A stretch of DNA of 64,000 nucleotides from an uncultured beta proteobacterium (lineage in GTDB: Bacteria; Pseudomonadota; Gammaproteobacteria; Burkholderiales; Burkholderiaceae_C). The notes beneath the pieces were generated by a model that was not told the origin of the DNA, searched no databases, and saw only the letters and a program-made list of their open reading frames with translations. Where the stretch lies: NCBI GenBank assembly GCA_903897925.1, contig CAIUDG010000132.1:1-64000 (forward strand), given 5' to 3'. The translations under genes were made by a program, and so were the position numbers. The first letter of the stretch is position 1. Every line of letters begins with the position of its first letter. Below, in pieces: positions 1-64,000 of this stretch.

Positions 1-26
1 ATTGTTTTTGCTGACTGCGGTTCAAT

Positions 27-55
27 TATGGAAAAACAAAGCGCTATTTTCCATA
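27..55. other. Perfect 9-bp inverted repeat at the window edge
   Basis: TATGGAAAA at 27-35 is repeated in reverse complement at 47-55 around an 11-nt loop. No run of T follows on either strand, so it is not an obvious terminator. The stretch 1-204 otherwise holds no gene I can support: the one short open frame has neither protein-like composition nor a ribosome binding site. Confidence 0.35.
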
Positions 56-204
56 GCAGGACCGTAAAGATCTGTGAAGCTGCACTGCCTTTGTACCCTA
101 TGGACACGCTCGTAAGACTATTCGCGCATCGGCACGGAGCGCCGCTTCACGGTTCTTGCGTGCAATACCGCGTGCGCTATGCAGTGCGGGGCCAGCAGGC
201 CAAC

Positions 205-239
205 AAAAAACCCGCGCTCCTGTGAAGAAGGCGGGTTTT
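205..239 (-). terminator. Rho-independent terminator after tRNA-Thr
   Basis: A 9-bp stem pairs AAAACCCGC (207-215) with GCGGGTTTT (231-239). Read on the minus strand it is followed by a run of six T (205-210). It lies about 30 bp downstream of the tRNA 3' end, so it should end the tRNA transcript. The plus strand also has four T after the stem, so it may work weakly in both directions. Confidence 0.75.
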
Positions 240-271
240 GAAGGCTTCTGACGCTGCCTGATACCGTGAAA

Positions 272-347
272 TGGTGCCGATTATCGGATTCGAACTGATG
301 ACCTACCGCTTACAAGGCGGTTGCTCTACCAACTGAGCTAAATCGGC
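272..347 (-). tRNA. tRNA-Thr (anticodon TGT)
   Basis: The minus strand folds into a full cloverleaf. The acceptor GCCGATT pairs with AATCGGC, followed by discriminator A and an encoded CCA (272-274). The D arm is GCTC/GAGC. The anticodon stem ACCGC/GCGGT holds loop CTTGTAA, giving anticodon TGT, which reads ACA threonine codons. The T arm is ATCAG-TTCGAAT-CCGAT and has one A-C mismatch at the 52:62 pair. It lies downstream of sspB on the same strand and ahead of a terminator. Confidence 0.95.
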
Positions 348-401
348 ACGGCCTGCAATTTTAACCGCAGCCAGAGGCGCAAACTGGCGCAAACCCCAAA
401 A

Positions 402-884
402 TCATTTGATACGCGTCAGCGATGGACGGCCGCCGGGTCTTGGGGTATCCGGGCCGCCATCGTCCCTGGCCGGGCTGCTGCTGACACTGGTCAGCGTCAC
501 TACCGGCGCCGGATTGTCTTCTGCCGCTGCTGGCTGCGTTGCCGAAGATGCACCGCTGGCCGCCAGCATGGGGAAGGCCATGCCCTGCCCGTTTTCACGC
601 GCATAGATGGCCAATACCCGACCGACTGGCACCAAGATGTCTCTGGCAACGCCGCCAAAACGACCCTTGAATTCAATGAATTCATTGCCCAGCTTCAAGG
701 CACTGGTAGCGTCAAAACTGATGTTGAGAACAATCTCGCCGTCCTTCACATACTCATTGGGCACCCGCACAGTCTCATCGACCAGCACAGCAACATAAGG
801 CGTGAAGCCATTGTCGGTGCACCACTCGTAGAGCGCACGAATCAGGTAAGGACGGGTGGAAGGAAATTCTGAAGCGTCAATCAT
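402..884 (-). CDS. sspB: ClpXP protease specificity-enhancing factor SspB
   Basis: Adaptor that binds the SsrA tag of stalled-translation products and delivers them to ClpXP in the cytoplasm. The 160-residue protein has the conserved folded domain in about residues 1-110 (starting STRPYLIRALYEW). A disordered Ala/Pro/Ser-rich linker follows, ending in a basic tail GGRPSLTRIK. That tail matches the ClpX-binding XB peptide at the end of E. coli SspB. It starts at ATG, 14 bp after the sspA stop, and forms the usual sspA-sspB pair. Confidence 0.93.
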   Translation of the reverse strand: MIDASEFPSTRPYLIRALYEWCTDNGFTPYVAVLVDETVRVPNEYVKDGEIVLNISFDATSALKLGNEFIEFKGRFGGVARDILVPVGRVLAIYARENGQGMAFPMLAASGASSATQPAAAEDNPAPVVTLTSVSSSPARDDGGPDTPRPGGRPSLTRIK

Positions 885-898
885 GGCAAGCCAGGCCT

Positions 899-1510
899 TT
901 ACTTGCGCATCACCTTTTCCGAAGGCGTCAGCGCTTCGATATAGGCCGGACGCGAGAACACCCGCTCGGCATATTTCAGCAGCGGCGCGGCATTCTTGCT
1001 CAAGTCAATGCCGTAATAGTCCAGGCGCCACAGCAGCGGTGCGATCGCCACGTCCAGCATGGAGAAGTTATCACCCAGCATGTACTTGTTCTTCAGGAAC
1101 ACCGGGGCCAGCTGCGTCAGGCGGTCGCGGATGTGGGCGCGGGCTTTTTCCAGCAATTTGTCATTGCCCTTGGAAGCGCGGGCTTCCAGCGTTGACACGT
1201 GGACAAACAGTTCCTTCTCGAAATTGAGCAGGAACAGGCGCACACGGGCGCGGTCCACCGGGTCGCCGGGCATCAGTTGCGGATGCGGAAAGCGCTCGTC
1301 AATGTATTCATTGATGATGTTCGACTCATACAAAATCAGATCGCGCTCGACCAGGATAGGCACTTGTCCATAAGGATTCATGACGCTGATGTCTTCGGGC
1401 TTGTTGTAGAGATCAACGTCACGGATTTCAAAATCCATGCCCTTCTCAAACAACACGAAGCGGCAGCGGTGAGAAAACGGGCAGGTTGTTCCTGAATACA
1501 GCACCATCAT
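899..1510 (-). CDS. sspA: Stringent starvation protein A (GST-fold RNA polymerase-associated protein)
   Basis: RNA polymerase-associated regulator of the glutathione S-transferase fold. In E. coli it is induced by starvation and supports acid tolerance and phage P1 late transcription. The thioredoxin-like N-terminal domain begins YSGTTCPFSHRC. The PHP motif at residues 75-77 corresponds to the surface pocket E. coli SspA needs for function. An all-helical C-terminal half follows. Length is 203 residues. A strong terminator-like hairpin lies directly upstream (1531-1565), so sspA probably has its own promoter or receives limited read-through from petABC. AGGAG precedes the first of two adjacent ATG codons. 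Confidence 0.92.
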   Translation of the reverse strand: MMVLYSGTTCPFSHRCRFVLFEKGMDFEIRDVDLYNKPEDISVMNPYGQVPILVERDLILYESNIINEYIDERFPHPQLMPGDPVDRARVRLFLLNFEKELFVHVSTLEARASKGNDKLLEKARAHIRDRLTQLAPVFLKNKYMLGDNFSMLDVAIAPLLWRLDYYGIDLSKNAAPLLKYAERVFSRPAYIEALTPSEKVMRK

Positions 1511-1530
1511 TGCGGGAGACTCCTAAAAAT

Positions 1531-1565
1531 TAAAAAGAGTGGGCTGCACTGGGCATTCCCACTCT
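1531..1565 (-). terminator. Rho-independent terminator between petC and sspA
   Basis: On the minus strand AGAGTGGG (complement of 1558-1565) pairs with CCCACTCT (complement of 1536-1543) and is followed by TTTTTAATTTTT. It lies after petC and only about 20 bp before the sspA start codon, which makes it the likely end of the petABC transcript. Confidence 0.72.
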
Positions 1566-1573
1566 GCACGTAC

Positions 1574-1594
1574 CTTCGGTCAGCTGGACCGAAG
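1574..1594 (-). other. Perfect 8-bp hairpin upstream of the petC terminator
   Basis: CTTCGGTC at 1574-1581 is reverse complementary to GACCGAAG at 1587-1594 around a 5-nt loop. It lies between the petC stop and the main terminator hairpin and has no T run of its own. It may protect the 3' end or form part of a tandem terminator. Confidence 0.5.
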
Positions 1595-1610
1595 ACACAA
1601 CCGAATCTGT

Positions 1611-2369
1611 TTACTTGACGTCTTTCCAGAACGCGGCGTTCAAACGCCATGCGCAGAAAGTCAAGACCAACAGGAAGGCCAGCACCCAGTAACCCAGGTG
1701 GACCCGTGTATTCTGACCCGGTTCCGCCATCCATTGCAAATAGTTCACCAAGTCGGCCACAGTCTGGTCGTATTGTGCCGGCGTCATGGTGCCAGGGGTG
1801 ATTTGCTCAAATCCCTTGAAAACATGAATTTCATGGCCGGCTTCGCCCTCCGACTCAAACACTGCGGCGCGCTTGCCCTGCAGCTCCCACAAGGCATGCG
1901 GCATGGCAATGTTGGGGAATGCCAGGTTGTTCCAGCCGGTGGCCTTGGTATCGTCCACATAGAAGGTGCGCAGGTAGGTGTACAGATAGTCGGCACCCGT
2001 GCCCTTGCCTTCTGCAGAACGCGAACGAGCAATCACGGTCAGGTCTGGCGGTGTGCCGCCGAACCAGGCCTTGGCTTCTTTCGGATCAATATTGGCCTTC
2101 ATGGTTTCACCAACCTTGTCGGTGGTGAACAGCAGGTTGTCCTTGATCTGCTGTTCGGTCAGACCGATGTCCCTCAGGCGGTTGTAACGCATGTAGGACG
2201 CAGTGTGGCAGTTCAGGCAGTAGTTGACGAATACCTTGGCACCGTTTTGCAGCGAAGCCAGGTCAGTGATCTTGCCAGGGGCTTTGTCCCAGGCGATGCC
2301 GCCGGTATTGGCATGGGCGGTCAGTGCGATGCCCAGCGCCGCGAGCAGAGAAAAGAGTACTTTTTTCAT
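1611..2369 (-). CDS. petC: Ubiquinol-cytochrome c reductase, cytochrome c1 subunit
   Basis: Haem-bearing subunit of the cytochrome bc1 complex. It passes electrons from the Rieske protein to soluble cytochrome c on the periplasmic side. From the ATG at 2369 there is a signal peptide ending about AHA-N (residues 18-21). The single covalent haem site CLNCH is at 51-55, the candidate axial methionine lies in FPNIAMP, and a C-terminal membrane anchor (YWVLAFLLVL) ends in a basic tail. The 252-residue length is normal. An in-frame ATG at 2384 would add MGSNT, but the later start gives the more typical MKK signal peptide. It is the last gene of petABC, 16 bp after petB. Confidence 0.93.
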   Translation of the reverse strand: MKKVLFSLLAALGIALTAHANTGGIAWDKAPGKITDLASLQNGAKVFVNYCLNCHTASYMRYNRLRDIGLTEQQIKDNLLFTTDKVGETMKANIDPKEAKAWFGGTPPDLTVIARSRSAEGKGTGADYLYTYLRTFYVDDTKATGWNNLAFPNIAMPHALWELQGKRAAVFESEGEAGHEIHVFKGFEQITPGTMTPAQYDQTVADLVNYLQWMAEPGQNTRVHLGYWVLAFLLVLTFCAWRLNAAFWKDVK

Positions 2370-2385
2370 GGTATTGGACCCCATC

Positions 2386-3798
2386 TCAGTGGGCTACAAA
2401 GTTAACGCGGGCAGGCACCGGCTTGGTCTTGCCAACACGGCTCCACCAGGGCATCAGGAAGAAGAAGCCGAAGTAGAACAGCGTACACACTTGGGACACA
2501 CGCTCACCCAGTTTTGACGGAGGCTGCACACCCAGATAGGCCAGCACCACGAACACCACCACGAAAATGGCATACAGGTATTTGTGCCAGTCAGGGCGGT
2601 AACGCATCGACTTGACTTCGCACTTGTCCAGCCATGGCAGGAAGAACAGGATGATCACTGCACCACCCATCACCACCACGCCCCAGAACTTGGCGTCGAT
2701 CGACAGCATCATCAGCACCACAACCACCGCCGCACCGGCAATCACCGGCTTCAGAATCGTTGGCAGTTTGGCCTTCAGCACACCGTAGGCGGCGCCAGCA
2801 ACGACGCAGGCAATCAGGGCATACATCATTTCGCTGGTAATAGCGCGCAGCATCGAATAGAAGGGCGTGAAATACCAGACCGGTGCAATATGCAAAGGCG
2901 TCTTCAACGAATCGGCCGGAATGAAGTTGTTGTATTCCAGGAAATAGCCGCCCATTTCAGGCGCGAAGAAGATCACGGCAGAGAACACCAACAGGAACAC
3001 GCTGACACCAAAGATGTCGTGCACGGTGTAGTACGGGTGGAACGGAATGCCGTCCAGCGGATGACCAGCGGCATCGCGCGGTGCATTCGGACCCTTGATT
3101 TCAACGCCGTCAGGATTGTTCGAACCGACATCGTGCAGTGCCAGCAAGTGCGCCACCACCAGACCCAGCAGCACCAGCGGCACTGCGATCACGTGGAAGC
3201 TGAAGAAGCGGTTCAGGGTGGCGTCGCCAACCACGTAGTCGCCGCGAATCAGCAATGCCAGGTCCGGACCTACGAAAGGCACGGCAGCAAACAAGTTCAC
3301 GATCACCTGCGCGCCCCAGTAGGACATTTGACCCCAGGGCAGCAGATAGCCCATGAAGGCTTCGGCCATCAGGCACAGGAAAATAGCACAGCCAAAAACC
3401 CAGACCAATTCGCGCGGCTTGCGATAGCTGCCGTAGAGCAGGCCACGGAACATGTGCAGATAGACGACGATGAAGAACGCCGAGGCACCGGTGGAGTGCA
3501 TGTAGCGGATCAACCAGCCCCATGGCACGTCGCGCATGATGTATTCGACAGAACCGAACGCCAGTGCGGCGTCTGGCTTGTAGTGCATCACCAGGAAAAT
3601 ACCGGTAACGATCTGAATCACCAGCACCAGCAACGACAGCGAGCCGAAGATGTACCAGAAATTGAAGTTCTTCGGAGCGTAGTACTCCGACATATGGACC
3701 CGATAGGCATCAAACGCCGTGGGGAAGCGGTTTTCAAACCAGTTCGTCACGTGGGCCAGCGCGGGTGCGTTGGGGGAGATTTCCTTGAATTCAGCCAT
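2386..3798 (-). CDS. petB: Ubiquinol-cytochrome c reductase, cytochrome b subunit
   Basis: Core membrane subunit of complex III, carrying the bL and bH haems and both quinol sites. The 470-residue protein has eight or more membrane segments. Haem-binding histidines are visible in the helix around RYMHSTGASAFF...YLHMF and in the helix around FSFHVIAVPL...AHLLALH. The Qo-site motif reads PVWY (in HIAPVWYFTPF) where mitochondria and Rhodobacter have PEWY; such variants occur in proteobacteria. The protein is long for bacterial cytochrome b, with extra C-terminal helices. It sits between petA (11 bp upstream) and petC. Confidence 0.95.
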   Translation of the reverse strand: MAEFKEISPNAPALAHVTNWFENRFPTAFDAYRVHMSEYYAPKNFNFWYIFGSLSLLVLVIQIVTGIFLVMHYKPDAALAFGSVEYIMRDVPWGWLIRYMHSTGASAFFIVVYLHMFRGLLYGSYRKPRELVWVFGCAIFLCLMAEAFMGYLLPWGQMSYWGAQVIVNLFAAVPFVGPDLALLIRGDYVVGDATLNRFFSFHVIAVPLVLLGLVVAHLLALHDVGSNNPDGVEIKGPNAPRDAAGHPLDGIPFHPYYTVHDIFGVSVFLLVFSAVIFFAPEMGGYFLEYNNFIPADSLKTPLHIAPVWYFTPFYSMLRAITSEMMYALIACVVAGAAYGVLKAKLPTILKPVIAGAAVVVVLMMLSIDAKFWGVVVMGGAVIILFFLPWLDKCEVKSMRYRPDWHKYLYAIFVVVFVVLAYLGVQPPSKLGERVSQVCTLFYFGFFFLMPWWSRVGKTKPVPARVNFVAH

Positions 3799-3809
3799 GC
3801 TATTAATCC

Positions 3810-4424
3810 TCAGGCTTTCTTGTCTTCACCAATCAACAGCTTGCTGTCGGACAGGTACATGTGCGGAGGCACTTCGAGGTTGTCAGGTGCTGGCTTGTTC
3901 TTGTAAACACGGCCGGCCATATCGAAGGTGGAACCGTGGCATGGGCAGAGGAAGCCGCCTTGCCAGTCGTCCGGCAGCGAGGCCTGCGGGCCCGGCTGAA
4001 ATTTATCGGAAGGAGAGCAGCCCAGGTGGGTGCAGATACCCACGGCGACGAAGATTTCAGGCTTGATCGAGCGGCCTTCGTTCATTGCATATTCGGGCGT
4101 CTGCTCACCGCGCTTGCGCTGGGATTCGGGATCGGCCAGCTGGTTCGTCACCTTGGACAGTGCTGCCAGCTGGTCCGGGGTGCGGCGAATAATCCAGACC
4201 GGCTTGCCACGCCATTCGACGGTCTTTTTCTCACCCGGCTTGATGTCACCGATGTCGACCTCCACGGCTGCACCGGCAGCTTTGGCGCGTTCGGAAGGCT
4301 GGAACGTACTAACAAACGGAATCGCGGTTGCGACGCCGCCAACGGCTCCTACGCATCCGGTTGCAATGAGCCAGGTTCGCTTACTGGAGTCGAGCTGATT
4401 CGTGTCGACAGGGGTTTCACTCAT
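3810..4424 (-). CDS. petA: Ubiquinol-cytochrome c reductase, Rieske iron-sulfur subunit
   Basis: 2Fe-2S subunit that oxidises ubiquinol at the Qo site and passes the electron to cytochrome c1. Of its 204 residues, the N-terminal part carries SSKRTWLIATG and a hydrophobic helix. This resembles a non-cleaved Tat signal with Lys-Arg rather than Arg-Arg. Cluster ligands are in CTHLGC and CPCHGSTFD. I chose ATG 4424 because GAGG lies just upstream; the longer frame would start from TTG at 4436. First gene of petABC. Confidence 0.94.
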   Translation of the reverse strand: MSETPVDTNQLDSSKRTWLIATGCVGAVGGVATAIPFVSTFQPSERAKAAGAAVEVDIGDIKPGEKKTVEWRGKPVWIIRRTPDQLAALSKVTNQLADPESQRKRGEQTPEYAMNEGRSIKPEIFVAVGICTHLGCSPSDKFQPGPQASLPDDWQGGFLCPCHGSTFDMAGRVYKNKPAPDNLEVPPHMYLSDSKLLIGEDKKA

Positions 4425-4464
4425 GAGAATCCTCAATGAACATCACTACTAGGGGTAAGCGATT

Positions 4465-4470
4465 ATTGTA
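4465..4470 (-). promoter_or_regulatory. Candidate -10 element for petABC
   Basis: The minus strand has TACAAT about 40 bp before the petA start, in the only intergenic space ahead of the bc1 operon (4425-4550). No good -35 box is visible at 16-18 bp. A small palindrome, GGCAAATTGCC, lies just upstream. Confidence 0.4.
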
Positions 4471-4550
4471 GCTGACCGCAAAGGGCAATTTGCCGCTCAA
4501 GCGAAGTAAGAACCCCGCTGTGCACACGTAAAGGCGCGGAAAGTCGCGTT

Positions 4551-5609
4551 TCAGGGGCAAATCAGCTGACGCGCCATCTGCACCGCAGCCAGAAAGCTAG
4601 CCGGGTCGGCACGCCCACTACCGGCGATATCAAAGGCCGTGCCATGGTCCGGACTGGTTCGAACAAAGGGCAGGCCCAGGGTTACGTTGACACCGCTCTC
4701 CACGCCCAGGTATTTCACCGGTATCAGGCCCTGGTCGTGGTACATAGCGACTACTACATCAAACTCGGCCAGGTGCCCGGCCCGTTTGCGGGCGCGCATG
4801 AATACCGTATCCGGCGGCCACGGTCCGCTGAGGTCGCAGCCGTGGGCACGCGCGGCCTGCATCGCCGGCAGAATGATGTCGCGCTCTTCCGTGCCAAACA
4901 AACCGCCCTCCCCGGCATGCGGATTGAGTCCGGCCACGGCGATGCGCGGCACGCGCCCAAGAATCCGCGACAAGGCGTCGTGCGTAATGCGCAGGGTTTG
5001 CAAAACGTTGTCGAAATTGACGGCCTCAATCGCCTGGCGCAAGGACACGTGAATACTCACCAGCACAGTACGCAACTCCTCGTTCGCCAGCATCATGCGC
5101 ACCGGCAGCCCGGCCTGCCCAAGATAGCGCGCCGCCGCGTCCTGCAACATTTCGGTATGGCCCGGATAGGCATCAAACGGACTGCCGCCGGCATGCAGGG
5201 CCTCTTTGTGCAGCGGCGCGGTGACAATCCCCGCCACCGCGCCCTGCAGCGCCAGCTCGGCCGCGCGCAGTACACAGCTGCCGGCAAAACGTCCGGCCAA
5301 GGCACTCACCTGCCCCGGTGCCACAGGCCCCAATTCCTCACCCTGCTGCAGCACCGGTATGCAGCGCGGCGGCAGTGCTTGCGCGTCCAGCGGCGTTTCC
5401 AGCCGCAGTATGGGCAGCGCAGGCACACCAGGCGCCAGCAAGGCCGCCGCCGCCCGGCGCATGCACGCCACATCACCAATCACCACCGCGCCACGCATCA
5501 GTGCCGGCTGCTGCAAATAGGCTTTGGCAATAATTTCCGGACCAATACCGGCAGCGTCGCCCATGGTGATGGCCAGCGGGCGAAGCCCGGTCGTACTAAC
5601 TGCGCTCAT
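4551..5609 (-). CDS. pdxA: 4-hydroxythreonine-4-phosphate dehydrogenase PdxA
   Basis: Oxidises 4-phosphohydroxy-L-threonine in DXP-dependent pyridoxal 5'-phosphate synthesis, with NAD and a divalent metal. Of 352 residues, the substrate-binding pair is His151-Thr152 (PGHTEML). The three metal histidines are His187 (SIHVSL), His231 (NPHAGEGG) and His291 (YHDQGLIPVK), each from the other subunit of the dimer in known structures. The N-terminal motif ITMGDAAGIGPEI is typical. It overlaps the NIF3-like gene by 4 bp (ATGA), so the two are translationally coupled. Confidence 0.95.
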   Translation of the reverse strand: MSAVSTTGLRPLAITMGDAAGIGPEIIAKAYLQQPALMRGAVVIGDVACMRRAAAALLAPGVPALPILRLETPLDAQALPPRCIPVLQQGEELGPVAPGQVSALAGRFAGSCVLRAAELALQGAVAGIVTAPLHKEALHAGGSPFDAYPGHTEMLQDAAARYLGQAGLPVRMMLANEELRTVLVSIHVSLRQAIEAVNFDNVLQTLRITHDALSRILGRVPRIAVAGLNPHAGEGGLFGTEERDIILPAMQAARAHGCDLSGPWPPDTVFMRARKRAGHLAEFDVVVAMYHDQGLIPVKYLGVESGVNVTLGLPFVRTSPDHGTAFDIAGSGRADPASFLAAVQMARQLICP

Positions 5610-6361
5610 GCGGGATTCTCGATATCTATAAATTGGTGTTCCAGCCCCAGCGTTTGCGCCAGATGCGCTGCCAATGCCGGGGCGCCATAGCGCTCACTGG
5701 CGTGGTGTCCGCAGGCCAGGAAGGCGACCCCGGTCTCGCGCGCCAGGTGCATTTGCGGCTCCGATATTTCCCCGGTAATGAAGACATCGGCGCCGGCGGC
5801 AATCGCCGCTTCAAAATAGCCCTGCGCACCGCCGCTGCACCAGGCAATACGGCGCGGCGCACGCTGGTCACCCGGCAGTACGGTAACGCCGTGCCCCAGC
5901 GTGTCCTGCACCTGGCGCGCCAGCGCCGTCAGGCTCTCGAAGGGCGGCCCGGCAGCGGCACCGATCCAGCCCAGCTCCTGCTCGCCGAAACGGCCATCGG
6001 CCTGCAGTCCGAGGCGCAGGCCGAGCTGGGCATTGTTGCCCCACTGCGCATGCGCATCCAGCGGCAGGTGATAGGCGTACAGATTGATATCGTGCGCCAG
6101 CAGCAGCCCCAGGCGTTGGCGCAGCCAGCCGGTGATGCGTCCGTCGTGGCCCCGCCAGAACAGGCCGTGGTGCACCAGCAGCGTGTCGGCGCCAGCACCG
6201 ATGGCCGCCTCAATCAGCGCCCGGCTGGCGGTCACGCCGGAGACTATTTTGCGCACCTGGCTACAGCCTTCGACCTGCAATCCATTCGGCCCATAGTCCT
6301 TGAACCGCTCCGGTTGCAGCAGAAGGTCCAGGGTGCTTGAGAGTTGGCTGCGGTCAATCAT
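5606..6361 (-). CDS. NIF3-like dinuclear metal center protein (YbgI family)
   Basis: Cytoplasmic metal protein of the NIF3/YbgI family. YbgI has been linked to GTP cyclohydrolase I type 2-like folds, but the physiological reaction is not settled. The metal-site signatures are present: LLVHHGLFW near residue 65 and the C-terminal ACGHHASERYG. From ATG 6361 the protein has 251 residues, matching the usual length near 250. A longer in-frame extension upstream overlaps the preceding gene and has no family similarity. Coupled to pdxA by a 4-bp overlap, and overlaps the Cys-cluster gene by 8 bp. Confidence 0.88.
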   Translation of the reverse strand: MIDRSQLSSTLDLLLQPERFKDYGPNGLQVEGCSQVRKIVSGVTASRALIEAAIGAGADTLLVHHGLFWRGHDGRITGWLRQRLGLLLAHDINLYAYHLPLDAHAQWGNNAQLGLRLGLQADGRFGEQELGWIGAAAGPPFESLTALARQVQDTLGHGVTVLPGDQRAPRRIAWCSGGAQGYFEAAIAAGADVFITGEISEPQMHLARETGVAFLACGHHASERYGAPALAAHLAQTLGLEHQFIDIENPA

Positions 6362-6767
6362 GGTGGGATAAGGAAGTTGTGGAGTCGACCGGTGTATTTT
6401 GCAGGGAGTTGGATGCTGCCACTTCCAGGGTGCTGTCACAACCGATACCCGCTGCAATCCAGCGCCTGGCAAGCCAGGCCAAGGGCCGCGCCACGCACGA
6501 CAACAGCCAGCCCCAGGGACGCGGCAAGGCCTGCACTACCTGGCGCGGTGCCAGCACCATGCCGCAGCGGTACATGGCGGTGGCCGGCTGCCACTGCAAC
6601 GCCACGCACGCCCCCTGGCGCCGCCGCGACACCAGCATACCCAGCGGACAGGGCGCCGCCAGGCAGCACACACCGCAGCCATTGCAGGCGCTGCCCCAGG
6701 CGGGTTTGTCCGGCGCCTGCGGATGTATTTGAATCACCTGCTGCGGCGGCTCGTTGAAACTCTGCAT
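6354..6767 (-). CDS. Small Cys-cluster protein of unknown function
   Basis: I do not recognise a characterised relative. From ATG 6767 (GGGGA lies 7-8 bp upstream) the protein has 137 residues. It contains CNGCGVCC followed by CPLG at about residues 30-45, resembling YkgJ-type zinc/iron-binding cysteine clusters. An amphipathic or hydrophobic stretch around WGWLLSCVARPLAWLARRW follows, then a low-complexity C terminus. It heads the run Cys-cluster gene, NIF3-like, pdxA, and overlaps the NIF3-like gene by 8 bp. It is divergent from the protease gene at 6841. Confidence 0.7.
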   Translation of the reverse strand: MQSFNEPPQQVIQIHPQAPDKPAWGSACNGCGVCCLAAPCPLGMLVSRRRQGACVALQWQPATAMYRCGMVLAPRQVVQALPRPWGWLLSCVARPLAWLARRWIAAGIGCDSTLEVAASNSLQNTPVDSTTSLSHHD

Positions 6768-6826
6768 AAATGTCCCCATACTGCACTTTAGCGTGGCGCC
6801 CGCCCAAGCCGACGCGCCCCTGGGCC

Positions 6827-6832
6827 TACAAT
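6827..6832 (+). promoter_or_regulatory. Candidate -10 element giving a leaderless protease mRNA
   Basis: TACAAT ends 8 bp before the ATG at 6841, and no Shine-Dalgarno sequence is visible in the gap. If used, transcription would begin within a base or two of the start codon. There is no clear -35 box. This is the only promoter-like sequence in the 73-bp divergent gap. Confidence 0.35.
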
Positions 6833-6840
6833 TTGATTCC

Positions 6841-7974
6841 ATGAAACGACTTTGGCTGATTTTTTCCCAAACTGCCACCGTATTGCTGGCAGCCTACTTC
6901 GTTGTCGCCACCCTGAAGCCCCAATGGCTGGGCCACACGCCGGGCGCCGGTAGCAGCGTGGCGCTGGTGCAAGCCGACAACAACAGCGCCGAAGCGCCAC
7001 CGGGCAGCCTGCGCGTCGCCGCGCAGAAAGCCTCGGCGGCCGTAGTCAGCATCAACACCAGCAAGAACACGCGCCGCAACAGCAAGCCGAACGACCCGTG
7101 GTTCAAATTTTTCTACGGTGACCAGGGCAATGAGCCCCAGGGCGGCCTGGGCAGCGGCGTAATCGTCAGCAGCAGCGGCTATATCCTGACCAACAACCAC
7201 GTGATCGAAGATGCCGACGAAATTGAAGTCGTGCTCAACGACAGCCGCCACACCAGCGCCAAAGTGATCGGCACCGACCCCGACAGCGATCTGGCGGTTC
7301 TGAAAATCAACCTCGACAAGCTGCCCACCATCGTACTGGGCAATTCCGACACGGCGCAGGTCGGCGACCATGTGCTGGCCATTGGCAACCCCTTCGGCGT
7401 CGGCCAGACCGTTACCGGCGGCATCATCAGCGCGCTGGGCCGCAACCAGCTCGACATCAATACCTTCGAAAACTTCATCCAGACCGACGCTGCCATCAAC
7501 CCCGGCAATTCGGGTGGCGCCCTGGTCGACAGCAACGGCAACCTGCTGGGCATCAATACAGCTATCTATTCGCGCTCCGGCGGCAGCATGGGCATCGGCT
7601 TTGCCATCCCAATCAGCACCGCGCGACAGGTGCTGGACAGCCTGATCAAGGACGGCCACGTGACGCGCGGCTGGATTGGCGTGGAACCCAATGACCTGTC
7701 CCCGGAGCTGGCGGAAACCTTCGCCGTCAAAAGCAAGGACGGCGTGATCATTACCGGCGTGCTGCGCAATGGTCCCGCGGCCAAGGCAGGCATCCGCCCC
7801 GGCGACGTAATTCTGCGCATCGGCGACCAGACGGTGGCCGATGTCAGGCAACTGCTGAACGTGGTGTCGTCCTTAAAACCAGGCAACGCAGTGCACTTCA
7901 CCATCGCCCGCAAGGAACAGCAGCTCGACATTGAGGTCACACCGGGCACCCGGCCCAGGCCGAAGGCGCAATAG
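6841..7974 (+). CDS. DegS-like serine endoprotease with one PDZ domain (HtrA family)
   Basis: Periplasmic, membrane-anchored HtrA-type protease for envelope quality control or stress signalling. The 377-residue protein begins with a signal anchor (RLWLIFSQTATVLLAAYFVV). The trypsin-like domain has the triad His120 (TNNHVIEDA), Asp150 (DSDLAVLK) and Ser224 (NPGNSGGAL). One C-terminal PDZ domain (about 275-365) contains GPAAKAGIRPGDVI. A single PDZ plus an uncleaved anchor points to the DegS architecture rather than DegP/DegQ, which have two. Whether it cleaves an RseA-type anti-sigma factor cannot be told here. No anti-sigma gene is adjacent. Confidence 0.9.
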   Translation: MKRLWLIFSQTATVLLAAYFVVATLKPQWLGHTPGAGSSVALVQADNNSAEAPPGSLRVAAQKASAAVVSINTSKNTRRNSKPNDPWFKFFYGDQGNEPQGGLGSGVIVSSSGYILTNNHVIEDADEIEVVLNDSRHTSAKVIGTDPDSDLAVLKINLDKLPTIVLGNSDTAQVGDHVLAIGNPFGVGQTVTGGIISALGRNQLDINTFENFIQTDAAINPGNSGGALVDSNGNLLGINTAIYSRSGGSMGIGFAIPISTARQVLDSLIKDGHVTRGWIGVEPNDLSPELAETFAVKSKDGVIITGVLRNGPAAKAGIRPGDVILRIGDQTVADVRQLLNVVSSLKPGNAVHFTIARKEQQLDIEVTPGTRPRPKAQ

Positions 7975-8010
7975 CGCCTATGCGCGCTATCCGAGTTGTT
8001 TGCGCTATTT

Positions 8011-8040
8011 GCGCTGATAACGGTGTGGCGCGATCAGCGC
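8011..8040. terminator. Hairpin between convergent genes, possible bidirectional terminator
   Basis: GCGCTGAT (8011-8018) and ATCAGCGC (8033-8040) form a perfect 8-bp stem with a 14-nt loop. It sits between the stop codons of the protease (plus) and tatC (minus). There is no clean T run on either side, so it is only a weak terminator candidate. Confidence 0.4.
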
Positions 8041-8060
8041 TTCGAGAGCTTTGCGCGTAA

Positions 8061-8125
8061 TAGGCGCACGTATTAGGCGCACGTATTAGGCGCACGTTTT
8101 AAGCGCACGTACCAAGCGCGCGTTT
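8061..8125. repeat. 13-bp tandem repeat, five units
   Basis: Five consecutive 13-bp units start at 8061, 8074, 8087, 8100 and 8113. The first two are identical (TAGGCGCACGTAT); the others differ at one to four or so positions. A degenerate copy precedes the array at 8048-8060, and a partial one runs into the end of tatC. The repeat fills the gap between the convergent protease and tatC genes. Confidence 0.85.
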
Positions 8126-8907
8126 TAAGCGCTTTCGTCCGTCACCGGCGCCTGGGTGTGCCGGATAAATAGCAGCGCCGCCCAGATGCCCATCTCATAG
8201 AGCAGGCACATGGGTATCAGCAAGGCCACCATGGACACCGGATCGGGCGGCGTCACCAGACCGGCAATGGCGGCAGCGGCAACTACAAAATATGTGCGAA
8301 AAGACTTCAGCTGCGCCACACTGACAACGCCCATGCGCGCCAGAATAATCACCACAATCGGCACTTCAAAGGCCACGCCAAAAGCGATAAACATGGTGAT
8401 GACAAAGTCCAGATAGGCCTCTATATCCGGACTGACCGCGACGGATATCGGCGACATGCGCTGAATCGCCGGGAAGGCCTGGTTGAACACCACAAAATAG
8501 CAAAACGCCGCACCGGTATAAAACAGCACCGTGCTGGCCGCCACCAGCGGCAACACCAGGCGCCGCTCATGGCGGTACAAGCCGGGCGCAACAAAGGCCC
8601 ATATCTGGTACAGAATCCAGGGCAGCGCCAGCGCCAGCGCCGCCATCACTGTCACCTTGATGGGCACCAGAAACGGCGACACCACGCCCACTGCAATCAT
8701 GCGTGAACCTTCGGGCAGCGAACGCACCAGCGGCATCGCCAAAAAGTCATACAGGTGCGACGGGCCGGGATAAAACACCAGCACCAGAAACGCCAGCGCA
8801 ATGCCATAGACGCTGCGCAACAGGCGGTCGCGCAGCTCGATCAGGTGGTGTACGAAAGGCTGCTCAGACCCGGCGAGTTCGTCGTCGTGGGATTTATCAG
8901 TGGACAT
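8125..8907 (-). CDS. tatC: Sec-independent protein translocase subunit TatC
   Basis: Polytopic receptor of the twin-arginine translocase that recognises RR signal peptides and recruits TatA. The 260-residue protein has six predicted membrane helices. The conserved N-terminal segment is FVHHLIELRDRLLRS, and the cytoplasmic loop carries FEVPIVV. ATG 8907 is preferred over an in-frame TTG two codons earlier. Last gene of tatABC and of a gene train reaching back to mlaF. Its 3' end borders a 13-bp tandem repeat. Likely clients in this window are MsrP and the Rieske protein. Confidence 0.95.
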   Translation of the reverse strand: MSTDKSHDDELAGSEQPFVHHLIELRDRLLRSVYGIALAFLVLVFYPGPSHLYDFLAMPLVRSLPEGSRMIAVGVVSPFLVPIKVTVMAALALALPWILYQIWAFVAPGLYRHERRLVLPLVAASTVLFYTGAAFCYFVVFNQAFPAIQRMSPISVAVSPDIEAYLDFVITMFIAFGVAFEVPIVVIILARMGVVSVAQLKSFRTYFVVAAAAIAGLVTPPDPVSMVALLIPMCLLYEMGIWAALLFIRHTQAPVTDESA

Positions 8908-8928
8908 GCTCAAACCGTGGGTTGGGGC

Positions 8929-9378
8929 CTAGGCCTTGCGGCTGGGGCGGTGCCGGGCCACCCGCGCGGCGGCCGACTGGGCGTGGGTGCGCACACCCGC
9001 TCGAACCTTGTACCAGCGCGGTGTGGCGCCTAGTTTGAGGCGCCATTTCTTTCCGGGGTGTCGATAACTGGGTGGCGCCGGCTCTGCCTGCGGCAAGTCC
9101 TGCGTCGCCTCGGACCAGGATTTTTCAAAATCGCTGGCATGGGTCTGAATGCTGTGCTCGACGTCTCGCGCTGCGCTCTCCACGCTGTCGCGCATTTTCT
9201 TCAATGCTTCAACGTCCATGGAGCGGTTGACTTCCTCTTTCACGTCGGCCACATAGCGCCGCGCCCGCCCCAGCAGCGTACCCATGGTACGGGCCAGGCC
9301 AGGCAGGCGTTCGGGACCTATGACGATCAGTGCTATGCCGCCCACAATGGCGAGCTTGGTCACCCCAATATCAAACAC
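8929..9378 (-). CDS. tatB: Sec-independent protein translocase subunit TatB
   Basis: Single-span subunit that forms the substrate-recognition complex with TatC. It starts at a GTG codon, giving the canonical MFDIGVTKL; no ATG would preserve this conserved start. The membrane helix (residues 5-20) leads through the [11 protein letters not shown] hinge into an amphipathic helix ([10 protein letters not shown]). A proline-rich and unusually basic C-terminal tail follows, 149 residues in all. It lies 15 bp after tatA and 21 bp before tatC. Confidence 0.93.
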
Positions 9379-9393
9379 GCGGGTTTATTCCAG

Positions 9394-9639
9394 TCAGCTT
9401 TTGGTTTTGGCTTCGACATCAATGGTGTCTTTGGCCGCCGCCGCACTGGCCGACACCTGCTGGGCCGGGGCCACTGGGGGGGCCGCTTGTGGCGTCGATT
9501 CGGTGCCGTCTTTCATGCCTTCTTTGAAACTCTTGACCGCGCCACCCAGGTCGGCGCCGATGTTCTTGAGTTTCTTGGTACCAAAGATCAAGACAATGAT
9601 GACCAGAAAAATGATCAGGTGTGTAGTGGACAGTCCCAT
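9394..9639 (-). CDS. tatA: Sec-independent protein translocase subunit TatA
   Basis: Pore or membrane-thinning subunit of the Tat system. The 81-residue protein has a short N-terminal membrane helix ([13 protein letters not shown]), then the TatA hinge [23 protein letters not shown], which includes an amphipathic helix. An Ala/Pro-rich acidic tail ends the protein. AGGAGC lies upstream of the ATG. First gene of tatABC, 39 bp after hinT. Confidence 0.95.
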
Positions 9640-9678
9640 GCAATGCTCCTAACGATTGAGTTCGATTCTATTCTGCGC

Positions 9679-10053
9679 CTATCCGCGCAACCATGGCCGT
9701 GGGCCACCCATGACATGGAAATGCAGATGCTGTACTTCCTGCCCGCCTTCGGCGCCGGTATTGCACACCAGACGGAAACCGCCGTCCGGATAAGGATTGC
9801 AGCCCTCCTGCAAAGCCAGCTTGGGCACCAGGGCCATCATGCGGCCCAGCAGTGCTGTATGGCTGGCGTCGAGCTGCGCCATAGACGGGATATGCAGCTT
9901 GGGAATCAGCAAAAAATGCACTGGCGCCCAGGGGTGTATGTCATGAAAGGCATACAGCTCGTCGTCTTCGTAGACCGTGCGCGAAGGAATCTGTTTGGCA
10001 ATGATCTTGCAAAAAATGCAGTTCGGATCGTGCGCCGGGGTGCTTGCGGTCAT
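9679..10053 (-). CDS. hinT: Histidine triad (HIT) nucleotide-binding protein, HinT-like
   Basis: Small purine nucleoside phosphoramidate hydrolase. The 124-residue protein carries the metal-binding start CIFCKIIAKQIPS and the C-terminal catalytic triad HLHFHVMGG. An in-frame GTG at 10062 would overlap the hisE stop by 4 bp. I prefer the ATG at 10053, which has AAGTGA 5 bp upstream. A HIT gene between hisE and tatA is a common arrangement in Burkholderiales. Any link to histidine synthesis is unproven. Confidence 0.9.
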   Translation of the reverse strand: MTASTPAHDPNCIFCKIIAKQIPSRTVYEDDELYAFHDIHPWAPVHFLLIPKLHIPSMAQLDASHTALLGRMMALVPKLALQEGCNPYPDGGFRLVCNTGAEGGQEVQHLHFHVMGGPRPWLRG

Positions 10054-10058
10054 GTCGT

Positions 10059-10439
10059 TCACTTGCTCTCTGCATCACGCGCAATCGCCTTGCGCAAGGC
10101 TTTTTCCTCAATGCCACTGGTGCCTTCACGGCGCTGCAGTTCGGCAATCACGTCGGCCGGCTGCAGGCCATAGTGGGCCAGTGCAATCATGCCGTGGAAC
10201 CACAGGTCGGCCATTTCGCAGACAATTTTGTGCTTGTCGCCGCCATGGTCGGCGTCTTTGGCGGCCATCACGACTTCAGTGGCCTCTTCGCCAATTTTTT
10301 TCAAAAAGGCATCCGGGCCTTTGTCCAGCAAACGCGCCACATAGCTGGCACTCGGGTCACCGCCATTGGCTGCCTTGCGGCTTTCAATCACGGCCGCCAG
10401 GCGCGCCAGTGCGTCCTGGGAAGTCATCGGGGTCGTCAT
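10059..10439 (-). CDS. hisE: Phosphoribosyl-ATP pyrophosphatase
   Basis: Second step of histidine synthesis: hydrolyses phosphoribosyl-ATP to phosphoribosyl-AMP and pyrophosphate. Of 126 residues, the MazG-type metal site is visible as [14 protein letters not shown] and the downstream EMADLWFH. In many bacteria HisI and HisE are fused; here they are separate, with hisE 38 bp after hisI. ATG 10439 is used (a second ATG lies four codons on). The much longer open frame upstream belongs to hisI read out of frame. Confidence 0.94.
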
Positions 10440-10477
10440 GGTACGGGCCTGCTTTCTTGCGCGCTGGGTTGCGCGAA

Positions 10478-10867
10478 TTACTTGTAAATCGACTCGGGGT
10501 CTTTCAGCACCGGGTCGGCACTGTGCCAGACGCCATCTTTCAGCACGCTGAAAAAACAGCTGTGGCGCCCGGTATGGCAGGCAATACCCGGCGTATGCCC
10601 AAGCTGGGTCACTTGCAGCAGCACCACGTCGTTGTCGCAATCAATGCGGATTTCGTGCACGGTCTGCACATGGCCGGACTCTTCGCCCTTGAACCAGAGC
10701 TTGCCGCGCGAACGGCTGAAATACACCGCACGGCCAAGCTCGGCGGTCTTTTGCAAGGCCTCGCGGTTCATCCAGGCGAACATCAGCACGTCCTTGCTGC
10801 CCTGCTCCTGCGCAATGGCGGGAACCAGGCCCTGGGCGTCCCATTTCACTTCATCTAACCAGTTCAT
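10478..10867 (-). CDS. hisI: Phosphoribosyl-AMP cyclohydrolase
   Basis: Third step of histidine synthesis: opens the purine ring of phosphoribosyl-AMP. The 129-residue protein has the signature [16 protein letters not shown], the acidic Mg site DCDND, and the Zn-binding cysteines in [11 protein letters not shown]. It begins 15 bp after the hisF stop, within the his operon. Confidence 0.95.
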
Positions 10868-10882
10868 AGCGGGGATTGTCGT

Positions 10883-11680
10883 TCAGATGCGCACCGGAAT
10901 GCCACGCTCGGCCATACGGGCTTTGGCTTGCGCCACGGTGAATTCACCGTAGTGAAAAATACTGGCCGCCAGCACCGCATCGGCACCGCCTTGCTGCACG
11001 CCGTCGGCCAGGTGGTCAAGGGTACCAACGCCGCCCGAGGCGATCACCGGCACCGCCACCGCAGCGGCGACGGCTCGCGTCAGCTCCAGGTCGAAGCCGG
11101 ACTTGGTGCCATCGCGGTCCATGCTGGTGAGCAAAATTTCCCCGGCACCCCGGCGCGCCATTTCGGCGGCCCACTGCACGGCGTCGAGGCCGACATTTTT
11201 TCGCCCGCCGTGGCTGTACACATCCCAGCCCGGGCCGATGGCGCGTCCGTCCAGCAGGCGCGCCGCATCTTCGGCACTGCGCCGCTTGGCGTCAATTGCC
11301 ACCACAATGCACTGGGCGCCATATTTGTGCGAGGCGTCTTCGATCACCTGGGGGTTGGCAATCGCCGCCGAATTGAAACTGACCTTGTCGGCACCGGCAT
11401 TGAGCAGGCGCCGCACATCGTCGACCACGCGCACCCCGCCGCCCACCGTGAGCGGAATAAACACCTGGGACGCCACGGCCTCGATGATGTGCAAAATCAG
11501 GTCGCGCCCATCACTGGTGGCGGTAATGTCGAGAAAAGTCAGCTCGTCAGCGCCCTGGTCGTTGTAGCGGGCGGCGATTTCCACCGGATCGCCGGCATCG
11601 CGCAATTCCACGAAATTGACACCCTTGACCACGCGCCCGCCCGTCACGTCCAGGCAGGGAATGATGCGTTTAGCGAGCAC
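10883..11680 (-). CDS. hisF: Imidazole glycerol phosphate synthase, cyclase subunit HisF
   Basis: (beta/alpha)8-barrel that joins PRFAR and ammonia from HisH to form IGP and AICAR. The catalytic aspartates lie in [14 protein letters not shown] and in the VVAIDAKR strand, and phosphate-binding GGVG/GGVR loops are visible. I use the GTG at 11680 because it gives the family start [12 protein letters not shown] (265 residues). A TTG at 11689 would add three residues and overlap the hisA stop by 4 bp (TTGA). Follows hisA directly. Confidence 0.92.
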
Positions 11681-11685
11681 CGTGT

Positions 11686-12426
11686 TCAACCATTGAGTTC
11701 ATCGGCGCGCTCTTGCGCTGCCTGGAAGTCCAGATCGCCGCTGTAAATGGCGCGACCACAGATCACGCCTTCGACGCCGTCGTCTTCCACCGCGCACAGG
11801 GCTTCAATGTCGGCCATATTGGACAGGCCGCCCGAAGCAATCACCGGAATCGTCAGGGCCTGCGCCAGCTTAACGGTAGCGTCGACATTGATGCCACTGA
11901 GCATGCCGTCGCGGCCGATGTCGGTATAAATAATCGATTCAACGCCGTAGTCTTCGAACTTCTTGCCGAGGTCGACCACATCGTGGCGCGTCAGCTTGCT
12001 CCAGCCGTCGGTGGCCACCTTGCCGTCGCGTGCGTCCAGACCGACGATGATGTGACCGCCAAAGGCCGTGCAGGCGTCTTGCAGGAAACCGGGGTTTTTC
12101 ACCGCCGCGGTACCAATGATGACGTAGCGCAGACCGGCGTCGAGGTAGCGCTCGATGGTGTCCAGGTCGCGGATGCCGCCGCCCAGCTGCACGTCAATTT
12201 CGTTGCCGACTTCCTTCAGAATCTTGCGGATTGCCAGTTCGTTTTTCGGGTGGCCGGCAAAAGCACCATTGAGGTCCACCAGATGCAGGCGCCGCGCGCC
12301 CTTGTCGACCCAGCGACGGGCCATGACGGCGGGGTCTTCGCCAAAGGTGGTGGATTGGTCCATGTCGCCTTGTTTGAGGCGAACACAATGACCGTCTTTC
12401 AAATCAATCGCGGGAATGAGCAGCAT
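11686..12426 (-). CDS. hisA: 1-(5-phosphoribosyl)-5-[(5-phosphoribosylamino)methylideneamino]imidazole-4-carboxamide isomerase HisA
   Basis: Amadori isomerase converting ProFAR to PRFAR, the substrate of HisF-HisH. Of 246 residues, the catalytic aspartate is Asp8 in IPAIDLKDG, with the partner aspartate in VGLDARDGK. Barrel phosphate loops GGGIRD and ASGGLSN are present. It starts at ATG 12426, 27 bp after hisH. Confidence 0.96.
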
Positions 12427-12453
12427 GATGGCGAGTGTGGCCGAGGAGAAAAA

Positions 12454-13110
12454 TCAGGGGTTCCAGTGGAGGAAATTGCGGTAGAGGGACAGTCCATGCT
12501 CCGCGCTTTTTTCCGGGTGAAACTGGGTTGCGAAAATATTATCGCGTGCAATTGCAGAGGAAAAGCGCTGCCCGTAGTCAGTTTCGCCGGCGCTGTGGCG
12601 CGCATCAGACGGTTTCGCATAGTAACTGTGCACGAAATAGAAATAGCTGCCGTCCGGCACATCGCCCCAGACCGGATGGCGCGGACCCGCGCTGTGGGTC
12701 GGCCAGACCTGGTTCCAGCCCATTTGCGGCACCTTGTAGCGGCTGCCGTCGGGCTGCAACTGACCGATCAAGTCAAACTTGCAGACATTGCCGGGAATCA
12801 GGCCCAGACAGGGGGTGTCGAGTTCTTCGCTGTGGTCGAGCAGCATCTGCATGCCGACGCACACGCCCATCAGCGGCTTGTGCGCCGCCGCGTGCATGAC
12901 GGCCTCAAACATGCCGCTGTCATGCAGTTCGCGCATGCAGTCGCGCATGCCGCCCTGCCCTGGCAGCACTACCCGCTCAGCGTCCATTACTTCGCGCGCG
13001 GTGCGGGCCCAGACCACTTCCACGCCAGCGCCTGCGGCCACGTGCATGACGGCCTGCGTGACGGAGCGCAAATTTCCCATGCCGTAGTCCACGACGGCCA
13101 GCTTTTTCAT
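12454..13110 (-). CDS. hisH: Imidazole glycerol phosphate synthase, glutamine amidotransferase subunit HisH
   Basis: Class I glutaminase that feeds ammonia to HisF. Of 218 residues, the nucleophile is the cysteine in GVCVGMQML, and the histidine-glutamate pair lies in TQFHPEKS. The oxyanion-loop motif is [11 protein letters not shown] 13110 gives [13 protein letters not shown], a typical start. The 72-bp gap to hisB upstream contains nothing recognisable. Confidence 0.95.
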
Positions 13111-13182
13111 GCCTGAATTCTCATGCTTCTATCGATTTTTCAGAGTGGGCGGGTTGCTTGCATGCCTGCAAAAGCGGCTAGT

Positions 13183-13812
13183 TTACAGCGTCCCTTTGGT
13201 CGACGGGATGGTGCCCGCGGCACGCGGGTCGCGCTCCACTGCGGCGCGCAAGGCGCGGGCGAACGCTTTGAACACGGTTTCGGCCTGGTGGTGGGCGTTT
13301 TCGCCCTTCAGGTTGTCAATGTGCAGCGTGGCAAAGGCATGGTTCACAAAGCCCTGGAAGAACTCGTGCGTCAGCTGGGTATCAAAGCTGCCGATCATTC
13401 CGCTCTTGAACGGAATCGCGCACACCAGCCCGGGACGGCCCGACAAATCGATCACCACGCGCGACAGGGCTTCATCCAGCGGCACGTAGGCGTGGCCGTA
13501 GCGGCAAATACCCTTCTTGTCGCCCAGCGCCTGGTGAAAGGCCTGGCCCAGCGTGATGCCGACATCTTCCACGGTGTGGTGGCCATCAATGTGCAAGTCG
13601 CCGTCGGCTTCGATTTCCAGATCGAACATGCCATGGCGTGCGATCTGGTCCAGCATGTGGTCAAAGAAACCGATGCCGGTCGAGAGCCGGCTTTGGCCGC
13701 TGCCGTCGAGGTTGATCTTGACGCGGATACGGGTCTCGGCGGTATTGCGCGTGACTTCGGCGTTGCGCGGCACCTGGGTGTGCGGCACTTCGGCAATGGC
13801 GTATTGGGTCAT
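13183..13812 (-). CDS. hisB: Imidazoleglycerol-phosphate dehydratase
   Basis: Mn-dependent dehydratase turning IGP into imidazole acetol phosphate. The 209-residue monofunctional enzyme has the histidine-rich metal motifs [21 protein letters not shown] and [17 protein letters not shown]. It lacks the N-terminal histidinol phosphatase domain found in enteric HisB, so that step must be encoded elsewhere. Overlaps the hisC stop by 4 bp. Confidence 0.95.
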
Positions 13813-14951
13813 AGGACTTCCTTCAGGGCAGCAAGCAGTTGATCGTTTTCGGTCGCGCTGCCCACCGTGATGCGCAAACAGTTGGCCAGCAATGGGTGCA
13901 TTTTAGAAACGTTCTTGACCAGGATGTGGCGCGCCTTCAGTCCATCAAAGACTTCGGCCGCGCGTTGCGGCGCACCGTCGATGCGCAACAGGACCATATT
14001 GGCGTCGCTCGGCCAGCTGTGCACCCCTGGCAAGGCGCTGAAAGCCTGTTGCAGGCGCTCGCGCTGGTTGCGGATGTCCGCCGCCTGGGCCGCAAACACG
14101 TCGGCGTGTTCCAGCGCAAACAGGGCGCACTCGTAGTTGAGTACGCTGATGTTGTAGGGCGGGCGCACCTTGTCGACCTGGGCAATCAGATCGGCGTGGC
14201 CGATCATGTAGCCCAAGCGCACACCGGCCAGACCGAACTTGCTCAGGGTGCGCATCAGCAACACATGGGCATGGCCGGCCGGGTCCTGCGCCATGCAGTC
14301 CAGGTAGGTGCGGCTGGAAAACGGCTGGTAGGCCTCGTCGATCACCACCAGGCTGCCGCTTTCGGCGGCCGCCTGGACCACGGCGGCCATGGCCTGTGCA
14401 TCCCACAAATTGGCGGTCGGGTTGTTCGGATAGGCCAGATAAACCAGTGCTGGCTGGTGCTGGCGAATCGCCGCCACCATGGCCTGGGTATCCAGGGCGA
14501 AATCCGCCGTCAGCGGCACGCCGACAAAATCCAGCCCTTGCAACTGGGCACTCATGGCATACATGACAAAGCCTGGCAGCGGCGCCAGCACCACCGGCCG
14601 GGCACCGGTAACGGCATCGGCCGGCACGTCGCAGGCCATGGCCAGCAGATTGATCAGTTCGTCAGACCCATTGCCGAGCATGATGTCGCAGCCCGCGGGC
14701 ATGCCGGCATAGGCCGCCAGTGCGGCGCGCAAGTCATTGACCCGCCCATCCGGATAGCGGTTCAGTGCTGCCGCGCCAAGGCGCTGACCGAGCGCCTGCT
14801 GCAGCGCCTCAGGCAGACGGAACGGATTTTCCATGGCGTCGAGCTTGACCATGCCGACCGAATCCTGGATCGCATAGGCGTGCATGCTCTGGACATCCTG
14901 GCGGATGCGTCGGGCAATCAGCTGCGGCAGGGAATAAGGGTTTTGGCTCAT
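13809..14951 (-). CDS. hisC: Histidinol-phosphate aminotransferase
   Basis: PLP-dependent fold-type I aminotransferase, converting imidazole acetol phosphate and glutamate to histidinol phosphate. Of 380 residues, the PLP lysine lies in [15 protein letters not shown], the cofactor aspartate in VIDEAYQPF, and the NPNNPT-like motif reads [11 protein letters not shown] 14951 is preferred over a TTG five codons earlier. Overlaps hisB by 4 bp. Confidence 0.95.
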
Positions 14952-15005
14952 GGTTTTCTCTGACAAAGAAGGAAATTCAGGGTGCCGGACCGGCCGGCGC
15001 TAAGG

Positions 15006-16370
15006 CTATTTCTGCAGCCGCATCTCGGCGGCACGGGCGTGGCCCTGCAGGCCTTCGCCATAGGCCAGCGTTGCCGCAATCGGGCCCAGTACCTGGGCCC
15101 CGGCGGCACTGACCTCAATCAGGCTGCTGCGCTTCTGGAAGTCATAGACCCCGAGCGGGCTGGAGAAGCGTGCGGTACCGCTGGTGGGCAGCACATGGTT
15201 CGGGCCGGCACAGTAGTCGCCCAGCGATTCGCTGGTGTAGGCGCCCAGAAATATGGCGCCGGCGTGCTTCAGCAAGGGCTCCCAGCGGTGCGGCTCACGG
15301 CTGGAAACTTCCAGGTGTTCCGGCGCGATGCGGTTGCTGATGGCACAGGCCTCTTCCATGCTGCGCGTCAGAATCAGCGCGCCCCGGTCCTGCAGGCTTT
15401 TGGCGATGATGGCCGCGCGCGGCATGCCGGGCAACAGGCGCGACAGCGCTTCCTGCACGGCCTCGATATAGGCGGCATCCGGGCACAGCAGAATACTTTG
15501 CGCCAGTTCGTCGTGCTCGGCCTGGCTGAACAGGTCCATCGCCACCCAATCGGGCGGCGTGCTGCCATCGGCCAGCACCAGAATTTCGCTCGGGCCGGCA
15601 ATCATGTCGATGCCGACACGGCCAAACACGCTGCGCTTGGCGGCAGCCACATAGGCATTGCCGGGACCGGTAATCTTGTCCACGGCGGGAATCGTTGCGG
15701 TGCCAAAAGCCAGTGCCGCCACGGCCTGCGCACCACCCACCGTGAAGGCGCGGTGCACACCGGCGACGTAGGCAGCGGCCAGCACCAGCTCATTGCGCTC
15801 GCCCTGTGTGCTGCTGGCACCACTGCCGCCGGTGGCCAGACTGCCGCGCACCGGCGTCGGCACCACCATGATGATTTCCTGCACCCCAGCCACATGCGCC
15901 GGCACCGCATTCATGATCAGGCTGGACGGATAGGCGGCCTTGCCACCTGGCACATAAATGCCAACGCGGTCCAGCGGCGTGACCTTCTGGCCCAGCAGCG
16001 AACCGTCTTGGTCGCGGTAACTCCAGCTTTCGCCGCAGGCTTTTTTCTGCGCCTCGTGGTAGCTGCGCACGCGCGCGGTGGCGTCCTGCAAGGCCTGTTG
16101 CTGGGCCTGCGGCAAACTGTCATAGGCCGCCTTGAAGTCGGCCTGGGTCAGTTCCAGCGCCGCCACGCTGGCAGCCTGCAGACCGTCAAAACGTTCGGTG
16201 TACTCGAGCACCGCCGCATCGCCACGCGCCTGCACATCGGCCAGAATGCCGTCCACGCGCTGCACGATGGCGGCGTCGGTTTCGGCCGACCAATGCTGGC
16301 GCGCCCGGAACTGGGCTTCAAAGTCGGCGTCGGAAGTGCAGAGGCGTGCAGGCGTAGCGAGCAGAGTCAT
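15006..16370 (-). CDS. hisD: Histidinol dehydrogenase
   Basis: Zn-dependent, NAD-linked enzyme for the last two oxidations to L-histidine. Conserved stretches include [31 protein letters not shown] (metal histidine) and [15 protein letters not shown]. From ATG 16370 it has 454 residues. The nearer upstream ATG would overlap hisG, and no strong ribosome binding site is visible for either. It directly follows hisG. Confidence 0.95.
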
Positions 16371-16383
16371 GGCGAAAAAATAG

Positions 16384-17031
16384 TTATTGGCCGACAGCGC
16401 CGGCAAAGGCGTTAATGATGTCGCGCAGGGGCTGGGTCTTGGTCTTGAGCGCAGCCTGGTTCACCACCAGGCGCGAGCTGATGTCCATGATGCGTTCCAC
16501 TTCCACCAACTGGTTGGCCTTCAGCGTATTGCCGGTGGAGACCAGATCGACGATAGCGTCGGCCAGACCGACCAGCGGCGCCAGCTCCATCGAGCCATAC
16601 AGCTTGATCAGGTCAACGTGCACCCCCTTGGAGGCAAAAAACTCGCGCGCGATGGCGACGTATTTGGTGGCCACGCGCAAGCGCGAACCCTGGCGCACGG
16701 CGCTGGCGTAGTCGAAATCGGCACGCACGGCGACGCTGATGCGGCACTTGGCAATCTGCAGATCCAGCGGCTGGTACAGGCCCTGGTTGCCATGCTCCAG
16801 CAGGGTGTCCCTGCCGGTGATGCCCAGGTCGGCGCCGCCATATTGCACATAAGTGGGCACGTCGGTGGCGCGCACCACCAGCACACGCACATGGGGCTGG
16901 TTGGTAGCCAAAATCAGCTTGCGCGATTTTTCCGGGTCGTCGAGCACCACAATGCCAGCGGCTTTCAGCAGCGGCAGGGTTTCTTCAAAAATGCGTCCCT
17001 TGGACAGGGCCAGAGTAATGGATTGGTTCAT
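16384..17031 (-). CDS. hisG: ATP phosphoribosyltransferase, short form HisG(S)
   Basis: First committed step of histidine synthesis: ATP plus PRPP gives phosphoribosyl-ATP. At 215 residues it is the short form that lacks the C-terminal histidine-sensing domain, with catalytic core motifs such as [15 protein letters not shown] and [10 protein letters not shown]. Short HisG needs the HisZ regulatory subunit, which is not in this window and so must lie elsewhere. Its start overlaps the murA stop by 4 bp, tying histidine synthesis to the murA-ibaG-mla train. Confidence 0.95.
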
Positions 17032-18293
17032 TTGACTCGCTCAATATCGGCACCGATGCCACGCAATTTGGACTCCATCTGATCGTAGCCACGGTCCAGG
17101 TGGTAAATCCGGTCGACCAGGGTTTCGCCCTGCGCCACCAGGCCGGCAATCACCAGGCTGGCCGAGGCGCGCAGGTCGGTTGCCATCACGCTGGCGCCGG
17201 AGAGCTGCTGGCCCCCTTCGATCACCGACACCTTGCCGTCAATCTGGATGTGCGCGCCCAGGCGCACCAGCTCATTGACGTGCATGAAGCGGTTTTCAAA
17301 AATCGTTTCCGTGACCTTGGAAACCCCCTGCGCAATGCAATTCAGCGCCATGAACTGGGCCTGCATATCGGTCGGGAAGCCCGGGTATTCGGTGGTGCGA
17401 AAGCTTTGTGCCTTCAGCTGCCCCTGGGACTGCACGGCAATGCCGTCGTCCAGTGCGGTAACGCTGGCGCCAGCGTCGCGCAGCTTGTCGATCACGGCGT
17501 CGAGGTGGTCGGCACGCGCATGTTTCAAGGTCACCGCGCCGCCGGTGGCTGCCACCGCGCACAGAAAGGTACCAGCTTCAATCCGGTCCGCCACCACCTG
17601 GTGCGTGCAGCCGTGCAGGCTTGGCACGCCCTGGATGCGAATGCGGCTGCTGCCGTGGCCTTCGATGCGGGCACCCATTTTGATCAGCATTTCGGCCAGA
17701 TCGACAATTTCGGGCTCCTGGGCCGCGTTTTCCAGCACGGTTTCGCCTTCCGCCAGCGCGGCGGCCATCAGGAAATTTTCCGTGCCGGTCACCGTCACCA
17801 TGTCCGTGGCGATGCGTGCCCCCTTGAGGCGTGTGCGCCCGGGCAGGAGTTTGGCCACCATATAGCCGTGCTCGACCACAATTTCGGCACCCATGGCACT
17901 CAGGCCCTTGATGTGCTGGTCTACCGGCCGCGAGCCAATTGCGCAGCCCCCCGGTAGCGAAACCTTGGCGTGGCCAAAGCGCGCCAGCAGCGGACCCAGC
18001 GCCAGCACCGACGCGCGCATGGTCTTGACCAGTTCGTACGGCGCTTCCGGCTTGTCCAGCGCACTGGCGTCCAGACGCACGGTGTGGCCCTCTTCGACCT
18101 CGGCCTGCACGCCCATGTTGCGAATCAGCTTGAGCATGGTGCTGACGTCCTGCAGGCGCGGGACGTTGGTCAGCGTGACCGCATCCTGCGTCAACAAGGC
18201 GGCGCAGAGTTCCGGCAGCGCCGCATTCTTGGCGCCGGAAATCAGCACTTCGCCCTGCAGAGCGCGGCCGCCACGTATCAGTAATTTGTCCAT
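17028..18293 (-). CDS. murA: UDP-N-acetylglucosamine 1-carboxyvinyltransferase MurA
   Basis: First committed step of peptidoglycan synthesis: transfers enolpyruvate from PEP to UDP-GlcNAc. Target of fosfomycin. The 421-residue enzyme has catalytic Cys117 in [13 protein letters not shown] (E. coli Cys115), the N-terminal [12 protein letters not shown] and the C-terminal [16 protein letters not shown] cysteine at this position predicts fosfomycin sensitivity of the enzyme itself. ATG 18293 is the family start; the open frame continues upstream through ibaG out of frame. It overlaps hisG by 4 bp. Confidence 0.97.
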
Positions 18294-18336
18294 CGTTATC
18301 CGTGTTTGTTGCTTAGGGTAGCCATGCAGCGCCGAC

Positions 18337-18588
18337 TCAGGCCGGCTGCGCTGGCAGTTGTGCCCATTCGGCCGGGGTGTAGGTCTTGATCGACAGGGCA
18401 TGCACTTCGTCGGTCTGCATGCGCGCGCCCATGGTGGCGTACACCATCTGGTGGCGCTGGATCGCGCGCTTGCCTTCGAAAGCGCTCGAGACCACGGTGG
18501 CATACCAGTGGCGTCCGTCGCCCTCCAGGGTGCAATGGCTGCAAGGCAGACCGGAGGTGATCAGGGTTTGGATGTCGTCTGCGGTCAT
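18337..18588 (-). CDS. ibaG: BolA family protein, IbaG-like
   Basis: Small BolA-type protein that, with monothiol glutaredoxins, handles 2Fe-2S clusters. IbaG (YrbA) is commonly found beside murA and mla genes. From ATG 18588 it has 83 residues, with the family core [14 protein letters not shown] and the helix-turn-helix-like [14 protein letters not shown]. The Cys-Ser-His-Cys cluster at about residues 16-19 includes the conserved cysteine next to EGDGRH. It lies 31 bp after the ABC permease. Confidence 0.88.
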
Positions 18589-18619
18589 GGGAATGGCAAT
18601 GCCTTGGGCTGAAAATAAT

Positions 18620-19375
18620 TTAACTACGGAGCTTGTAGCCGCTGCGCAGCAACTGCAAGCCAATCAGACTGACCACCAGCAAGGTGCCACCGACCACCGA
18701 CAGACTGAGCCAGGGCGACACGTCGCTAACACCGAAAAATCCGTAGCGAAAACCATCAATCATGTAGAAGAACGGATTGAAATGGCTGACGCCCTGCCAG
18801 AACGGCGGCAGGGAATGGATCGAGTAGAAAACACCGCTGAGAAAAGTCATGGGCATGACGACAAAGTTCTGGAACGCCGCGAGCTGATCAAATTTTTCCG
18901 CCCACAAACCGGCAATCAGACCCAGGGTGCCCATCAGCGCAGCGCCCATCAGGGCAAACAGCACAATCCACAGCGGCGCCACAAAACTGATGCTGGTAAA
19001 AAAGGCCGACACGGCAAACACGCCGGCGCCCACAATCACGCCACGCACCACCGAGGCGCCGACATAGGCAATGAACCAGTGCAGGTAATTCAGCGGCGTC
19101 AGCAGCAGAAACACCAGGTTGCCCATCACCTTGCTCATGATCAACGAGGAAGAGCTGTTGGCAAAAGCGTTCTGCAACAGACTCATCATGGCCAGGCCCG
19201 GCACCAGGAAAGCGGTGTAGCTGATCTGGTTGTAGACCTTGACGTGGTCTTCCAGCGCGTGGCCAAAAATCAGCAGGTACAGCATGGCGGTCAGCACCGG
19301 ACCGGCGATGGTCTGGAACGCCACTTTCCAGAAACGCAGGGTTTCCTTGTAGAGCAGGGTTTGCCAGCCGTTCAT
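18620..19375 (-). CDS. ABC-2 type transporter permease (YadH-like)
   Basis: Inner-membrane half of an ABC exporter. The 251-residue protein has six predicted membrane helices and the ABC-2 fold, with a conserved loop before the last pair (VVMPMTFLSGVFYSIHSLP...FNPFFYMIDGFRYG). The substrate is unknown. It overlaps its ATPase gene by 4 bp, and both lie inside the mla-ibaG-murA train. An envelope lipid or glycan substrate is therefore a reasonable guess, but nothing in the sequence proves it. Confidence 0.88.
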   Translation of the reverse strand: MNGWQTLLYKETLRFWKVAFQTIAGPVLTAMLYLLIFGHALEDHVKVYNQISYTAFLVPGLAMMSLLQNAFANSSSSLIMSKVMGNLVFLLLTPLNYLHWFIAYVGASVVRGVIVGAGVFAVSAFFTSISFVAPLWIVLFALMGAALMGTLGLIAGLWAEKFDQLAAFQNFVVMPMTFLSGVFYSIHSLPPFWQGVSHFNPFFYMIDGFRYGFFGVSDVSPWLSLSVVGGTLLVVSLIGLQLLRSGYKLRS

Positions 19376-20352
19376 GCCACCACCTCCGGCGCCACGCTGC
19401 GCACCGGGTCGCGGTGGCGCGTCATGACCTCAAGGAACACGTCTTCCAGATCGGCCTTGCGGATTTCCACGTCATGCGCCAGCAAACCGGCCTCGCGCAC
19501 GGCGCCCAGATAGCGCTCCACCGCCAGCGCGTCGTGCGCCGGGAACTGCACAATGCGTCCGGTGACGCGTGCCTGCACGGCGAGTTCGGCCGGCAGTTCG
19601 CCGTCGAGTTTGAAGCGCAGCACGTTGCCGGAGGCAGCCTTGAGCAGGTCGCTGGTCTTGTCCAGCGCCACAATGCGGCCGCTCTTGAGCATGGCGACAC
19701 GGCCACACAGGGCTTCGGCTTCTTCCAGGTAATGGGTTGTCAACATGACGGTATGGCCCTGCTTGTTGAGTTTGGCAATGAATTGCCACAAGGTCTGGCG
19801 CAACTCCACGTCGACACCGGCCGTCGGCTCGTCCAGCACGATCACCGGCGGCTTGTGCACCAGCGCCTGCGCCACCAGCACCCGGCGCTTCATGCCGCCG
19901 GAGAGCTGGCGCATATTGGCCTCGGCCTTGTCGGCCAGCCCGAGGCTTTCGAGCAGCTCGTCGATCCAGGCATTGTTGTTCTTGACGCCAAAGTAGCCGG
20001 ACTGGATGCGCAACAGTTCGCGCACATTGAAAAATGGGTCAAACACCAGCTCTTGTGGCACCACGCCGAGCTTGCGCCGGGCTGCGGCGTAGTCGGTCTG
20101 CACATCGCTGCCGAGCACGCTGACGCGCCCGCCGCTGGGCTTGGATAGCCCGGCCAGCACACTGATCAAGGTGGTTTTTCCAGCCCCATTGGGCCCCAGC
20201 AGACCAAAGAACTCACCCTCTTCGATGTCCAGCGAGACACCGTCAAGGGCCAGGAAGGTGGCCGGGGTCGAAGGACTGGAGGAAGACTGGCTCTTGGCGC
20301 CTTTGGGAGACGGATAAGCCTTGGAAATGGTTTGAAAAGATATAGCGGGCAT
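19372..20352 (-). CDS. ABC transporter ATP-binding protein (YadG-like)
   Basis: Cytoplasmic ATPase partner of the ABC-2 permease downstream. Of 326 residues, Walker A is GPNGAGKTT, the signature LSGGMKRR, Walker B VIVLDEPTAGVD, and the switch histidine lies in TTHYLEEAE. A Ser/Lys-rich insertion near residues 15-30 (PKGAKSQSSSS) sits in the first strand and looks non-conserved. The C-terminal 90 residues after the nucleotide-binding domain are typical of drug, lipid or polysaccharide exporters of this type. Confidence 0.9.
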   Translation of the reverse strand: MPAISFQTISKAYPSPKGAKSQSSSSPSTPATFLALDGVSLDIEEGEFFGLLGPNGAGKTTLISVLAGLSKPSGGRVSVLGSDVQTDYAAARRKLGVVPQELVFDPFFNVRELLRIQSGYFGVKNNNAWIDELLESLGLADKAEANMRQLSGGMKRRVLVAQALVHKPPVIVLDEPTAGVDVELRQTLWQFIAKLNKQGHTVMLTTHYLEEAEALCGRVAMLKSGRIVALDKTSDLLKAASGNVLRFKLDGELPAELAVQARVTGRIVQFPAHDALAVERYLGAVREAGLLAHDVEIRKADLEDVFLEVMTRHRDPVRSVAPEVVA

Positions 20353-20382
20353 GGGAGTCCGCCATTTTACGCGCCTGGAAGC

Positions 20383-20652
20383 TTAAATGCCGGGCAGCAG
20401 CTGCTCAATTCCATAGAGGGCCGCCAGATCGCGCAGGCGCTGCGGCAAGCCTTGCACCGCAAAGCGCTTGCCGGCACGTGCACACTCGCGCCGCACCGCC
20501 AGCAAAACCGCCAGCGCCGAGGAGTCAAAGCTGTTGAGCTGGGCGCCACTCACCACCACCTGCGGTTCGGCGGCACTGCGCACGTCCAGCGTCAATTGGT
20601 CCAGGCAGTCTTTGGCCTGGGTCTGTGTCAGGATGGCGGGCAGGCTCAGCAT
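20383..20652 (-). CDS. mlaB: STAS-domain protein MlaB
   Basis: Cytoplasmic STAS subunit that stabilises the MlaFEDB phospholipid transporter. The 89-residue protein has the STAS core VVVSGAQLNSFDSSALAVLLAVRREC, including the conserved serine of the FDSSAL loop. ATG 20652 is chosen because AAGGGGTGA, a very good ribosome binding site, lies 5 bp upstream and overlaps the mlaC stop. An in-frame GTG at 20661 is the alternative. Here mlaB follows mlaC, the enteric order. Confidence 0.87.
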   Translation of the reverse strand: MLSLPAILTQTQAKDCLDQLTLDVRSAAEPQVVVSGAQLNSFDSSALAVLLAVRRECARAGKRFAVQGLPQRLRDLAALYGIEQLLPGI

Positions 20653-20657
20653 AGGTA

Positions 20658-21302
20658 TCACCCCTTCTTCGCGGCCGCGTTGGCCTTGTTGCGTTCAGCC
20701 AGGGAGGAAATCAGACCGTCCAGGCCCTTGGCATTGATTTCAGCAGCAAACTGGCTCTTGTAGGTTTCCACCAGCCAGACACCCAGCACGTTCAGGTTGT
20801 AAATTTTCCAGCCCGGACCCTGCCCTGGCGTTTTTACCAGGCGGTAGTCGAGCTGAATCGGATCGCCACTGCCCTTGACTTCGGAGCGCACCACGACTTC
20901 CTTGTCATCAGAACTGGCACGAAAGGGCTTCATCACCACGCTCTGGTCGCTCACCTGGGCCAGCGCACCGGCGTAGGTGCGCACCAGCAGAATCTTGAAT
21001 TCGTCCTGCAGGCGCTTTTGCTGCTCGGGCGTAGCCTGACGCCAGGCCGGCCCAACCGCCGAGGCGGTCATGCGCTGGAAGTCGACATTGGGAAGAATGC
21101 GCGTGTCCACCAGGGTCACGATGCGCGCCATGTCACCGGAACGCATGGCTTTGTCGCTCTTGATGGTGTCCAGCACTTCCGTCGACAAGCGCTTGACGAA
21201 AGCATCGGGTGCTTCGTCATCGGCATGCGCCAGCAGCGCGCCGCCCAAGCCGCCGACCAGGGCAAAACCACAAACCAACTTGCGCAAAAAATCTCTTTTC
21301 AT
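20658..21302 (-). CDS. mlaC: Periplasmic phospholipid-binding protein MlaC
   Basis: Soluble carrier that shuttles phospholipids between the outer-membrane MlaA complex and inner-membrane MlaFEDB. From ATG 21302 it has 214 residues. A cleavable signal peptide (MKRDFLRKLVCGFALVGG...AHA-DD) is followed by the MlaC/Ttg2D domain, with VDTRILPNVDFQRMTASAVG and YRLVKTPGQGPGWKIYNLNVLGVWLVETYK. An upstream in-frame ATG would spoil the signal peptide. Confidence 0.93.
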   Translation of the reverse strand: MKRDFLRKLVCGFALVGGLGGALLAHADDEAPDAFVKRLSTEVLDTIKSDKAMRSGDMARIVTLVDTRILPNVDFQRMTASAVGPAWRQATPEQQKRLQDEFKILLVRTYAGALAQVSDQSVVMKPFRASSDDKEVVVRSEVKGSGDPIQLDYRLVKTPGQGPGWKIYNLNVLGVWLVETYKSQFAAEINAKGLDGLISSLAERNKANAAAKKG

Positions 21303-21392
21303 ACTCGCTTCACCATCGAAAAACATAAACGCCATTATGTACGTATCACCTGCCGCCCATATAGCTCTTGCGTAAACCCTTGTCGCAACGCG

Positions 21393-22115
21393 TTACTCGG
21401 GCGCGTCCTCTTCCGGCGGATTGCCGTCGTATTGCCGATTGCGCTGGCGCTGAAAATAACCGTCGCGTACAAACGAATACTTGTCCAGCGCGGCGCCTTC
21501 CAGCACGTCACTGGCGCCCAGCAAATTGGCACGTTTGTCGACAAACTTCAACACCGTAGCCGTGTTCTGTGCGTCGGTGGTGCCGCCCAGCTGATAACTC
21601 GGGTCGCCGGTGAAGTCCACCGGCAGCGCCGCTACTTCACGCAGGGTATAGGGGCCGAGCACCGGCAATACCACATATGGGCCTGCCGGCACGCCCCAGC
21701 GGCCCAGGGTCAGCCCGAAATCGGCGGTGTGGCGATCGATGTTCAAGTCGCTGGCGATGTCAATCAAGCCCAGCAGTCCCAGCGTGCTGTTGATCATCAC
21801 CCGGCCAACGCTGTCACTGAAATCCTGGCCGCGCCCCTGTGCCGCGGTATTGACCACCGACCAGACATCTTGCAGGTTGTTGAAGAAATTGGTGACGCCT
21901 TTGCGAACCCAACGTGGCGTCACGGTCTGGTAAGCGGTGGCCGTGGGTTTCACGATGGCCGTATCCAGCGCATCATTGAAGCCAAACATGGCACGGTTGA
22001 AAGACTCCATCGGGTCGCGCGGGTCGCTGGCTTGTCCGCCCGGAACCGTGGCACACGCTTGCAGACCGGCCAGCACGCACACTGCCAGGCAGCGTTTGAG
22101 CCAGACCGGGCTCAT
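21393..22115 (-). CDS. mlaA: Outer-membrane lipoprotein MlaA (VacJ)
   Basis: Outer-membrane channel lipoprotein that removes mislocalised phospholipids from the outer leaflet and hands them to MlaC. The 240-residue precursor has lipobox LQAC, with the lipidated cysteine at residue 21. The VacJ core includes DPMESFNRAMFGFNDALD near the N terminus and GRWGVPAGPYVVLPVLGPYTLRE. Here mlaA sits between mlaD and mlaC, whereas in E. coli it is unlinked. Overlaps mlaD by 4 bp. Confidence 0.94.
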   Translation of the reverse strand: MSPVWLKRCLAVCVLAGLQACATVPGGQASDPRDPMESFNRAMFGFNDALDTAIVKPTATAYQTVTPRWVRKGVTNFFNNLQDVWSVVNTAAQGRGQDFSDSVGRVMINSTLGLLGLIDIASDLNIDRHTADFGLTLGRWGVPAGPYVVLPVLGPYTLREVAALPVDFTGDPSYQLGGTTDAQNTATVLKFVDKRANLLGASDVLEGAALDKYSFVRDGYFQRQRNRQYDGNPPEEDAPE

Positions 22116-22594
22116 GGTTTGGCTTTGCCCGCAGAAGGACCGTCGGCGGCCTTGCTGTACAGGAACTGGCTGATCAGGTTTTCCAGCACCACTGCCGATT
22201 GGGTCGTGCTGATGGTGTCGCCAGCGGCCAGATTGGCCGGATCGGCTCCGGCTTCAATGCCCACATATTGCTCACCCAGCAAGCCGCTGGTGAGAATTTT
22301 CAGCGAACTGTCCTTGGGAAAGCTGTAGCGCTGATCCATGGAAAGTCCGACCCGGGCCTGGAACGACTTGTCATCAAAGTCAATGAACGCCACCCGACCG
22401 ACCACCACCCCACTGCTGCGCACTGCCGCCTTGGGCTTGAGGCCGCCAATATTGTCAAACTTGGCCGTCACCAGGTAACCCTTGTCGGTGCTGATGGACA
22501 GCAGATTGGCCGACTGCAGCGCCAGAAACACCAACGCCAAACCACCCAGCATGACAAACAAACCCACCCATACATCCGTCTTGGAACGTTGCAT
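22112..22594 (-). CDS. mlaD: Mla transporter MCE-domain subunit MlaD
   Basis: Periplasmic MCE-ring subunit through which lipid passes between MlaC and MlaE. The 160-residue protein has one N-terminal membrane helix (VGLFVMLGGLALVFLALQSA) and one MCE domain (FDNIGGLKPKAAVRSSGVVVGRV). A short hydrophobic C-terminal helix (VLENLISQFLYSKA) lines the pore in known structures. It starts 10 bp after mlaE. Confidence 0.94.
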   Translation of the reverse strand: MQRSKTDVWVGLFVMLGGLALVFLALQSANLLSISTDKGYLVTAKFDNIGGLKPKAAVRSSGVVVGRVAFIDFDDKSFQARVGLSMDQRYSFPKDSSLKILTSGLLGEQYVGIEAGADPANLAAGDTISTTQSAVVLENLISQFLYSKAADGPSAGKAKP

Positions 22595-22604
22595 TGCTTT
22601 CCCC

Positions 22605-23387
22605 CTAAATACTGAACATCATTGCCGTCAATACAAAATCCAGGCCGAGCACTGTCAGCGAGGCCATGACGACGGTACGTGTAGTGGCCAGCGCCACGCC
22701 TTCCGGCGTTGGCTGGGCCTCGAAACCTTGCAGCAAGGCAATAAAACTGACGGCGAAGCCAAACACCACGCTTTTGATAGCGCCATTGCCAACGTCCTGC
22801 CAGACATCGACACCGCTTTGCATCTGGCTCCAGAAGGCGCCCGAATCGATGCCGATCATCTTCACCCCAACCACCCAGCCGCCCATCACGCCCACCGCGC
22901 TGAACACAGCGGCCAGCAAAGGCATGGCAATTACGGCGGCCCAGAAGCGCGGCGCCAGAATCCGCTGCACCGGGTCCACCGCCATCATTTCCATGGCGCT
23001 GAGTTGCTCACCGGCTTTCATCAAACCAATTTCTGCGGTCAGCGAGGTGCCGGCGCGACCGGCAAACAGCAATGCCGTCAACACCGGACCGAACTCGCGC
23101 ACCAGGCTCAGGCTGATCAGCATGCCGACCGAATCCGCCGCCCCAAATCGCTGCAGGCCGTAGTAATACTGCAGGCCCATGACGAAGCCGACAAAGGTGC
23201 CGGACACCGCAATGATGGCCAGCGAGTAATTGCCCATGAAATGGATCTGGTCACGCAGCAGCACCGGGCGCCGCAAGGTGGCGCCAAGCGACCAGATCAG
23301 GCGCAACAACAAACGCGCCGCAAAGCCCATATCGACCAGCTTGCGGCGCACCGCATAGCCGATTTCGGCGGGATGGAAAAAACTCAT
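22605..23387 (-). CDS. mlaE: Mla transporter permease MlaE
   Basis: Inner-membrane permease of the MlaFEDB lipid transporter. The 260-residue protein has an N-terminal interfacial helix and about five membrane helices. The MlaE family signature includes RAGTSLTAEIGLMKAGEQLSAMEMM and DPVQRILAPRFWA. Overlaps mlaF by 4 bp. Confidence 0.95.
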   Translation of the reverse strand: MSFFHPAEIGYAVRRKLVDMGFAARLLLRLIWSLGATLRRPVLLRDQIHFMGNYSLAIIAVSGTFVGFVMGLQYYYGLQRFGAADSVGMLISLSLVREFGPVLTALLFAGRAGTSLTAEIGLMKAGEQLSAMEMMAVDPVQRILAPRFWAAVIAMPLLAAVFSAVGVMGGWVVGVKMIGIDSGAFWSQMQSGVDVWQDVGNGAIKSVVFGFAVSFIALLQGFEAQPTPEGVALATTRTVVMASLTVLGLDFVLTAMMFSI

Positions 23388-24223
23388 GCCGTGGTCTCCA
23401 CCGAAAAATCATCCGCAATTTCTGCTGCCGGGTAATGGAAACGCACCGGACCTTCCGGCAGGGCATTGACAAACTGGTGCACCAGCGGGTTGTCGCTGTG
23501 GCGCACTTCTTCGGGCGTGCCCTGCGCGGCAATCTTGCCGTTGGCCAAAATGATGACCTGGTCGGCAATGTGAAAGGTTTCGTCCAGATCGTGCGACACG
23601 ATGATGCTGGTCAGGCCCATGGCATCGTTCAGGTGGCGGATCATGCGCGCCGCTGTGCCCAGGGAAATCGGGTCCAGGCCGGCGAAGGGTTCGTCGTACA
23701 TCACCAGTTCCGGGTCGAGTGCGATGGCCCGGGCCAGCGCCACCCGGCGTGCCATGCCGCCGGAAATTTCGGACGGCATCAGGTCACGCGCGCCGCGCAG
23801 GCCAACCGCATTGAGCTTCATCAGCACCACATCGCGCACCATGGCTTCCGACAGCGTGGTGTGCTCGCGCAAAGGGAAGGCGACGTTGTCAAACACGCTC
23901 TGGTCGGTGAACAGGGCACCAAACTGAAACAACATGCCCATGCGTCGCCGCGCCAGGTACAGCGCACTGCGGTCCATGTGGCCGACATCGATTTCCGCGC
24001 CACCGGTCGGCGGCGCATGCAATAACACCCGCCCCTGCTGGGCGACATACTGACCGCCAATCAGGCGCATGACGGTGGTTTTGCCACCGCCGGAGGCGCC
24101 CATCAGGGCCGTGACTTTGCCGCGCGGAATGGTAAATGACACGTCGTCCAGGATCGGACGCGTGCCATACGCAAAGTGAACGCGGTCAAAAGTGACCAGA
24201 GCAGAAGATGAAGTGGGTTCCAT
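23384..24223 (-). CDS. mlaF: Mla transporter ATP-binding protein MlaF
   Basis: ATPase that powers lipid movement by MlaFEDB. Of 279 residues, Walker A is GASGGGKTT, the signature EISGGMARR, Walker B ELVMYDEPFAGLD, and the switch histidine lies in IVSHDLDE. First gene of the mla cluster and of the long minus-strand train. The 57-bp gap upstream contains TTGACA overlapping the gltD stop, but the best -10 (TATCAT) is only 14 bp away, so the promoter is uncertain. Confidence 0.95.
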   Translation of the reverse strand: MEPTSSSALVTFDRVHFAYGTRPILDDVSFTIPRGKVTALMGASGGGKTTVMRLIGGQYVAQQGRVLLHAPPTGGAEIDVGHMDRSALYLARRRMGMLFQFGALFTDQSVFDNVAFPLREHTTLSEAMVRDVVLMKLNAVGLRGARDLMPSEISGGMARRVALARAIALDPELVMYDEPFAGLDPISLGTAARMIRHLNDAMGLTSIIVSHDLDETFHIADQVIILANGKIAAQGTPEEVRHSDNPLVHQFVNALPEGPVRFHYPAAEIADDFSVETTA

Positions 24224-24280
24224 ATCAATGCAGACACCGCCAAGCGGACGGCCTGCGGATGATAAGGGATAAGCCTGATG

Positions 24281-25747
24281 TCAACGCGGCAGGTTGCTGC
24301 TACCCATCAAAAACTCGTCCACTGCGCGGGCCGCCTGGCGTCCCTCACGGATCGCCCAGACCACCAGACTCTGGCCGCGGCGCATGTCACCGGCAGCAAA
24401 CACTTTGGCCACATTGGTCGCGTAGGCGGCCGCGGTTTCGGTGACTGCCTTGGCATTGCCACGCGCGTCCTTGTCCACACCAAAGGCTTCCAGCACGGTG
24501 GCGACCGGGTTCACAAAACCCATGGCCAGCAGTACCAGATCGGCCTTGAAGACTTTTTCGGAACCGGCGACTTCGACCATCTTGCCGCCCTTCCACTCGA
24601 CCTGCACCGTCTTCAGGCCGGTGACCTTGCCTTTTTCGCCGATGAATTCTTTGGTGGAAATGGCAAACACGCGCTCGCAACCCTCGTCATGGCTGGAGCT
24701 GGTGCGCATTTTCAGCGGCCAGTAGGGCCAGGTCAGGGGACGGTTTTCTTCTTCGGGCGGCTGCGGCATGACTTCAAACTGGGTCACGCTGACGGCGCCA
24801 TGGCGGTTGCTGGTGCCGACACAGTCGGAACCGGTATCGCCACCACCGATCACAATCACATGCTTGCCATCGGCGCGCAACTGGCCCTTGAGCTTGTCGC
24901 CGGCGTTGACCTTGTTCTGCTGCGGCAGGAATTCCATGGCGAAGTGAATACCATCGAGCTCGCGCCCGGGTACCGGCAGATCGCGTGACTGCTCGGAACC
25001 GCCGGTCAGCACCACGGCGTCAAAGTCCTGCTGCAGCTGTTCGGCGGAGATGGTTTCCTTGGACCAGTTGGTGACCTTGGAATCTTTCGGCATGGCGCCA
25101 ATCAGCACGCCGGTGCGAATCGTCACACCTTCGGCCTGCAGTTGTTGCACGCGCCGGTCGATGTGCGATTTGTCGAGCTTGAAGTCAGGAATGCCATAGC
25201 GCAGCAGTCCACCGACACGGTCATTCTTCTCAAACAGGGTTACGGCATGGCCGGCGCGCGCCAGCTGCTGGGCCGCTGCCAGGCCGGCCGGGCCGGCACC
25301 AACCACGGCTACCTTTTTGCCGGTCTGGGTCGCAGCGGGTTGCGCCACAATCCAGCCTTCGCTCCAGGCGCGGTCAATGATGGCGTGCTCAATCGACTTG
25401 ATGCCGACCGCTTCGCCATTCACGTTCAGGGTGCAGGCGGCTTCGCAGGGTGCCGGGCAGATGCGGCCGGTGAACTCCGGAAAGTTGTTGGTGCTGTGCA
25501 GCGTGTCGATGGCCAGCTTCCAGTCAGCGCGGTACACCAGATCGTTGAAATCCGGAATGATGTTGTTGATCGGGCAACCGTTGTTGCAAAACGGCGTGCC
25601 ACAGTCCATGCAACGCGCGGCCTGCTTGCTGGCTTGTGCGTCGTCCAGACCGACCACAAACTCTTTGTAATTCTTCAAGCGCTCGGCAACCGGCTTGTAG
25701 CCTTCCTCGATGCGCTCAAACTCCATAAATCCAGTGACTTTTCCCAT
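24281..25747 (-). CDS. gltD: Glutamate synthase (NADPH) small subunit
   Basis: Supplies electrons from NADPH to the large subunit for glutamate synthesis from glutamine and 2-oxoglutarate. The 488-residue protein has N-terminal 4Fe-4S cysteines ([14 protein letters not shown] and CPAPCEAAC). An FAD Rossmann motif is at [14 protein letters not shown], and an NADPH motif at [13 protein letters not shown]. The C-terminal FAD signature includes [18 protein letters not shown]. Lies 33 bp after gltB. Confidence 0.96.
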
Positions 25748-25780
25748 GATGCTTGTCCTTGTTCGTTAGTGCCTGGGGCC

Positions 25781-30559
<4,779 letters not shown>

Positions 30560-30590
30560 GGCCCACTCCTGAAAATTACATTGAAGCAAG

Positions 30591-30619
30591 AGGATACTGC
30601 AATGCAACAAGAGTGCCAA
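30591..30619 (-). promoter_or_regulatory. Sigma70-type promoter of gltBD
   Basis: On the minus strand TTGGCA (30614-30619) is followed after exactly 17 bp by TATCCT (30591-30596). Transcription would start near 30584, about 25 nt before the gltB ATG with its AGGAG. It is the best -35/-10 pair I found in the window. The RAYT-associated repeats begin about 8 bp further upstream. Confidence 0.6.
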
Positions 30620-30626
30620 GAAAATT

Positions 30627-30690
30627 AAACGGGGTCAGAACCCATTTTAAATATCAAATGTCCAGCAGATTTATAAATGGGGACACATCA
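30627..30690. repeat. REP-like palindromic sequence at the 3' side of the RAYT gene
   Basis: A short hairpin GGGT-CAGA-ACCC (30632-30643) and an inverted pair CCCATTT (30641-30647) / AAATGGG (30675-30681) lie between the transposase stop and the gltB promoter. The text ggggtcagaaccc...aaatggggaca resembles the ends of elements mobilised by REP-associated tyrosine transposases. No matching end is visible on the other side, where only 26 bp separate the transposase from the next gene. Confidence 0.55.
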
Positions 30691-30697
30691 AATGCAC

Positions 30698-31402
30698 TCA
30701 GGATGCAGCAGGATTTGCGTCGCGCGGACGCCGCCCGGCACTGAGTTTGCTCAGTCGGCGCTCAGTGACTTTCTGCAATTCGGCCAAAAAATGGGGCTCA
30801 CCCAAGGCCCAGCCTTTGAGCGTGGCATCGGTCAGCAAGCCGTGCTGCGCGGCGCTGCCACCGGCCTGGATCAGCTCACCATAATGGGCTTCGCGGGCAA
30901 ACGGCGTATTGCCCAGCCCCCAATACAGTGCATGCGGCGTCACAATGCGGTCGGTTTTGCGCCCAATATAGTGCTGGTGGCTGGACCAGCGGTAGTCTGC
31001 GGCCTGGGCCACCTGGCCACTGCGCACCGGGTTCAGGTCGATGTAGACCATGCAGGGCAGCAGATATTTGTCGGCCTGCAGGATGGTCGAGCGATAGCGC
31101 CCTTCCCACAAGGTGCCGCTGCGGCCGCTGGCGTGGTTGTAGTAACGCACATAACTGCGCCCCAGCGACTGCAGCAGCTGCGCCAGCCCGGTGCCGTCGG
31201 ACGGCGTAGCGAGCAAGTGAAAATGGTTTTCCATCAGCACATAGGCATGCACTGCAACGTCAAACTTGCGCGCATTTTCAAACAGCAGATCGCACAGAAA
31301 CTGGTAATCGGCCGGCTGTGAAAATATCGCCTGGCCGTTGTTGCCGCGCTGGATCACGTGGTGCGCCAGCCCTGCAACCGTGAGTCGGGGAAGTCGCGCC
31401 AT
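30698..31402 (-). mobile_element. REP-associated tyrosine transposase (RAYT, Y1 HUH family)
   Basis: Single-strand DNA transposase or nickase of the IS200/IS605-related Y1 superfamily, of the REP-associated kind. The 234-residue intact frame has the HUH motif in MENHFHLL and the likely catalytic tyrosine in RSYVRYYN. The RAYT-typical segments SGTLWEGRYRSTIL, YIDLNPVRSG and YRWSSHQHY are present. RAYTs are usually single-copy and act on REP palindromes. The palindromes at 30627-30690 are the local candidates. The gene is inserted between the metallo-beta-lactamase gene and gltB without breaking either. Confidence 0.88.
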
Positions 31403-31428
31403 AGCGGATAACTGCGCTGCGCCCGAAC

Positions 31429-32205
31429 TTAGATTCGGTTTTGCGGCAACTGGTAGTGCTCTGGCCCCATCAGGTCCACGCCGCAGGCGAGCTTGTCCAG
31501 CCAGTTGAAGAACTCGCCAATGGCCGGCCCCCGCAAGGGCGAGCCATGCTGCGGCACCAGCATGGAAATCTCCAGGCTACGCACCATGCGCAGCCAGAGT
31601 TTCAGAATTTTGTTGCTGACCATATAGCGCTGGTGGAACGGCACCATGCCGGCCGGCATCGGATTCAGGCTGTCGAGCGGACTGGCTGCCTCGGCACCGT
31701 GCACCAAAGACACACCCAAATCACCGGTGAACAGAATTTTGCTGATCGGGTCATAGAAATGGAAATTGCCTTCCGAGTGCATGAAGTGCGCCGGTAGCAG
31801 CCACAGCTCGGTCTGGCCAAACTTCAGCCGCCCGCCCTGGTCTGGCACGCTGACGATGCGGTCATCGGTTTTGCCGAGCTTGCAAAAGTGCGGCGCAAAG
31901 CGTGCCCACAGAGAAGAGATCACCAGCTTGGCCGGGGTCGAACTCATCCAGCGGTCCAGCGAGGCAATGATGTCGGGGTCGGCGTGGGAGGCGATCACAT
32001 AATCGAGCCGGCTGGGCGCAATATATTTGCGCATCGTCAGACTGAGCTCGTTGTATGTCATGTTGCCGCCCGGATCGATGACCACCCCTTCACCGTTGTT
32101 CACCAGCAAAAACTGGTTGGCTTGCACCGCTTCTGCTTCTTCGGACACCAGGTCCGTGAACATGATGCAACAGTGCTGGGAATCTTTGTAAAGTTCAATC
32201 GACAT
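31429..32205 (-). CDS. Metallo-beta-lactamase-fold protein, oxygen-binding di-iron (ODP) type
   Basis: Resembles the di-iron beta-lactamase domain of flavodiiron proteins, without the flavodoxin domain. From ATG 32205 it has 258 residues. Candidate metal ligands are His74, Asp76 and Asp78 (SHADPDII), His143 (MHSEGNF), Asp162 (FTGDLG) and His220 (VPQHGSP). The position after Asp78, histidine in flavodiiron NO/O2 reductases, is isoleucine here, as in ODP-type sensor domains. It may bind O2 or NO rather than hydrolyse a substrate, which is inference. It stands alone, between the RAYT gene and a lipoprotein gene. Confidence 0.75.
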   Translation of the reverse strand: MSIELYKDSQHCCIMFTDLVSEEAEAVQANQFLLVNNGEGVVIDPGGNMTYNELSLTMRKYIAPSRLDYVIASHADPDIIASLDRWMSSTPAKLVISSLWARFAPHFCKLGKTDDRIVSVPDQGGRLKFGQTELWLLPAHFMHSEGNFHFYDPISKILFTGDLGVSLVHGAEAASPLDSLNPMPAGMVPFHQRYMVSNKILKLWLRMVRSLEISMLVPQHGSPLRGPAIGEFFNWLDKLACGVDLMGPEHYQLPQNRI

Positions 32206-32235
32206 GGAGTGGGCCCAATCAGGCGGGCAGGCAGG

Positions 32236-32257
32236 CACCCTCCACCATCGGAGGGTG
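32236..32257. other. 8-bp hairpin between the lipoprotein and metallo-beta-lactamase genes
   Basis: CACCCTCC (32236-32243) pairs with GGAGGGTG (32250-32257) around a 6-nt loop. It lies between the lipoprotein stop and the next start on the minus strand. There is no T run on either strand, so it is either a weak terminator or a structure in the leader of the metallo-beta-lactamase gene. Confidence 0.45.
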
Positions 32258-32265
32258 GTCCATTA

Positions 32266-32796
32266 TCACTGGTTTACCTGATTTACCGGATTCGCAGGAT
32301 TGACCGAATTCATCGGCGTGGCGGGCACGACCTTGGGTGCCTTGGTAATCCGCACTTTGCCACCCGAAGTCACCAGAATCACCGCATCGCCAGGCTCCAG
32401 CGCCTGCGAGCCTTTGGCCTGCACAATGGCGCGGCGCTGGCCGTTGGCCAATTGCACCAGCACTTCCACCGCTTCTTCCCGGGTGGACATGCGCTCGATG
32501 GCATTGCCCGCTGCGGCACCGGCAACTCCGGCCAGCAGGCCCAGCACCTGGCCTTCACGGTTCACGCCACTGGCGGCCGAACCACCCACTGCGCCAACCA
32601 CGCCACCCACCACGGCACCGACGCCGGACTGGCTGCCATCCACCGTGACGGTACGCACCGACAGCACCACGGCGTCTTCCACCACCGCCATGCGCTGGGT
32701 ATCGCCGCGCTGGATCACGTCCGGGCTGCTGCTGGCACAGGCCGACAGCAGTACCACCAGGGCCGCACTCATACCAGTAGTCAAAATTTTCTTCAT
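32266..32796 (-). CDS. Glycine-zipper outer-membrane lipoprotein (SlyB/Pcp-like)
   Basis: The 176-residue precursor has lipobox LSAC, with the lipidated cysteine at residue 19. A glycine-zipper helix pair (VGAVVGGVVGAVGGSAASG and VLGLLAGVAGAAAGNAIE) precedes a small C-terminal beta domain. SlyB-type lipoproteins ring outer-membrane proteins under stress in E. coli. The protein ends in five tripeptides of the form x-Asn-(Ser/Pro/Gln), encoded by degenerate 9-bp repeats (32269-32313). GGAG precedes the ATG, and a possible -10 (TACTAT) lies at 32819-32824. Confidence 0.8.
   Translation of the reverse strand: MKKILTTGMSAALVVLLSACASSSPDVIQRGDTQRMAVVEDAVVLSVRTVTVDGSQSGVGAVVGGVVGAVGGSAASGVNREGQVLGLLAGVAGAAAGNAIERMSTREEAVEVLVQLANGQRRAIVQAKGSQALEPGDAVILVTSGGKVRITKAPKVVPATPMNSVNPANPVNQVNQ
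32269..32313. repeat. Degenerate 9-bp tandem repeat in the lipoprotein 3' end
   Basis: Five 9-bp units (ctggtttac, ctgatttac, cggattcgc, aggattgac, cgaattcat on the plus strand) encode the Asn-rich tail of the lipoprotein. The two units nearest the stop codon differ by one base, so the repeat looks recently duplicated at that end. Confidence 0.6.
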
Positions 32797-32844
32797 CGCT
32801 CACTCCAATTCGCTGCAAATAGTAAAACACCGTGCGGAATCGAC

Positions 32845-33756
32845 TCACTCCGCCCCGAACTCGGCATTGTCCCGCAGAAATGTAAAGCGGGTATCAAGCA
32901 ACTCGCCAATGCCGAACTCTGCCACGATGGCTTGCAGGCGCTGTTGCGCGCCGCGCTTGCGTTGCCCGGTGTAGCGCGCCAGGATCAGCTCGTTCTTCAT
33001 GCTGTGCTCCCAGCCCACCAGCTCGGTGACCGTGACCTGGTAACCACAGGCCTCCAGGTACAGGCAACGCAGCACATTGGTGATCTGGCTACCTAGTTCG
33101 CGCGTATGCAGCGGATGGCGCCAGAGTTCGGCCAGCGGCGTGCGTGCCAGACTCAGGGCTTTGCCCTGGTTCAGACAACGCGCCACCTCGGCCTGGCAGC
33201 AGGGCACCAGCACAAAGGCGCGGGCCTTTTTTTGCAGACCAAAGGCAATCGCATCGTCGGTGGCGGTATCGCAGGCATGCAATGCCGTCACCACGTCGAT
33301 CTGAGCCGGCAGCAGGTCCGACTGGGCCGACTCCGCCACCGTCAGATTCAGAAAAGACATGCGCGCAAACCCCAGGCGCTGCGCCAATTCGGTGGACCGC
33401 TGCACCAGTTCCGGCCGGGTCTCAATGCCGTAAATGTGGCCCTTCGGCAAGGTCTTGAAAAACAGGTCGTACAGAATGAAGCCCAGATACGACTTGCCGG
33501 CGCCGTGGTCGGCCAGGGTCAGGCCGTTCGGCGCCGCCGGGGCCAGTTCCAGCAGCAATTTTTCAATGAACTGGTACAGGTGGTAAACCTGCTTGAGCTT
33601 GCGCCGCGAGTCCTGGTTCAGCTTGGCCTCGCGCGTCAGGATGTGCAACTCTTGCAACAGCGCAATCGACTGGCCCGGACGGATATCCAGGTCCAGTGCC
33701 GGCACTGCGCGCGGGGCCGCGCCGGCCGCACGCGTTTTACGGGGGGAGGTGCTCAT
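32845..33756 (-). CDS. SAM-dependent methyltransferase (Methyltransf_32-like), target unknown
   Basis: Class I Rossmann methyltransferase. From ATG 33756 it has 303 residues. Motif I reads LADHGAGKSYLGF, and the acidic ribose-binding end of the next strand is YGIETRPELV. The later motif ALHACDTATDDAI with VLVPCCQAE is typical of the family sometimes described as rRNA- or tRNA-methylase-like. The substrate is not known. Its start overlaps the DUF1415 stop by 4 bp, so the two are probably translated together. Confidence 0.82.
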   Translation of the reverse strand: MSTSPRKTRAAGAAPRAVPALDLDIRPGQSIALLQELHILTREAKLNQDSRRKLKQVYHLYQFIEKLLLELAPAAPNGLTLADHGAGKSYLGFILYDLFFKTLPKGHIYGIETRPELVQRSTELAQRLGFARMSFLNLTVAESAQSDLLPAQIDVVTALHACDTATDDAIAFGLQKKARAFVLVPCCQAEVARCLNQGKALSLARTPLAELWRHPLHTRELGSQITNVLRCLYLEACGYQVTVTELVGWEHSMKNELILARYTGQRKRGAQQRLQAIVAEFGIGELLDTRFTFLRDNAEFGAE

Positions 33757-34364
33757 GATTTTTTGGGTTCCGGACAAATGCGCGGCGCGGGTGCAATCTC
33801 CAGCGCATCCCAGCCGGCCTGCCCCATCGACTGCAGCAGCTGCATATTGCGTTCGTAAATCACCTCGGCCTCGGGGTACACCCGCACCGCCCGGTCAATA
33901 CTGTCTTCGCGGATCAGATGCAATATCGGATACGGCGCGCGGTTGGTGAAATTGGTGATGTCGTCCGGGTCGGCGTCGGTAAAGACGAATTGCGGATGGA
34001 AGTGGGCAATTTGCAGGGTGCCCTCCAACTGCAGTCGGCGCAGACATTTTTCGGCGCGCTCCATGAAGGCATTGAAAGCCAGAAAATCGGCAAACTGGTC
34101 CGGCACGATCAGCAGCGTGGTGTCCCGATCCTGCGGGTCCATCCGGGCCAAATCGCGCAGTTCGGACTCCAGCTCTTGCAGCAGGTCGGCGACACCCAGG
34201 GCTTCACTCAACTTGTAATGCACCTGGCCCTTGACGTGGACACTTTTGGCAAACGGACACAAATTCAAACCAATCACCGCGCGCTCCAGCCAGCGCACCA
34301 CGGCGGCGTGGATGGCGTTGGCGTCGTCGGCGCAATACAGAGAATCAGGAGGTAGTGGGTACAT
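33753..34364 (-). CDS. DUF1415 family protein
   Basis: Cytoplasmic protein of 203 residues with the DUF1415 signature WLERAVIGLNLCPFA near the N terminus and LLIVPDQFADF in the middle. The C-terminal half has FTNRAPYPILHLIREDSIDRAV. No function is established for the family. It lies between the dNTPase gene (1 bp away) and the methyltransferase (4-bp overlap), which suggests one transcript aroK-aroB-dgt-DUF1415-methyltransferase. Confidence 0.85.
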   Translation of the reverse strand: MYPLPPDSLYCADDANAIHAAVVRWLERAVIGLNLCPFAKSVHVKGQVHYKLSEALGVADLLQELESELRDLARMDPQDRDTTLLIVPDQFADFLAFNAFMERAEKCLRRLQLEGTLQIAHFHPQFVFTDADPDDITNFTNRAPYPILHLIREDSIDRAVRVYPEAEVIYERNMQLLQSMGQAGWDALEIAPAPRICPEPKKS

Positions 34365-34365
34365 A

Positions 34366-35607
34366 TCAGGCTAGCAGGTTCATGCCGGTCAGGCGTTGGT
34401 GCTCGCGTGCAGCGAAGCGGTCGGTCATGCCGGCGATATAGTCAGCGACGATGCGTTGCGGTCCTTGCTCCAGGTCTTCCGCGGCTGTCAGCGCTCCCTG
34501 GGCGCGTGCGGCGAAGCCGGCCTGCATCTGACGCGGGTCGGCACAGTAGGCGGCAAACAGATCCTGCACGATCTGCTTCGCGTGCGCCATGGTCTGCACT
34601 ACCTGCGGGTGGCGGTAGAGCTGGGCAAACAGAAACTTTTTCAAATGCGCCGATTGCTGCTGCATGTCCGGCGTGAACATCACCAGCGCCGGCGCGGCAC
34701 GCACCTGCGCCACCGACTGCACAGCCGCCGCCTGCAGCGCGTCACGCGTTGCCGCAATCACGTCAAACACCTGGACGCTCAGCATCAGGCGGATGGTTTC
34801 ATACATCCAGCGCCGGCTCTGAGCCGGCTCGCGCAAGGACGGATGGGCCGCCACCGCCTGTTCGCAGAAACGCGCGAACAAAGGCACCTCCATCATTTGC
34901 GCCATGCTGATCAAGCCGGAGCGGATACCGTCATCGATATCGTGGGCGTTGTAAGCGATCTCGTCGGCCAGGTTGCACAACTGCGCCTCCAGGCTGGCCT
35001 GGCTGCGATTCAGAAAACGGCTGGCGACCCCTCCGGCGCCGTCGGCATAGGTCGGCTCCAGCCGCTCCAGCGCCAGCGCATTTTTTTTCGAACAATGCTT
35101 GAGAATGCCCTCCCGGGTTTCAAAAGTCAGGTTCAGACCGTTGAACTGCGGATAGCGCTCTTCCAACAAATCAACCACCCGCAGGCTTTGCTGGTTGTGC
35201 TCAAAGCCGCCATACGCCGCCATGCATTCATGCAGTGCATCCTGACCGGCATGGCCAAACGGCGTATGGCCCAGATCGTGGGCCAACGCAATCGTTTCCA
35301 CCAGGTCTTCGTTCAGCCCGAGCGAGCGCGCAATGCTGCGTCCCAGCTGTGCCACCTCCAGCGAATGCGTGAGCCGGGTCCGGAACAGATCGCCTTCGTG
35401 GTTCAGGAACACCTGGGTCTTGTAGACCAGGCGGCGAAAGGCCGTGGAATGCACGATGCGGTCACGGTCGCGCTGGTAGTCGGTCCGGGTTGGCGCCAAC
35501 GGTTCGGCCAACCGGCGCCCACGGGTATGCTGCGGATCGCAGGCATACGCCGCCAGCTGTTGCGCAGGCGGCGGCGGCAGTGAGGCCAGCAAGGCGTCGT
35601 GGGCCAT
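34366..35607 (-). CDS. dgt: Deoxyguanosinetriphosphate triphosphohydrolase-like protein (HD domain)
   Basis: HD-superfamily enzyme that removes triphosphate from dNTPs. Of 413 residues, the metal site is visible as RTRLTHSLEVAQ, then AHDLGHTPFGHAG, then a downstream aspartate in NLADEIAYNAHDIDD. The N-terminal QRDRDRIVHSTAFRRL is the family start. The short type-2 length suggests a broad dNTPase rather than the dGTP-specific E. coli Dgt. ATG 35607 is used; a TTG six codons earlier overlaps aroB. Confidence 0.92.
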   Translation of the reverse strand: MAHDALLASLPPPPAQQLAAYACDPQHTRGRRLAEPLAPTRTDYQRDRDRIVHSTAFRRLVYKTQVFLNHEGDLFRTRLTHSLEVAQLGRSIARSLGLNEDLVETIALAHDLGHTPFGHAGQDALHECMAAYGGFEHNQQSLRVVDLLEERYPQFNGLNLTFETREGILKHCSKKNALALERLEPTYADGAGGVASRFLNRSQASLEAQLCNLADEIAYNAHDIDDGIRSGLISMAQMMEVPLFARFCEQAVAAHPSLREPAQSRRWMYETIRLMLSVQVFDVIAATRDALQAAAVQSVAQVRAAPALVMFTPDMQQQSAHLKKFLFAQLYRHPQVVQTMAHAKQIVQDLFAAYCADPRQMQAGFAARAQGALTAAEDLEQGPQRIVADYIAGMTDRFAAREHQRLTGMNLLA

Positions 35608-35612
35608 CCGTG

Positions 35613-36722
35613 TCACACGGCACAACAGGCGTCAATCACCTGGCGCACACAGGCCTCGGGCGCAGCACGCACGCAGGCCTTGCCACAGCCGTCGATCAAC
35701 ACGAACTTGATCTCGCCCGCTTCCGACTTTTTGTCAAGGCGCATCAACTCCAGATAGCGACCGGCATTGTCCCGTTCGGCCAGCAGCGGACCGCGCACCG
35801 GCAAACCGGCGCGCTGCACCAAGGTTTGCAAACGCTGCACCAGCGCCTCATCAACCAGGCCCAGAAGCTGCGACAGCCGTGCCGCCATGACCATGCCGCA
35901 ACCGACCGCCTCGCCATGCAGCCATTCGCCATAGCCCAGTCCGGCTTCAATGGCGTGGCCAAAGGTGTGGCCAAAATTCAGAATCGCACGCAAACCGGCC
36001 TCGCGTTCGTCCTGCCCCACGACCCAGGCCTTGATTTCGCAACTGCGGCGTATGGCGTGCGCCAGTGCGTCTGGCGCGCGCGCGCGCAAGGCCTCCATGT
36101 TCTGTTCCAGCCACAGCAAAAATGCGCTGTCGGCAATTGGCCCGTACTTGATCACTTCGGCCAGACCGGCACTGAGTTCGCGCTCGGGCAAGGTTTGCAG
36201 CACATCCAAGTCGCACAACACCATGCGCGGCTGATAAAACGCGCCGACCATGTTCTTGCCCGCCGGATGGTTGATGCCAGTTTTGCCACCGACCGAGGAG
36301 TCAACTTGCGACAACAGCGTGGTCGGCACCTGGACGAACGGCACGCCGCGCATGTAACTGGCCGCCGCAAAACCGGTCATATCACCCACCACGCCGCCAC
36401 CCAGGGCAAACAGCACCGTCTTTCGGTCACACGCCTGCGCCAGCAAGGCGTCAAAAATCAGATTCAGCGTCTGCCAGTTTTTGTAGGCCTCGCCGTCCGG
36501 CAGCACCACGGTGAAGACCTGGGCATACTTCTCCTGCAACACCTGCTGCAGGCTTGCGGCATACAAAGGCGCCACCGTGGTGTTGCTGACAATCAACGCC
36601 GATTGCGCCTTCGGCAGGGACTGGTAAAGCGCGCTCTGCGCCAGCAGGCCGGCGCCAATATGGATCGGATAACTGCGGTCCGCCAAATCAATGTGGACGG
36701 TGTGCTGAATGGATTGCGTCAT
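35613..36722 (-). CDS. aroB: 3-dehydroquinate synthase
   Basis: Second step of the shikimate pathway: cyclises DAHP to 3-dehydroquinate with NAD and Zn. Of 369 residues, the NAD-binding stretch is [14 protein letters not shown], followed by [17 protein letters not shown]. Zinc ligands lie in the Glu of AEVIKYG and the histidines of [11 protein letters not shown] and [12 protein letters not shown] 36722 gives a start typical for the family; the upstream extension is not conserved. Follows aroK. Confidence 0.96.
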
Positions 36723-36826
36723 AGGTAGCGAGTTTATGCGCTCGCCACCCCGGACCAGCAGCCTGTGCGGCAGAAAACACGCCGACTGCAATGCGACCGC
36801 TGCGGCGATTTCTAGCGCCCAGATGT

Positions 36827-37351
36827 CTAAGATTTCGCCAGATTTCCTGACAGCTCCAGTTGCATCACGATCATGTTGACCAGGGTTGACACCGAAGGCC
36901 TTCCGGTTTCCAGTACAAAATGCGCCACCTCGCGGTACAGCGGGTCGCGCTGCGTGAACAGGTCACGCAGTTTGTCCAGCGGATCGGCGACCTGCAACAA
37001 GGGGCGATGGAGGTCGTGGCGCAGGCGCCGAAACAGCTCTTCCGGGCTCGACTTGAGATAAATGACGCTGCAACGCGCATGCAGGTGCAGCCGGTTTTCC
37101 TGGCGCAACACCACCCCGCCACCGGTCGACAAGACCTGCCGGGGGCCCTGGGTCAGGGTATCAATCACTTCAGACTCGATGTCCCGAAAGCGCGCCTCGC
37201 CCTCACGCTCAAAGAACTCGCGGATCGAGCATCCCAGGCGTGCTTCGATCACGTGATCCGAATCGGCAAAGGGCAAGCCCAGGCGGCGGGCGAGTTGCCT
37301 GCCCACCGTGGTCTTGCCCGATCCCGGCAATCCGACGAGACTGAAAATCAA
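36827..37351 (-). CDS. aroK: Shikimate kinase
   Basis: Fifth step of the shikimate pathway: ATP-dependent phosphorylation of shikimate. Of 174 residues, the P-loop is [11 protein letters not shown], and the substrate-binding Asp and Arg lie in ADSDHVIE and FRDIESEV. The glycine motif is STGGGVVLR, and the lid carries RPLLQ. The start is a TTG codon, the only usable start because a stop lies five codons upstream. A weak terminator separates it from pilQ, yet the pilMNOPQ-aroK-aroB order is conserved in this group. Confidence 0.95.
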
Positions 37352-37365
37352 AGTAATTGCAATTC

Positions 37366-37390
37366 AAAAAGGGACCTAGTGTAGCGTCCC
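37366..37390 (-). terminator. Weak terminator between pilQ and aroK
   Basis: On the minus strand GGGAC and GTCCC form a 5-bp GC-rich stem around a 10-nt loop, followed by TTTTT. It lies just after the pilQ stop. It may only attenuate read-through into aroKB. Confidence 0.45.
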
Positions 37391-37404
37391 ACTGCGGACC
37401 CAAC

Positions 37405-39546
37405 TCAGCGCACCAGGGACTTGTCAGCCAGCACCTTGGGCGTAATGAACACCAGCATTTCCGTCTTCGCGGAGCTGTTCATCTTGGTCTTGAACATCCA
37501 GCCCACGAGTGGCAAATCGCCTAAGAAGGGCACCTTGACTTCAGTATCTTGGGTGTTCTCGGTGAAGATACCGCCGATCACCACCGTGCCGCCGTTTTCC
37601 ACCAGCACCTGGGTCTGAATGTGCTTGGTATCGATCGCAATACCGGCGGGCGTGGTCTGCCCCACGGTGTCCTTGTTCACATCCAGGGTCAGAATGATGC
37701 TGCCTTCCGGCGTGATCTGCGGCGTCACTTCCAACTTCAGATTGGCCTTACGAAAGGCAATCGAGGTCGCGCCGCTGGAGGATGCCACCTGGTACGGCAA
37801 TTCAGTACCCTGCTCGATCAGCGCCTTGATCTGGTCGGCCGTAATCACCCGCGGACTGGAAATAACCTTGCCCTTCTGGTCTGCTTCCAGCGCAGAAATT
37901 TCCAGGTTCAGGAACGGATCGGCCGCAGCACCAAAAATGGAAACCGCAAACGACCCCGGGTTGGTGAAGGTCAGCGCACCGGTAGAGGGCAGGTTGACAA
38001 AGTTACCGCCAGTGACGCCGGCACCGGTACCCGTGGTATTGAGCGCGCCGAAGGTCGCATTGATGGGGCCACCACCCACCGAAGTACCGATCTGGCCACC
38101 ATTGCCGCCGCCGCCACCCAGGCGCACCCCGAGCGACTTGCCAAAGCTGTCGGTGGCTTCCACGATGCGTGCCTCGATCAGAACTTGGCGTACCGCCACG
38201 TCAACCTTGGCCAGCAGCTGCTGCACCTGATCCAGCTTGGACGGAATATCCGTGACAAACAGTTGATTGGTTCGGGCCTCGGCGATCACACTGCCACGCG
38301 CACTCAGAATGCGCGCGCCTGCAGTGGTGCCACCGCCACCGGTGCCGCCACCGCCAGCGCTGCCGCCCGCCGTGAGCTGCGCCGCAATATCCACCGCCTT
38401 GCCATAGTTGATCTGGAACGACTGGGTATGCAAGGGCTCCAGGCTCTGCACGGCGGCGAGCGACTCGAGATCCAGCTTTTCCTTGGCCGCGATTTCATCC
38501 TTGGGCGCGACCCAGATCACATTGCCGCTCTTGCGCAGGCCCAGACCCTTGGCCTGCAAAATGATATCGAGTGCCTGGTCCCAGGGCACATCCTGCAAAC
38601 GCAGGGTCACGGCACCACTGACCGAGTCCGAGGTCACGATGTTGAAATTGGTGAAGTCGGCAATCACCTGCAGCAGCGAGCGTACTTCAATATTCTGGAA
38701 ATTCAGCGACAGCTTCTGTCCGTTGTAGCCCACCCCTTGGGTAAGCTTCTTCGGATCGACCTTGATTTCCTTGACTTCAATCACGAACTGATCGTCGCTC
38801 TGGTAGGCGCTATGTTCCCATTGCCCGGTGGGCGCAATCACCATGCGCACCTTGTCGCCAATTTGGGTCGTGGTAATGGTCTTGACCGGGGTGCCATAGT
38901 CGCTAACGTCCATACGCCGGCGCAAACCTTCGGGCAGTGTCGAGCGCATGAAATCGACCACCAGCGTCTGGCCCTGCTGGCGAATATCCACGCCCACTTG
39001 GTTGTTCGGCAACGACACAATCACACGCCCGGCGCCATCATTGCCACGGCGGAAGTCCATGTCTTTCAGCGGCGCACTGTCGCGGGCACGGTTTTCAGCG
39101 AACATGGCTGGCGTGGCAGGTGCCGCCACGCTGGCACCCTGCACCGGGTCCATGATCACCAGCAAGGACTTGCCCTGGATTTCGGCCTTGTAGGCCGAGG
39201 CTTGTTTCAGATTCAAAACCACCCGGGTGCGCTCACCGGCCTGCACCACGCTGACGGAATTGAGATTGCCCTGATTGATGTCAATCGACGAGCGGCCCAT
39301 GGCATTGGTGACCCCCGGAAAATCGAGGGCAATCCGCGCCGGTGACTGAATTGAGAAGCCGGTGGGCAAGGCATCCAGCGCTTGCGTCAGGTCAATGCGG
39401 ACCACCGAAGCACCGCTTTGCACAGTACTGGACACCGCCTCAATCGCGTTCTGCGCCCAGGCCAGTGGAGCCAGTAGCGCCAACACAAAAGAAATCACAC
39501 AACGACGCCACATATCTGCCCCTAAACCACAACGATAAAAATTCAT
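37405..39546 (-). CDS. pilQ: Type IV pilus secretin PilQ
   Basis: Outer-membrane secretin through which the type IV pilus passes. The 713-residue precursor has a signal peptide of about 31 residues ending AWA-Q. Two AMIN peptidoglycan-binding regions cover about residues 35-260, and an STN/N0 domain follows (LSLNFQNIEVRSLLQVIADFT). The N1 region carries a long Gly/Thr linker (SAGGGGTGGGG), and the C-terminal secretin domain (VAVRQVLIEARIVEATDSFGKSLGV to GDLPLVGWMFKT) ends the protein. The start overlaps the pilP stop by 4 bp and has GCAGGAG upstream. Last gene of pilMNOPQ. Confidence 0.96.
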   Translation of the reverse strand: MNFYRCGLGADMWRRCVISFVLALLAPLAWAQNAIEAVSSTVQSGASVVRIDLTQALDALPTGFSIQSPARIALDFPGVTNAMGRSSIDINQGNLNSVSVVQAGERTRVVLNLKQASAYKAEIQGKSLLVIMDPVQGASVAAPATPAMFAENRARDSAPLKDMDFRRGNDGAGRVIVSLPNNQVGVDIRQQGQTLVVDFMRSTLPEGLRRRMDVSDYGTPVKTITTTQIGDKVRMVIAPTGQWEHSAYQSDDQFVIEVKEIKVDPKKLTQGVGYNGQKLSLNFQNIEVRSLLQVIADFTNFNIVTSDSVSGAVTLRLQDVPWDQALDIILQAKGLGLRKSGNVIWVAPKDEIAAKEKLDLESLAAVQSLEPLHTQSFQINYGKAVDIAAQLTAGGSAGGGGTGGGGTTAGARILSARGSVIAEARTNQLFVTDIPSKLDQVQQLLAKVDVAVRQVLIEARIVEATDSFGKSLGVRLGGGGGNGGQIGTSVGGGPINATFGALNTTGTGAGVTGGNFVNLPSTGALTFTNPGSFAVSIFGAAADPFLNLEISALEADQKGKVISSPRVITADQIKALIEQGTELPYQVASSSGATSIAFRKANLKLEVTPQITPEGSIILTLDVNKDTVGQTTPAGIAIDTKHIQTQVLVENGGTVVIGGIFTENTQDTEVKVPFLGDLPLVGWMFKTKMNSSAKTEMLVFITPKVLADKSLVR

Positions 39547-40085
39547 TTGGAATTCTCCTGCAACTGAAGCGTTGCAACGCGTTCACCCCATTCGCCGCTG
39601 GAATCCTGCACAATTTCACGCAAACCCACTTCGGTTTCGCTGATTTTCATAACGCGCCCATAGTTTTGCCCCAGGTAATTGCCCACCTTCACCTGGTACA
39701 ACAGGTTTTCCACCCTGATCAAGGCCACCGGCTGGCCGGTCTTGATAATGCTCCCAACCATGGCCATGGTATCGAGCGGAAAGTCCTCCAAAGGTTCCTT
39801 CCTGCGGGCCAATTCCGGCGCCACCAGCGCTGCGTTCGAAGCCACCTGGGCCGAGTCGCGTTTGAGCGCCTGCGTCAACTTGAGGTTGCTGAAGGGCTCC
39901 ATTGCGTTCTGGTTGGTGTAGGGCTCCGGCACAAACTGTTTCGGCGGCGGCAGTGGCGCAACACGCGGACGGGTCTGGTTGCGCTCCTGCACCATCCACT
40001 CCCGGACATCGTCCGCGTTCGAGGCACCGCACCCGGACAAGACCAGGACCGTTGCCGACAGTAGCAAAACTGGTATGGGCTTCAT
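39543..40085 (-). CDS. pilP: Type IV pilus assembly lipoprotein PilP
   Basis: Inner-membrane lipoprotein linking the PilNO subcomplex to the PilQ secretin. The 180-residue precursor has lipobox LSGC, with the lipidated cysteine at residue 19. A Pro-rich linker precedes the beta domain (VALIRVENLLYQVKVGNYLGQNYGRV). Its ATG shares one base with the pilO TAA stop, and its stop overlaps pilQ. Confidence 0.94.
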   Translation of the reverse strand: MKPIPVLLLSATVLVLSGCGASNADDVREWMVQERNQTRPRVAPLPPPKQFVPEPYTNQNAMEPFSNLKLTQALKRDSAQVASNAALVAPELARRKEPLEDFPLDTMAMVGSIIKTGQPVALIRVENLLYQVKVGNYLGQNYGRVMKISETEVGLREIVQDSSGEWGERVATLQLQENSK

Positions 40086-40750
40086 TATTTTTTAGCTCCC
40101 ATCGCCTTGCGTTGCGCACTCACTTCGTCACCGTCCAGGTAACGGAATGTCTTGGCGGTCGAATCCAGAGTCAAACCACCGTCGGGTTTCGGCGCAATAG
40201 TCAAATTATTCAGGGTCACGATGCGCGACAAATTGGCAATATCCGAAGCAAAGGCACCAATATCGTGGTATCGGCCAGTCACGCGCAGGGTAATCGGCAA
40301 CTCGGCGTAGTATTCCTTCACGGCAACCTGCCCGGGTCGGAACAAATCAAACTGCAGACTGCGACCCAAACCGGCCTGGTTGATATCCGACAGCAAGGCA
40401 TCCATTTCGGCTTTGCTGGGCAGCTGGCGCTCCAGTTGCGTCACATATTGCTGCACCTGTTCGCGCTGCTTCTTCAGCACATCCAGATTCACCGCCTTGG
40501 TCAACTTGGACTTGTAATCTTCCTTGAGCTGGATTTCCTTTTCCTGTGCCTGTGTCAGCTCATCGGCGGAACTGCTCAGCCAGAGAAACCACAGCACCAC
40601 CACTACGCCCACGGCTGTCGCCAAAAACAGCGCATAGCGCGGCAGCGCCGGCCACGCGGCCGGGTTTTTGGGATCCAGATCGCGAAACTGCGATTCCAGA
40701 TTCGCCTTCAGGTCTTGAAAGTTGAGTGCTTTTAAAGAATTTTTAGCCAT
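40085..40750 (-). CDS. pilO: Type IV pilus inner-membrane protein PilO
   Basis: Forms the periplasmic PilN-PilO heterodimer of the alignment complex. From ATG 40750 it has 221 residues: a short cytoplasmic segment, one membrane helix (FLATAVGVVVVLWFLWL), a coiled coil (LTQAQEKEIQLKEDYKSKL) and a ferredoxin-like domain. It lies 10 bp after pilN. Confidence 0.94.
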   Translation of the reverse strand: MAKNSLKALNFQDLKANLESQFRDLDPKNPAAWPALPRYALFLATAVGVVVVLWFLWLSSSADELTQAQEKEIQLKEDYKSKLTKAVNLDVLKKQREQVQQYVTQLERQLPSKAEMDALLSDINQAGLGRSLQFDLFRPGQVAVKEYYAELPITLRVTGRYHDIGAFASDIANLSRIVTLNNLTIAPKPDGGLTLDSTAKTFRYLDGDEVSAQRKAMGAKK

Positions 40751-40760
40751 GTTCAACCCG

Positions 40761-41393
40761 CTAGTTATTCGCCGGGGATGAACTCGGCACGGCAGCAGCC
40801 GAGACCGGCGCACTCGCCATCTTCTCAGCCACGCTGGCGCGCACCAGTTTCACCTTGATCACAAAATTGGCAACCCGTTTTTGCTCGCGCGGTGACAAGG
40901 CCACGGTTCCAGCAACGATTTCAACCAGCTCAGGCTTGCTGAACCAGGGCGTGTTGTTGCCAAGATTGCGCAAAAACTCCGACACCCGTTCGTTCGATTG
41001 CGCCGTGCCATTCAGGGTTACCGACTGGTCCTGCTGGACCATTTTTGAAATATAAACCCCGTCGGGCAGCTGATTCACCAGTTCAGTGAGTAAATGCACC
41101 GGCAGGTTCCGATCCGACTGCAGGTCTTCCACCGCCTGCTGGCGCGCGCGCAGCGCCGCGATTTCGGTTTCCAGTCCCGCGATATCCTTGATCTGGCCTT
41201 CCAGCTTGACAATCTCGGTTTGCAAGGTGGAATTGACCGTTTGTTGCGTTGAAATTGCCGACTGGTACCAGAGGTAGCAAACACCTGCCATCAGGCCACC
41301 GGCCAGCGCAGACAACACCACCGACACATTAAAAACATCCTTGCGGCGCTTGCGCGCGGCCTCCCGGTGCGGGAGCAGGTTAATGAGGATCAC
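40761..41393 (-). CDS. pilN: Type IV pilus inner-membrane protein PilN
   Basis: Partner of PilO whose cytoplasmic N terminus binds PilM. Starts at GTG 41393, giving the conserved INLLPHREAARKRRK; GGAGG lies about 9 bp upstream, and the start overlaps the pilM stop (GTGA). Of 210 residues, the IN-LLPHRE PilM-binding motif is at 4-10. A membrane helix (VVLSALAGGLMAGVCYLWY), a coiled coil and a periplasmic ferredoxin-like domain follow. Confidence 0.94.
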   Translation of the reverse strand: MILINLLPHREAARKRRKDVFNVSVVLSALAGGLMAGVCYLWYQSAISTQQTVNSTLQTEIVKLEGQIKDIAGLETEIAALRARQQAVEDLQSDRNLPVHLLTELVNQLPDGVYISKMVQQDQSVTLNGTAQSNERVSEFLRNLGNNTPWFSKPELVEIVAGTVALSPREQKRVANFVIKVKLVRASVAEKMASAPVSAAAVPSSSPANN

Positions 41394-42469
41394 TGCGTAA
41401 ACCTCCGCAAGGCCAGTCCGCAAGACGTCAGGTACGACGGCGCCTCACGGGTCATTTTCTTCAAGCGCACACCTTCGCCGATTTCCATGCCATCAAAGGG
41501 GTTCAGCAAACTGCAGGGAAAGGACGTGTGTTGCGTCACTACGGCGGTCAGCCCCGGCAGCGCCGCCGAGCCGCCAGCCAGCATGATGTAGTCCACCTTG
41601 TTATGCGGTGTACTGGTAAAGAAGAACTGCAGGGCACGCCCCAATTCCTGCACCATGGTGTCAATAAATGGGCGCAAGACCGCGCCGTCATAGTCCTCGG
41701 GCAATTCGCCGCTGCGCTTTTTGGATTCCGCCTCCTCCGGCGAAAAACCGTACTGGCGCACGATCAGCTGGGTCAGCTGGGCGCCACCAAAGGCCTGGTC
41801 CCGGTCATACAGCACATCTTCGTCGCGCAATACCTGCATGCTGGTAGTCAGCGCACCAATTTCAAACAGGGCCACCACCATGCCTCGGCCCTGGTTGGGC
41901 AAATTGGCAATCAGGCGACCGGCCGCCAGACGCGATGCATAGGACTCCACGTCCACCACCACCGGCGTCAATCCGGCGGCTTCTGCCAAGCCTTGAATGT
42001 CCTGCACTTTTTCACGCCGGGATGCGGCGATCAGCACCTCCACGTCGCCTGCCGAGGTAGCACTTGGCCCGATCACACAGAAGTCCAGACTCACTTCGTC
42101 CAGCGGAAACGGAATGTATTGGTTGGCTTCGCTCTCTACCTGGTGTTCAAGTTCGTCATCCGACATGCCGCCGGGCAAGATGATTTTCTTCGTAATAACT
42201 GCCGATGGAGGCAGCGCCATGGCCACGTTGCGGGTCTTGGCGCCACTTTTCTTGACCAGTCGCTTGATAGCGTCAGCAACTTCGTCAAACTTTTCGATCG
42301 TGCCATCAGAAATCCAGCCGCGTTCGAGCGGCTCAATGGCACAACGCTCCAAAACAAGATTTCCACCCTTGTCCTGGCCCAACTCGACCAGCTTGACGCT
42401 GGACGAACTAATGTCCAATCCGAGCAGAGGTGCTGGTTGGCGACTAAAAAGCGACCCCAAAGAGATCAA
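41390..42469 (-). CDS. pilM: Type IV pilus assembly ATPase-like protein PilM
   Basis: Actin/FtsA-like cytoplasmic protein that binds ATP and PilN. The 359-residue protein begins LGLDISSSSVKLVEL (phosphate-1 loop). It later has VVALFEIGALTTSMQVL (phosphate-2) and IMLAGGSAALPGL (adenosine motif). The start codon is TTG at 42469, preceded by GGGGGA; no in-frame ATG fits the conserved N terminus. First gene of pilMNOPQ, divergent from ponA across a 271-bp gap. Confidence 0.94.
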   Translation of the reverse strand: MISLGSLFSRQPAPLLGLDISSSSVKLVELGQDKGGNLVLERCAIEPLERGWISDGTIEKFDEVADAIKRLVKKSGAKTRNVAMALPPSAVITKKIILPGGMSDDELEHQVESEANQYIPFPLDEVSLDFCVIGPSATSAGDVEVLIAASRREKVQDIQGLAEAAGLTPVVVDVESYASRLAAGRLIANLPNQGRGMVVALFEIGALTTSMQVLRDEDVLYDRDQAFGGAQLTQLIVRQYGFSPEEAESKKRSGELPEDYDGAVLRPFIDTMVQELGRALQFFFTSTPHNKVDYIMLAGGSAALPGLTAVVTQHTSFPCSLLNPFDGMEIGEGVRLKKMTREAPSYLTSCGLALRRFTQ

Positions 42470-42740
42470 GACTATCCCCCAAAACAGGCCCAGCGGATGC
42501 CAGCCAAACTTAAGAAATCACTTCAATGCTATCAGTAAGCATGTTGTCCCGCAAAGGATTTTTCCATTGCGACGATTTTGCAACGTTGCCAAAAGCCGAC
42601 GGAACCGAGGCGCTAAACACCTACAGTACTGCAATTAACACTCGCTTTTGCCTACTCGCCTGCTGACGCGGCACATTGATAAGTTTTTTTTTGTTACAAA
42701 CGCATTTTTATAATGCTGCTCCGGTCCACTTTTACCTTTT
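42470..42740. promoter_or_regulatory. Divergent pilM / ponA intergenic region
   Basis: This 271-bp gap must hold promoters for both operons. For ponA, TATAAT at 42709-42714 lies 26 bp before the ATG. The -35 region is a T tract (42683-42691) rather than a recognisable box, and the T run could favour bending. On the pilM side I see no convincing hexamers and no good sigma54 site. No gene is supported inside the gap. Confidence 0.4.
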
Positions 42741-45119
42741 ATGGCTCCCACTCCCCCCCCCACTGAAAAAAAACCGAGCGCATCCAGCGCCAAGCCCATG
42801 CACTGGGCGGTTCGCACGCTGTTGTGGATACTCGGTCTGGGCGCCGCAGGGGCATTGTCCCTGATGATTGTGATCGCCATTGCCTTGTCAGTGGCCTATC
42901 CCCGCTTGCCGGAAATTACCGACCTGGCAGATTATCGGCCCAAGCTGCCGCTGCGCATCTATTCGGTCGAAGGCGACCTGCTTGGTGAATTCGGTGAAGA
43001 GCGGCGCAAACTGACGCCGATCAGCGAAATTCCCAAAATCATGTCAAACGCGGTACTGGCGATTGAGGATGCACGCTTTTACCAACACGGTGGTGTGGAC
43101 TATCTGGGCGTACTGCGCGCAGGACTGGCCAATGTCGGCAAAGCCAAGAGCCAGGGCGCCTCCACCATCACCATGCAAGTGGCCCGCAACGTCTACCTGT
43201 CGTCGGAAAAGACCTTCACGCGGAAAATCTACGAAATTCTGCTCACCTTCAAACTCGAGCATTCGCTGAGCAAAGACCAGATTCTTGAGATTTACATGAA
43301 TCAGATCTTTCTCGGCAACCGCGCCTACGGCTTCGCCGCCGCCGCCGAAACCTATTTCGGCAAACAGCTCAAGGACATCACCATTGCTGAGGCCGCGATG
43401 CTGGCCGGCCTGCCCAAGGCGCCGTCGGCTTACAACCCGATCAGCAACCCCAAACGGGCGCGCACACGCCAGCTGTACATCATTGACCGCATGCTGGAAA
43501 ACGGTTTTATTACCGCCAAGGAAGCCGAAAGCGCCAAGGCCGAAGAACTGAACGTGCGCAGCGGCCCCGACACCACCAAAGTTCACGCCGAATACATCGC
43601 CGAAATGGTACGCCAGATGATGTACAACCAATACGGCGAAGAGACCTACACCCGCGGCCTGAATGTGCAGACCACCATCCACTCGAACGAGCAGGATGCT
43701 GCCTACAAATCCCTGCGTCGCGGCATCATGGACTATGAACGGCGCCAGATCTACCGCGGTCCGGAGCAGTTTGTCACGCTGGCCGGCTCCGAGCAGGACA
43801 TCGAGGACAGCGTCGATGAAGTGCTCGATGAACACCCCGACAACGGCGACGTAATGTCTGCCGTGGTGCTGGAAGCCGATAGCAAGCACATCAAGGCAAT
43901 GCGCCAGGCGGGCGAAACCCTCGAAATTACCGGCGATGGACTGCGGCCAGCCCAGTCCGGCCTGTCCGACAAAGCGATGCCCAATATCAAAATTCGGCGT
44001 GGTGCCGTGATTCGGGTCGCCAAACTGGCCAAAGGCGGCTGGGAAATTACGCAGTTGCCTGAAGTGGAAGGCGCATTCGTGGCCATCGACCCGCGCGACG
44101 GCTCGATTCGGGCCCTGGTCGGCGGTTTCGACTTTGCCAAAAACAAATTCAACCACGTGACCCAGGCCTGGCGCCAGCCGGGCTCGAGTTTCAAGCCGTT
44201 TATTTATTCAGCGGCCCTGGAAAAAGGCTTTACGCCCTCCACCGTGATCAACGACACGCCCCTGTTTTTTGACGCCGGCGTCACCGGCGGCCAACCCTGG
44301 GAACCCAAAAATTACGATGGCACTTACGACGGCCCGATGACGCTGCGGCGTGGTCTGGCGAAGTCGAAGAACATGATTTCGATCCAGATTCTGCAGGCCA
44401 TCGGCACCCAGTACGCCCAGGAATGGATCGGGCGCTTCGGCTTTGACCCCGAAAAGCACCCGCCCTACCTGACCATGGCGCTGGGCGCAGGTTCGGTGAC
44501 ACCGATGCAAATGGCCAGTGCCTACTCGGTGTTTGCCAACGGCGGCTACCGCATCAATCCCTGGCTGATCAGCAAAATCAGCGAACAGCGCGGCAAAGTC
44601 TTACTGGCGACCCCGCCAGTGGTACTTGAAGAAGCACAGCGCGCGATCGAGCCACGCAATGCCTTCCTGATGACCAGCCTGTTGCAGGAGGTGACGCGCT
44701 CGGGCACCGCCGCGCGCGCCCAAGCTACCCTGAAGCGCCCGGACGTTTACGGCAAGACCGGTACCACCAATGACTCCATGGACGCCTGGTTCGCCGGTTT
44801 TCAGCCCACCATCACGGCCGTCACCTGGATCGGCTACGACACCCCGCGCAAACTGGGCGACCGGGAAACCGGTGGCGGCCTGAGTTTGCCGGTGTGGATC
44901 AGTTTTATGGAAACCGCCCTGAAAAACGTGCCGGTCATGGAACCCATGGCGCCCGAAGGCGTGACCCACATCGGTGGCGAATGGTATTTTGAAGAATTCA
45001 CCAAGGGCTCCGGCGTCTCGGCCCTGGGCGCAGGCGAAAAATCAGAAGCACCAGCTGCCGCTGCCGCGCCTGCGGCCAGCGACGAAAAGAAAAAAATACT
45101 CGATCTGTTTAAAAACTGA
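42741..45119 (+). CDS. ponA: Penicillin-binding protein 1A (bifunctional PG synthase)
   Basis: Class A PBP that polymerises and cross-links peptidoglycan. The 792-residue protein has a cytoplasmic tail, a membrane anchor (TLLWILGLGAAGALSLMIVIAIAL), then a GT51 transglycosylase with catalytic Glu in IEDARFYQHGG. An OB-like insert and a transpeptidase with SSFK, SKN and KTGTT motifs follow. The C terminus is Ala-rich. Codons 5-10 contain nine C (42753-42761) and eight A (42765-42772 region) in a row, so slippage could shift the frame. An ATG at codon 20 could rescue translation. Divergent from pilM, a conserved pairing. Confidence 0.96.
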   Translation: MAPTPPPTEKKPSASSAKPMHWAVRTLLWILGLGAAGALSLMIVIAIALSVAYPRLPEITDLADYRPKLPLRIYSVEGDLLGEFGEERRKLTPISEIPKIMSNAVLAIEDARFYQHGGVDYLGVLRAGLANVGKAKSQGASTITMQVARNVYLSSEKTFTRKIYEILLTFKLEHSLSKDQILEIYMNQIFLGNRAYGFAAAAETYFGKQLKDITIAEAAMLAGLPKAPSAYNPISNPKRARTRQLYIIDRMLENGFITAKEAESAKAEELNVRSGPDTTKVHAEYIAEMVRQMMYNQYGEETYTRGLNVQTTIHSNEQDAAYKSLRRGIMDYERRQIYRGPEQFVTLAGSEQDIEDSVDEVLDEHPDNGDVMSAVVLEADSKHIKAMRQAGETLEITGDGLRPAQSGLSDKAMPNIKIRRGAVIRVAKLAKGGWEITQLPEVEGAFVAIDPRDGSIRALVGGFDFAKNKFNHVTQAWRQPGSSFKPFIYSAALEKGFTPSTVINDTPLFFDAGVTGGQPWEPKNYDGTYDGPMTLRRGLAKSKNMISIQILQAIGTQYAQEWIGRFGFDPEKHPPYLTMALGAGSVTPMQMASAYSVFANGGYRINPWLISKISEQRGKVLLATPPVVLEEAQRAIEPRNAFLMTSLLQEVTRSGTAARAQATLKRPDVYGKTGTTNDSMDAWFAGFQPTITAVTWIGYDTPRKLGDRETGGGLSLPVWISFMETALKNVPVMEPMAPEGVTHIGGEWYFEEFTKGSGVSALGAGEKSEAPAAAAAPAASDEKKKILDLFKN

Positions 45120-45131
45120 TGTGGCGCCGGC

Positions 45132-45461
45132 TCAGGCGCTAAACACCAATGCCGTGCCGGCATGGCTGCTGGCATGGCGTGACAGCTCGGCAAAAAATTC
45201 GCCCTGCCCTTTGGTGTCGACCCAGACACCATCGCTCAGGCGGAAATGGTAGCCACCGGCCTTGGAGGCCAGCCAGACTTCCTGCAGCGGCTTTTGCAGA
45301 TTGATAATGATCTGGCTGCGATTCTCAAACGTCAGCGTAATCATGCCGCCCACGCGCTGGTTGTCCAGATCCACGCCATCGACTTCATTGAGTCGGTCAC
45401 AATTGGCTTCCACCGATTGCAGCAGCGCTTCGGCCCGGTCAAGGAATTCGATTTCAGTCAT
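45132..45461 (-). CDS. cyaY: Iron donor protein CyaY (frataxin)
   Basis: Bacterial frataxin, an iron-binding regulator of Fe-S cluster assembly with IscS. The 109-residue protein has the acidic first helix ([20 protein letters not shown]) and the beta-sheet with [36 protein letters not shown], the conserved frataxin core. It ends 12 bp from the convergent ponA stop and starts 16 bp from the divergent lptM start. Confidence 0.95.
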
Positions 45462-45467
45462 TACAAT
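45462..45467 (+). promoter_or_regulatory. Candidate -10 element of lptM, leaderless arrangement
   Basis: TACAAT ends 9 bp before the lptM ATG at 45477, and no ribosome binding site lies between. Used as a -10, it would give an mRNA beginning at or next to the start codon. Confidence 0.35.
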
Positions 45468-45476
45468 TTCATCACC

Positions 45477-45680
45477 ATGTTGAGAATGCGATCAATTCTA
45501 GTTCCGAGTGCCTGCCTGCTGCTCTGCGGCGGGTTGCTCAGCGCCTGCGGCCAAACCGGCGCACTGTATTTGCCAAGCCATGCAAGGCCCGCCAGCGCGG
45601 CGGCGGCGCCTGCTGCGGCGGTCAGCGCTCCGCGTCCGGCCGACGCAGATACTGGCGCGGCAGCGCCCAGCAAGCCCTGA
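45477..45680 (+). CDS. lptM: LPS translocon-associated lipoprotein LptM (YifL-like)
   Basis: Very small lipoprotein that in E. coli helps the LptD-LptE outer-membrane LPS translocon mature. The 67-residue precursor has a signal peptide and lipobox LSAC. The mature start [10 protein letters not shown] is the hallmark of the family (Cys-Gly-x-x-Gly-x-Leu-Tyr). The rest is a low-complexity Ala/Pro tail. The last 59 bp overlap the 3' end of msrQ on the other strand. A second ATG three codons in is possible. Confidence 0.82.
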
Positions 45681-46326
45681 GCTGCCCCAGGAGCGCGCCA
45701 GCCGCTGGCCGCTTGCGCAACCACCAGACCAGCCGCCAGAGCAACAGGCTGCCCAGAATAGCGGCATAGAGCGCCACCTCGGCAAAATTGTGCTTGCCTG
45801 CACGCATCCAAAAGAAATGCACCACAGCCAGCAGCGCAATGCCATAAACCAGGCGATGCAACCGCTTCCAGCGGGCCGCACCAACCCAGCGTATCGCCCG
45901 GTCAAAAGAAGTCAGTGCCAGCAGCGACAACGACAGCCAGGCAGCAAAGCCCACCAGAATGAACGGCCGTTTGCCAATGTCCTTGGCAATATCGCCGAGA
46001 TCGAGCCCCATGTCGAGCCAGCTGTAGGCCAGCAGATGCAACATCGCATAGAAATACACAAACAGTCCGGACATGCGCCGAAATCGCGCCAGCACGTGCA
46101 GTCCACTGGCATTGCGCAGCGGCGTAATGGCCAACACCAGACAGAGTGCGCGCAGGGTCCAGTCACCACTGGAACGAATCAGTGCCTCCGCCGGATTCGC
46201 TCCCAGCCGGTCCGCCATGGCAGCGTACAGCAGCCAGCAAAACGGCAGCAGCGAGACCAGGAACCACAGCGCCTTGGCATAGCCGCTGGCCAGCCCGCGG
46301 CTGAGCAGAAGTCGCAAGCCTGACAT
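45622..46326 (-). CDS. msrQ: Protein-methionine-sulfoxide reductase haem-binding subunit MsrQ
   Basis: Membrane b-type haem protein that passes quinol electrons to periplasmic MsrP. The 234-residue protein has about six membrane helices of the ferric-reductase-like fold. Haem histidines are probably in FYAMLHLLAY and AVVHFFWMRAGKH. Its ATG shares one base with the msrP stop. The C-terminal end is basic and overlaps lptM tail-to-tail. Confidence 0.93.
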   Translation of the reverse strand: MSGLRLLLSRGLASGYAKALWFLVSLLPFCWLLYAAMADRLGANPAEALIRSSGDWTLRALCLVLAITPLRNASGLHVLARFRRMSGLFVYFYAMLHLLAYSWLDMGLDLGDIAKDIGKRPFILVGFAAWLSLSLLALTSFDRAIRWVGAARWKRLHRLVYGIALLAVVHFFWMRAGKHNFAEVALYAAILGSLLLWRLVWWLRKRPAAGALLGQLRACWALPRQYLRRPDAER

Positions 46327-47336
46327 CAGTAAAACTTCTTCAGGTCCATGCCGGCGTATAGCTGCCCGACCTGGGCTTCATAGCCGTTGAACATCAGGGT
46401 CTTGCGCTTTCTGGCGAACAGGCCGTCTTCGCCGATGCGCCGTTCGCTGGCCTGGCTCCAGCGCGGGTGGTCAACGTTCGGATTGACGTTGGAATAAAAC
46501 CCATATTCGTTGGCGGCAGCCTTGTTCCAGGCGGTGCCCGGCATTTTTTCGCTGAAGCGGATTTTGACAATGCTTTTGGCGCTCTTGAAGCCATATTTCC
46601 AAGGCACCACCAGCCGCACCGGAGCACCATTTTGCTTGGGCATCACCTCGCCATACATGCCAAAGCCCAGCAAGGTCAGCGGATGCAGTGCTTCGTCCAG
46701 ACGCAGGCCTTCGGTGTAAGGCCAATCCAGCACCGTCGAATGCACGCCCGGCATGGTATTGGGGTCCGCCAGACTGACAAACTCGACATATTTGGCGCTG
46801 CCCAGGGGTTCAACCCGCTTGATCAGCGCCGACAGCGAATAGCCAATCCAGGGAATCACCATCGACCAGCCTTCGACGCAGCGCAAACGGTAAATACGCT
46901 CTTCCATTGGACTGAGCTTGAGCAAATCGTCCAGCGACAGGCGCTGGGGCTTCTTCACCAGCCCTTCGATTTCCACACTCCAGGGGCTGATCTTGAGGCT
47001 GCTGGCGTGCACCGCCGGTTCTGCCTTGTCAGTACCAAATTCGTAAAAATTGTTGTAACTGGTGGCGTCTTTGTAGGCCGTTACCTTTTCCATGGCGTTG
47101 GCGCCGTCGCTGTGGCTGCTCTGGGCCGCCAGCGCCGGCAGGCTGCCGGAGCGCTGCCCCCAGGAGGGCGGCGCGTCGGCCAGGGCCTGGCGTGCAGCCC
47201 AGCTGCTCAGACCGGCGCCGCCGGCCAGCGCTGCCATGCCCTTGAGCAGGGTCCGACGCTGCTGGTAAACGGCATACGGCGTGATGTCACTGGAATCGGA
47301 ATGCTGGAATCCGCTGCGGCTCGACTTGATAAGCAT
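46326..47336 (-). CDS. msrP: Protein-methionine-sulfoxide reductase catalytic subunit MsrP
   Basis: Periplasmic molybdopterin enzyme that repairs oxidised methionines. The 336-residue precursor has a Tat signal ([18 protein letters not shown]) preceded by a 25-residue extension. The molybdenum-ligand cysteine lies in [14 protein letters not shown]. The conserved [17 protein letters not shown]-type cofactor region and [10 protein letters not shown] follow. AAGGAG precedes ATG 47336. It depends on the TatABC system encoded at 8125-9639. Confidence 0.95.
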
Positions 47337-47480
47337 GAAAGGCTCCTTGTTTCACCGTTGGTCGCGCCAAGGCTGCGTTTCTTACAGCGCTGGTCGGAAC
47401 AGTGCGTGGCACTTTAGCAAAAACCAGCGGCATGGCGCATGGTGGCACTGAATACCCATGGACAGCTGACCCGGGCACGC

Positions 47481-47513
47481 AAAAAAAACCGGCCACCCTG
47501 CGGTGAACCGGCT
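47481..47513 (-). terminator. Rho-independent terminator after the cytochrome c gene
   Basis: On the minus strand CCGGTTCACC pairs imperfectly with GGTGGCCGG (one small bulge) and is followed by eight T (complement of 47481-47488). It lies about 60 bp after the dihaem cytochrome stop. It separates that gene from msrP, whose promoter should lie in 47337-47480. Confidence 0.7.
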
Positions 47514-47571
47514 CTTTTTAGCGCGCTGGCGCGGCGCTGGCCTGCAGCAAGCCGGCGCGCCAATACTGCGA

Positions 47572-48195
47572 TCAGTGCAGACCTGCGACGTAGTCGGCAA
47601 CGGCCTTGATTTCGCGGTCGTTCAGCTTGGCCGCGACCTGGGTCATGGGCAGGCTGTTGTTACGCACGCCGTCGCGGAAAGCCGTCAGCTGGGCTCCGAC
47701 ATAGTCGGCATGCTGACCGGCCAGACGCGGGTACTGGGCCGGAATGCCAGCACCGTTCGGGCTGTGGCAACCAGCGCAGGCCGGGATCTGGCGATCGGCA
47801 ATGCCGCCGCGGTAAATTTTTTCACCCAGTGCGACCAGGTCCTTCTCTTTGGAGAAACCCGGCAGCGACTTCTTCGAACCAACCCAGGCGGCGACATTTT
47901 TCATGTCCTCTTCCGACAGGGCGGTGGCAAAGCCCATCATGATCGGGTTGGCGCGCTTGCCGGACTTGAATTCGGTCAGCTGCTTCACCAGGTACTGGGG
48001 ATGCTGCTGGGCCAGCTTGGGATAAGTGGGCGTGCCGGAATTGCCTTCCGGGCCATGGCAAGCGACGCAAACGCCGCCAAAAATGGCCTCGCCCTTGGCC
48101 AGATCAGGCTTGGCCACAGCGGCCTCACTTGCCATCACGGAAAAAGCGGAAGATGCAACGAAGGCGGCGACGAGCAGGGGGGCAATCAACTTCAT
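47572..48195 (-). CDS. Periplasmic dihaem cytochrome c (cytochrome c4-like)
   Basis: Soluble or loosely bound electron carrier, probably between complex III and terminal oxidases. From ATG 48195 it has 207 residues. The signal peptide ends around VMASEA. Two class I c-type domains carry CVACHG (first half) and CAGCHS (second half), each with a later Met ligand region (PIMMGFA and LPMTQVA). This two-domain layout is that of cytochrome c4. Divergent from engB across 70 bp. Confidence 0.9.
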   Translation of the reverse strand: MKLIAPLLVAAFVASSAFSVMASEAAVAKPDLAKGEAIFGGVCVACHGPEGNSGTPTYPKLAQQHPQYLVKQLTEFKSGKRANPIMMGFATALSEEDMKNVAAWVGSKKSLPGFSKEKDLVALGEKIYRGGIADRQIPACAGCHSPNGAGIPAQYPRLAGQHADYVGAQLTAFRDGVRNNSLPMTQVAAKLNDREIKAVADYVAGLH

Positions 48196-48232
48196 GGTAT
48201 GAATAGGTCTGAAGAGCAAAACTGTGCCATTC

Positions 48233-48238
48233 TACAAT
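48233..48238 (+). promoter_or_regulatory. Candidate -10 element of engB
   Basis: TACAAT lies 27 bp before the engB ATG in the 70-bp divergent gap with the cytochrome gene. The -35 region at 17 bp (TGAAGA-like) is weak. Confidence 0.4.
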
Positions 48239-48265
48239 GGCGCTTCGGGTCCAATTTCTAAATTA

Positions 48266-49048
48266 ATGAGCCAACACATAAACACCGGTCCCGCCAAGGG
48301 CCCAGCCACTGCCAAAGTGACGCCAGAAAAGTCTGCGGCCACCGTGGCCCTGGGCTGGTTGCACACGGCAAAATTCCTCACCACCGCACCCCAGCTGCAC
48401 TTTCTGCCTGCACTTGATGTGCCTGAAATTGCCTTTGTCGGGCGCTCCAACGCTGGCAAATCCACCTGCATCAACACCCTGACGCAGCAAAAACAGCTGG
48501 CCTTTGCGTCCAAGAAGCCCGGCCGCACCCAGCACATCAATTTATTTTCGCTGGGCAAACAAGGCGTCATGGACGCCGTGCTGACCGATTTGCCGGGCTA
48601 CGGTTATGCCGCTGTGCCCAAGCAGGACAAAATCCGTTGGCAGCAGGTGATGGCCAACTACCTGGTTTCGCGCAAGAACCTGATGGGCATTGTGCTGATG
48701 TGCGACCCGCGCCACGGCATGACCGAACTCGACGAAATCCTGCTCGACGTGATCCGTCCGCGCGTCGAAGAAGGTCTGAAGTTTCTGGTGGTGCTGACCA
48801 AGGCCGACAAACTGACCCGCACCGAGGCCGCCAAGGTACTGTCCATCACCAAGCTGCAAGCCGGTGGCGGCGAAGTGCGGTTGTTTTCCGCCACCAAGCG
48901 CACCGGCATTGAAGACGTGGCCCAGCTGCTCTGGCAATGGGCCCATCCTGAAGCCAAGGCACTGGCACAAGAAACGCCCATTGCAGAAGCAACGCTAGCG
49001 CCCCTGGAAGCAGCCGCTGCAACGGACAGCCCCGCGCCACAGGACTGA
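48266..49048 (+). CDS. engB: Ribosome biogenesis GTPase YihA/YsxC (EngB)
   Basis: Essential GTPase for large ribosomal subunit assembly. Of 260 residues, G1 is GRSNAGKST, G2 lies in KKPGRTQHIN, G3 is DLPGYG, G4 TKAD and G5 FSATKR. Family members are usually near 200 residues. This one has an N-terminal Ala/Thr-rich stretch of about 25 residues and a C-terminal tail of about 30 residues rich in Ala, Pro and Glu, both low complexity. Its stop lies 4 bp from the convergent acyltransferase gene. Confidence 0.95.
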   Translation: MSQHINTGPAKGPATAKVTPEKSAATVALGWLHTAKFLTTAPQLHFLPALDVPEIAFVGRSNAGKSTCINTLTQQKQLAFASKKPGRTQHINLFSLGKQGVMDAVLTDLPGYGYAAVPKQDKIRWQQVMANYLVSRKNLMGIVLMCDPRHGMTELDEILLDVIRPRVEEGLKFLVVLTKADKLTRTEAAKVLSITKLQAGGGEVRLFSATKRTGIEDVAQLLWQWAHPEAKALAQETPIAEATLAPLEAAAATDSPAPQD

Positions 49049-49052
49049 GCCT

Positions 49053-49916
49053 TCAATACACCGGGGCCGCGCCCTGCGGCCGGTCCTTGAAGCGCTTGTG
49101 GACCCAGTAATACTGGGTCGGCATGCGGTCAATCATTTCCTGCAGACGCAGATTCATCAGCGCCGTATCGGCCACCGCGTCGGTACTGGGAAAATCGGCC
49201 CAGGCCGGCTGCACCTCAACCTCATAGCCGGTATCGGTCATGCGCGTCACCAGGGGAACCACCTTGGCCCGCCCGAGTCGTGAAAAGCGCGACAGCGAAG
49301 GCACGGTGGCGGCGGCGACCCCATAAAACGGCACAAACACCGACTCCTCCGGCCCGAAGTTCATGTCCGGCAACAAGTACAGCGGCGCGCCCGACTTGAG
49401 ACCGGCGATGATGGCTTTCACGCCCTCGATACGCCCATACAGGTGCGCCTGTCCGAAGCGCTTGCGGCCCTGCAGGATCCAGGCATCCGATACCTTGTTG
49501 GCCTGGTCTGTGTAGATGGTGGTGAAGCGGCGCGGCAGCTGCTGTGTCAGTGCCGTCCAGCCGGCATCCAGTCCGACGAAGTGCGGCGCAAAGATCACCG
49601 TCGGCGCTTCGCCGTCGAGCTCTTGTACAGCGCCAACCAGGCGCAGCCGCGCCAGGGTCTTGGTCGGATTGCCGTGCCAGAGCCAGCCGCGGTCCAGCCA
49701 GGCCTTGCCGAAATAGGCGAACACGGCGCGCGTATTGGCATCCAGCTCCTGGGCACTCCAGTGCGGAAAACACAAACGCAAATTGGTCTGCACCACCCGG
49801 CGCCGCGAGCGCACCAGCCAGTACAACAACGCGCCCAGCGCAGCGCCCAAGGCGCGCACCCACGACAGCGGCAGCACGGCGCTGCAGCGCAGCAAAAACA
49901 AGACCAGACGCGTCAT
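49053..49916 (-). CDS. Lipid A biosynthesis acyltransferase, LpxL/HtrB family (first copy)
   Basis: Membrane-bound acyltransferase that adds a secondary acyl chain to Kdo2-lipid A. From ATG 49916 it has 287 residues. It has an N-terminal hydrophobic helix and the catalytic HX4D motif in APHFVGLDAGW. The DMNFGPEESVFVPFYG motif and the C-terminal PTQYYWVHKRFKDRP are present. It begins 1 bp after the second copy's stop. Which acyl chain and position each copy uses cannot be told from sequence. Confidence 0.9.
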   Translation of the reverse strand: MTRLVLFLLRCSAVLPLSWVRALGAALGALLYWLVRSRRRVVQTNLRLCFPHWSAQELDANTRAVFAYFGKAWLDRGWLWHGNPTKTLARLRLVGAVQELDGEAPTVIFAPHFVGLDAGWTALTQQLPRRFTTIYTDQANKVSDAWILQGRKRFGQAHLYGRIEGVKAIIAGLKSGAPLYLLPDMNFGPEESVFVPFYGVAAATVPSLSRFSRLGRAKVVPLVTRMTDTGYEVEVQPAWADFPSTDAVADTALMNLRLQEMIDRMPTQYYWVHKRFKDRPQGAAPVY

Positions 49917-49917
49917 T

Positions 49918-50748
49918 TCAGAGGGACTCCCGCGGTTCCTTGTAGCGCGCATAACCCCACAGGTACTGCTCCGGCTGGGCCAGAATCAGCGACTCCATGG
50001 CGGCGTTGATCTGCGCGGCGGCCTGTGGCATGTCGGTCGACAGGGCCTGCGGCAGCGGCCGCACGTGCACCACGTAGCCACGGCCCCAGCTGCGGCGCTC
50101 GCCCCAGGCAATCAGCACTGCGGCGCCACTTTGCAGCGCCAGGCGTGCCGACAAGGTCATGGTGTAGGCCGGTTTACCAAAGAAAGGCGCCCAGACACCG
50201 AGTGGACTGGGCGGCACCTGGTCCGGCAGCAATCCCACGCAGTGGCCGTTTTTCAGCACCCGCAGCAGTTGCCGCACACCCGACAGGGTGGTGCTGGCGC
50301 TGTCCATACCGGGGCGGCTGCGGGCGCCGGCAACCAGGGTCTGCAAATATTTTTTCCGGGCCGGTCGAAACAGCACCGTCATGGGGTGTCCGGCCACGCC
50401 AAAGCGCGCGGCATAGGCCTGTGCCGTGATCTCGAAACAACCCAAATGCGGCGTCAGAAACACGATGCCCTTGCCGCCCGCCAAAGCCGCCGTCACCAAT
50501 TCGCTGCCATCCCACTGGACCGCCGGGGTGCGCCCCATCCACAGGCGCGGCAACTCTGCCACCAGCTTGCCGGACTCGCCCACGGCACGCAGCCATTGGC
50601 GCCGCGGCAAACCTGCCAGGCGGGCGTTTTCCAGGAACCGCTGGCGGTACTCAGGCGCCAACAAGAAGGCCAGCCAGCCCATGACCCAACCCAGGCCGTG
50701 CAGAACAAGCAGGGGAAACAGGGCCAATAAACGAAACAAAACTGTCAT
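49918..50748 (-). CDS. Lipid A biosynthesis acyltransferase, LpxL/HtrB family (second copy)
   Basis: Paralogue of the neighbouring acyltransferase. Of 276 residues, the N-terminal helix is [21 protein letters not shown] and the catalytic motif HLGCFE has glutamate in place of aspartate (HX4E). The [24 protein letters not shown] motif and the ending [16 protein letters not shown] are present. The pair probably adds two different secondary acyl chains. Divergent from metK. Confidence 0.9.
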
Positions 50749-50932
50749 TGCTGAGATAAAATGCGCGCTGTCGCTGAGTTACAGAACTACTTGCAGGGCG
50801 ACGAACACAGTGGATTCTTCTTGTTGCAAAGAACGCCATTGTGCCTTGTCAATGTTGACGAATCTGCTAAAGCGTTCGCTGCAAGCCCAAAAGCCCAAGC
50901 AACGCAACTTGTTGAACTTTTGGAGAAACTTT
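50749..50932 (+). promoter_or_regulatory. Long 5' leader region of metK
   Basis: This 184-bp gap separates the acyltransferase start from the metK ATG. TAAAAT at 50757-50762 is the best -10, without a good -35, and would give a leader of about 165 nt. A helix can form between 50824-50835 and 50873-50884 (TTGCA/TGCAA plus AACG/CGTT around a 3x3 internal loop). A competing pair is CATTG/CAATG inside it. It does not match a SAM riboswitch class I recognise. Confidence 0.35.
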
Positions 50933-52111
50933 ATGGCGAACGACTTCCTCTTCACCTCCGAATCGGTTTCGGAAGGCCACCCCGACAAGGTGGCTGACCA
51001 GATTTCCGATGCAATTCTTGACGCAATTTTCAAGCAGGACCCGAAATCCCGCGTTGCCGCCGAAACGCTGTGCAACACCGGGCTGGTCGTTCTGGCTGGC
51101 GAAATCACCACCAACGCCCACGTAGACTACATCCAGGTGGCGCGCGACACCATCAAGCGCATCGGCTACGACAACACCGAATACGGTATTGACTACAAAG
51201 GCTGTGCCGTGCTGGTTGCCTATGACAAGCAGTCCAACGACATCGCCCAGGGCGTTGACCACGCTTCTGACGACCACCTCAACACCGGTGCCGGCGACCA
51301 GGGCCTGATGTTCGGTTACGCCTGCAACGAAACGCCCGAGCTGATGCCCGCGCCGATTTACTACGCGCACCGCCTGGTCGAACGCCAGGCCCAGCTGCGC
51401 AAGGACGGCCGTCTGCCGTTCCTGCGCCCGGACGCCAAGAGCCAGGTCACCATGCGCTATGTGGACGGCAAGCCGCACAGCATCGACACCGTGGTGCTGT
51501 CCAGCCAGCACAGCCCGGAAATGAGCAACGGCGCCACCATGAAGCAGGAATTCATCGACGCCGTGATTGAAGAAATCATCAAGCCGGTGCTGCCCAAGGA
51601 ATGGCTGTTGAACACCCGCTATCTGGTCAACCCGACCGGCCGCTTTGTGGTGGGCGGCCCGCAGGGCGACTGCGGACTGACCGGTCGCAAGATCATTGTC
51701 GACACCTACGGCGGTGCCTGCCCGCACGGCGGTGGCGCCTTCTCCGGCAAAGATCCCACCAAGGTGGACCGTTCCGCCGCCTACGCAGCGCGCTATGTGG
51801 CGAAAAACATTGTTGCCGCCGGTCTGGCGCGCCAGTGCCAGATCCAGGTCGCCTACGCCATTGGCGTGGCCCAGCCGATGAATGTCACCATCTACACCGA
51901 AGGCACTGGCGTGATCCCGGACGAGAAAATCGCCGCCCTGGTGAACCAACACTTCGACCTGCGCCCCAAGGGCATTATTCAGATGCTGGACCTGCTGCGC
52001 CCGATCTACGAAAAGACCGCCGCCTACGGCCACTTCGGTCGGGAAGAGCCGGAGTTTTCCTGGGAACGCACGGACAAGGCCGCCGCCCTGCGTGCCGCCG
52101 CCGGCCTGTAA
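50933..52111 (+). CDS. metK: S-adenosylmethionine synthetase
   Basis: Makes SAM from methionine and ATP. The 392-residue enzyme has the family start [17 protein letters not shown], the [12 protein letters not shown] motif, and the P-loop-like [17 protein letters not shown] with DTYGG just before. GGAGA precedes ATG 50933. The frame is open far upstream, but conservation begins at this ATG. Stands alone ahead of the glycan genes, 23 bp from the next start. Confidence 0.97.
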
Positions 52112-52134
52112 GTTACGCCGCCATCGGGAGCCCC

Positions 52135-53370
52135 ATGAAACTACAGACACAACGCTTCATCGACCGCTGGGTCGGCCAGCTGCTTTGCCGCGTGGTGTCT
52201 GCCTGGGTGCGCCTGCTGGCGCCGTTCACGGCAGCACCCACGCTAGGCCCAGCACCGCGCAACATTTTGGTGATTTTGCTCTCCGAAATGGGCAGCATCG
52301 TGCTAGCCGGACCGATGTTTGCACAGCTGCGCCGCCAATATCCCGGCGCCAATATCCACATTCTGCAACTGAAGAAAAACCAGGAAGTCTCCAAGCTGCT
52401 GCAGCTGACGGCACCCCAGTTCATGCACAGCCTGGACGACAGTTCCGGAGGCCGCCTGATCAGCGACATCCTGCGCGTCAGTCTGGCCATGCGCCGGCTG
52501 CAGCTCGATGCCGTCATCGATTGCGAGCTGTTCTCACGCGTCAGCGCCCTGCTCTCCTTCACCACCGGCGCCCGGGTGCGGGTCGGCTTTACGCCGCACA
52601 CCCAGGAAGGCCTGTACCGTGGCAGTTTCATCAACCACGCGATTCCCTACAACCCCTACCAGCACATCAGCAAGCAGTTTCTGTCGCTGGTCGATGCACT
52701 GCAGGCCGGCAGCACCATGCCGCGCAGCAAAGCCGGCGCCATTCGCCCTCTGCCCGCAGACACCGAGCTGAACGTGGCCTTCAAGGCCGACGAATTACCG
52801 GCCTACCGGGCACAACTCGAACGTGACCACCCGGTGGTGGCACAGCGCCAGCTGGTGCTGATGTATGCCGGCGGCGGCATCCTGCCGGAGCGTGCCTGGC
52901 CGGCGGCGCACTACGCCAGTGTGGCGCGCGGCCTGTGCGCGGCCGGTGTTGCAGTGGGCCTGATCGGCCTGAAAGACGACGCCCAGCTGGCCAAAGATCT
53001 GCAACAGCAGGTGCAAAGCGCAGCCTGCATTGACCTGACCGGCTACACCCGCAGCATCCGCGAACTGCTGATGCTGTTCCATGCCGCCGACCTGCTGATC
53101 ACCAACGATGGCGGCCCGGGCCACTTTGCCACCCTGACACCAATCCAGACCATGGTTTTCTTCGGCCCCGAAACCGGCAAACTGTACGGTCCCCTGGGTC
53201 AGCGCAACCAGGTGCTGGAAAGTGGAATTGCCTGCTCGCCCTGTCTGTCTGCCTACAACCACCGCCTGACCTTTTGTGACGGCGACAACCAGTGCCTCAA
53301 ACGCATTGCACCCGACCCGGTGCTGGCCGAAGCGCTGCAATTCCTGCGCCGCACCGCGCCCACTTCATGA
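52135..53370 (+). CDS. Glycosyltransferase family 9 protein (heptosyltransferase-like)
   Basis: GT-B fold transferase of the ADP-heptose:LPS heptosyltransferase family. The 411-residue protein has an N-terminal nucleotide-fold strand (NILVILLSEMGSIVLAGPMFAQLRRQYPGANI). The C-terminal donor site has LMYAGGGILPERAWPAAHYA and TNDGGPGHFATLTPIQTMVFFGPET, where family 9 enzymes bind ADP-sugar. An N-terminal extension of about 40 residues is unusual. The acceptor is unknown. Its stop overlaps gtrA by 4 bp. Confidence 0.88.
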   Translation: MKLQTQRFIDRWVGQLLCRVVSAWVRLLAPFTAAPTLGPAPRNILVILLSEMGSIVLAGPMFAQLRRQYPGANIHILQLKKNQEVSKLLQLTAPQFMHSLDDSSGGRLISDILRVSLAMRRLQLDAVIDCELFSRVSALLSFTTGARVRVGFTPHTQEGLYRGSFINHAIPYNPYQHISKQFLSLVDALQAGSTMPRSKAGAIRPLPADTELNVAFKADELPAYRAQLERDHPVVAQRQLVLMYAGGGILPERAWPAAHYASVARGLCAAGVAVGLIGLKDDAQLAKDLQQQVQSAACIDLTGYTRSIRELLMLFHAADLLITNDGGPGHFATLTPIQTMVFFGPETGKLYGPLGQRNQVLESGIACSPCLSAYNHRLTFCDGDNQCLKRIAPDPVLAEALQFLRRTAPTS

Positions 53371-53840
53371 CCCCCCACTCCCCCTGGCAGCGCCGTCTGC
53401 TGGCTGCCTTGCACTGGCTGGAAAAGTTCCGTTACGTCAAATTTGGCATTGTTGGCGCCAGCGGCACCGTAGTCAATCTGCTGGTGCTCTACATCGGCCG
53501 CGAATACCTGTTCAACCACATCGAAACGCCGGGCGACAAACCGTATATCTCGCTGGCCCTGGCAATCGCCGTGGCAACCCTGAACAACTTCACCTGGAAC
53601 CGGCTCTGGACCTGGTCTGATCGCACCATCGACACCCATTCCAAAGTGGTGCCGGCGCCGATGGTGCGCCAGTTTGGCAAATATGCCCTGGCCTCCTGGT
53701 TTGGCATTGCCCTGCAATACGGCCTGACGCTGTGGCTGAGCAGTATGCTGCACTACATGCTGGCAAATATCGTCGCCATCGTGATTGCCAGCGTCAGCAA
53801 CTTCCTGGCCAATGACAAGTGGACCTTTAAGCGCCGCTAA
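53367..53840 (+). CDS. GtrA family membrane protein
   Basis: Small four-helix membrane protein. GtrA relatives are proposed to flip or retain polyprenyl-phosphate-linked sugars for glycan modification. The 157-residue protein begins with a Trp/Arg-rich segment, then FVKFGIVGASGTVVNL-like first helix (KFGIVGASGTVVNLLVLY). The family motifs LNNFTWNRLWTW and SNFLANDKWTFKRR are clear. It sits between a GT9 and an ArnT-like transferase, fitting a role in supplying a lipid-linked sugar. Confidence 0.9.
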   Translation: MTPHSPWQRRLLAALHWLEKFRYVKFGIVGASGTVVNLLVLYIGREYLFNHIETPGDKPYISLALAIAVATLNNFTWNRLWTWSDRTIDTHSKVVPAPMVRQFGKYALASWFGIALQYGLTLWLSSMLHYMLANIVAIVIASVSNFLANDKWTFKRR

Positions 53841-53844
53841 AGCC

Positions 53845-55593
53845 ATGCGCGCAATTCGCCACCCTGATGCGCCCTGGGTCCTGCTGGTGGCCCTGGCGGC
53901 GGCGCTGTACCTGTTCGGACTCGGTGGCCCCTACGCGCCGACCAATGGCGACGAAATGGTCTACATCCATATCGCCCGCATGACCAGCGCGTCCGGCCAT
54001 TGGCTGCCACTGCAGTCAGAACTGATCGGCACCCGCAACACCAAGCCACCGCTGCTGATCTGGCAGGCCATCCTGGCCAGCGACTGGGGCCGCCACTGGA
54101 ACCTGTTGGCGCTGCGCCTGCCAAGCATTCTGTACACCTTTGCCAGCACTGCCCTGGTCGGCTTCTTTGCCTGGCGCTTCAGTGCCCGCCTGCGCAGCGC
54201 CTGCCTGGCGGCCAGCCTGTACCTGCTGTACTTTTCCACCTTCCGCTATGGCCGGGTCTACCTTACCTCGGCACCCGAAACCTTCTGGCTGGCGCTGCCG
54301 ATGTGGTGGCTGCTGTGGCAGCGCCTGGGGCCGCAGCGTGACATGCGCCTGCAGATCGATTGGCGCACTTACACCTGGTTTGGCATCGTCCTGGGCCTGG
54401 GTGCCGCCTACAAGTCGTTTGCCCTGCTGGCACCTGCCGGTGCGGCGTTCTGGTGCGCCTATCTGCTTGGCGAAAAACGCTGGCACTGGCCCACCGTCTG
54501 GCGCTGCAGCGCCGGCACCGCCTGGAGTGTGCTGCTGGGCCTGGCGATTTTTGCGCTCTGGTTTCTGCTGGACCCGGACCCGGCGGCGGTGTGGCAGGAA
54601 TTTGTGGTGGCGGAAAACGCAGGCAAAATGAACACCAGCCAGGGTTACTGGCAGGCCGCTCTGTATGGAACTTACCCAATGTGGACACAGCTGCTGGCCT
54701 ATCCGGTGAATGCCGGGCTGCTGGCCCTGAACACACTGGGTTTTTGCTGGTGGGCGCTGCGCCAAAGCGTCCTGACACGCTGGGTGCGGCAGCTGTCGTC
54801 GGCACACTGGGTTTTGCTGGCCTGGCTGCTGGTCTGGCTGATTGTTTTCACCATTCCCAGCCAGCGCTCGGAGCGCTATGTGATTCCGGCCATGCCGGCA
54901 CTGGCCATTGCCATGGCCCTGGTCTGGGAGCGCATCCCCCGGATCTGGTCCCTGGCCAGCCTGCTGATTGCGGCACCGGCACTGCTGGTGCTGGCGCGCA
55001 TTGCCTGGGTTATCGGCGGCATGGATGTCGGCTCGGCACTGGACGCAGGCGGCGCCGTGTTGGTCTGTGGCGCCGGTCTGCTGGCCATCGTGCTGGGCCT
55101 GGCGCGTGCGGCCTGGACGCGCAACGCCAGTCTGCTCGCCTGCCTGGCGGTCTACGCCTGCTTCGCCCTGATGGTGGCACCGCTGTCAGACCCGCAAAGC
55201 GACTTCAGCAGCAGCGTGCAACAGCAGCTGCAAGGCAAGCGCATTGCGGTGCCCAATGGCTTTACCGGGCAGTACGAAAACTACCATTTCGTATTCCCCG
55301 GACCGGCGGTCGCTATCTACCCGTACGACGCCGAAGGCCGCAACACCGGAGAACGCTATCCAGACCTGCCGCCAGACGCACGCCTGCAGCGCCTGCTTGG
55401 CGAGTTTGACGCGGTGGTCTGGCTACAAGACAGCGCCAGCCAAAGCGCGCCCAGCTGCCTGCCCGCCTGCCGCCTGCTGGCCCAACGCTGGCATGTGCGC
55501 AGCCGCCACAAGGCCGGCGAAATCACGCTGGACAATCTGTGGTACCCGCAGCAGTGGCTGTTCAACCGCGAGTGGCTGATTACCAAGCCTTAA
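53845..55593 (+). CDS. ArnT/PMT-type membrane glycosyltransferase
   Basis: GT-C fold integral membrane glycosyltransferase using a polyprenyl-phosphate sugar donor. The 582-residue protein has about 12 membrane helices. The periplasmic first loop contains TNGDEMVYIHIARM (the acidic GDE catalytic motif) and the next loop RNTKPPLLIWQ, both standard for ArnT-like enzymes. A soluble C-terminal domain of about 120 residues follows. The sugar and acceptor (lipid A or another surface glycan) are not known. Its 3' end overlaps the convergent membrane-protein gene by 14 bp. Confidence 0.86.
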   Translation: MRAIRHPDAPWVLLVALAAALYLFGLGGPYAPTNGDEMVYIHIARMTSASGHWLPLQSELIGTRNTKPPLLIWQAILASDWGRHWNLLALRLPSILYTFASTALVGFFAWRFSARLRSACLAASLYLLYFSTFRYGRVYLTSAPETFWLALPMWWLLWQRLGPQRDMRLQIDWRTYTWFGIVLGLGAAYKSFALLAPAGAAFWCAYLLGEKRWHWPTVWRCSAGTAWSVLLGLAIFALWFLLDPDPAAVWQEFVVAENAGKMNTSQGYWQAALYGTYPMWTQLLAYPVNAGLLALNTLGFCWWALRQSVLTRWVRQLSSAHWVLLAWLLVWLIVFTIPSQRSERYVIPAMPALAIAMALVWERIPRIWSLASLLIAAPALLVLARIAWVIGGMDVGSALDAGGAVLVCGAGLLAIVLGLARAAWTRNASLLACLAVYACFALMVAPLSDPQSDFSSSVQQQLQGKRIAVPNGFTGQYENYHFVFPGPAVAIYPYDAEGRNTGERYPDLPPDARLQRLLGEFDAVVWLQDSASQSAPSCLPACRLLAQRWHVRSRHKAGEITLDNLWYPQQWLFNREWLITKP

Positions 55594-56266
55594 GGCGGCG
55601 CCAGGCAGCGCGCAGCAGCAGCACCTGCAAAATCAGCCAGAGCCAGGGATCAAGCAAGGCGTCCCACACATTGCCGCTCGGCAGGCGCGTCAGCACAAAC
55701 ACCAGCAGCGCCAGCACCGGCACCAGCAGCCAGAACGGCGCAAGGTTGCCGCACGCCGTGCTACCCCGTACCACCCAGGGCAACAACACCAGCGCCAGCA
55801 CCAGCAACAATGCCTGGGTGCTGAAGCCCCAGGCATAAAGCTGCACCGGCAGAACGGCAAAGGTGTCCAGCAGCAGCAGGTAACCCAGCAGCACCGCCGC
55901 TCCGGCCCACCACAGCGGCGCCGCAGCGACCGGCCGAGCCGGCAAGGCGACGCCCGGCCCAAGCTGGCGTTGAAGACCCCAGACACAGCACAGCACCGCG
56001 CTCAGGCTGGGCGCATGAAACGCCAGACCGAGCCAATACGTGGGGGACAGCGGCCCCGGCAACAAGGCCCACAGCGCCAGCAGCAGCGCCAGCGTGCGAC
56101 GCCAGACCAGGCGCTGGCGCGGCATGGCAGTGGCGCCCAGAAAACCCAGCACCAGGGCCCAGCCCAGCGCCATGCTGGCGCGCATCCAGGCCGGGTCCGG
56201 CAGCAGCGCAAGGTCGGTGGCAGCGCGGTCCAGCCACCACGGCGCCAAAGACGCCATGGACATCAT
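55580..56266 (-). CDS. Seven-helix membrane protein of unknown function
   Basis: I do not recognise a family. The 228-residue protein has about seven hydrophobic helices separated by very short loops, is rich in Leu, Ala and Trp, and has a basic C terminus (RRLKAW). No charged or metal-binding motif stands out within the helices. Its start overlaps the stop of the sialidase-fold gene by 4 bp (ATGA; a second ATG follows at once), so the two are translationally coupled and may form a complex. Confidence 0.7.
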   Translation of the reverse strand: MMSMASLAPWWLDRAATDLALLPDPAWMRASMALGWALVLGFLGATAMPRQRLVWRRTLALLLALWALLPGPLSPTYWLGLAFHAPSLSAVLCCVWGLQRQLGPGVALPARPVAAAPLWWAGAAVLLGYLLLLDTFAVLPVQLYAWGFSTQALLLVLALVLLPWVVRGSTACGNLAPFWLLVPVLALLVFVLTRLPSGNVWDALLDPWLWLILQVLLLRAAWRRLKAW

Positions 56267-57435
56267 GGCGCGCCCCCGGCACTGCGGTCCGGCACCAGGT
56301 GCTGCCAGGCGATGGACTTGCGGTGGTCGGTATAACTCACCCACAGGTCGCCATCGACCCAGCGCAGATCGGGATAAGAATATTCATCGGCATCATCGCC
56401 GTGGGCCAGCGCCGCCACCGTGTGCCACTGCCGGCCATCGGCGGAAGCACTCAAATCCAGCACCGACCGGCTGTGCGGCGAACTGTTGTGCACCAGCAGC
56501 ATGCGGCCCTCGCGCAGCCCAATGCCGTTGACCGCCGCGTCCGGATTGACCAGGGCCAGATCGGGCAAGTCCTGCCAGCTTCTGCCGCCGTCCAGGGTTT
56601 GCGCCGCGCCGACACGGCCCTCCGGCCGCTCATCGCGCATCAGTGCCAGCCACTGCTGCGGGCCTTGCATCAGCAAAGTCGGCTGCAACAAATAGTTGCG
56701 CCGCGAAATCCGCTCCATGCCGGAAAAATGGCCCTGGGCATCAAAGCGCAGCGCCACCGGGTACTTGATGCCCAGCTCGAAATGCACCGGCAATTCCATG
56801 CCGCCATCGGCCAGTTGCAGCGGATTGTTGCGCACCAGAAAACTGGTGTTCCACAACCAGGACAGTGGCAGCACCCGCTCCGGCACAAAACGCAGCTCAG
56901 CCAGGTCATTCGAAGCGCTGCTCTGCACCAGGTGCAAAACACGCCCTGCGGCCCAGCCGCCCCAGCCGGTGGCCACCACAAACAGGTGCATGCGCCCAGC
57001 GCCGTCGAGCCAGGCCACCGGGTTGCCCAGGCGCCGCAATCCGAAGCCAAGTTGCTCGCCCATCGTTTGGCGATTGACCACATAACGTGCCGCGCGCCAG
57101 GTCTGGCTGCGGCGATCCCATTGGGATGCGGCGATCTGCACATTTGGCGCGCTCTCGCGGTCGCCGGCAAACCAGAACGCCGTCAGCAGCGCGGCGTGGC
57201 CGGCCGGCATCGCCAACAGGCTGCTGGCATGGGCTGCCCTGGCCCCCTGCGGCATCGGAATCTGGCCCTGCGCCACGGCTTTGAACCGGGGTGCTTCGGC
57301 CACGCCTGGCGCCGCTGGCCACAGCGCCTGGGCCGGTGCCGGCGCAGGCGGCTTGCGCGCCTGCTCCAGCCCCCAGACGAGCAGCAACAGCAGCAGCGCA
57401 GCAAGTGCACGGAATAGACGGGAACGAAACAGCAT
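56263..57435 (-). CDS. Membrane-anchored sialidase-fold (BNR repeat) protein
   Basis: Likely six-bladed beta-propeller related to exo-alpha-sialidases. The 390-residue protein has an N-terminal signal anchor (LFRALAALLLLLLVWGL), a Pro/Ala linker, then the propeller. One clear Asp-box is TLDGGRSWQDL; others are degenerate, such as SADGRQWHTV. The usual FRIP start of sialidases is not visible, though an arginine-rich blade and YSYPDLRWVDGDLWVSYTDHRKSI near the C terminus are conserved-looking. Activity on sialic acid is uncertain. AGGA precedes the ATG. Lies 55 bp after the PaiB-like gene. Confidence 0.75.
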   Translation of the reverse strand: MLFRSRLFRALAALLLLLLVWGLEQARKPPAPAPAQALWPAAPGVAEAPRFKAVAQGQIPMPQGARAAHASSLLAMPAGHAALLTAFWFAGDRESAPNVQIAASQWDRRSQTWRAARYVVNRQTMGEQLGFGLRRLGNPVAWLDGAGRMHLFVVATGWGGWAAGRVLHLVQSSASNDLAELRFVPERVLPLSWLWNTSFLVRNNPLQLADGGMELPVHFELGIKYPVALRFDAQGHFSGMERISRRNYLLQPTLLMQGPQQWLALMRDERPEGRVGAAQTLDGGRSWQDLPDLALVNPDAAVNGIGLREGRMLLVHNSSPHSRSVLDLSASADGRQWHTVAALAHGDDADEYSYPDLRWVDGDLWVSYTDHRKSIAWQHLVPDRSAGGAP

Positions 57436-57490
57436 GCAGCGATCCTAATCGCTTCAACTTAAGCCAGACATGGGGCCGCGGCGACCGCGC

Positions 57491-58132
57491 TCAGCCGGCC
57501 GACTGCACCAGCGCCGCCATGGCCTGGGCGGCATTGCTGCAAGGCGTGTCCTGCAGCGCCGCCACCACGCCCGCGCGGTTGGGCGCCGGCTGGTTCTGGC
57601 TGACCTTCCATTTACCGGCCCACGCAGTCACCTCGATCTCGATGCCGACCAGCGCTTTCAGCAGGCCATCGGTGTAGTCACGCGGCGCGTCCTCCACCGA
57701 CCAGGGCTGCGCAAAACCGGCTTCCTGCTGTTGCGTCAGGGCCGTGACCTGGGCCCGAATCCAGTCCGCATCCTGGTGGATGCGCAATACGCCACGCGCC
57801 TGCACCACAGCGTAATTCCAGGTCGGCACGACTTTGCCATGCTCCTGCTTGCTGGGGTACCAGGACGGGCTGATGTAATGCGCCGGTCCCTGAAAAACAG
57901 CCAGCACCGGCACCGACAGATCGCTGTCCTGCCAGAGCCGGTTGGCACGTGCCACATGCCCAAGCAAACGCCCGGGCGCTTCGGGCACGCTGCTTGCCTG
58001 CCACAACAGGGGAATCAGGTTGGCCGTCAGGCCCTCGCTGCCCATGGTCACCAGCGTGGCCAGGGCGTGCTCGCGCACCAGCGCCTGCAAAACTTCGGGC
58101 CGGGTTTCTTCAAAATGTTTCGGTTGGTACAT
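57491..58132 (-). CDS. PaiB-like FMN-binding protein
   Basis: Member of the PaiB/FMN-binding negative transcriptional regulator family. The 213-residue protein begins MYQPKHFEETRPEVLQALV and contains the split-barrel motifs LVTMGSEGLTANLIPLL, HVARAN and YISPSWYPSKQEHGKVVPTWNY, which bind FMN in relatives. In Bacillus PaiB was linked to repression of protease and sporulation genes. Here its target is unknown and a DNA-binding domain is not evident. It starts 2 bp after the DUF748 gene. Confidence 0.9.
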   Translation of the reverse strand: MYQPKHFEETRPEVLQALVREHALATLVTMGSEGLTANLIPLLWQASSVPEAPGRLLGHVARANRLWQDSDLSVPVLAVFQGPAHYISPSWYPSKQEHGKVVPTWNYAVVQARGVLRIHQDADWIRAQVTALTQQQEAGFAQPWSVEDAPRDYTDGLLKALVGIEIEVTAWAGKWKVSQNQPAPNRAGVVAALQDTPCSNAAQAMAALVQSAG

Positions 58133-58134
58133 GG

Positions 58135-61100
58135 TCAGTGATTCGAAATGCCCAGTTCCACCTGTGGCACCCAGCCCGCGGCACCGGCCTCGGTTTTGGC
58201 GACGCCAAGGAACAGACGATCGGCTGGCAAAGGGCTGGCGCCCAGGTAATCACGCACGGCGATGCTGCGCGCGAACGCGAGTTCGCGCACGCTGTCGGCA
58301 TTCACGGTCATGCTGTCGAGCAGCAGGCTTTGCATCTGTGGCACAGGGATCTCGCTGGCCAGGCCCAACAGATTGCGCGGTTTCTTGATGTCGGCGTGCT
58401 TATAGACCGCCCGCAGCAAATCCGGGTACTCGGCATCGGTGACGGCGACGACCGCCTGCACATTCTTGCCGGCACTGGCGGCCAGCCGCCGTTTCTCTGC
58501 CAGCAGCAAGTCCTGCAGCCGCTGCTGGCGTATGGCCTGGGCTTCGGCCTCCAGACTGGCCGTGCCGACAATCGTCAGCTGCAGCGCGGGCCGGTCCTGC
58601 AACTCCTTGGCAATGCGGTCCAGATTGTGCTTGCCGCTGTCGCTGAACTGGGTGCTGCCAAGCTCGAAGGTGACGGCGCCGATTTCGGCATCCGCAGCGC
58701 CACCGGAGCCGAGCGAAAACAGACTGAATGGCGAAGTGACGGCCTTGGCAATCAGGTTGCCAAGCATTTTCCAGAGCACGGGGCCGATGCTGAATTGCGG
58801 GTCGTTGATGGAGCCACTGATCGGCAAATTCAGATTGATCACGCCATCGCGATCGCGCAACAGCGCAGTGACCAGTTTCACCGGCAAACTGGCCGGTGCC
58901 CCGGGCACGGCGTCGCCAAAGGTCAGCTGGTTGAGCACCACGTGGTTGCTGGCGCTGAGCTGGCCGTCCGGCTGCACCAGGTAACCCAGTTCGGCACTCA
59001 GCTTGCCACGCTCGACGCCATAGCCGGCGTATTTGATGGCATAGGACGACAGCGGCGACAGCTCCAGGTCGCTGACCTTGGCGTGGATGTCCAGCTCCAG
59101 CGGCCGCGCCAGCGGGTTCAGGCGACCGCTCACTTCGAGCTGCGCGCTGCCTTCGGCACGTCCGCGCAATGCCAGATCGGCACTCGCCACGCTGCCGTTC
59201 TGGCGCCGAGTGCTGATCCGTCCCAGGCTGCCATTGAGCGCACTCAATTCGGCCGAATAGTGGGGTTGGATGAAACGGTCGGAAAACGCCACCCGGCCGC
59301 TGGCCAGCCGCAGCGGACCGAATTCAATCAGGGGCTCGGCAGCGCTGTCCTGCGCTGCGCCCGGGCCGGACGCCGGCACCGGAGGCGGCGCTGGCGCCGC
59401 ACTGTTGGCCACCGCGGGCGCCGTGCTGGCGGCCGGCTTGACCAGGTCCTGCAGCACCAGCCGGCCCTCGGAATTGACGATCAACCTGGCGAAGAAGTCA
59501 CTCAGGGAAATCTCGCCAATGCGCAGTTGCAGCGGCGCACCGGGATTCAGTGCCAGATCAATCCCCGGCAAGGCCAGCACCTTCCAGCTGAGCAATTCTT
59601 CCGCGCCCTGGGTCGTCGCCGGTTGGCTGCCGGACGCGCCGCTGATGGCCTGAAAACTGTTGGCCTGAAAATCTTCCAGCGCGCCATCCCCATGCAGTTG
59701 CAGCGACATGCCAGCCGGCAAGCTGGCATAGCGCAGCGGCCCCTTGAAATTGACATCGGCACGCAACAGCTCGACATGCATCTGGTTCATCAGATAGGGG
59801 GCCGCAAAATGGCCCGGAAAATCATGCAGCTCCAGGATTCCCTGGGCCAGCACCGGGCTCCACATGACGCTGCCGTCAAATTTCAGGCTGCCCGGGTCGG
59901 TGCGGCCCGAGCGCGCATTGGCACGCAGATGCAGTGCGGCCGGCTGCTTGCCATCCAGGGTCAGGTTTTGCGCCTGCAGGTTGAGTGCGCTGAGCGCCAA
60001 AAATACCGGTTTCACCGGCTGCTGGTCCACCAGCGTCAGGTTGCCATCGTCGAGCCGCAGCTGGTCCAGCCGGACCTTCCAGGCGGGTGCGGATGCAGGC
60101 ACCGCTGCGGTGGCGGGCGCCGCGGCAACGGCGGGCTGGGGCGTGAGCCAGTGGGCATACATCCACTGGCCGTCGGCACCGCGCTGGGCGCGCAGCAGCG
60201 GCGCATGCAGGGCCAGCTTGCCAACGCGCAGCGACCGCGCCTTCAGGTCCAGCACCACATCCTGCAGCTCCAGCGCCTTGAAAGCCGGCATCTGTTTGGC
60301 GTTGCCGCTGGCATCCAGATCGGCCGCGTGCAGTGCGAAATCACGCAACGCGGCATGCGGCAGCCGCAGCTGGACCCCGGCCGTGTCCCAGTCGGCGGCC
60401 AGTTCAGCGTCCAGCGTGCCACGCACGCTGGGCAGCAGGTAATTCGCCAGGTAGGGCGCTGCCAGGGGCAGGCCCAGATCCGACAGCGTGGCGCGGGCCT
60501 TGCCCGCAGCGAGCGTTCCCGCGCCTTCCAGCTGGACACGCGCCGGCTTGCCTGGCGCGCCGGCCAGCGCATTCAAACCAAAGGAAGCGGAAAACGCCGC
60601 CGCCTGCGACGCCGCCATCGGCCAGTGGATATTTTTCACCTCCAGCGCGGCCTGGCCCAGCTGCAGATCGGCGACCGGCGCCACGCTTTCATCGCGCCAG
60701 CGCAGCTGGCCCTGCTTCAGGGCCAGCTGCGCCAGTTCCACCGTCCAGGGCGCCGCAGACGCGGCGGCCGGCGCCTTGGCCTCGGGCGCGGCGCTGGCCA
60801 GTTCCAGGTTCAGGCGGCCGTCGTGGTGGCGTGTCAGTGCCACGCGCGGCTGCGTCAGGGTCAATGATTTCAAACCGATGTGGCGCTCCAGTGGCCGCAC
60901 ATCTGCCAGCTCGGCCTGCAGCGACTCCAGCTGCAGCACATCGGCACCGGCCGCGTCGGCCAGCTGCACCTGCGACAGCTGCAGCGTGCCGGCAATCGAC
61001 AGCTGCGGCGTGGCCTGCTGAGAAAAATGGATCTGCAAAGCACTGTCGAGTACCGCTGCCCGCAGTTGCAGTGGCAGAGAGCGTGGCAGGTAAGAAAGAT

Positions 61101-61818
61101 ACGGTGCCAGGTCCAGGTGGGCAATGCGCAGCTGCAACTCGCCCTGGCGCGCGACGGCAAACGGGGTGGCCTGGGCCTGGCTGTCAAACGCCGCACCGTT
61201 GAGTTCAAAGGCCAGATGCGGCTGCACCCGGACTTCGCGCTGGGAATCCAGATTGCTCAGAAACGGTAGCGACAACTGCAGCTTGCGCAAGGCATGGCTG
61301 CGCGCCTGGGTTCCGGTCTGGTCGAGCAGGTCGATTGCGCCGTCTTGCAGTTCAACGTTGTAGAGCGCGAAATGCACTGCCGGCGCCGGCGTTTCGGGTG
61401 TGCCGGGCGGCGTGGCAAAACGCTGCAGCAGGTCGTCAATATCGTAATGGCCGTTGGCCAGGCGCGTCAGTTGCAGCTGCGGCCGCTCGATGCGCAAGGC
61501 GTCCAGCACCGGGGCCAGCCTCCACAACGATGCGATGCTGGCATCCAGCGTCAGGGCGCCCAGCGCCAGCTGGCTGCGGCTGCCATCCGCCGTTGCCACC
61601 TGGAGGTCGGACACCACCACGGACAGGGACCAGGGATGCAGGGCCAGGGCGCCAACCGTCACGCTGCGGCCCAGCGCGGCACTGGCGCGGGATTCAATCT
61701 GGCTCTTGAGCAGCGGCGCCAGCGCCAGACTGGCCAGGCTCAGCAAAGCCGCCAGCGAAAGCACGGCAGCAGCGATCAGCACCAGGCGGCGGCGCCAGGT
61801 TCCTTGCGAAAAAATCAT
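58135..61818 (-). CDS. DUF748 AsmA-like envelope protein
   Basis: Very large inner-membrane-anchored periplasmic protein of 1227 residues. An N-terminal anchor helix (LVLIAAAVLSLAALLSLASLAL) is followed by long repeats of beta-rich AsmA/DUF748 sequence such as ALRIERPQLQLTRLANGHYDIDDL. AsmA-like proteins are proposed to bridge the membranes for phospholipid transport. A later segment, DGVINLNLPISGSINDPQFSIG, is the family hallmark. The C-terminal 150 residues (FELGSTQFSDSGKHNLDRIAKEL) resemble the helical ending of the family. Between dnaE2 (9 bp) and the PaiB-like gene. Confidence 0.88.
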   Translation of the reverse strand: MIFSQGTWRRRLVLIAAAVLSLAALLSLASLALAPLLKSQIESRASAALGRSVTVGALALHPWSLSVVVSDLQVATADGSRSQLALGALTLDASIASLWRLAPVLDALRIERPQLQLTRLANGHYDIDDLLQRFATPPGTPETPAPAVHFALYNVELQDGAIDLLDQTGTQARSHALRKLQLSLPFLSNLDSQREVRVQPHLAFELNGAAFDSQAQATPFAVARQGELQLRIAHLDLAPYLSYLPRSLPLQLRAAVLDSALQIHFSQQATPQLSIAGTLQLSQVQLADAAGADVLQLESLQAELADVRPLERHIGLKSLTLTQPRVALTRHHDGRLNLELASAAPEAKAPAAASAAPWTVELAQLALKQGQLRWRDESVAPVADLQLGQAALEVKNIHWPMAASQAAAFSASFGLNALAGAPGKPARVQLEGAGTLAAGKARATLSDLGLPLAAPYLANYLLPSVRGTLDAELAADWDTAGVQLRLPHAALRDFALHAADLDASGNAKQMPAFKALELQDVVLDLKARSLRVGKLALHAPLLRAQRGADGQWMYAHWLTPQPAVAAAPATAAVPASAPAWKVRLDQLRLDDGNLTLVDQQPVKPVFLALSALNLQAQNLTLDGKQPAALHLRANARSGRTDPGSLKFDGSVMWSPVLAQGILELHDFPGHFAAPYLMNQMHVELLRADVNFKGPLRYASLPAGMSLQLHGDGALEDFQANSFQAISGASGSQPATTQGAEELLSWKVLALPGIDLALNPGAPLQLRIGEISLSDFFARLIVNSEGRLVLQDLVKPAASTAPAVANSAAPAPPPVPASGPGAAQDSAAEPLIEFGPLRLASGRVAFSDRFIQPHYSAELSALNGSLGRISTRRQNGSVASADLALRGRAEGSAQLEVSGRLNPLARPLELDIHAKVSDLELSPLSSYAIKYAGYGVERGKLSAELGYLVQPDGQLSASNHVVLNQLTFGDAVPGAPASLPVKLVTALLRDRDGVINLNLPISGSINDPQFSIGPVLWKMLGNLIAKAVTSPFSLFSLGSGGAADAEIGAVTFELGSTQFSDSGKHNLDRIAKELQDRPALQLTIVGTASLEAEAQAIRQQRLQDLLLAEKRRLAASAGKNVQAVVAVTDAEYPDLLRAVYKHADIKKPRNLLGLASEIPVPQMQSLLLDSMTVNADSVRELAFARSIAVRDYLGASPLPADRLFLGVAKTEAGAAGWVPQVELGISNH

Positions 61819-61827
61819 GCGCCATTA

Positions 61828-64000
61828 TTAGTGAAAATCCCGGCTCTGCGTGGACAAGTCGCCTAGCAGAGGGGTCAAATCGACCAGCCGCTTGGCGATC
61901 ACATGGCGCACCTGCCCGCCGCTGTCCGTATCGCGCTGCCAGACGCCATACACCGCCATCAGCCGGGCCCGGTACAGGGCGTCACGGAACTGCGCCTTCA
62001 CGCGCTCCCAGACAATCACATTGACGCTGCCGGTCTCGTCTTCCAGGGTGACAAAGACCACGCCTTTGGCGGTCTGCGGCTGCTGGCGCATGATGACGAT
62101 GCCGCAGGCACGCACCAGGCGGCCACTCGGGAAGTGCTGCATCTGGGCAGCACTGAGCAGGCGCAGCGGCGCCAGCCTGGCGCGCAACAAATGCAACGGA
62201 TGCGCCCGCAGGCTCAGGCCGGTGGCGGCGTAATCAAACACCACTTCCTCGCCTTCTTCCGCCGCCGGCAGGGCCAGCGCCACTTCATGCACCGGCACCC
62301 CTTTCAATAACTGCGGTGCCGGCTGCAAGGCACAGGCATCCCAGACCTGCTGACGCCGGTGGCCACTCAGACTGCGCAGTGCATCGGCGCTGGCCAGCGC
62401 CTTCAGCGCGGCAGCATCCAGCGCACAGCGCAAGGCCAGGTCCTGGGTACTGCTGAACAGCGCCTGCAGCCGCGCCGCCGCAATGCGCTGCGCCGCGGCC
62501 TGTGCCAGACCACTGACCAGGCGCAAACCCAGACGCACAGCCGGCTGCACCGGGGCAGCCATTGCGACACTGCCTGTGCTTCCTGTGCTTCCTGTGCTTC
62601 CTGTGCTTCCTGTGCTTCCTTGGCTGTGCGCCGGCTCCAGCGTGCAATCCCAGTCGCTGTACAGCACGTCCACCGGGCGCACCTGCACACCGTGGCGCTG
62701 GGCATCCCGCACCAGCTGCGACGGCCCGTAAAAACCGAGTGGCTGGCTGTTCAGCAAGGCCGCCAGAAACGCGGCGGGTTCATGGCACTTGAGCCAGCTG
62801 CTGACGTACACCAGCAGCGCAAAACTGGCGGCGTGGCTTTCCGGAAAACCGTATTCACCAAAGCCTTCTATCTGCCGAAACAGCCGATCCGCATACGCTT
62901 GCGTATAGCCATTGCGCAGCATGCCGCCGATAAGGCGTTCCTGGTATTTGTGCACCCCGCCTTTGCGCTTCCAGGCCGCCATCGAGCGGCGCAGGCCATC
63001 GGCCTCGCCGGCCGAAAAATCGGCCGCCGCCATGGCAATCTGCATCACCTGTTCCTGAAAAATCGGCACCCCGAGGGTGCGCCGCAAGACCTCTTCAAGC
63101 GCCGCACTGGCGTACTGCACCGCCTGCGGCTGGGCCCGGGCCAGCAGGTACGGGTGCACCATGCCGCCCTGGATCGGCCCTGGTCGGACAATCGCCACCT
63201 GCACCACCAGGTCATAAAAACAGCGCGGCCGCAGCCGTGGCAGCATGCTCATCTGGGCCCGGCTCTCGATCTGGAACACGCCCACCGTATCGGCCTGGCA
63301 GATCATCGCGTAGGTGGCCGGGTCCTCCGGCGGGATGTCCTGCATGCGCAAATGGCTGCCACGCCACTGGCCAACCAGTGCCAGGCAGCGCCGGATGGCA
63401 CTCAGCATGCCCAGCGCCAGCACGTCGACCTTGAGCAGGCCGACCGCATCCAGATCGTCCTTGTCCCACTGGATCACGCTGCGCTGTGGCATGGCGGCGT
63501 TTTCCACCGGCACCAGCCGCGTCAGCGGGCCCTGGGTCAGCACGAAACCGCCCACGTGCTGGCTCAGGTGGCGCGGAAAGCGCTGCAATTGGCGCGCCAG
63601 CGCGAGCCATTGCTGCAAGGTGGCCGCCGGCGGCACCGGCACCTCCGGCCCGAGCCGCTCCAGGGCGGCCTGCAGGCGCTCGGCCAGCACCTCGCGGCTG
63701 TACATGCCGGGATGCTCCTTGCACAGGGCCACGATCAGCGCCTCGGGCAACGCCAGCGCGCGCCCGACATCGCGCAGCGCACTGCGCGGGCGGTAGCTGG
63801 TCACTACCGCCGTCAGGGCAGCGCGAGCGCGGCCGTATTTGGCATAGATGTACTGGATCACTTCTTCGCGCCGCTGGTGCTCGAAATCGACATCGATGTC
63901 CGGCGGCTCGTCGCGTTCGCGGCTGACAAAGCGTTCAAACAACAAACACGTGCGCGCCGGATCGACTTCGGTCACGCCAAGGCAGTAGCACACCGCCGAA
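61828..64000 (-). CDS. dnaE2: Error-prone DNA polymerase DnaE2 (ImuC), C-terminal part
   Basis: Alpha-subunit-like polymerase of the SOS mutasome, working with ImuB. The gene runs off the right edge; about 720 C-terminal residues are present out of roughly 1050 expected. Catalytic aspartates are visible in PDIDVDF and LKVDVLALGML. The fingers/beta-binding region (GEYGFPESHAASFALLVYVSSWLKCHEPAAF) and a C-terminal OB fold (CGIVIMRQQPQTAKGVVFVTLEDETG) follow. DnaE2-type lack of the DnaE1 C-terminal tau-binding domain fits the short end. An in-frame 9-bp repeat (62573-62617) encodes five Gly-Ser-Thr units between the fingers and the next domain. Confidence 0.92.
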   Translation of the reverse strand, partial: SAVCYCLGVTEVDPARTCLLFERFVSRERDEPPDIDVDFEHQRREEVIQYIYAKYGRARAALTAVVTSYRPRSALRDVGRALALPEALIVALCKEHPGMYSREVLAERLQAALERLGPEVPVPPAATLQQWLALARQLQRFPRHLSQHVGGFVLTQGPLTRLVPVENAAMPQRSVIQWDKDDLDAVGLLKVDVLALGMLSAIRRCLALVGQWRGSHLRMQDIPPEDPATYAMICQADTVGVFQIESRAQMSMLPRLRPRCFYDLVVQVAIVRPGPIQGGMVHPYLLARAQPQAVQYASAALEEVLRRTLGVPIFQEQVMQIAMAAADFSAGEADGLRRSMAAWKRKGGVHKYQERLIGGMLRNGYTQAYADRLFRQIEGFGEYGFPESHAASFALLVYVSSWLKCHEPAAFLAALLNSQPLGFYGPSQLVRDAQRHGVQVRPVDVLYSDWDCTLEPAHSQGSTGSTGSTGSTGSTGSVAMAAPVQPAVRLGLRLVSGLAQAAAQRIAAARLQALFSSTQDLALRCALDAAALKALASADALRSLSGHRRQQVWDACALQPAPQLLKGVPVHEVALALPAAEEGEEVVFDYAATGLSLRAHPLHLLRARLAPLRLLSAAQMQHFPSGRLVRACGIVIMRQQPQTAKGVVFVTLEDETGSVNVIVWERVKAQFRDALYRARLMAVYGVWQRDTDSGGQVRHVIAKRLVDLTPLLGDLSTQSRDFH
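62573..62617. repeat. Perfect 9-bp tandem repeat, five units, inside dnaE2
   Basis: The unit CCTGTGCTT is repeated five times without error, then a degenerate sixth (CCTTGGCT). On the coding strand each unit reads GGAAGCACA (Gly-Ser-Thr). Being a multiple of three, gain or loss of units changes only linker length. Confidence 0.9.

Follow-up and report, generated by a model that had tools for sequence, protein, structure and literature searches.

Kdo hydrolase takes the outer Kdo off Kdo2-lipid A, an activity that needs two proteins, KdoH1 and KdoH2. Zhao and Raetz (2010) reportedly assigned a single, N-terminal membrane helix to KdoH1 and seven helices to KdoH2. In the accessible portions of the literature, this two-component enzyme is described from Francisella novicida and Helicobacter pylori (PMC3245313, PMC4688374), and KdoH is reported to affect polymyxin resistance and virulence in Helicobacter and Francisella (PMC5371381, PMC10653695). 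The Francisella genes kdoH2 and kdoH1 carry the consecutive locus numbers FTT0398c and FTT0399c, from which we deduced the gene order kdoH1 followed by kdoH2 (PMC4688374). For FTN_0495 (kdoH1) the description given is a BNR "repeat-like domain protein", for FTN_0494 (kdoH2) it is a "hypothetical membrane protein" (PMC6587636, PMC2928790). In one paper the two H. pylori subunits both go under the name "subunit 2" (PMC5368276).

The window, the whole stretch of 64,000 nt that was analysed, derives from a Rhodoferax-like bacterium and contains a gene pair, here called P1 and P2, together with three facing genes:

56263..57435, minus strand: P1 (P0001, 390 aa), predicted signal-anchored sialidase-fold propeller (Pfam BNR_2), probable KdoH1-type subunit
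57355..57420, minus strand: predicted N-terminal membrane helix (signal anchor) of P1, residues 6-27, from the AlphaFold2 secondary structure, with basic residues ahead of the helix
56275..57288, minus strand: P1 propeller, residues 50-387, from structural matches and alignments A1 and A4
55580..56266, minus strand: P2 (P0002, 228 aa), predicted seven-helix membrane protein, probable KdoH2-type subunit
56263..56266, minus strand: ATGA, the 4-bp overlap of P1 stop and P2 start, read from the sequence
53845..55593, plus strand: P3 (P0003), PMT-family, ArnT-like glycosyltransferase with a presumed polyprenyl-phosphate-sugar donor, tail-to-tail with P2
53367..53840, plus strand: P4 (P0004), GtrA family membrane protein, putative polyprenyl-phosphate-sugar flippase
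52135..53370, plus strand: P5 (P0005), GT9 family, heptosyltransferase-like, below the WaaC and WaaF cut-offs

The P1 and P2 reading frames are open at these coordinates, with the P2 ATG at 56266. An earlier interpretation of this DNA, the sequence-only reading, had described the 4-bp overlap, a signal-anchored sialidase-fold propeller with at least one Asp-box, a seven-helix partner of no assignable family and three facing glycan-transfer genes on the plus strand, and each of these descriptions held in our analysis, the last through Pfam assignments of the three genes to GT9, GtrA and PMT families.

P1 and P2 form a near-obligate genomic pair. P2 adjoins P1 in 73 of 74 loci of a first set and in all 43 loci of a second set, from 12 families, although the two counts are not independent because the sets share organisms (L047/G125, L081/G002 and L096/G019). 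Rare co-occurrence, which the sequence-only reading had regarded as speaking against a functional pair, was thus not what we found. The -4 spacing is seen again in 55 of 73 related loci, in which the P2 starts were chosen by script. In the 200 genomes of the window's family P2 occurs in 16, each time with P1 directly upstream. Five further P1 genomes were seen with short flanks only: P2 lies directly after P1 in 4 of the 4 whose contig extends far enough, whereas that of G427 stops at P1. Two loci were excluded from the 43-locus set. In L121 the P2 match is not adjacent to P1 and sits at a contig end, where P1 may be cut off; the weak match in L122 (G020; 16-20 bits, without P1) was discarded as chance. 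The iterated P2 model carries some circularity, since adjacency to P1 was required of the distant members that entered it; an unseeded P2 model placed P2 beside P1 in 31 of the 43 loci at E <= 0.01 and gave two other matches. In L123 and L124 the P2-like match spans just 47% and 61% of the model.

P1 matches PF13088 (BNR_2, "BNR repeat-like domain") with 178 bits. Its AlphaFold2 model (mean pLDDT 91.2) consists of the N-terminal helix 6-27, a short helix 122-129 within the propeller and otherwise strands, and the protein is predicted to be membrane-tethered with the propeller on the periplasmic side. Reading of the sequence gave one good Asp-box (TLDGGRSW) and degenerate copies. The best structural matches of the model are GH33 sialidases, such as the Micromonospora viridifaciens sialidase and BTSA (4bbw), with VIA Z scores of 32.9-34.5 and, among the structural matches listed, an identity of 13-19%.

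The sequence-only reading had also proposed inspection of the propeller for a true sialidase pocket, and this pocket appears to be only partly conserved. In both profile alignments to sialidases Tyr354 occupies the column of the GH33 nucleophile, and Arg267 and Arg323 align with sialidase arginines of the triad; in contrast, all members of A1 and A4 have Gln251 in the column of the Glu partner of this Tyr. P1 thus seems to differ from a standard sialidase in that two Arg and the Tyr are kept while the Glu is replaced by an invariant Gln. The first triad Arg is apparently His69, as judged from motif reading alone. In the region of the acid/base Asp, an invariant Glu94 lies near the expected place, in a column that has no alignment to solved sialidases, and a profile of the N-terminal part of P1 (A3) found no sialidase among its PDB matches. 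Residues invariant in A1 and A4 include H69, E94, N138, E220, Q251, R267, N297, N317, R323 and Y354. Across 16 sequences, of which the other 15 share 29-44% identity with P1, Tyr354, Arg267, Arg323, Glu94 and Glu220 are unchanged.

The P2 model (mean pLDDT 87.9) contains seven helices of at least 15 residues and four short helices, and the charge bias of 65 sequences supports a predicted topology of seven membrane passes with N-out and C-in. In this topology three conserved loops (mean conservation 0.73, 0.70 and 0.86) are periplasmic, as is the N-terminus (0.35), and the cytoplasmic loops are at 0.20-0.30; the P1 propeller and the conserved P2 loops would therefore lie on the same side of the membrane. 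Searches of P2 against Pfam and NCBIfam gave no family match; the match to a known unrelated family that the sequence-only reading had named as speaking against its proposal was thus absent from these searches. Foldseek found no PDB match to the P2 model at E <= 0.001 (best VIA row Z 4.5), which does not imply a novel fold. Ten distant P2 proteins gave only sub-threshold Pfam matches, in three of them, the best being Wzy_C with 16.4 bits against a cut-off of 31.7. Most aligned distant relatives keep a motif RGxxGDLS, which is missing from the window's clade, where LAFQxPS stands instead; the substrate of this clade may therefore differ.

Taken together, the P1-P2 architecture appears to be that of KdoH1/KdoH2, a type already known from Helicobacter and Francisella, a likeness seen in gene arrangement, predicted structure and published descriptions. 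P1 would contribute the sialidase/BNR relatedness and a predicted single N-terminal transmembrane segment, P2 the seven transmembrane segments seen in the model and the charge-bias topology, and the two genes are adjacent in the order H1 then H2. As far as the accessible portions of the papers go, both systems place a gene for a sialidase-related (BNR) protein beside a membrane-protein gene in an inner-membrane, LPS setting (PMC3245313, PMC4688374, PMC6587636, PMC2928790). Consequently, the suggestion of the sequence-only reading that the pair is an undescribed system is not supported, since KdoH1/KdoH2 share its architecture (PMC3245313, PMC12342981, PMC4688374, in their accessible portions). 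Unlike KdoH1/KdoH2, the window's pair is inherited together with P3, P4 and P5, company that does not appear in the accessible portions of the KdoH literature. The absence of RGxxGDLS, seen by comparison with distant P2 relatives, may count as a further difference.

We consider it probable that P1 and P2, as one subunit each, make up an inner-membrane enzyme of the KdoH1/KdoH2 type which trims a Kdo-like residue. The P1 propeller would hang in the periplasm from its single helix and bear the sugar-cleaving site, while P2, in the membrane, would use its conserved periplasmic face to position the propeller, the lipid-anchored substrate or both. Acting from the periplasm, the pair would remove the terminal Kdo-like residue of Kdo2-lipid A/core that has just been flipped. 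Kdo as the substrate, catalysis and a physical P1-P2 complex are what we infer. The near-obligate pairing would fit an activity for which both proteins are required, and the WaaC-type neighbour in L120, the LPS-core genes of the window's genome and the conserved periplasmic loops of P2 also speak for this reading. Against it weigh the invariant Gln251 and the apparent His69, the missing RGxxGDLS motif, the many pairs in other gene company, the partial P2 matches in L123 and L124 and the sub-cut-off score of the WaaA candidate. Since the pair occurs in 12 families of Pseudomonadota, the trimming of Kdo or a closely similar process probably extends well beyond Helicobacter and Francisella.

Within the window's family, inheritance of the pair goes together with that of the facing glycan-transfer genes. 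P3 and P5 are both present in 18 of the 20 P1 genomes compared to 1 of 180 genomes without P1 (Fisher p 2e-22, P1 versus P3 or P5, which ignores shared ancestry and is indicative only). The P5 orthologues in this count are 19 matches of at least 50% identity; 81 more genomes had distant GT9 matches only. P3 adjoins P1 or P2 in rearranged gene orders as well. Pairs without P3 nearby amount to 27 of the 43 second-set loci (including G101 and G119) and 10 of 62 long first-set loci, in some of which P3 may lie past the fetched flank; because such pairs exist, the P3 product is not an obligatory substrate. The claim of a tethered glycan module tied to its neighbours is hence supported in part, by near-obligate pairing, predicted periplasmic tether and co-inheritance, and is not supported in its word "undescribed". 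In a distant relative (L120) the pair lies in a gene run, a waaC operon, with a GT9 protein above the WaaC cut-off (188.1 versus 185.3 bits). Outside the family, neighbours are often Gfo/Idh/MocA genes or PF00884 proteins, and the scanned neighbours in L119, L175, L186 and L187 include no glycan gene. Inside it, L126 has fatty-acid-synthesis genes beside the pair, and L128 no glycan gene among the scanned neighbours.

P3 exceeds the Pfam cut-off of the PMT family (36.5 versus 22.7 bits). The combination of a GtrA family protein with a PMT-family transferase (P4 and P3) resembles GtrABC O-antigen glucosylation and ArnT lipid A modification; unlike GtrABC, the scanned window genes include no GtrB-type synthase gene, and unlike ArnT, P3 scores far under the curated ArnT cut-off (12.9 versus 567 bits). 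GtrA and P3 share one frame in L125, L130 and L131. In L125 and L130 Pfam finds GtrA but no PMT at E <= 0.01, so that the P3 part rests on our own P3 model (444-458 bits). An apparent P3-P1 fusion in L127 was rejected, as its two domains do not share a reading frame and the long frame is no more than an open stretch. The window's genome has a WaaA-like protein (471.6 bits, below the NCBIfam cut-off of 524), WaaC and WaaF; WaaC and WaaF are located elsewhere, which makes P5 an additional GT9. Near the cassette there is also a gene for a lipid A acyltransferase.

An alternative that we regard as unlikely retains the KdoH-like pair and changes its substrate: P1-P2 would act, by cleavage or transfer, on some other terminal sugar, belonging either to the LPS core or to a glycan built by P3, P4 and P5, as the editing half of the cassette. 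The co-inheritance with P3 and P5, the position of P3 next to P1 or P2 even in rearranged orders and the divergent P2 motifs of the window's clade argue for it, whereas the pairs without nearby P3 do not fit, and the WaaC context of L120 suggests a link with the LPS core in general.

The pocket bears on two further explanations. P1 might be a catalytically dead sialidase fold whose role is to bind glycan and, together with P2, to recruit the P3 glycosyltransferase or regulate it. This would agree with the Gln in place of the catalytic Glu in all aligned members and with the apparent loss of the first Arg, but the five residues invariant across 16 sequences form the pattern of a retained active site and pairs without nearby P3 exist, so we hold this explanation to be improbable. 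An ordinary GH33 exo-sialidase, acting on sialic, legionaminic or pseudaminic acids, is suggested by the top structural matches and is in our view highly improbable given the invariant Gln, the low identity to the listed sialidases and the near-obligate seven-helix partner; the membrane anchor is a further difference from GH33 sialidases. To our knowledge, secreted or soluble sialidases have no near-obligate membrane partner.

Returning to a Kdo-hydrolase-type pair, the same core would be decorated by P5 and by P3, the latter with a polyprenyl-linked sugar delivered by the GtrA-family P4. Since P3/P4 and P5 would act on this core, trimming and re-capping may be one process. We offer this tentatively, as a somewhat doubtful extension, in the form of an LPS inner-core module: in the periplasm, P1-P2 would cut off a terminal octulosonic residue, and P3-P4-P5 would add another sugar to the exposed core. 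If so, Rhodoferax-like Burkholderiales would possess a core chemotype so far undescribed, and the diverged P2 face, with LAFQxPS for RGxxGDLS, would reflect a changed substrate. The literature searched held no description of a P3-P4-P5 cassette, and searches on COG4692 and on BNR repeat-like domain with glycosyltransferase and GtrA returned nothing useful; these partners provide a concrete pathway for testing.

Such a pair is easily missed, as neither Pfam nor NCBIfam has a model for P2, and P1 would probably be named a sialidase. A plasmid search gave four distant matches of 25-28% identity; the annotation is sialidase family protein for two of these and exo-alpha-sialidase for one.

P1, a signal-anchored sialidase-fold propeller of 390 aa, and P2, a seven-helix membrane protein of 228 aa, are encoded by genes that share the sequence ATGA, which bears out the 4 bp overlap proposed in the sequence-only reading. 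The pair faces a cassette encoding P5 (GT9 family, heptosyltransferase-like), P4 (GtrA family membrane protein) and P3 (PMT family, ArnT-like glycosyltransferase):

49053-50748, minus strand: two overlapping acyltransferase-like genes adjoining metK (49918-50748 matched to Pfam Lip_A_acyltrans, the other recognised by eye)
55580-56266, minus strand: P2, open frame
56263-57435, minus strand: P1, open frame, BNR_2 match of 178 bits (Pfam)
58135-61818, minus strand: DUF748/AsmA/YhdP-type protein of 1227 aa, two genes upstream of P1
Plus strand, facing the pair: P5 (GT9), P4 (GtrA) and P3 (PMT)

According to the coordinates, the overlap of P5 with P4 measures 4 bp, and that of P3 with P2, tail to tail, 14 bp. 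Past the cassette lie metK and a lipid A acyltransferase gene, and LPS genes are abundant around the acyltransferase-like genes; on the opposite side are genes for an FMN-binding protein and the DUF748/AsmA protein, whose class is linked to envelope lipid transport. A DNA-polymerase-like ORF with an in-frame Gly-Ser-Thr repeat was recognised by eye at 61828-63993 (minus strand). The genome contains one P1 copy, and P2 had no Pfam or NCBIfam match even at E <= 1.

The two genes, coupled in the sequence-only reading, regularly occur together in other genomes. Of 200 genomes from the family to which the window belongs, 20 were found to have P1 and 16 to have P2, the latter in every case directly downstream of P1. 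In the remaining four P1 genomes a broader P2 model detected a P2-like match adjoining P1 (G029 L123, G155 L124, G115 L125 and G099 L126). In L123 and L124 this match spans 47% and 61% of the model, covering its second part only; P2 of this genus may be shortened, very divergent or mis-framed. In a set of 80 loci, labelled mostly as uncultured betaproteobacteria, Burkholderiales, Comamonadaceae or Rhodoferax, P2 directly follows P1 in 73 of the 74 that could be scored (at least 600 bp after P1), with a spacing of -4 in 55 of these 73. The sole separated pair has a PAS/histidine-kinase gene between, with P2 4 kb on (L050:9272-13039). In a second set spanning 12 families P2 adjoins P1 in 43/43 loci, 31 of which were recovered by the unseeded P2 model alone; L121 and L122, fetched as well, lack P1 and were left out of the 43. 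Five further P1 genomes were represented by short loci, with P2 present in four and the contig ending in one. P1 of G130 (L006) carries an internal stop and that of G019 (L011, L021) is split in two pieces, candidate readings being decay or misassembly.

P1 was modelled as one N-terminal helix followed by a propeller (pLDDT 91.2). Among the 50 VIA matches listed, 49 are sialidases by title or Nan/Neu name (Z 32.9-34.5, identity 13-19%), and the remaining one, 4j9t, is a designed protein. The pocket of true sialidases, considered for P1 in the sequence-only reading, was recovered in part: in profile alignments of the second half of P1 with solved sialidases, Arg267 and Arg323 fall on two triad arginines and Tyr354 on the nucleophile, but the Glu position is occupied by Gln251. 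H69, E94, N138, E220, Q251, R267, N297, N317, R323 and Y354 are invariant in 16 P1 proteins, the other 15 being 29-44% identical to P1 of the window. Since the profile search gave no sialidase alignment for the first half of P1, it is from strand and motif only that His69 appears to replace the first triad Arg. By these comparisons the site is kept but altered, pointing to neither a standard sialidase nor an obviously dead one.

P2 is predicted to cross the membrane seven times, N-out and C-in, because of its Lys+Arg distribution: over 65 sequences the mean is 0.40 for the N-terminal segment, 3.40 for the loop after helix 1 plus helix 2, then 0.06, 2.49, 0.08, 1.26 and 0.94 for the following loops in order, and 2.46 for the C-terminal segment; the loop with 0.94 has 1.98 Asp+Glu. 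The predicted periplasmic loops 2-3, 4-5 and 6-7 contain 21 of the 33 columns of P2 that are conserved at >= 90%. Distant relatives share the motifs RGxxGDLS, YPxALGxxxxDPYxxGY and SxNLWDYLLDP, and at the same places the clade of the window and a few others carry LAFQxPS, DTFAxLPxxLYAWGF and RLPTGNVWDAxLDP. P70, Y144, G147, N199, D202 and D206 are invariant in an alignment of 17 P2 sequences.

This architecture is the same as that of KdoH1/KdoH2, the two-component Kdo hydrolase of Helicobacter and Francisella, as compared by description rather than sequence. In 2010 Zhao and Raetz reportedly described it as a seven-helix protein and, encoded next to it, a protein related to sialidases that has a single N-terminal helix. 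By this likeness, P1-P2 is quite probably a KdoH-type enzyme. Excerpts of published work report that in H. pylori KdoH1 and KdoH2 together remove the terminal Kdo at the periplasmic face (PMC3245313, PMC12342981), that Francisella kdoH1 and kdoH2 have consecutive locus numbers and encode inner-membrane proteins (PMC4688374), that FTN_0495 is classed as a BNR repeat-like domain protein (PMC6587636) and FTN_0494 as a hypothetical membrane protein (PMC2928790), and that the single Kdo of Francisella results from a two-component Kdo hydrolase (PMC10653695). The genome of the window is presumably able to make the substrate of such an enzyme, because a WaaA candidate (above the Pfam cut-off; NCBIfam 471.6 vs cut-off 524), WaaC (306.3 vs 185.3) and WaaF (318.2 vs 134.6) are present. 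With WaaC and WaaF accounted for, P5 is therefore an extra GT9 protein. If KdoH-type, the pair itself belongs to a known kind, and what makes it a variant is its diverged P2 face together with the PMT-GtrA-GT9 set inherited alongside it; the literature searched, in listings and excerpts with few subscription papers among them, yielded no description of the cassette or of KdoH in Comamonadaceae.

P3 occurs in 19 of the 200 family genomes and P5, counted at 50% identity or more, in the identical 19. Both are found in 18 of the 20 P1 genomes, and without P1 only in G109; G101 and G119 have P1-P2 without P3 and without a close P5, and in G099 the pair and the P3/P5 set lie apart. Near the pair in 62 long loci of the 80-locus set were P3 (52), P4 (48) and P5 (48), and an insertion may put P3 out of reach in some of the others; in the 12-family set P3 is near the pair in 16/43 loci. 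The genes are convergent in the clade of the window; in L123 and L124 they make up one run, P1-P2-P5-P4-P3; and they are ordered P5-P4-P3-P1-P2 in L127 and L191 and P3-P1-P2 in L117, L118, L188 and L194. That the set is kept though gene order changes argues for a shared function.

A purely LPS-related reading is weakened by fatty-acid-synthesis genes among the neighbours scanned in L126 and by the lack of any glycan gene among those scanned in L119, L128, L175, L186 and L187. The run at L120:3325-11178, from one distant relative, may represent an LPS core operon that includes uncharacterised members: GT9, DUF3108, PEMT (phospholipid-methyltransferase-like), P1, P2, PF00884, Glycos_transf_1 and Glycos_transf_2. 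At 188.1 bits its GT9 protein exceeds the cut-off of 185.3 bits for WaaC, the heptosyltransferase I of LPS (WaaC assignment was scored at L120 only). PF00884 proteins are encoded next to the pair in L120, L129, L184, L201 and L202; lipoteichoic acid synthase is the best NCBIfam model for these five and for that of L197, at 61-76 vs a cut-off of 970 bits. In L185 a gene next to the pair encodes a PMT_2 protein. In one genus-level group (L177, L178, L182, L183) a Gfo/Idh/MocA oxidoreductase gene adjoins P1 on its upstream side and may link the pair in that group to the oxidation of a sugar.
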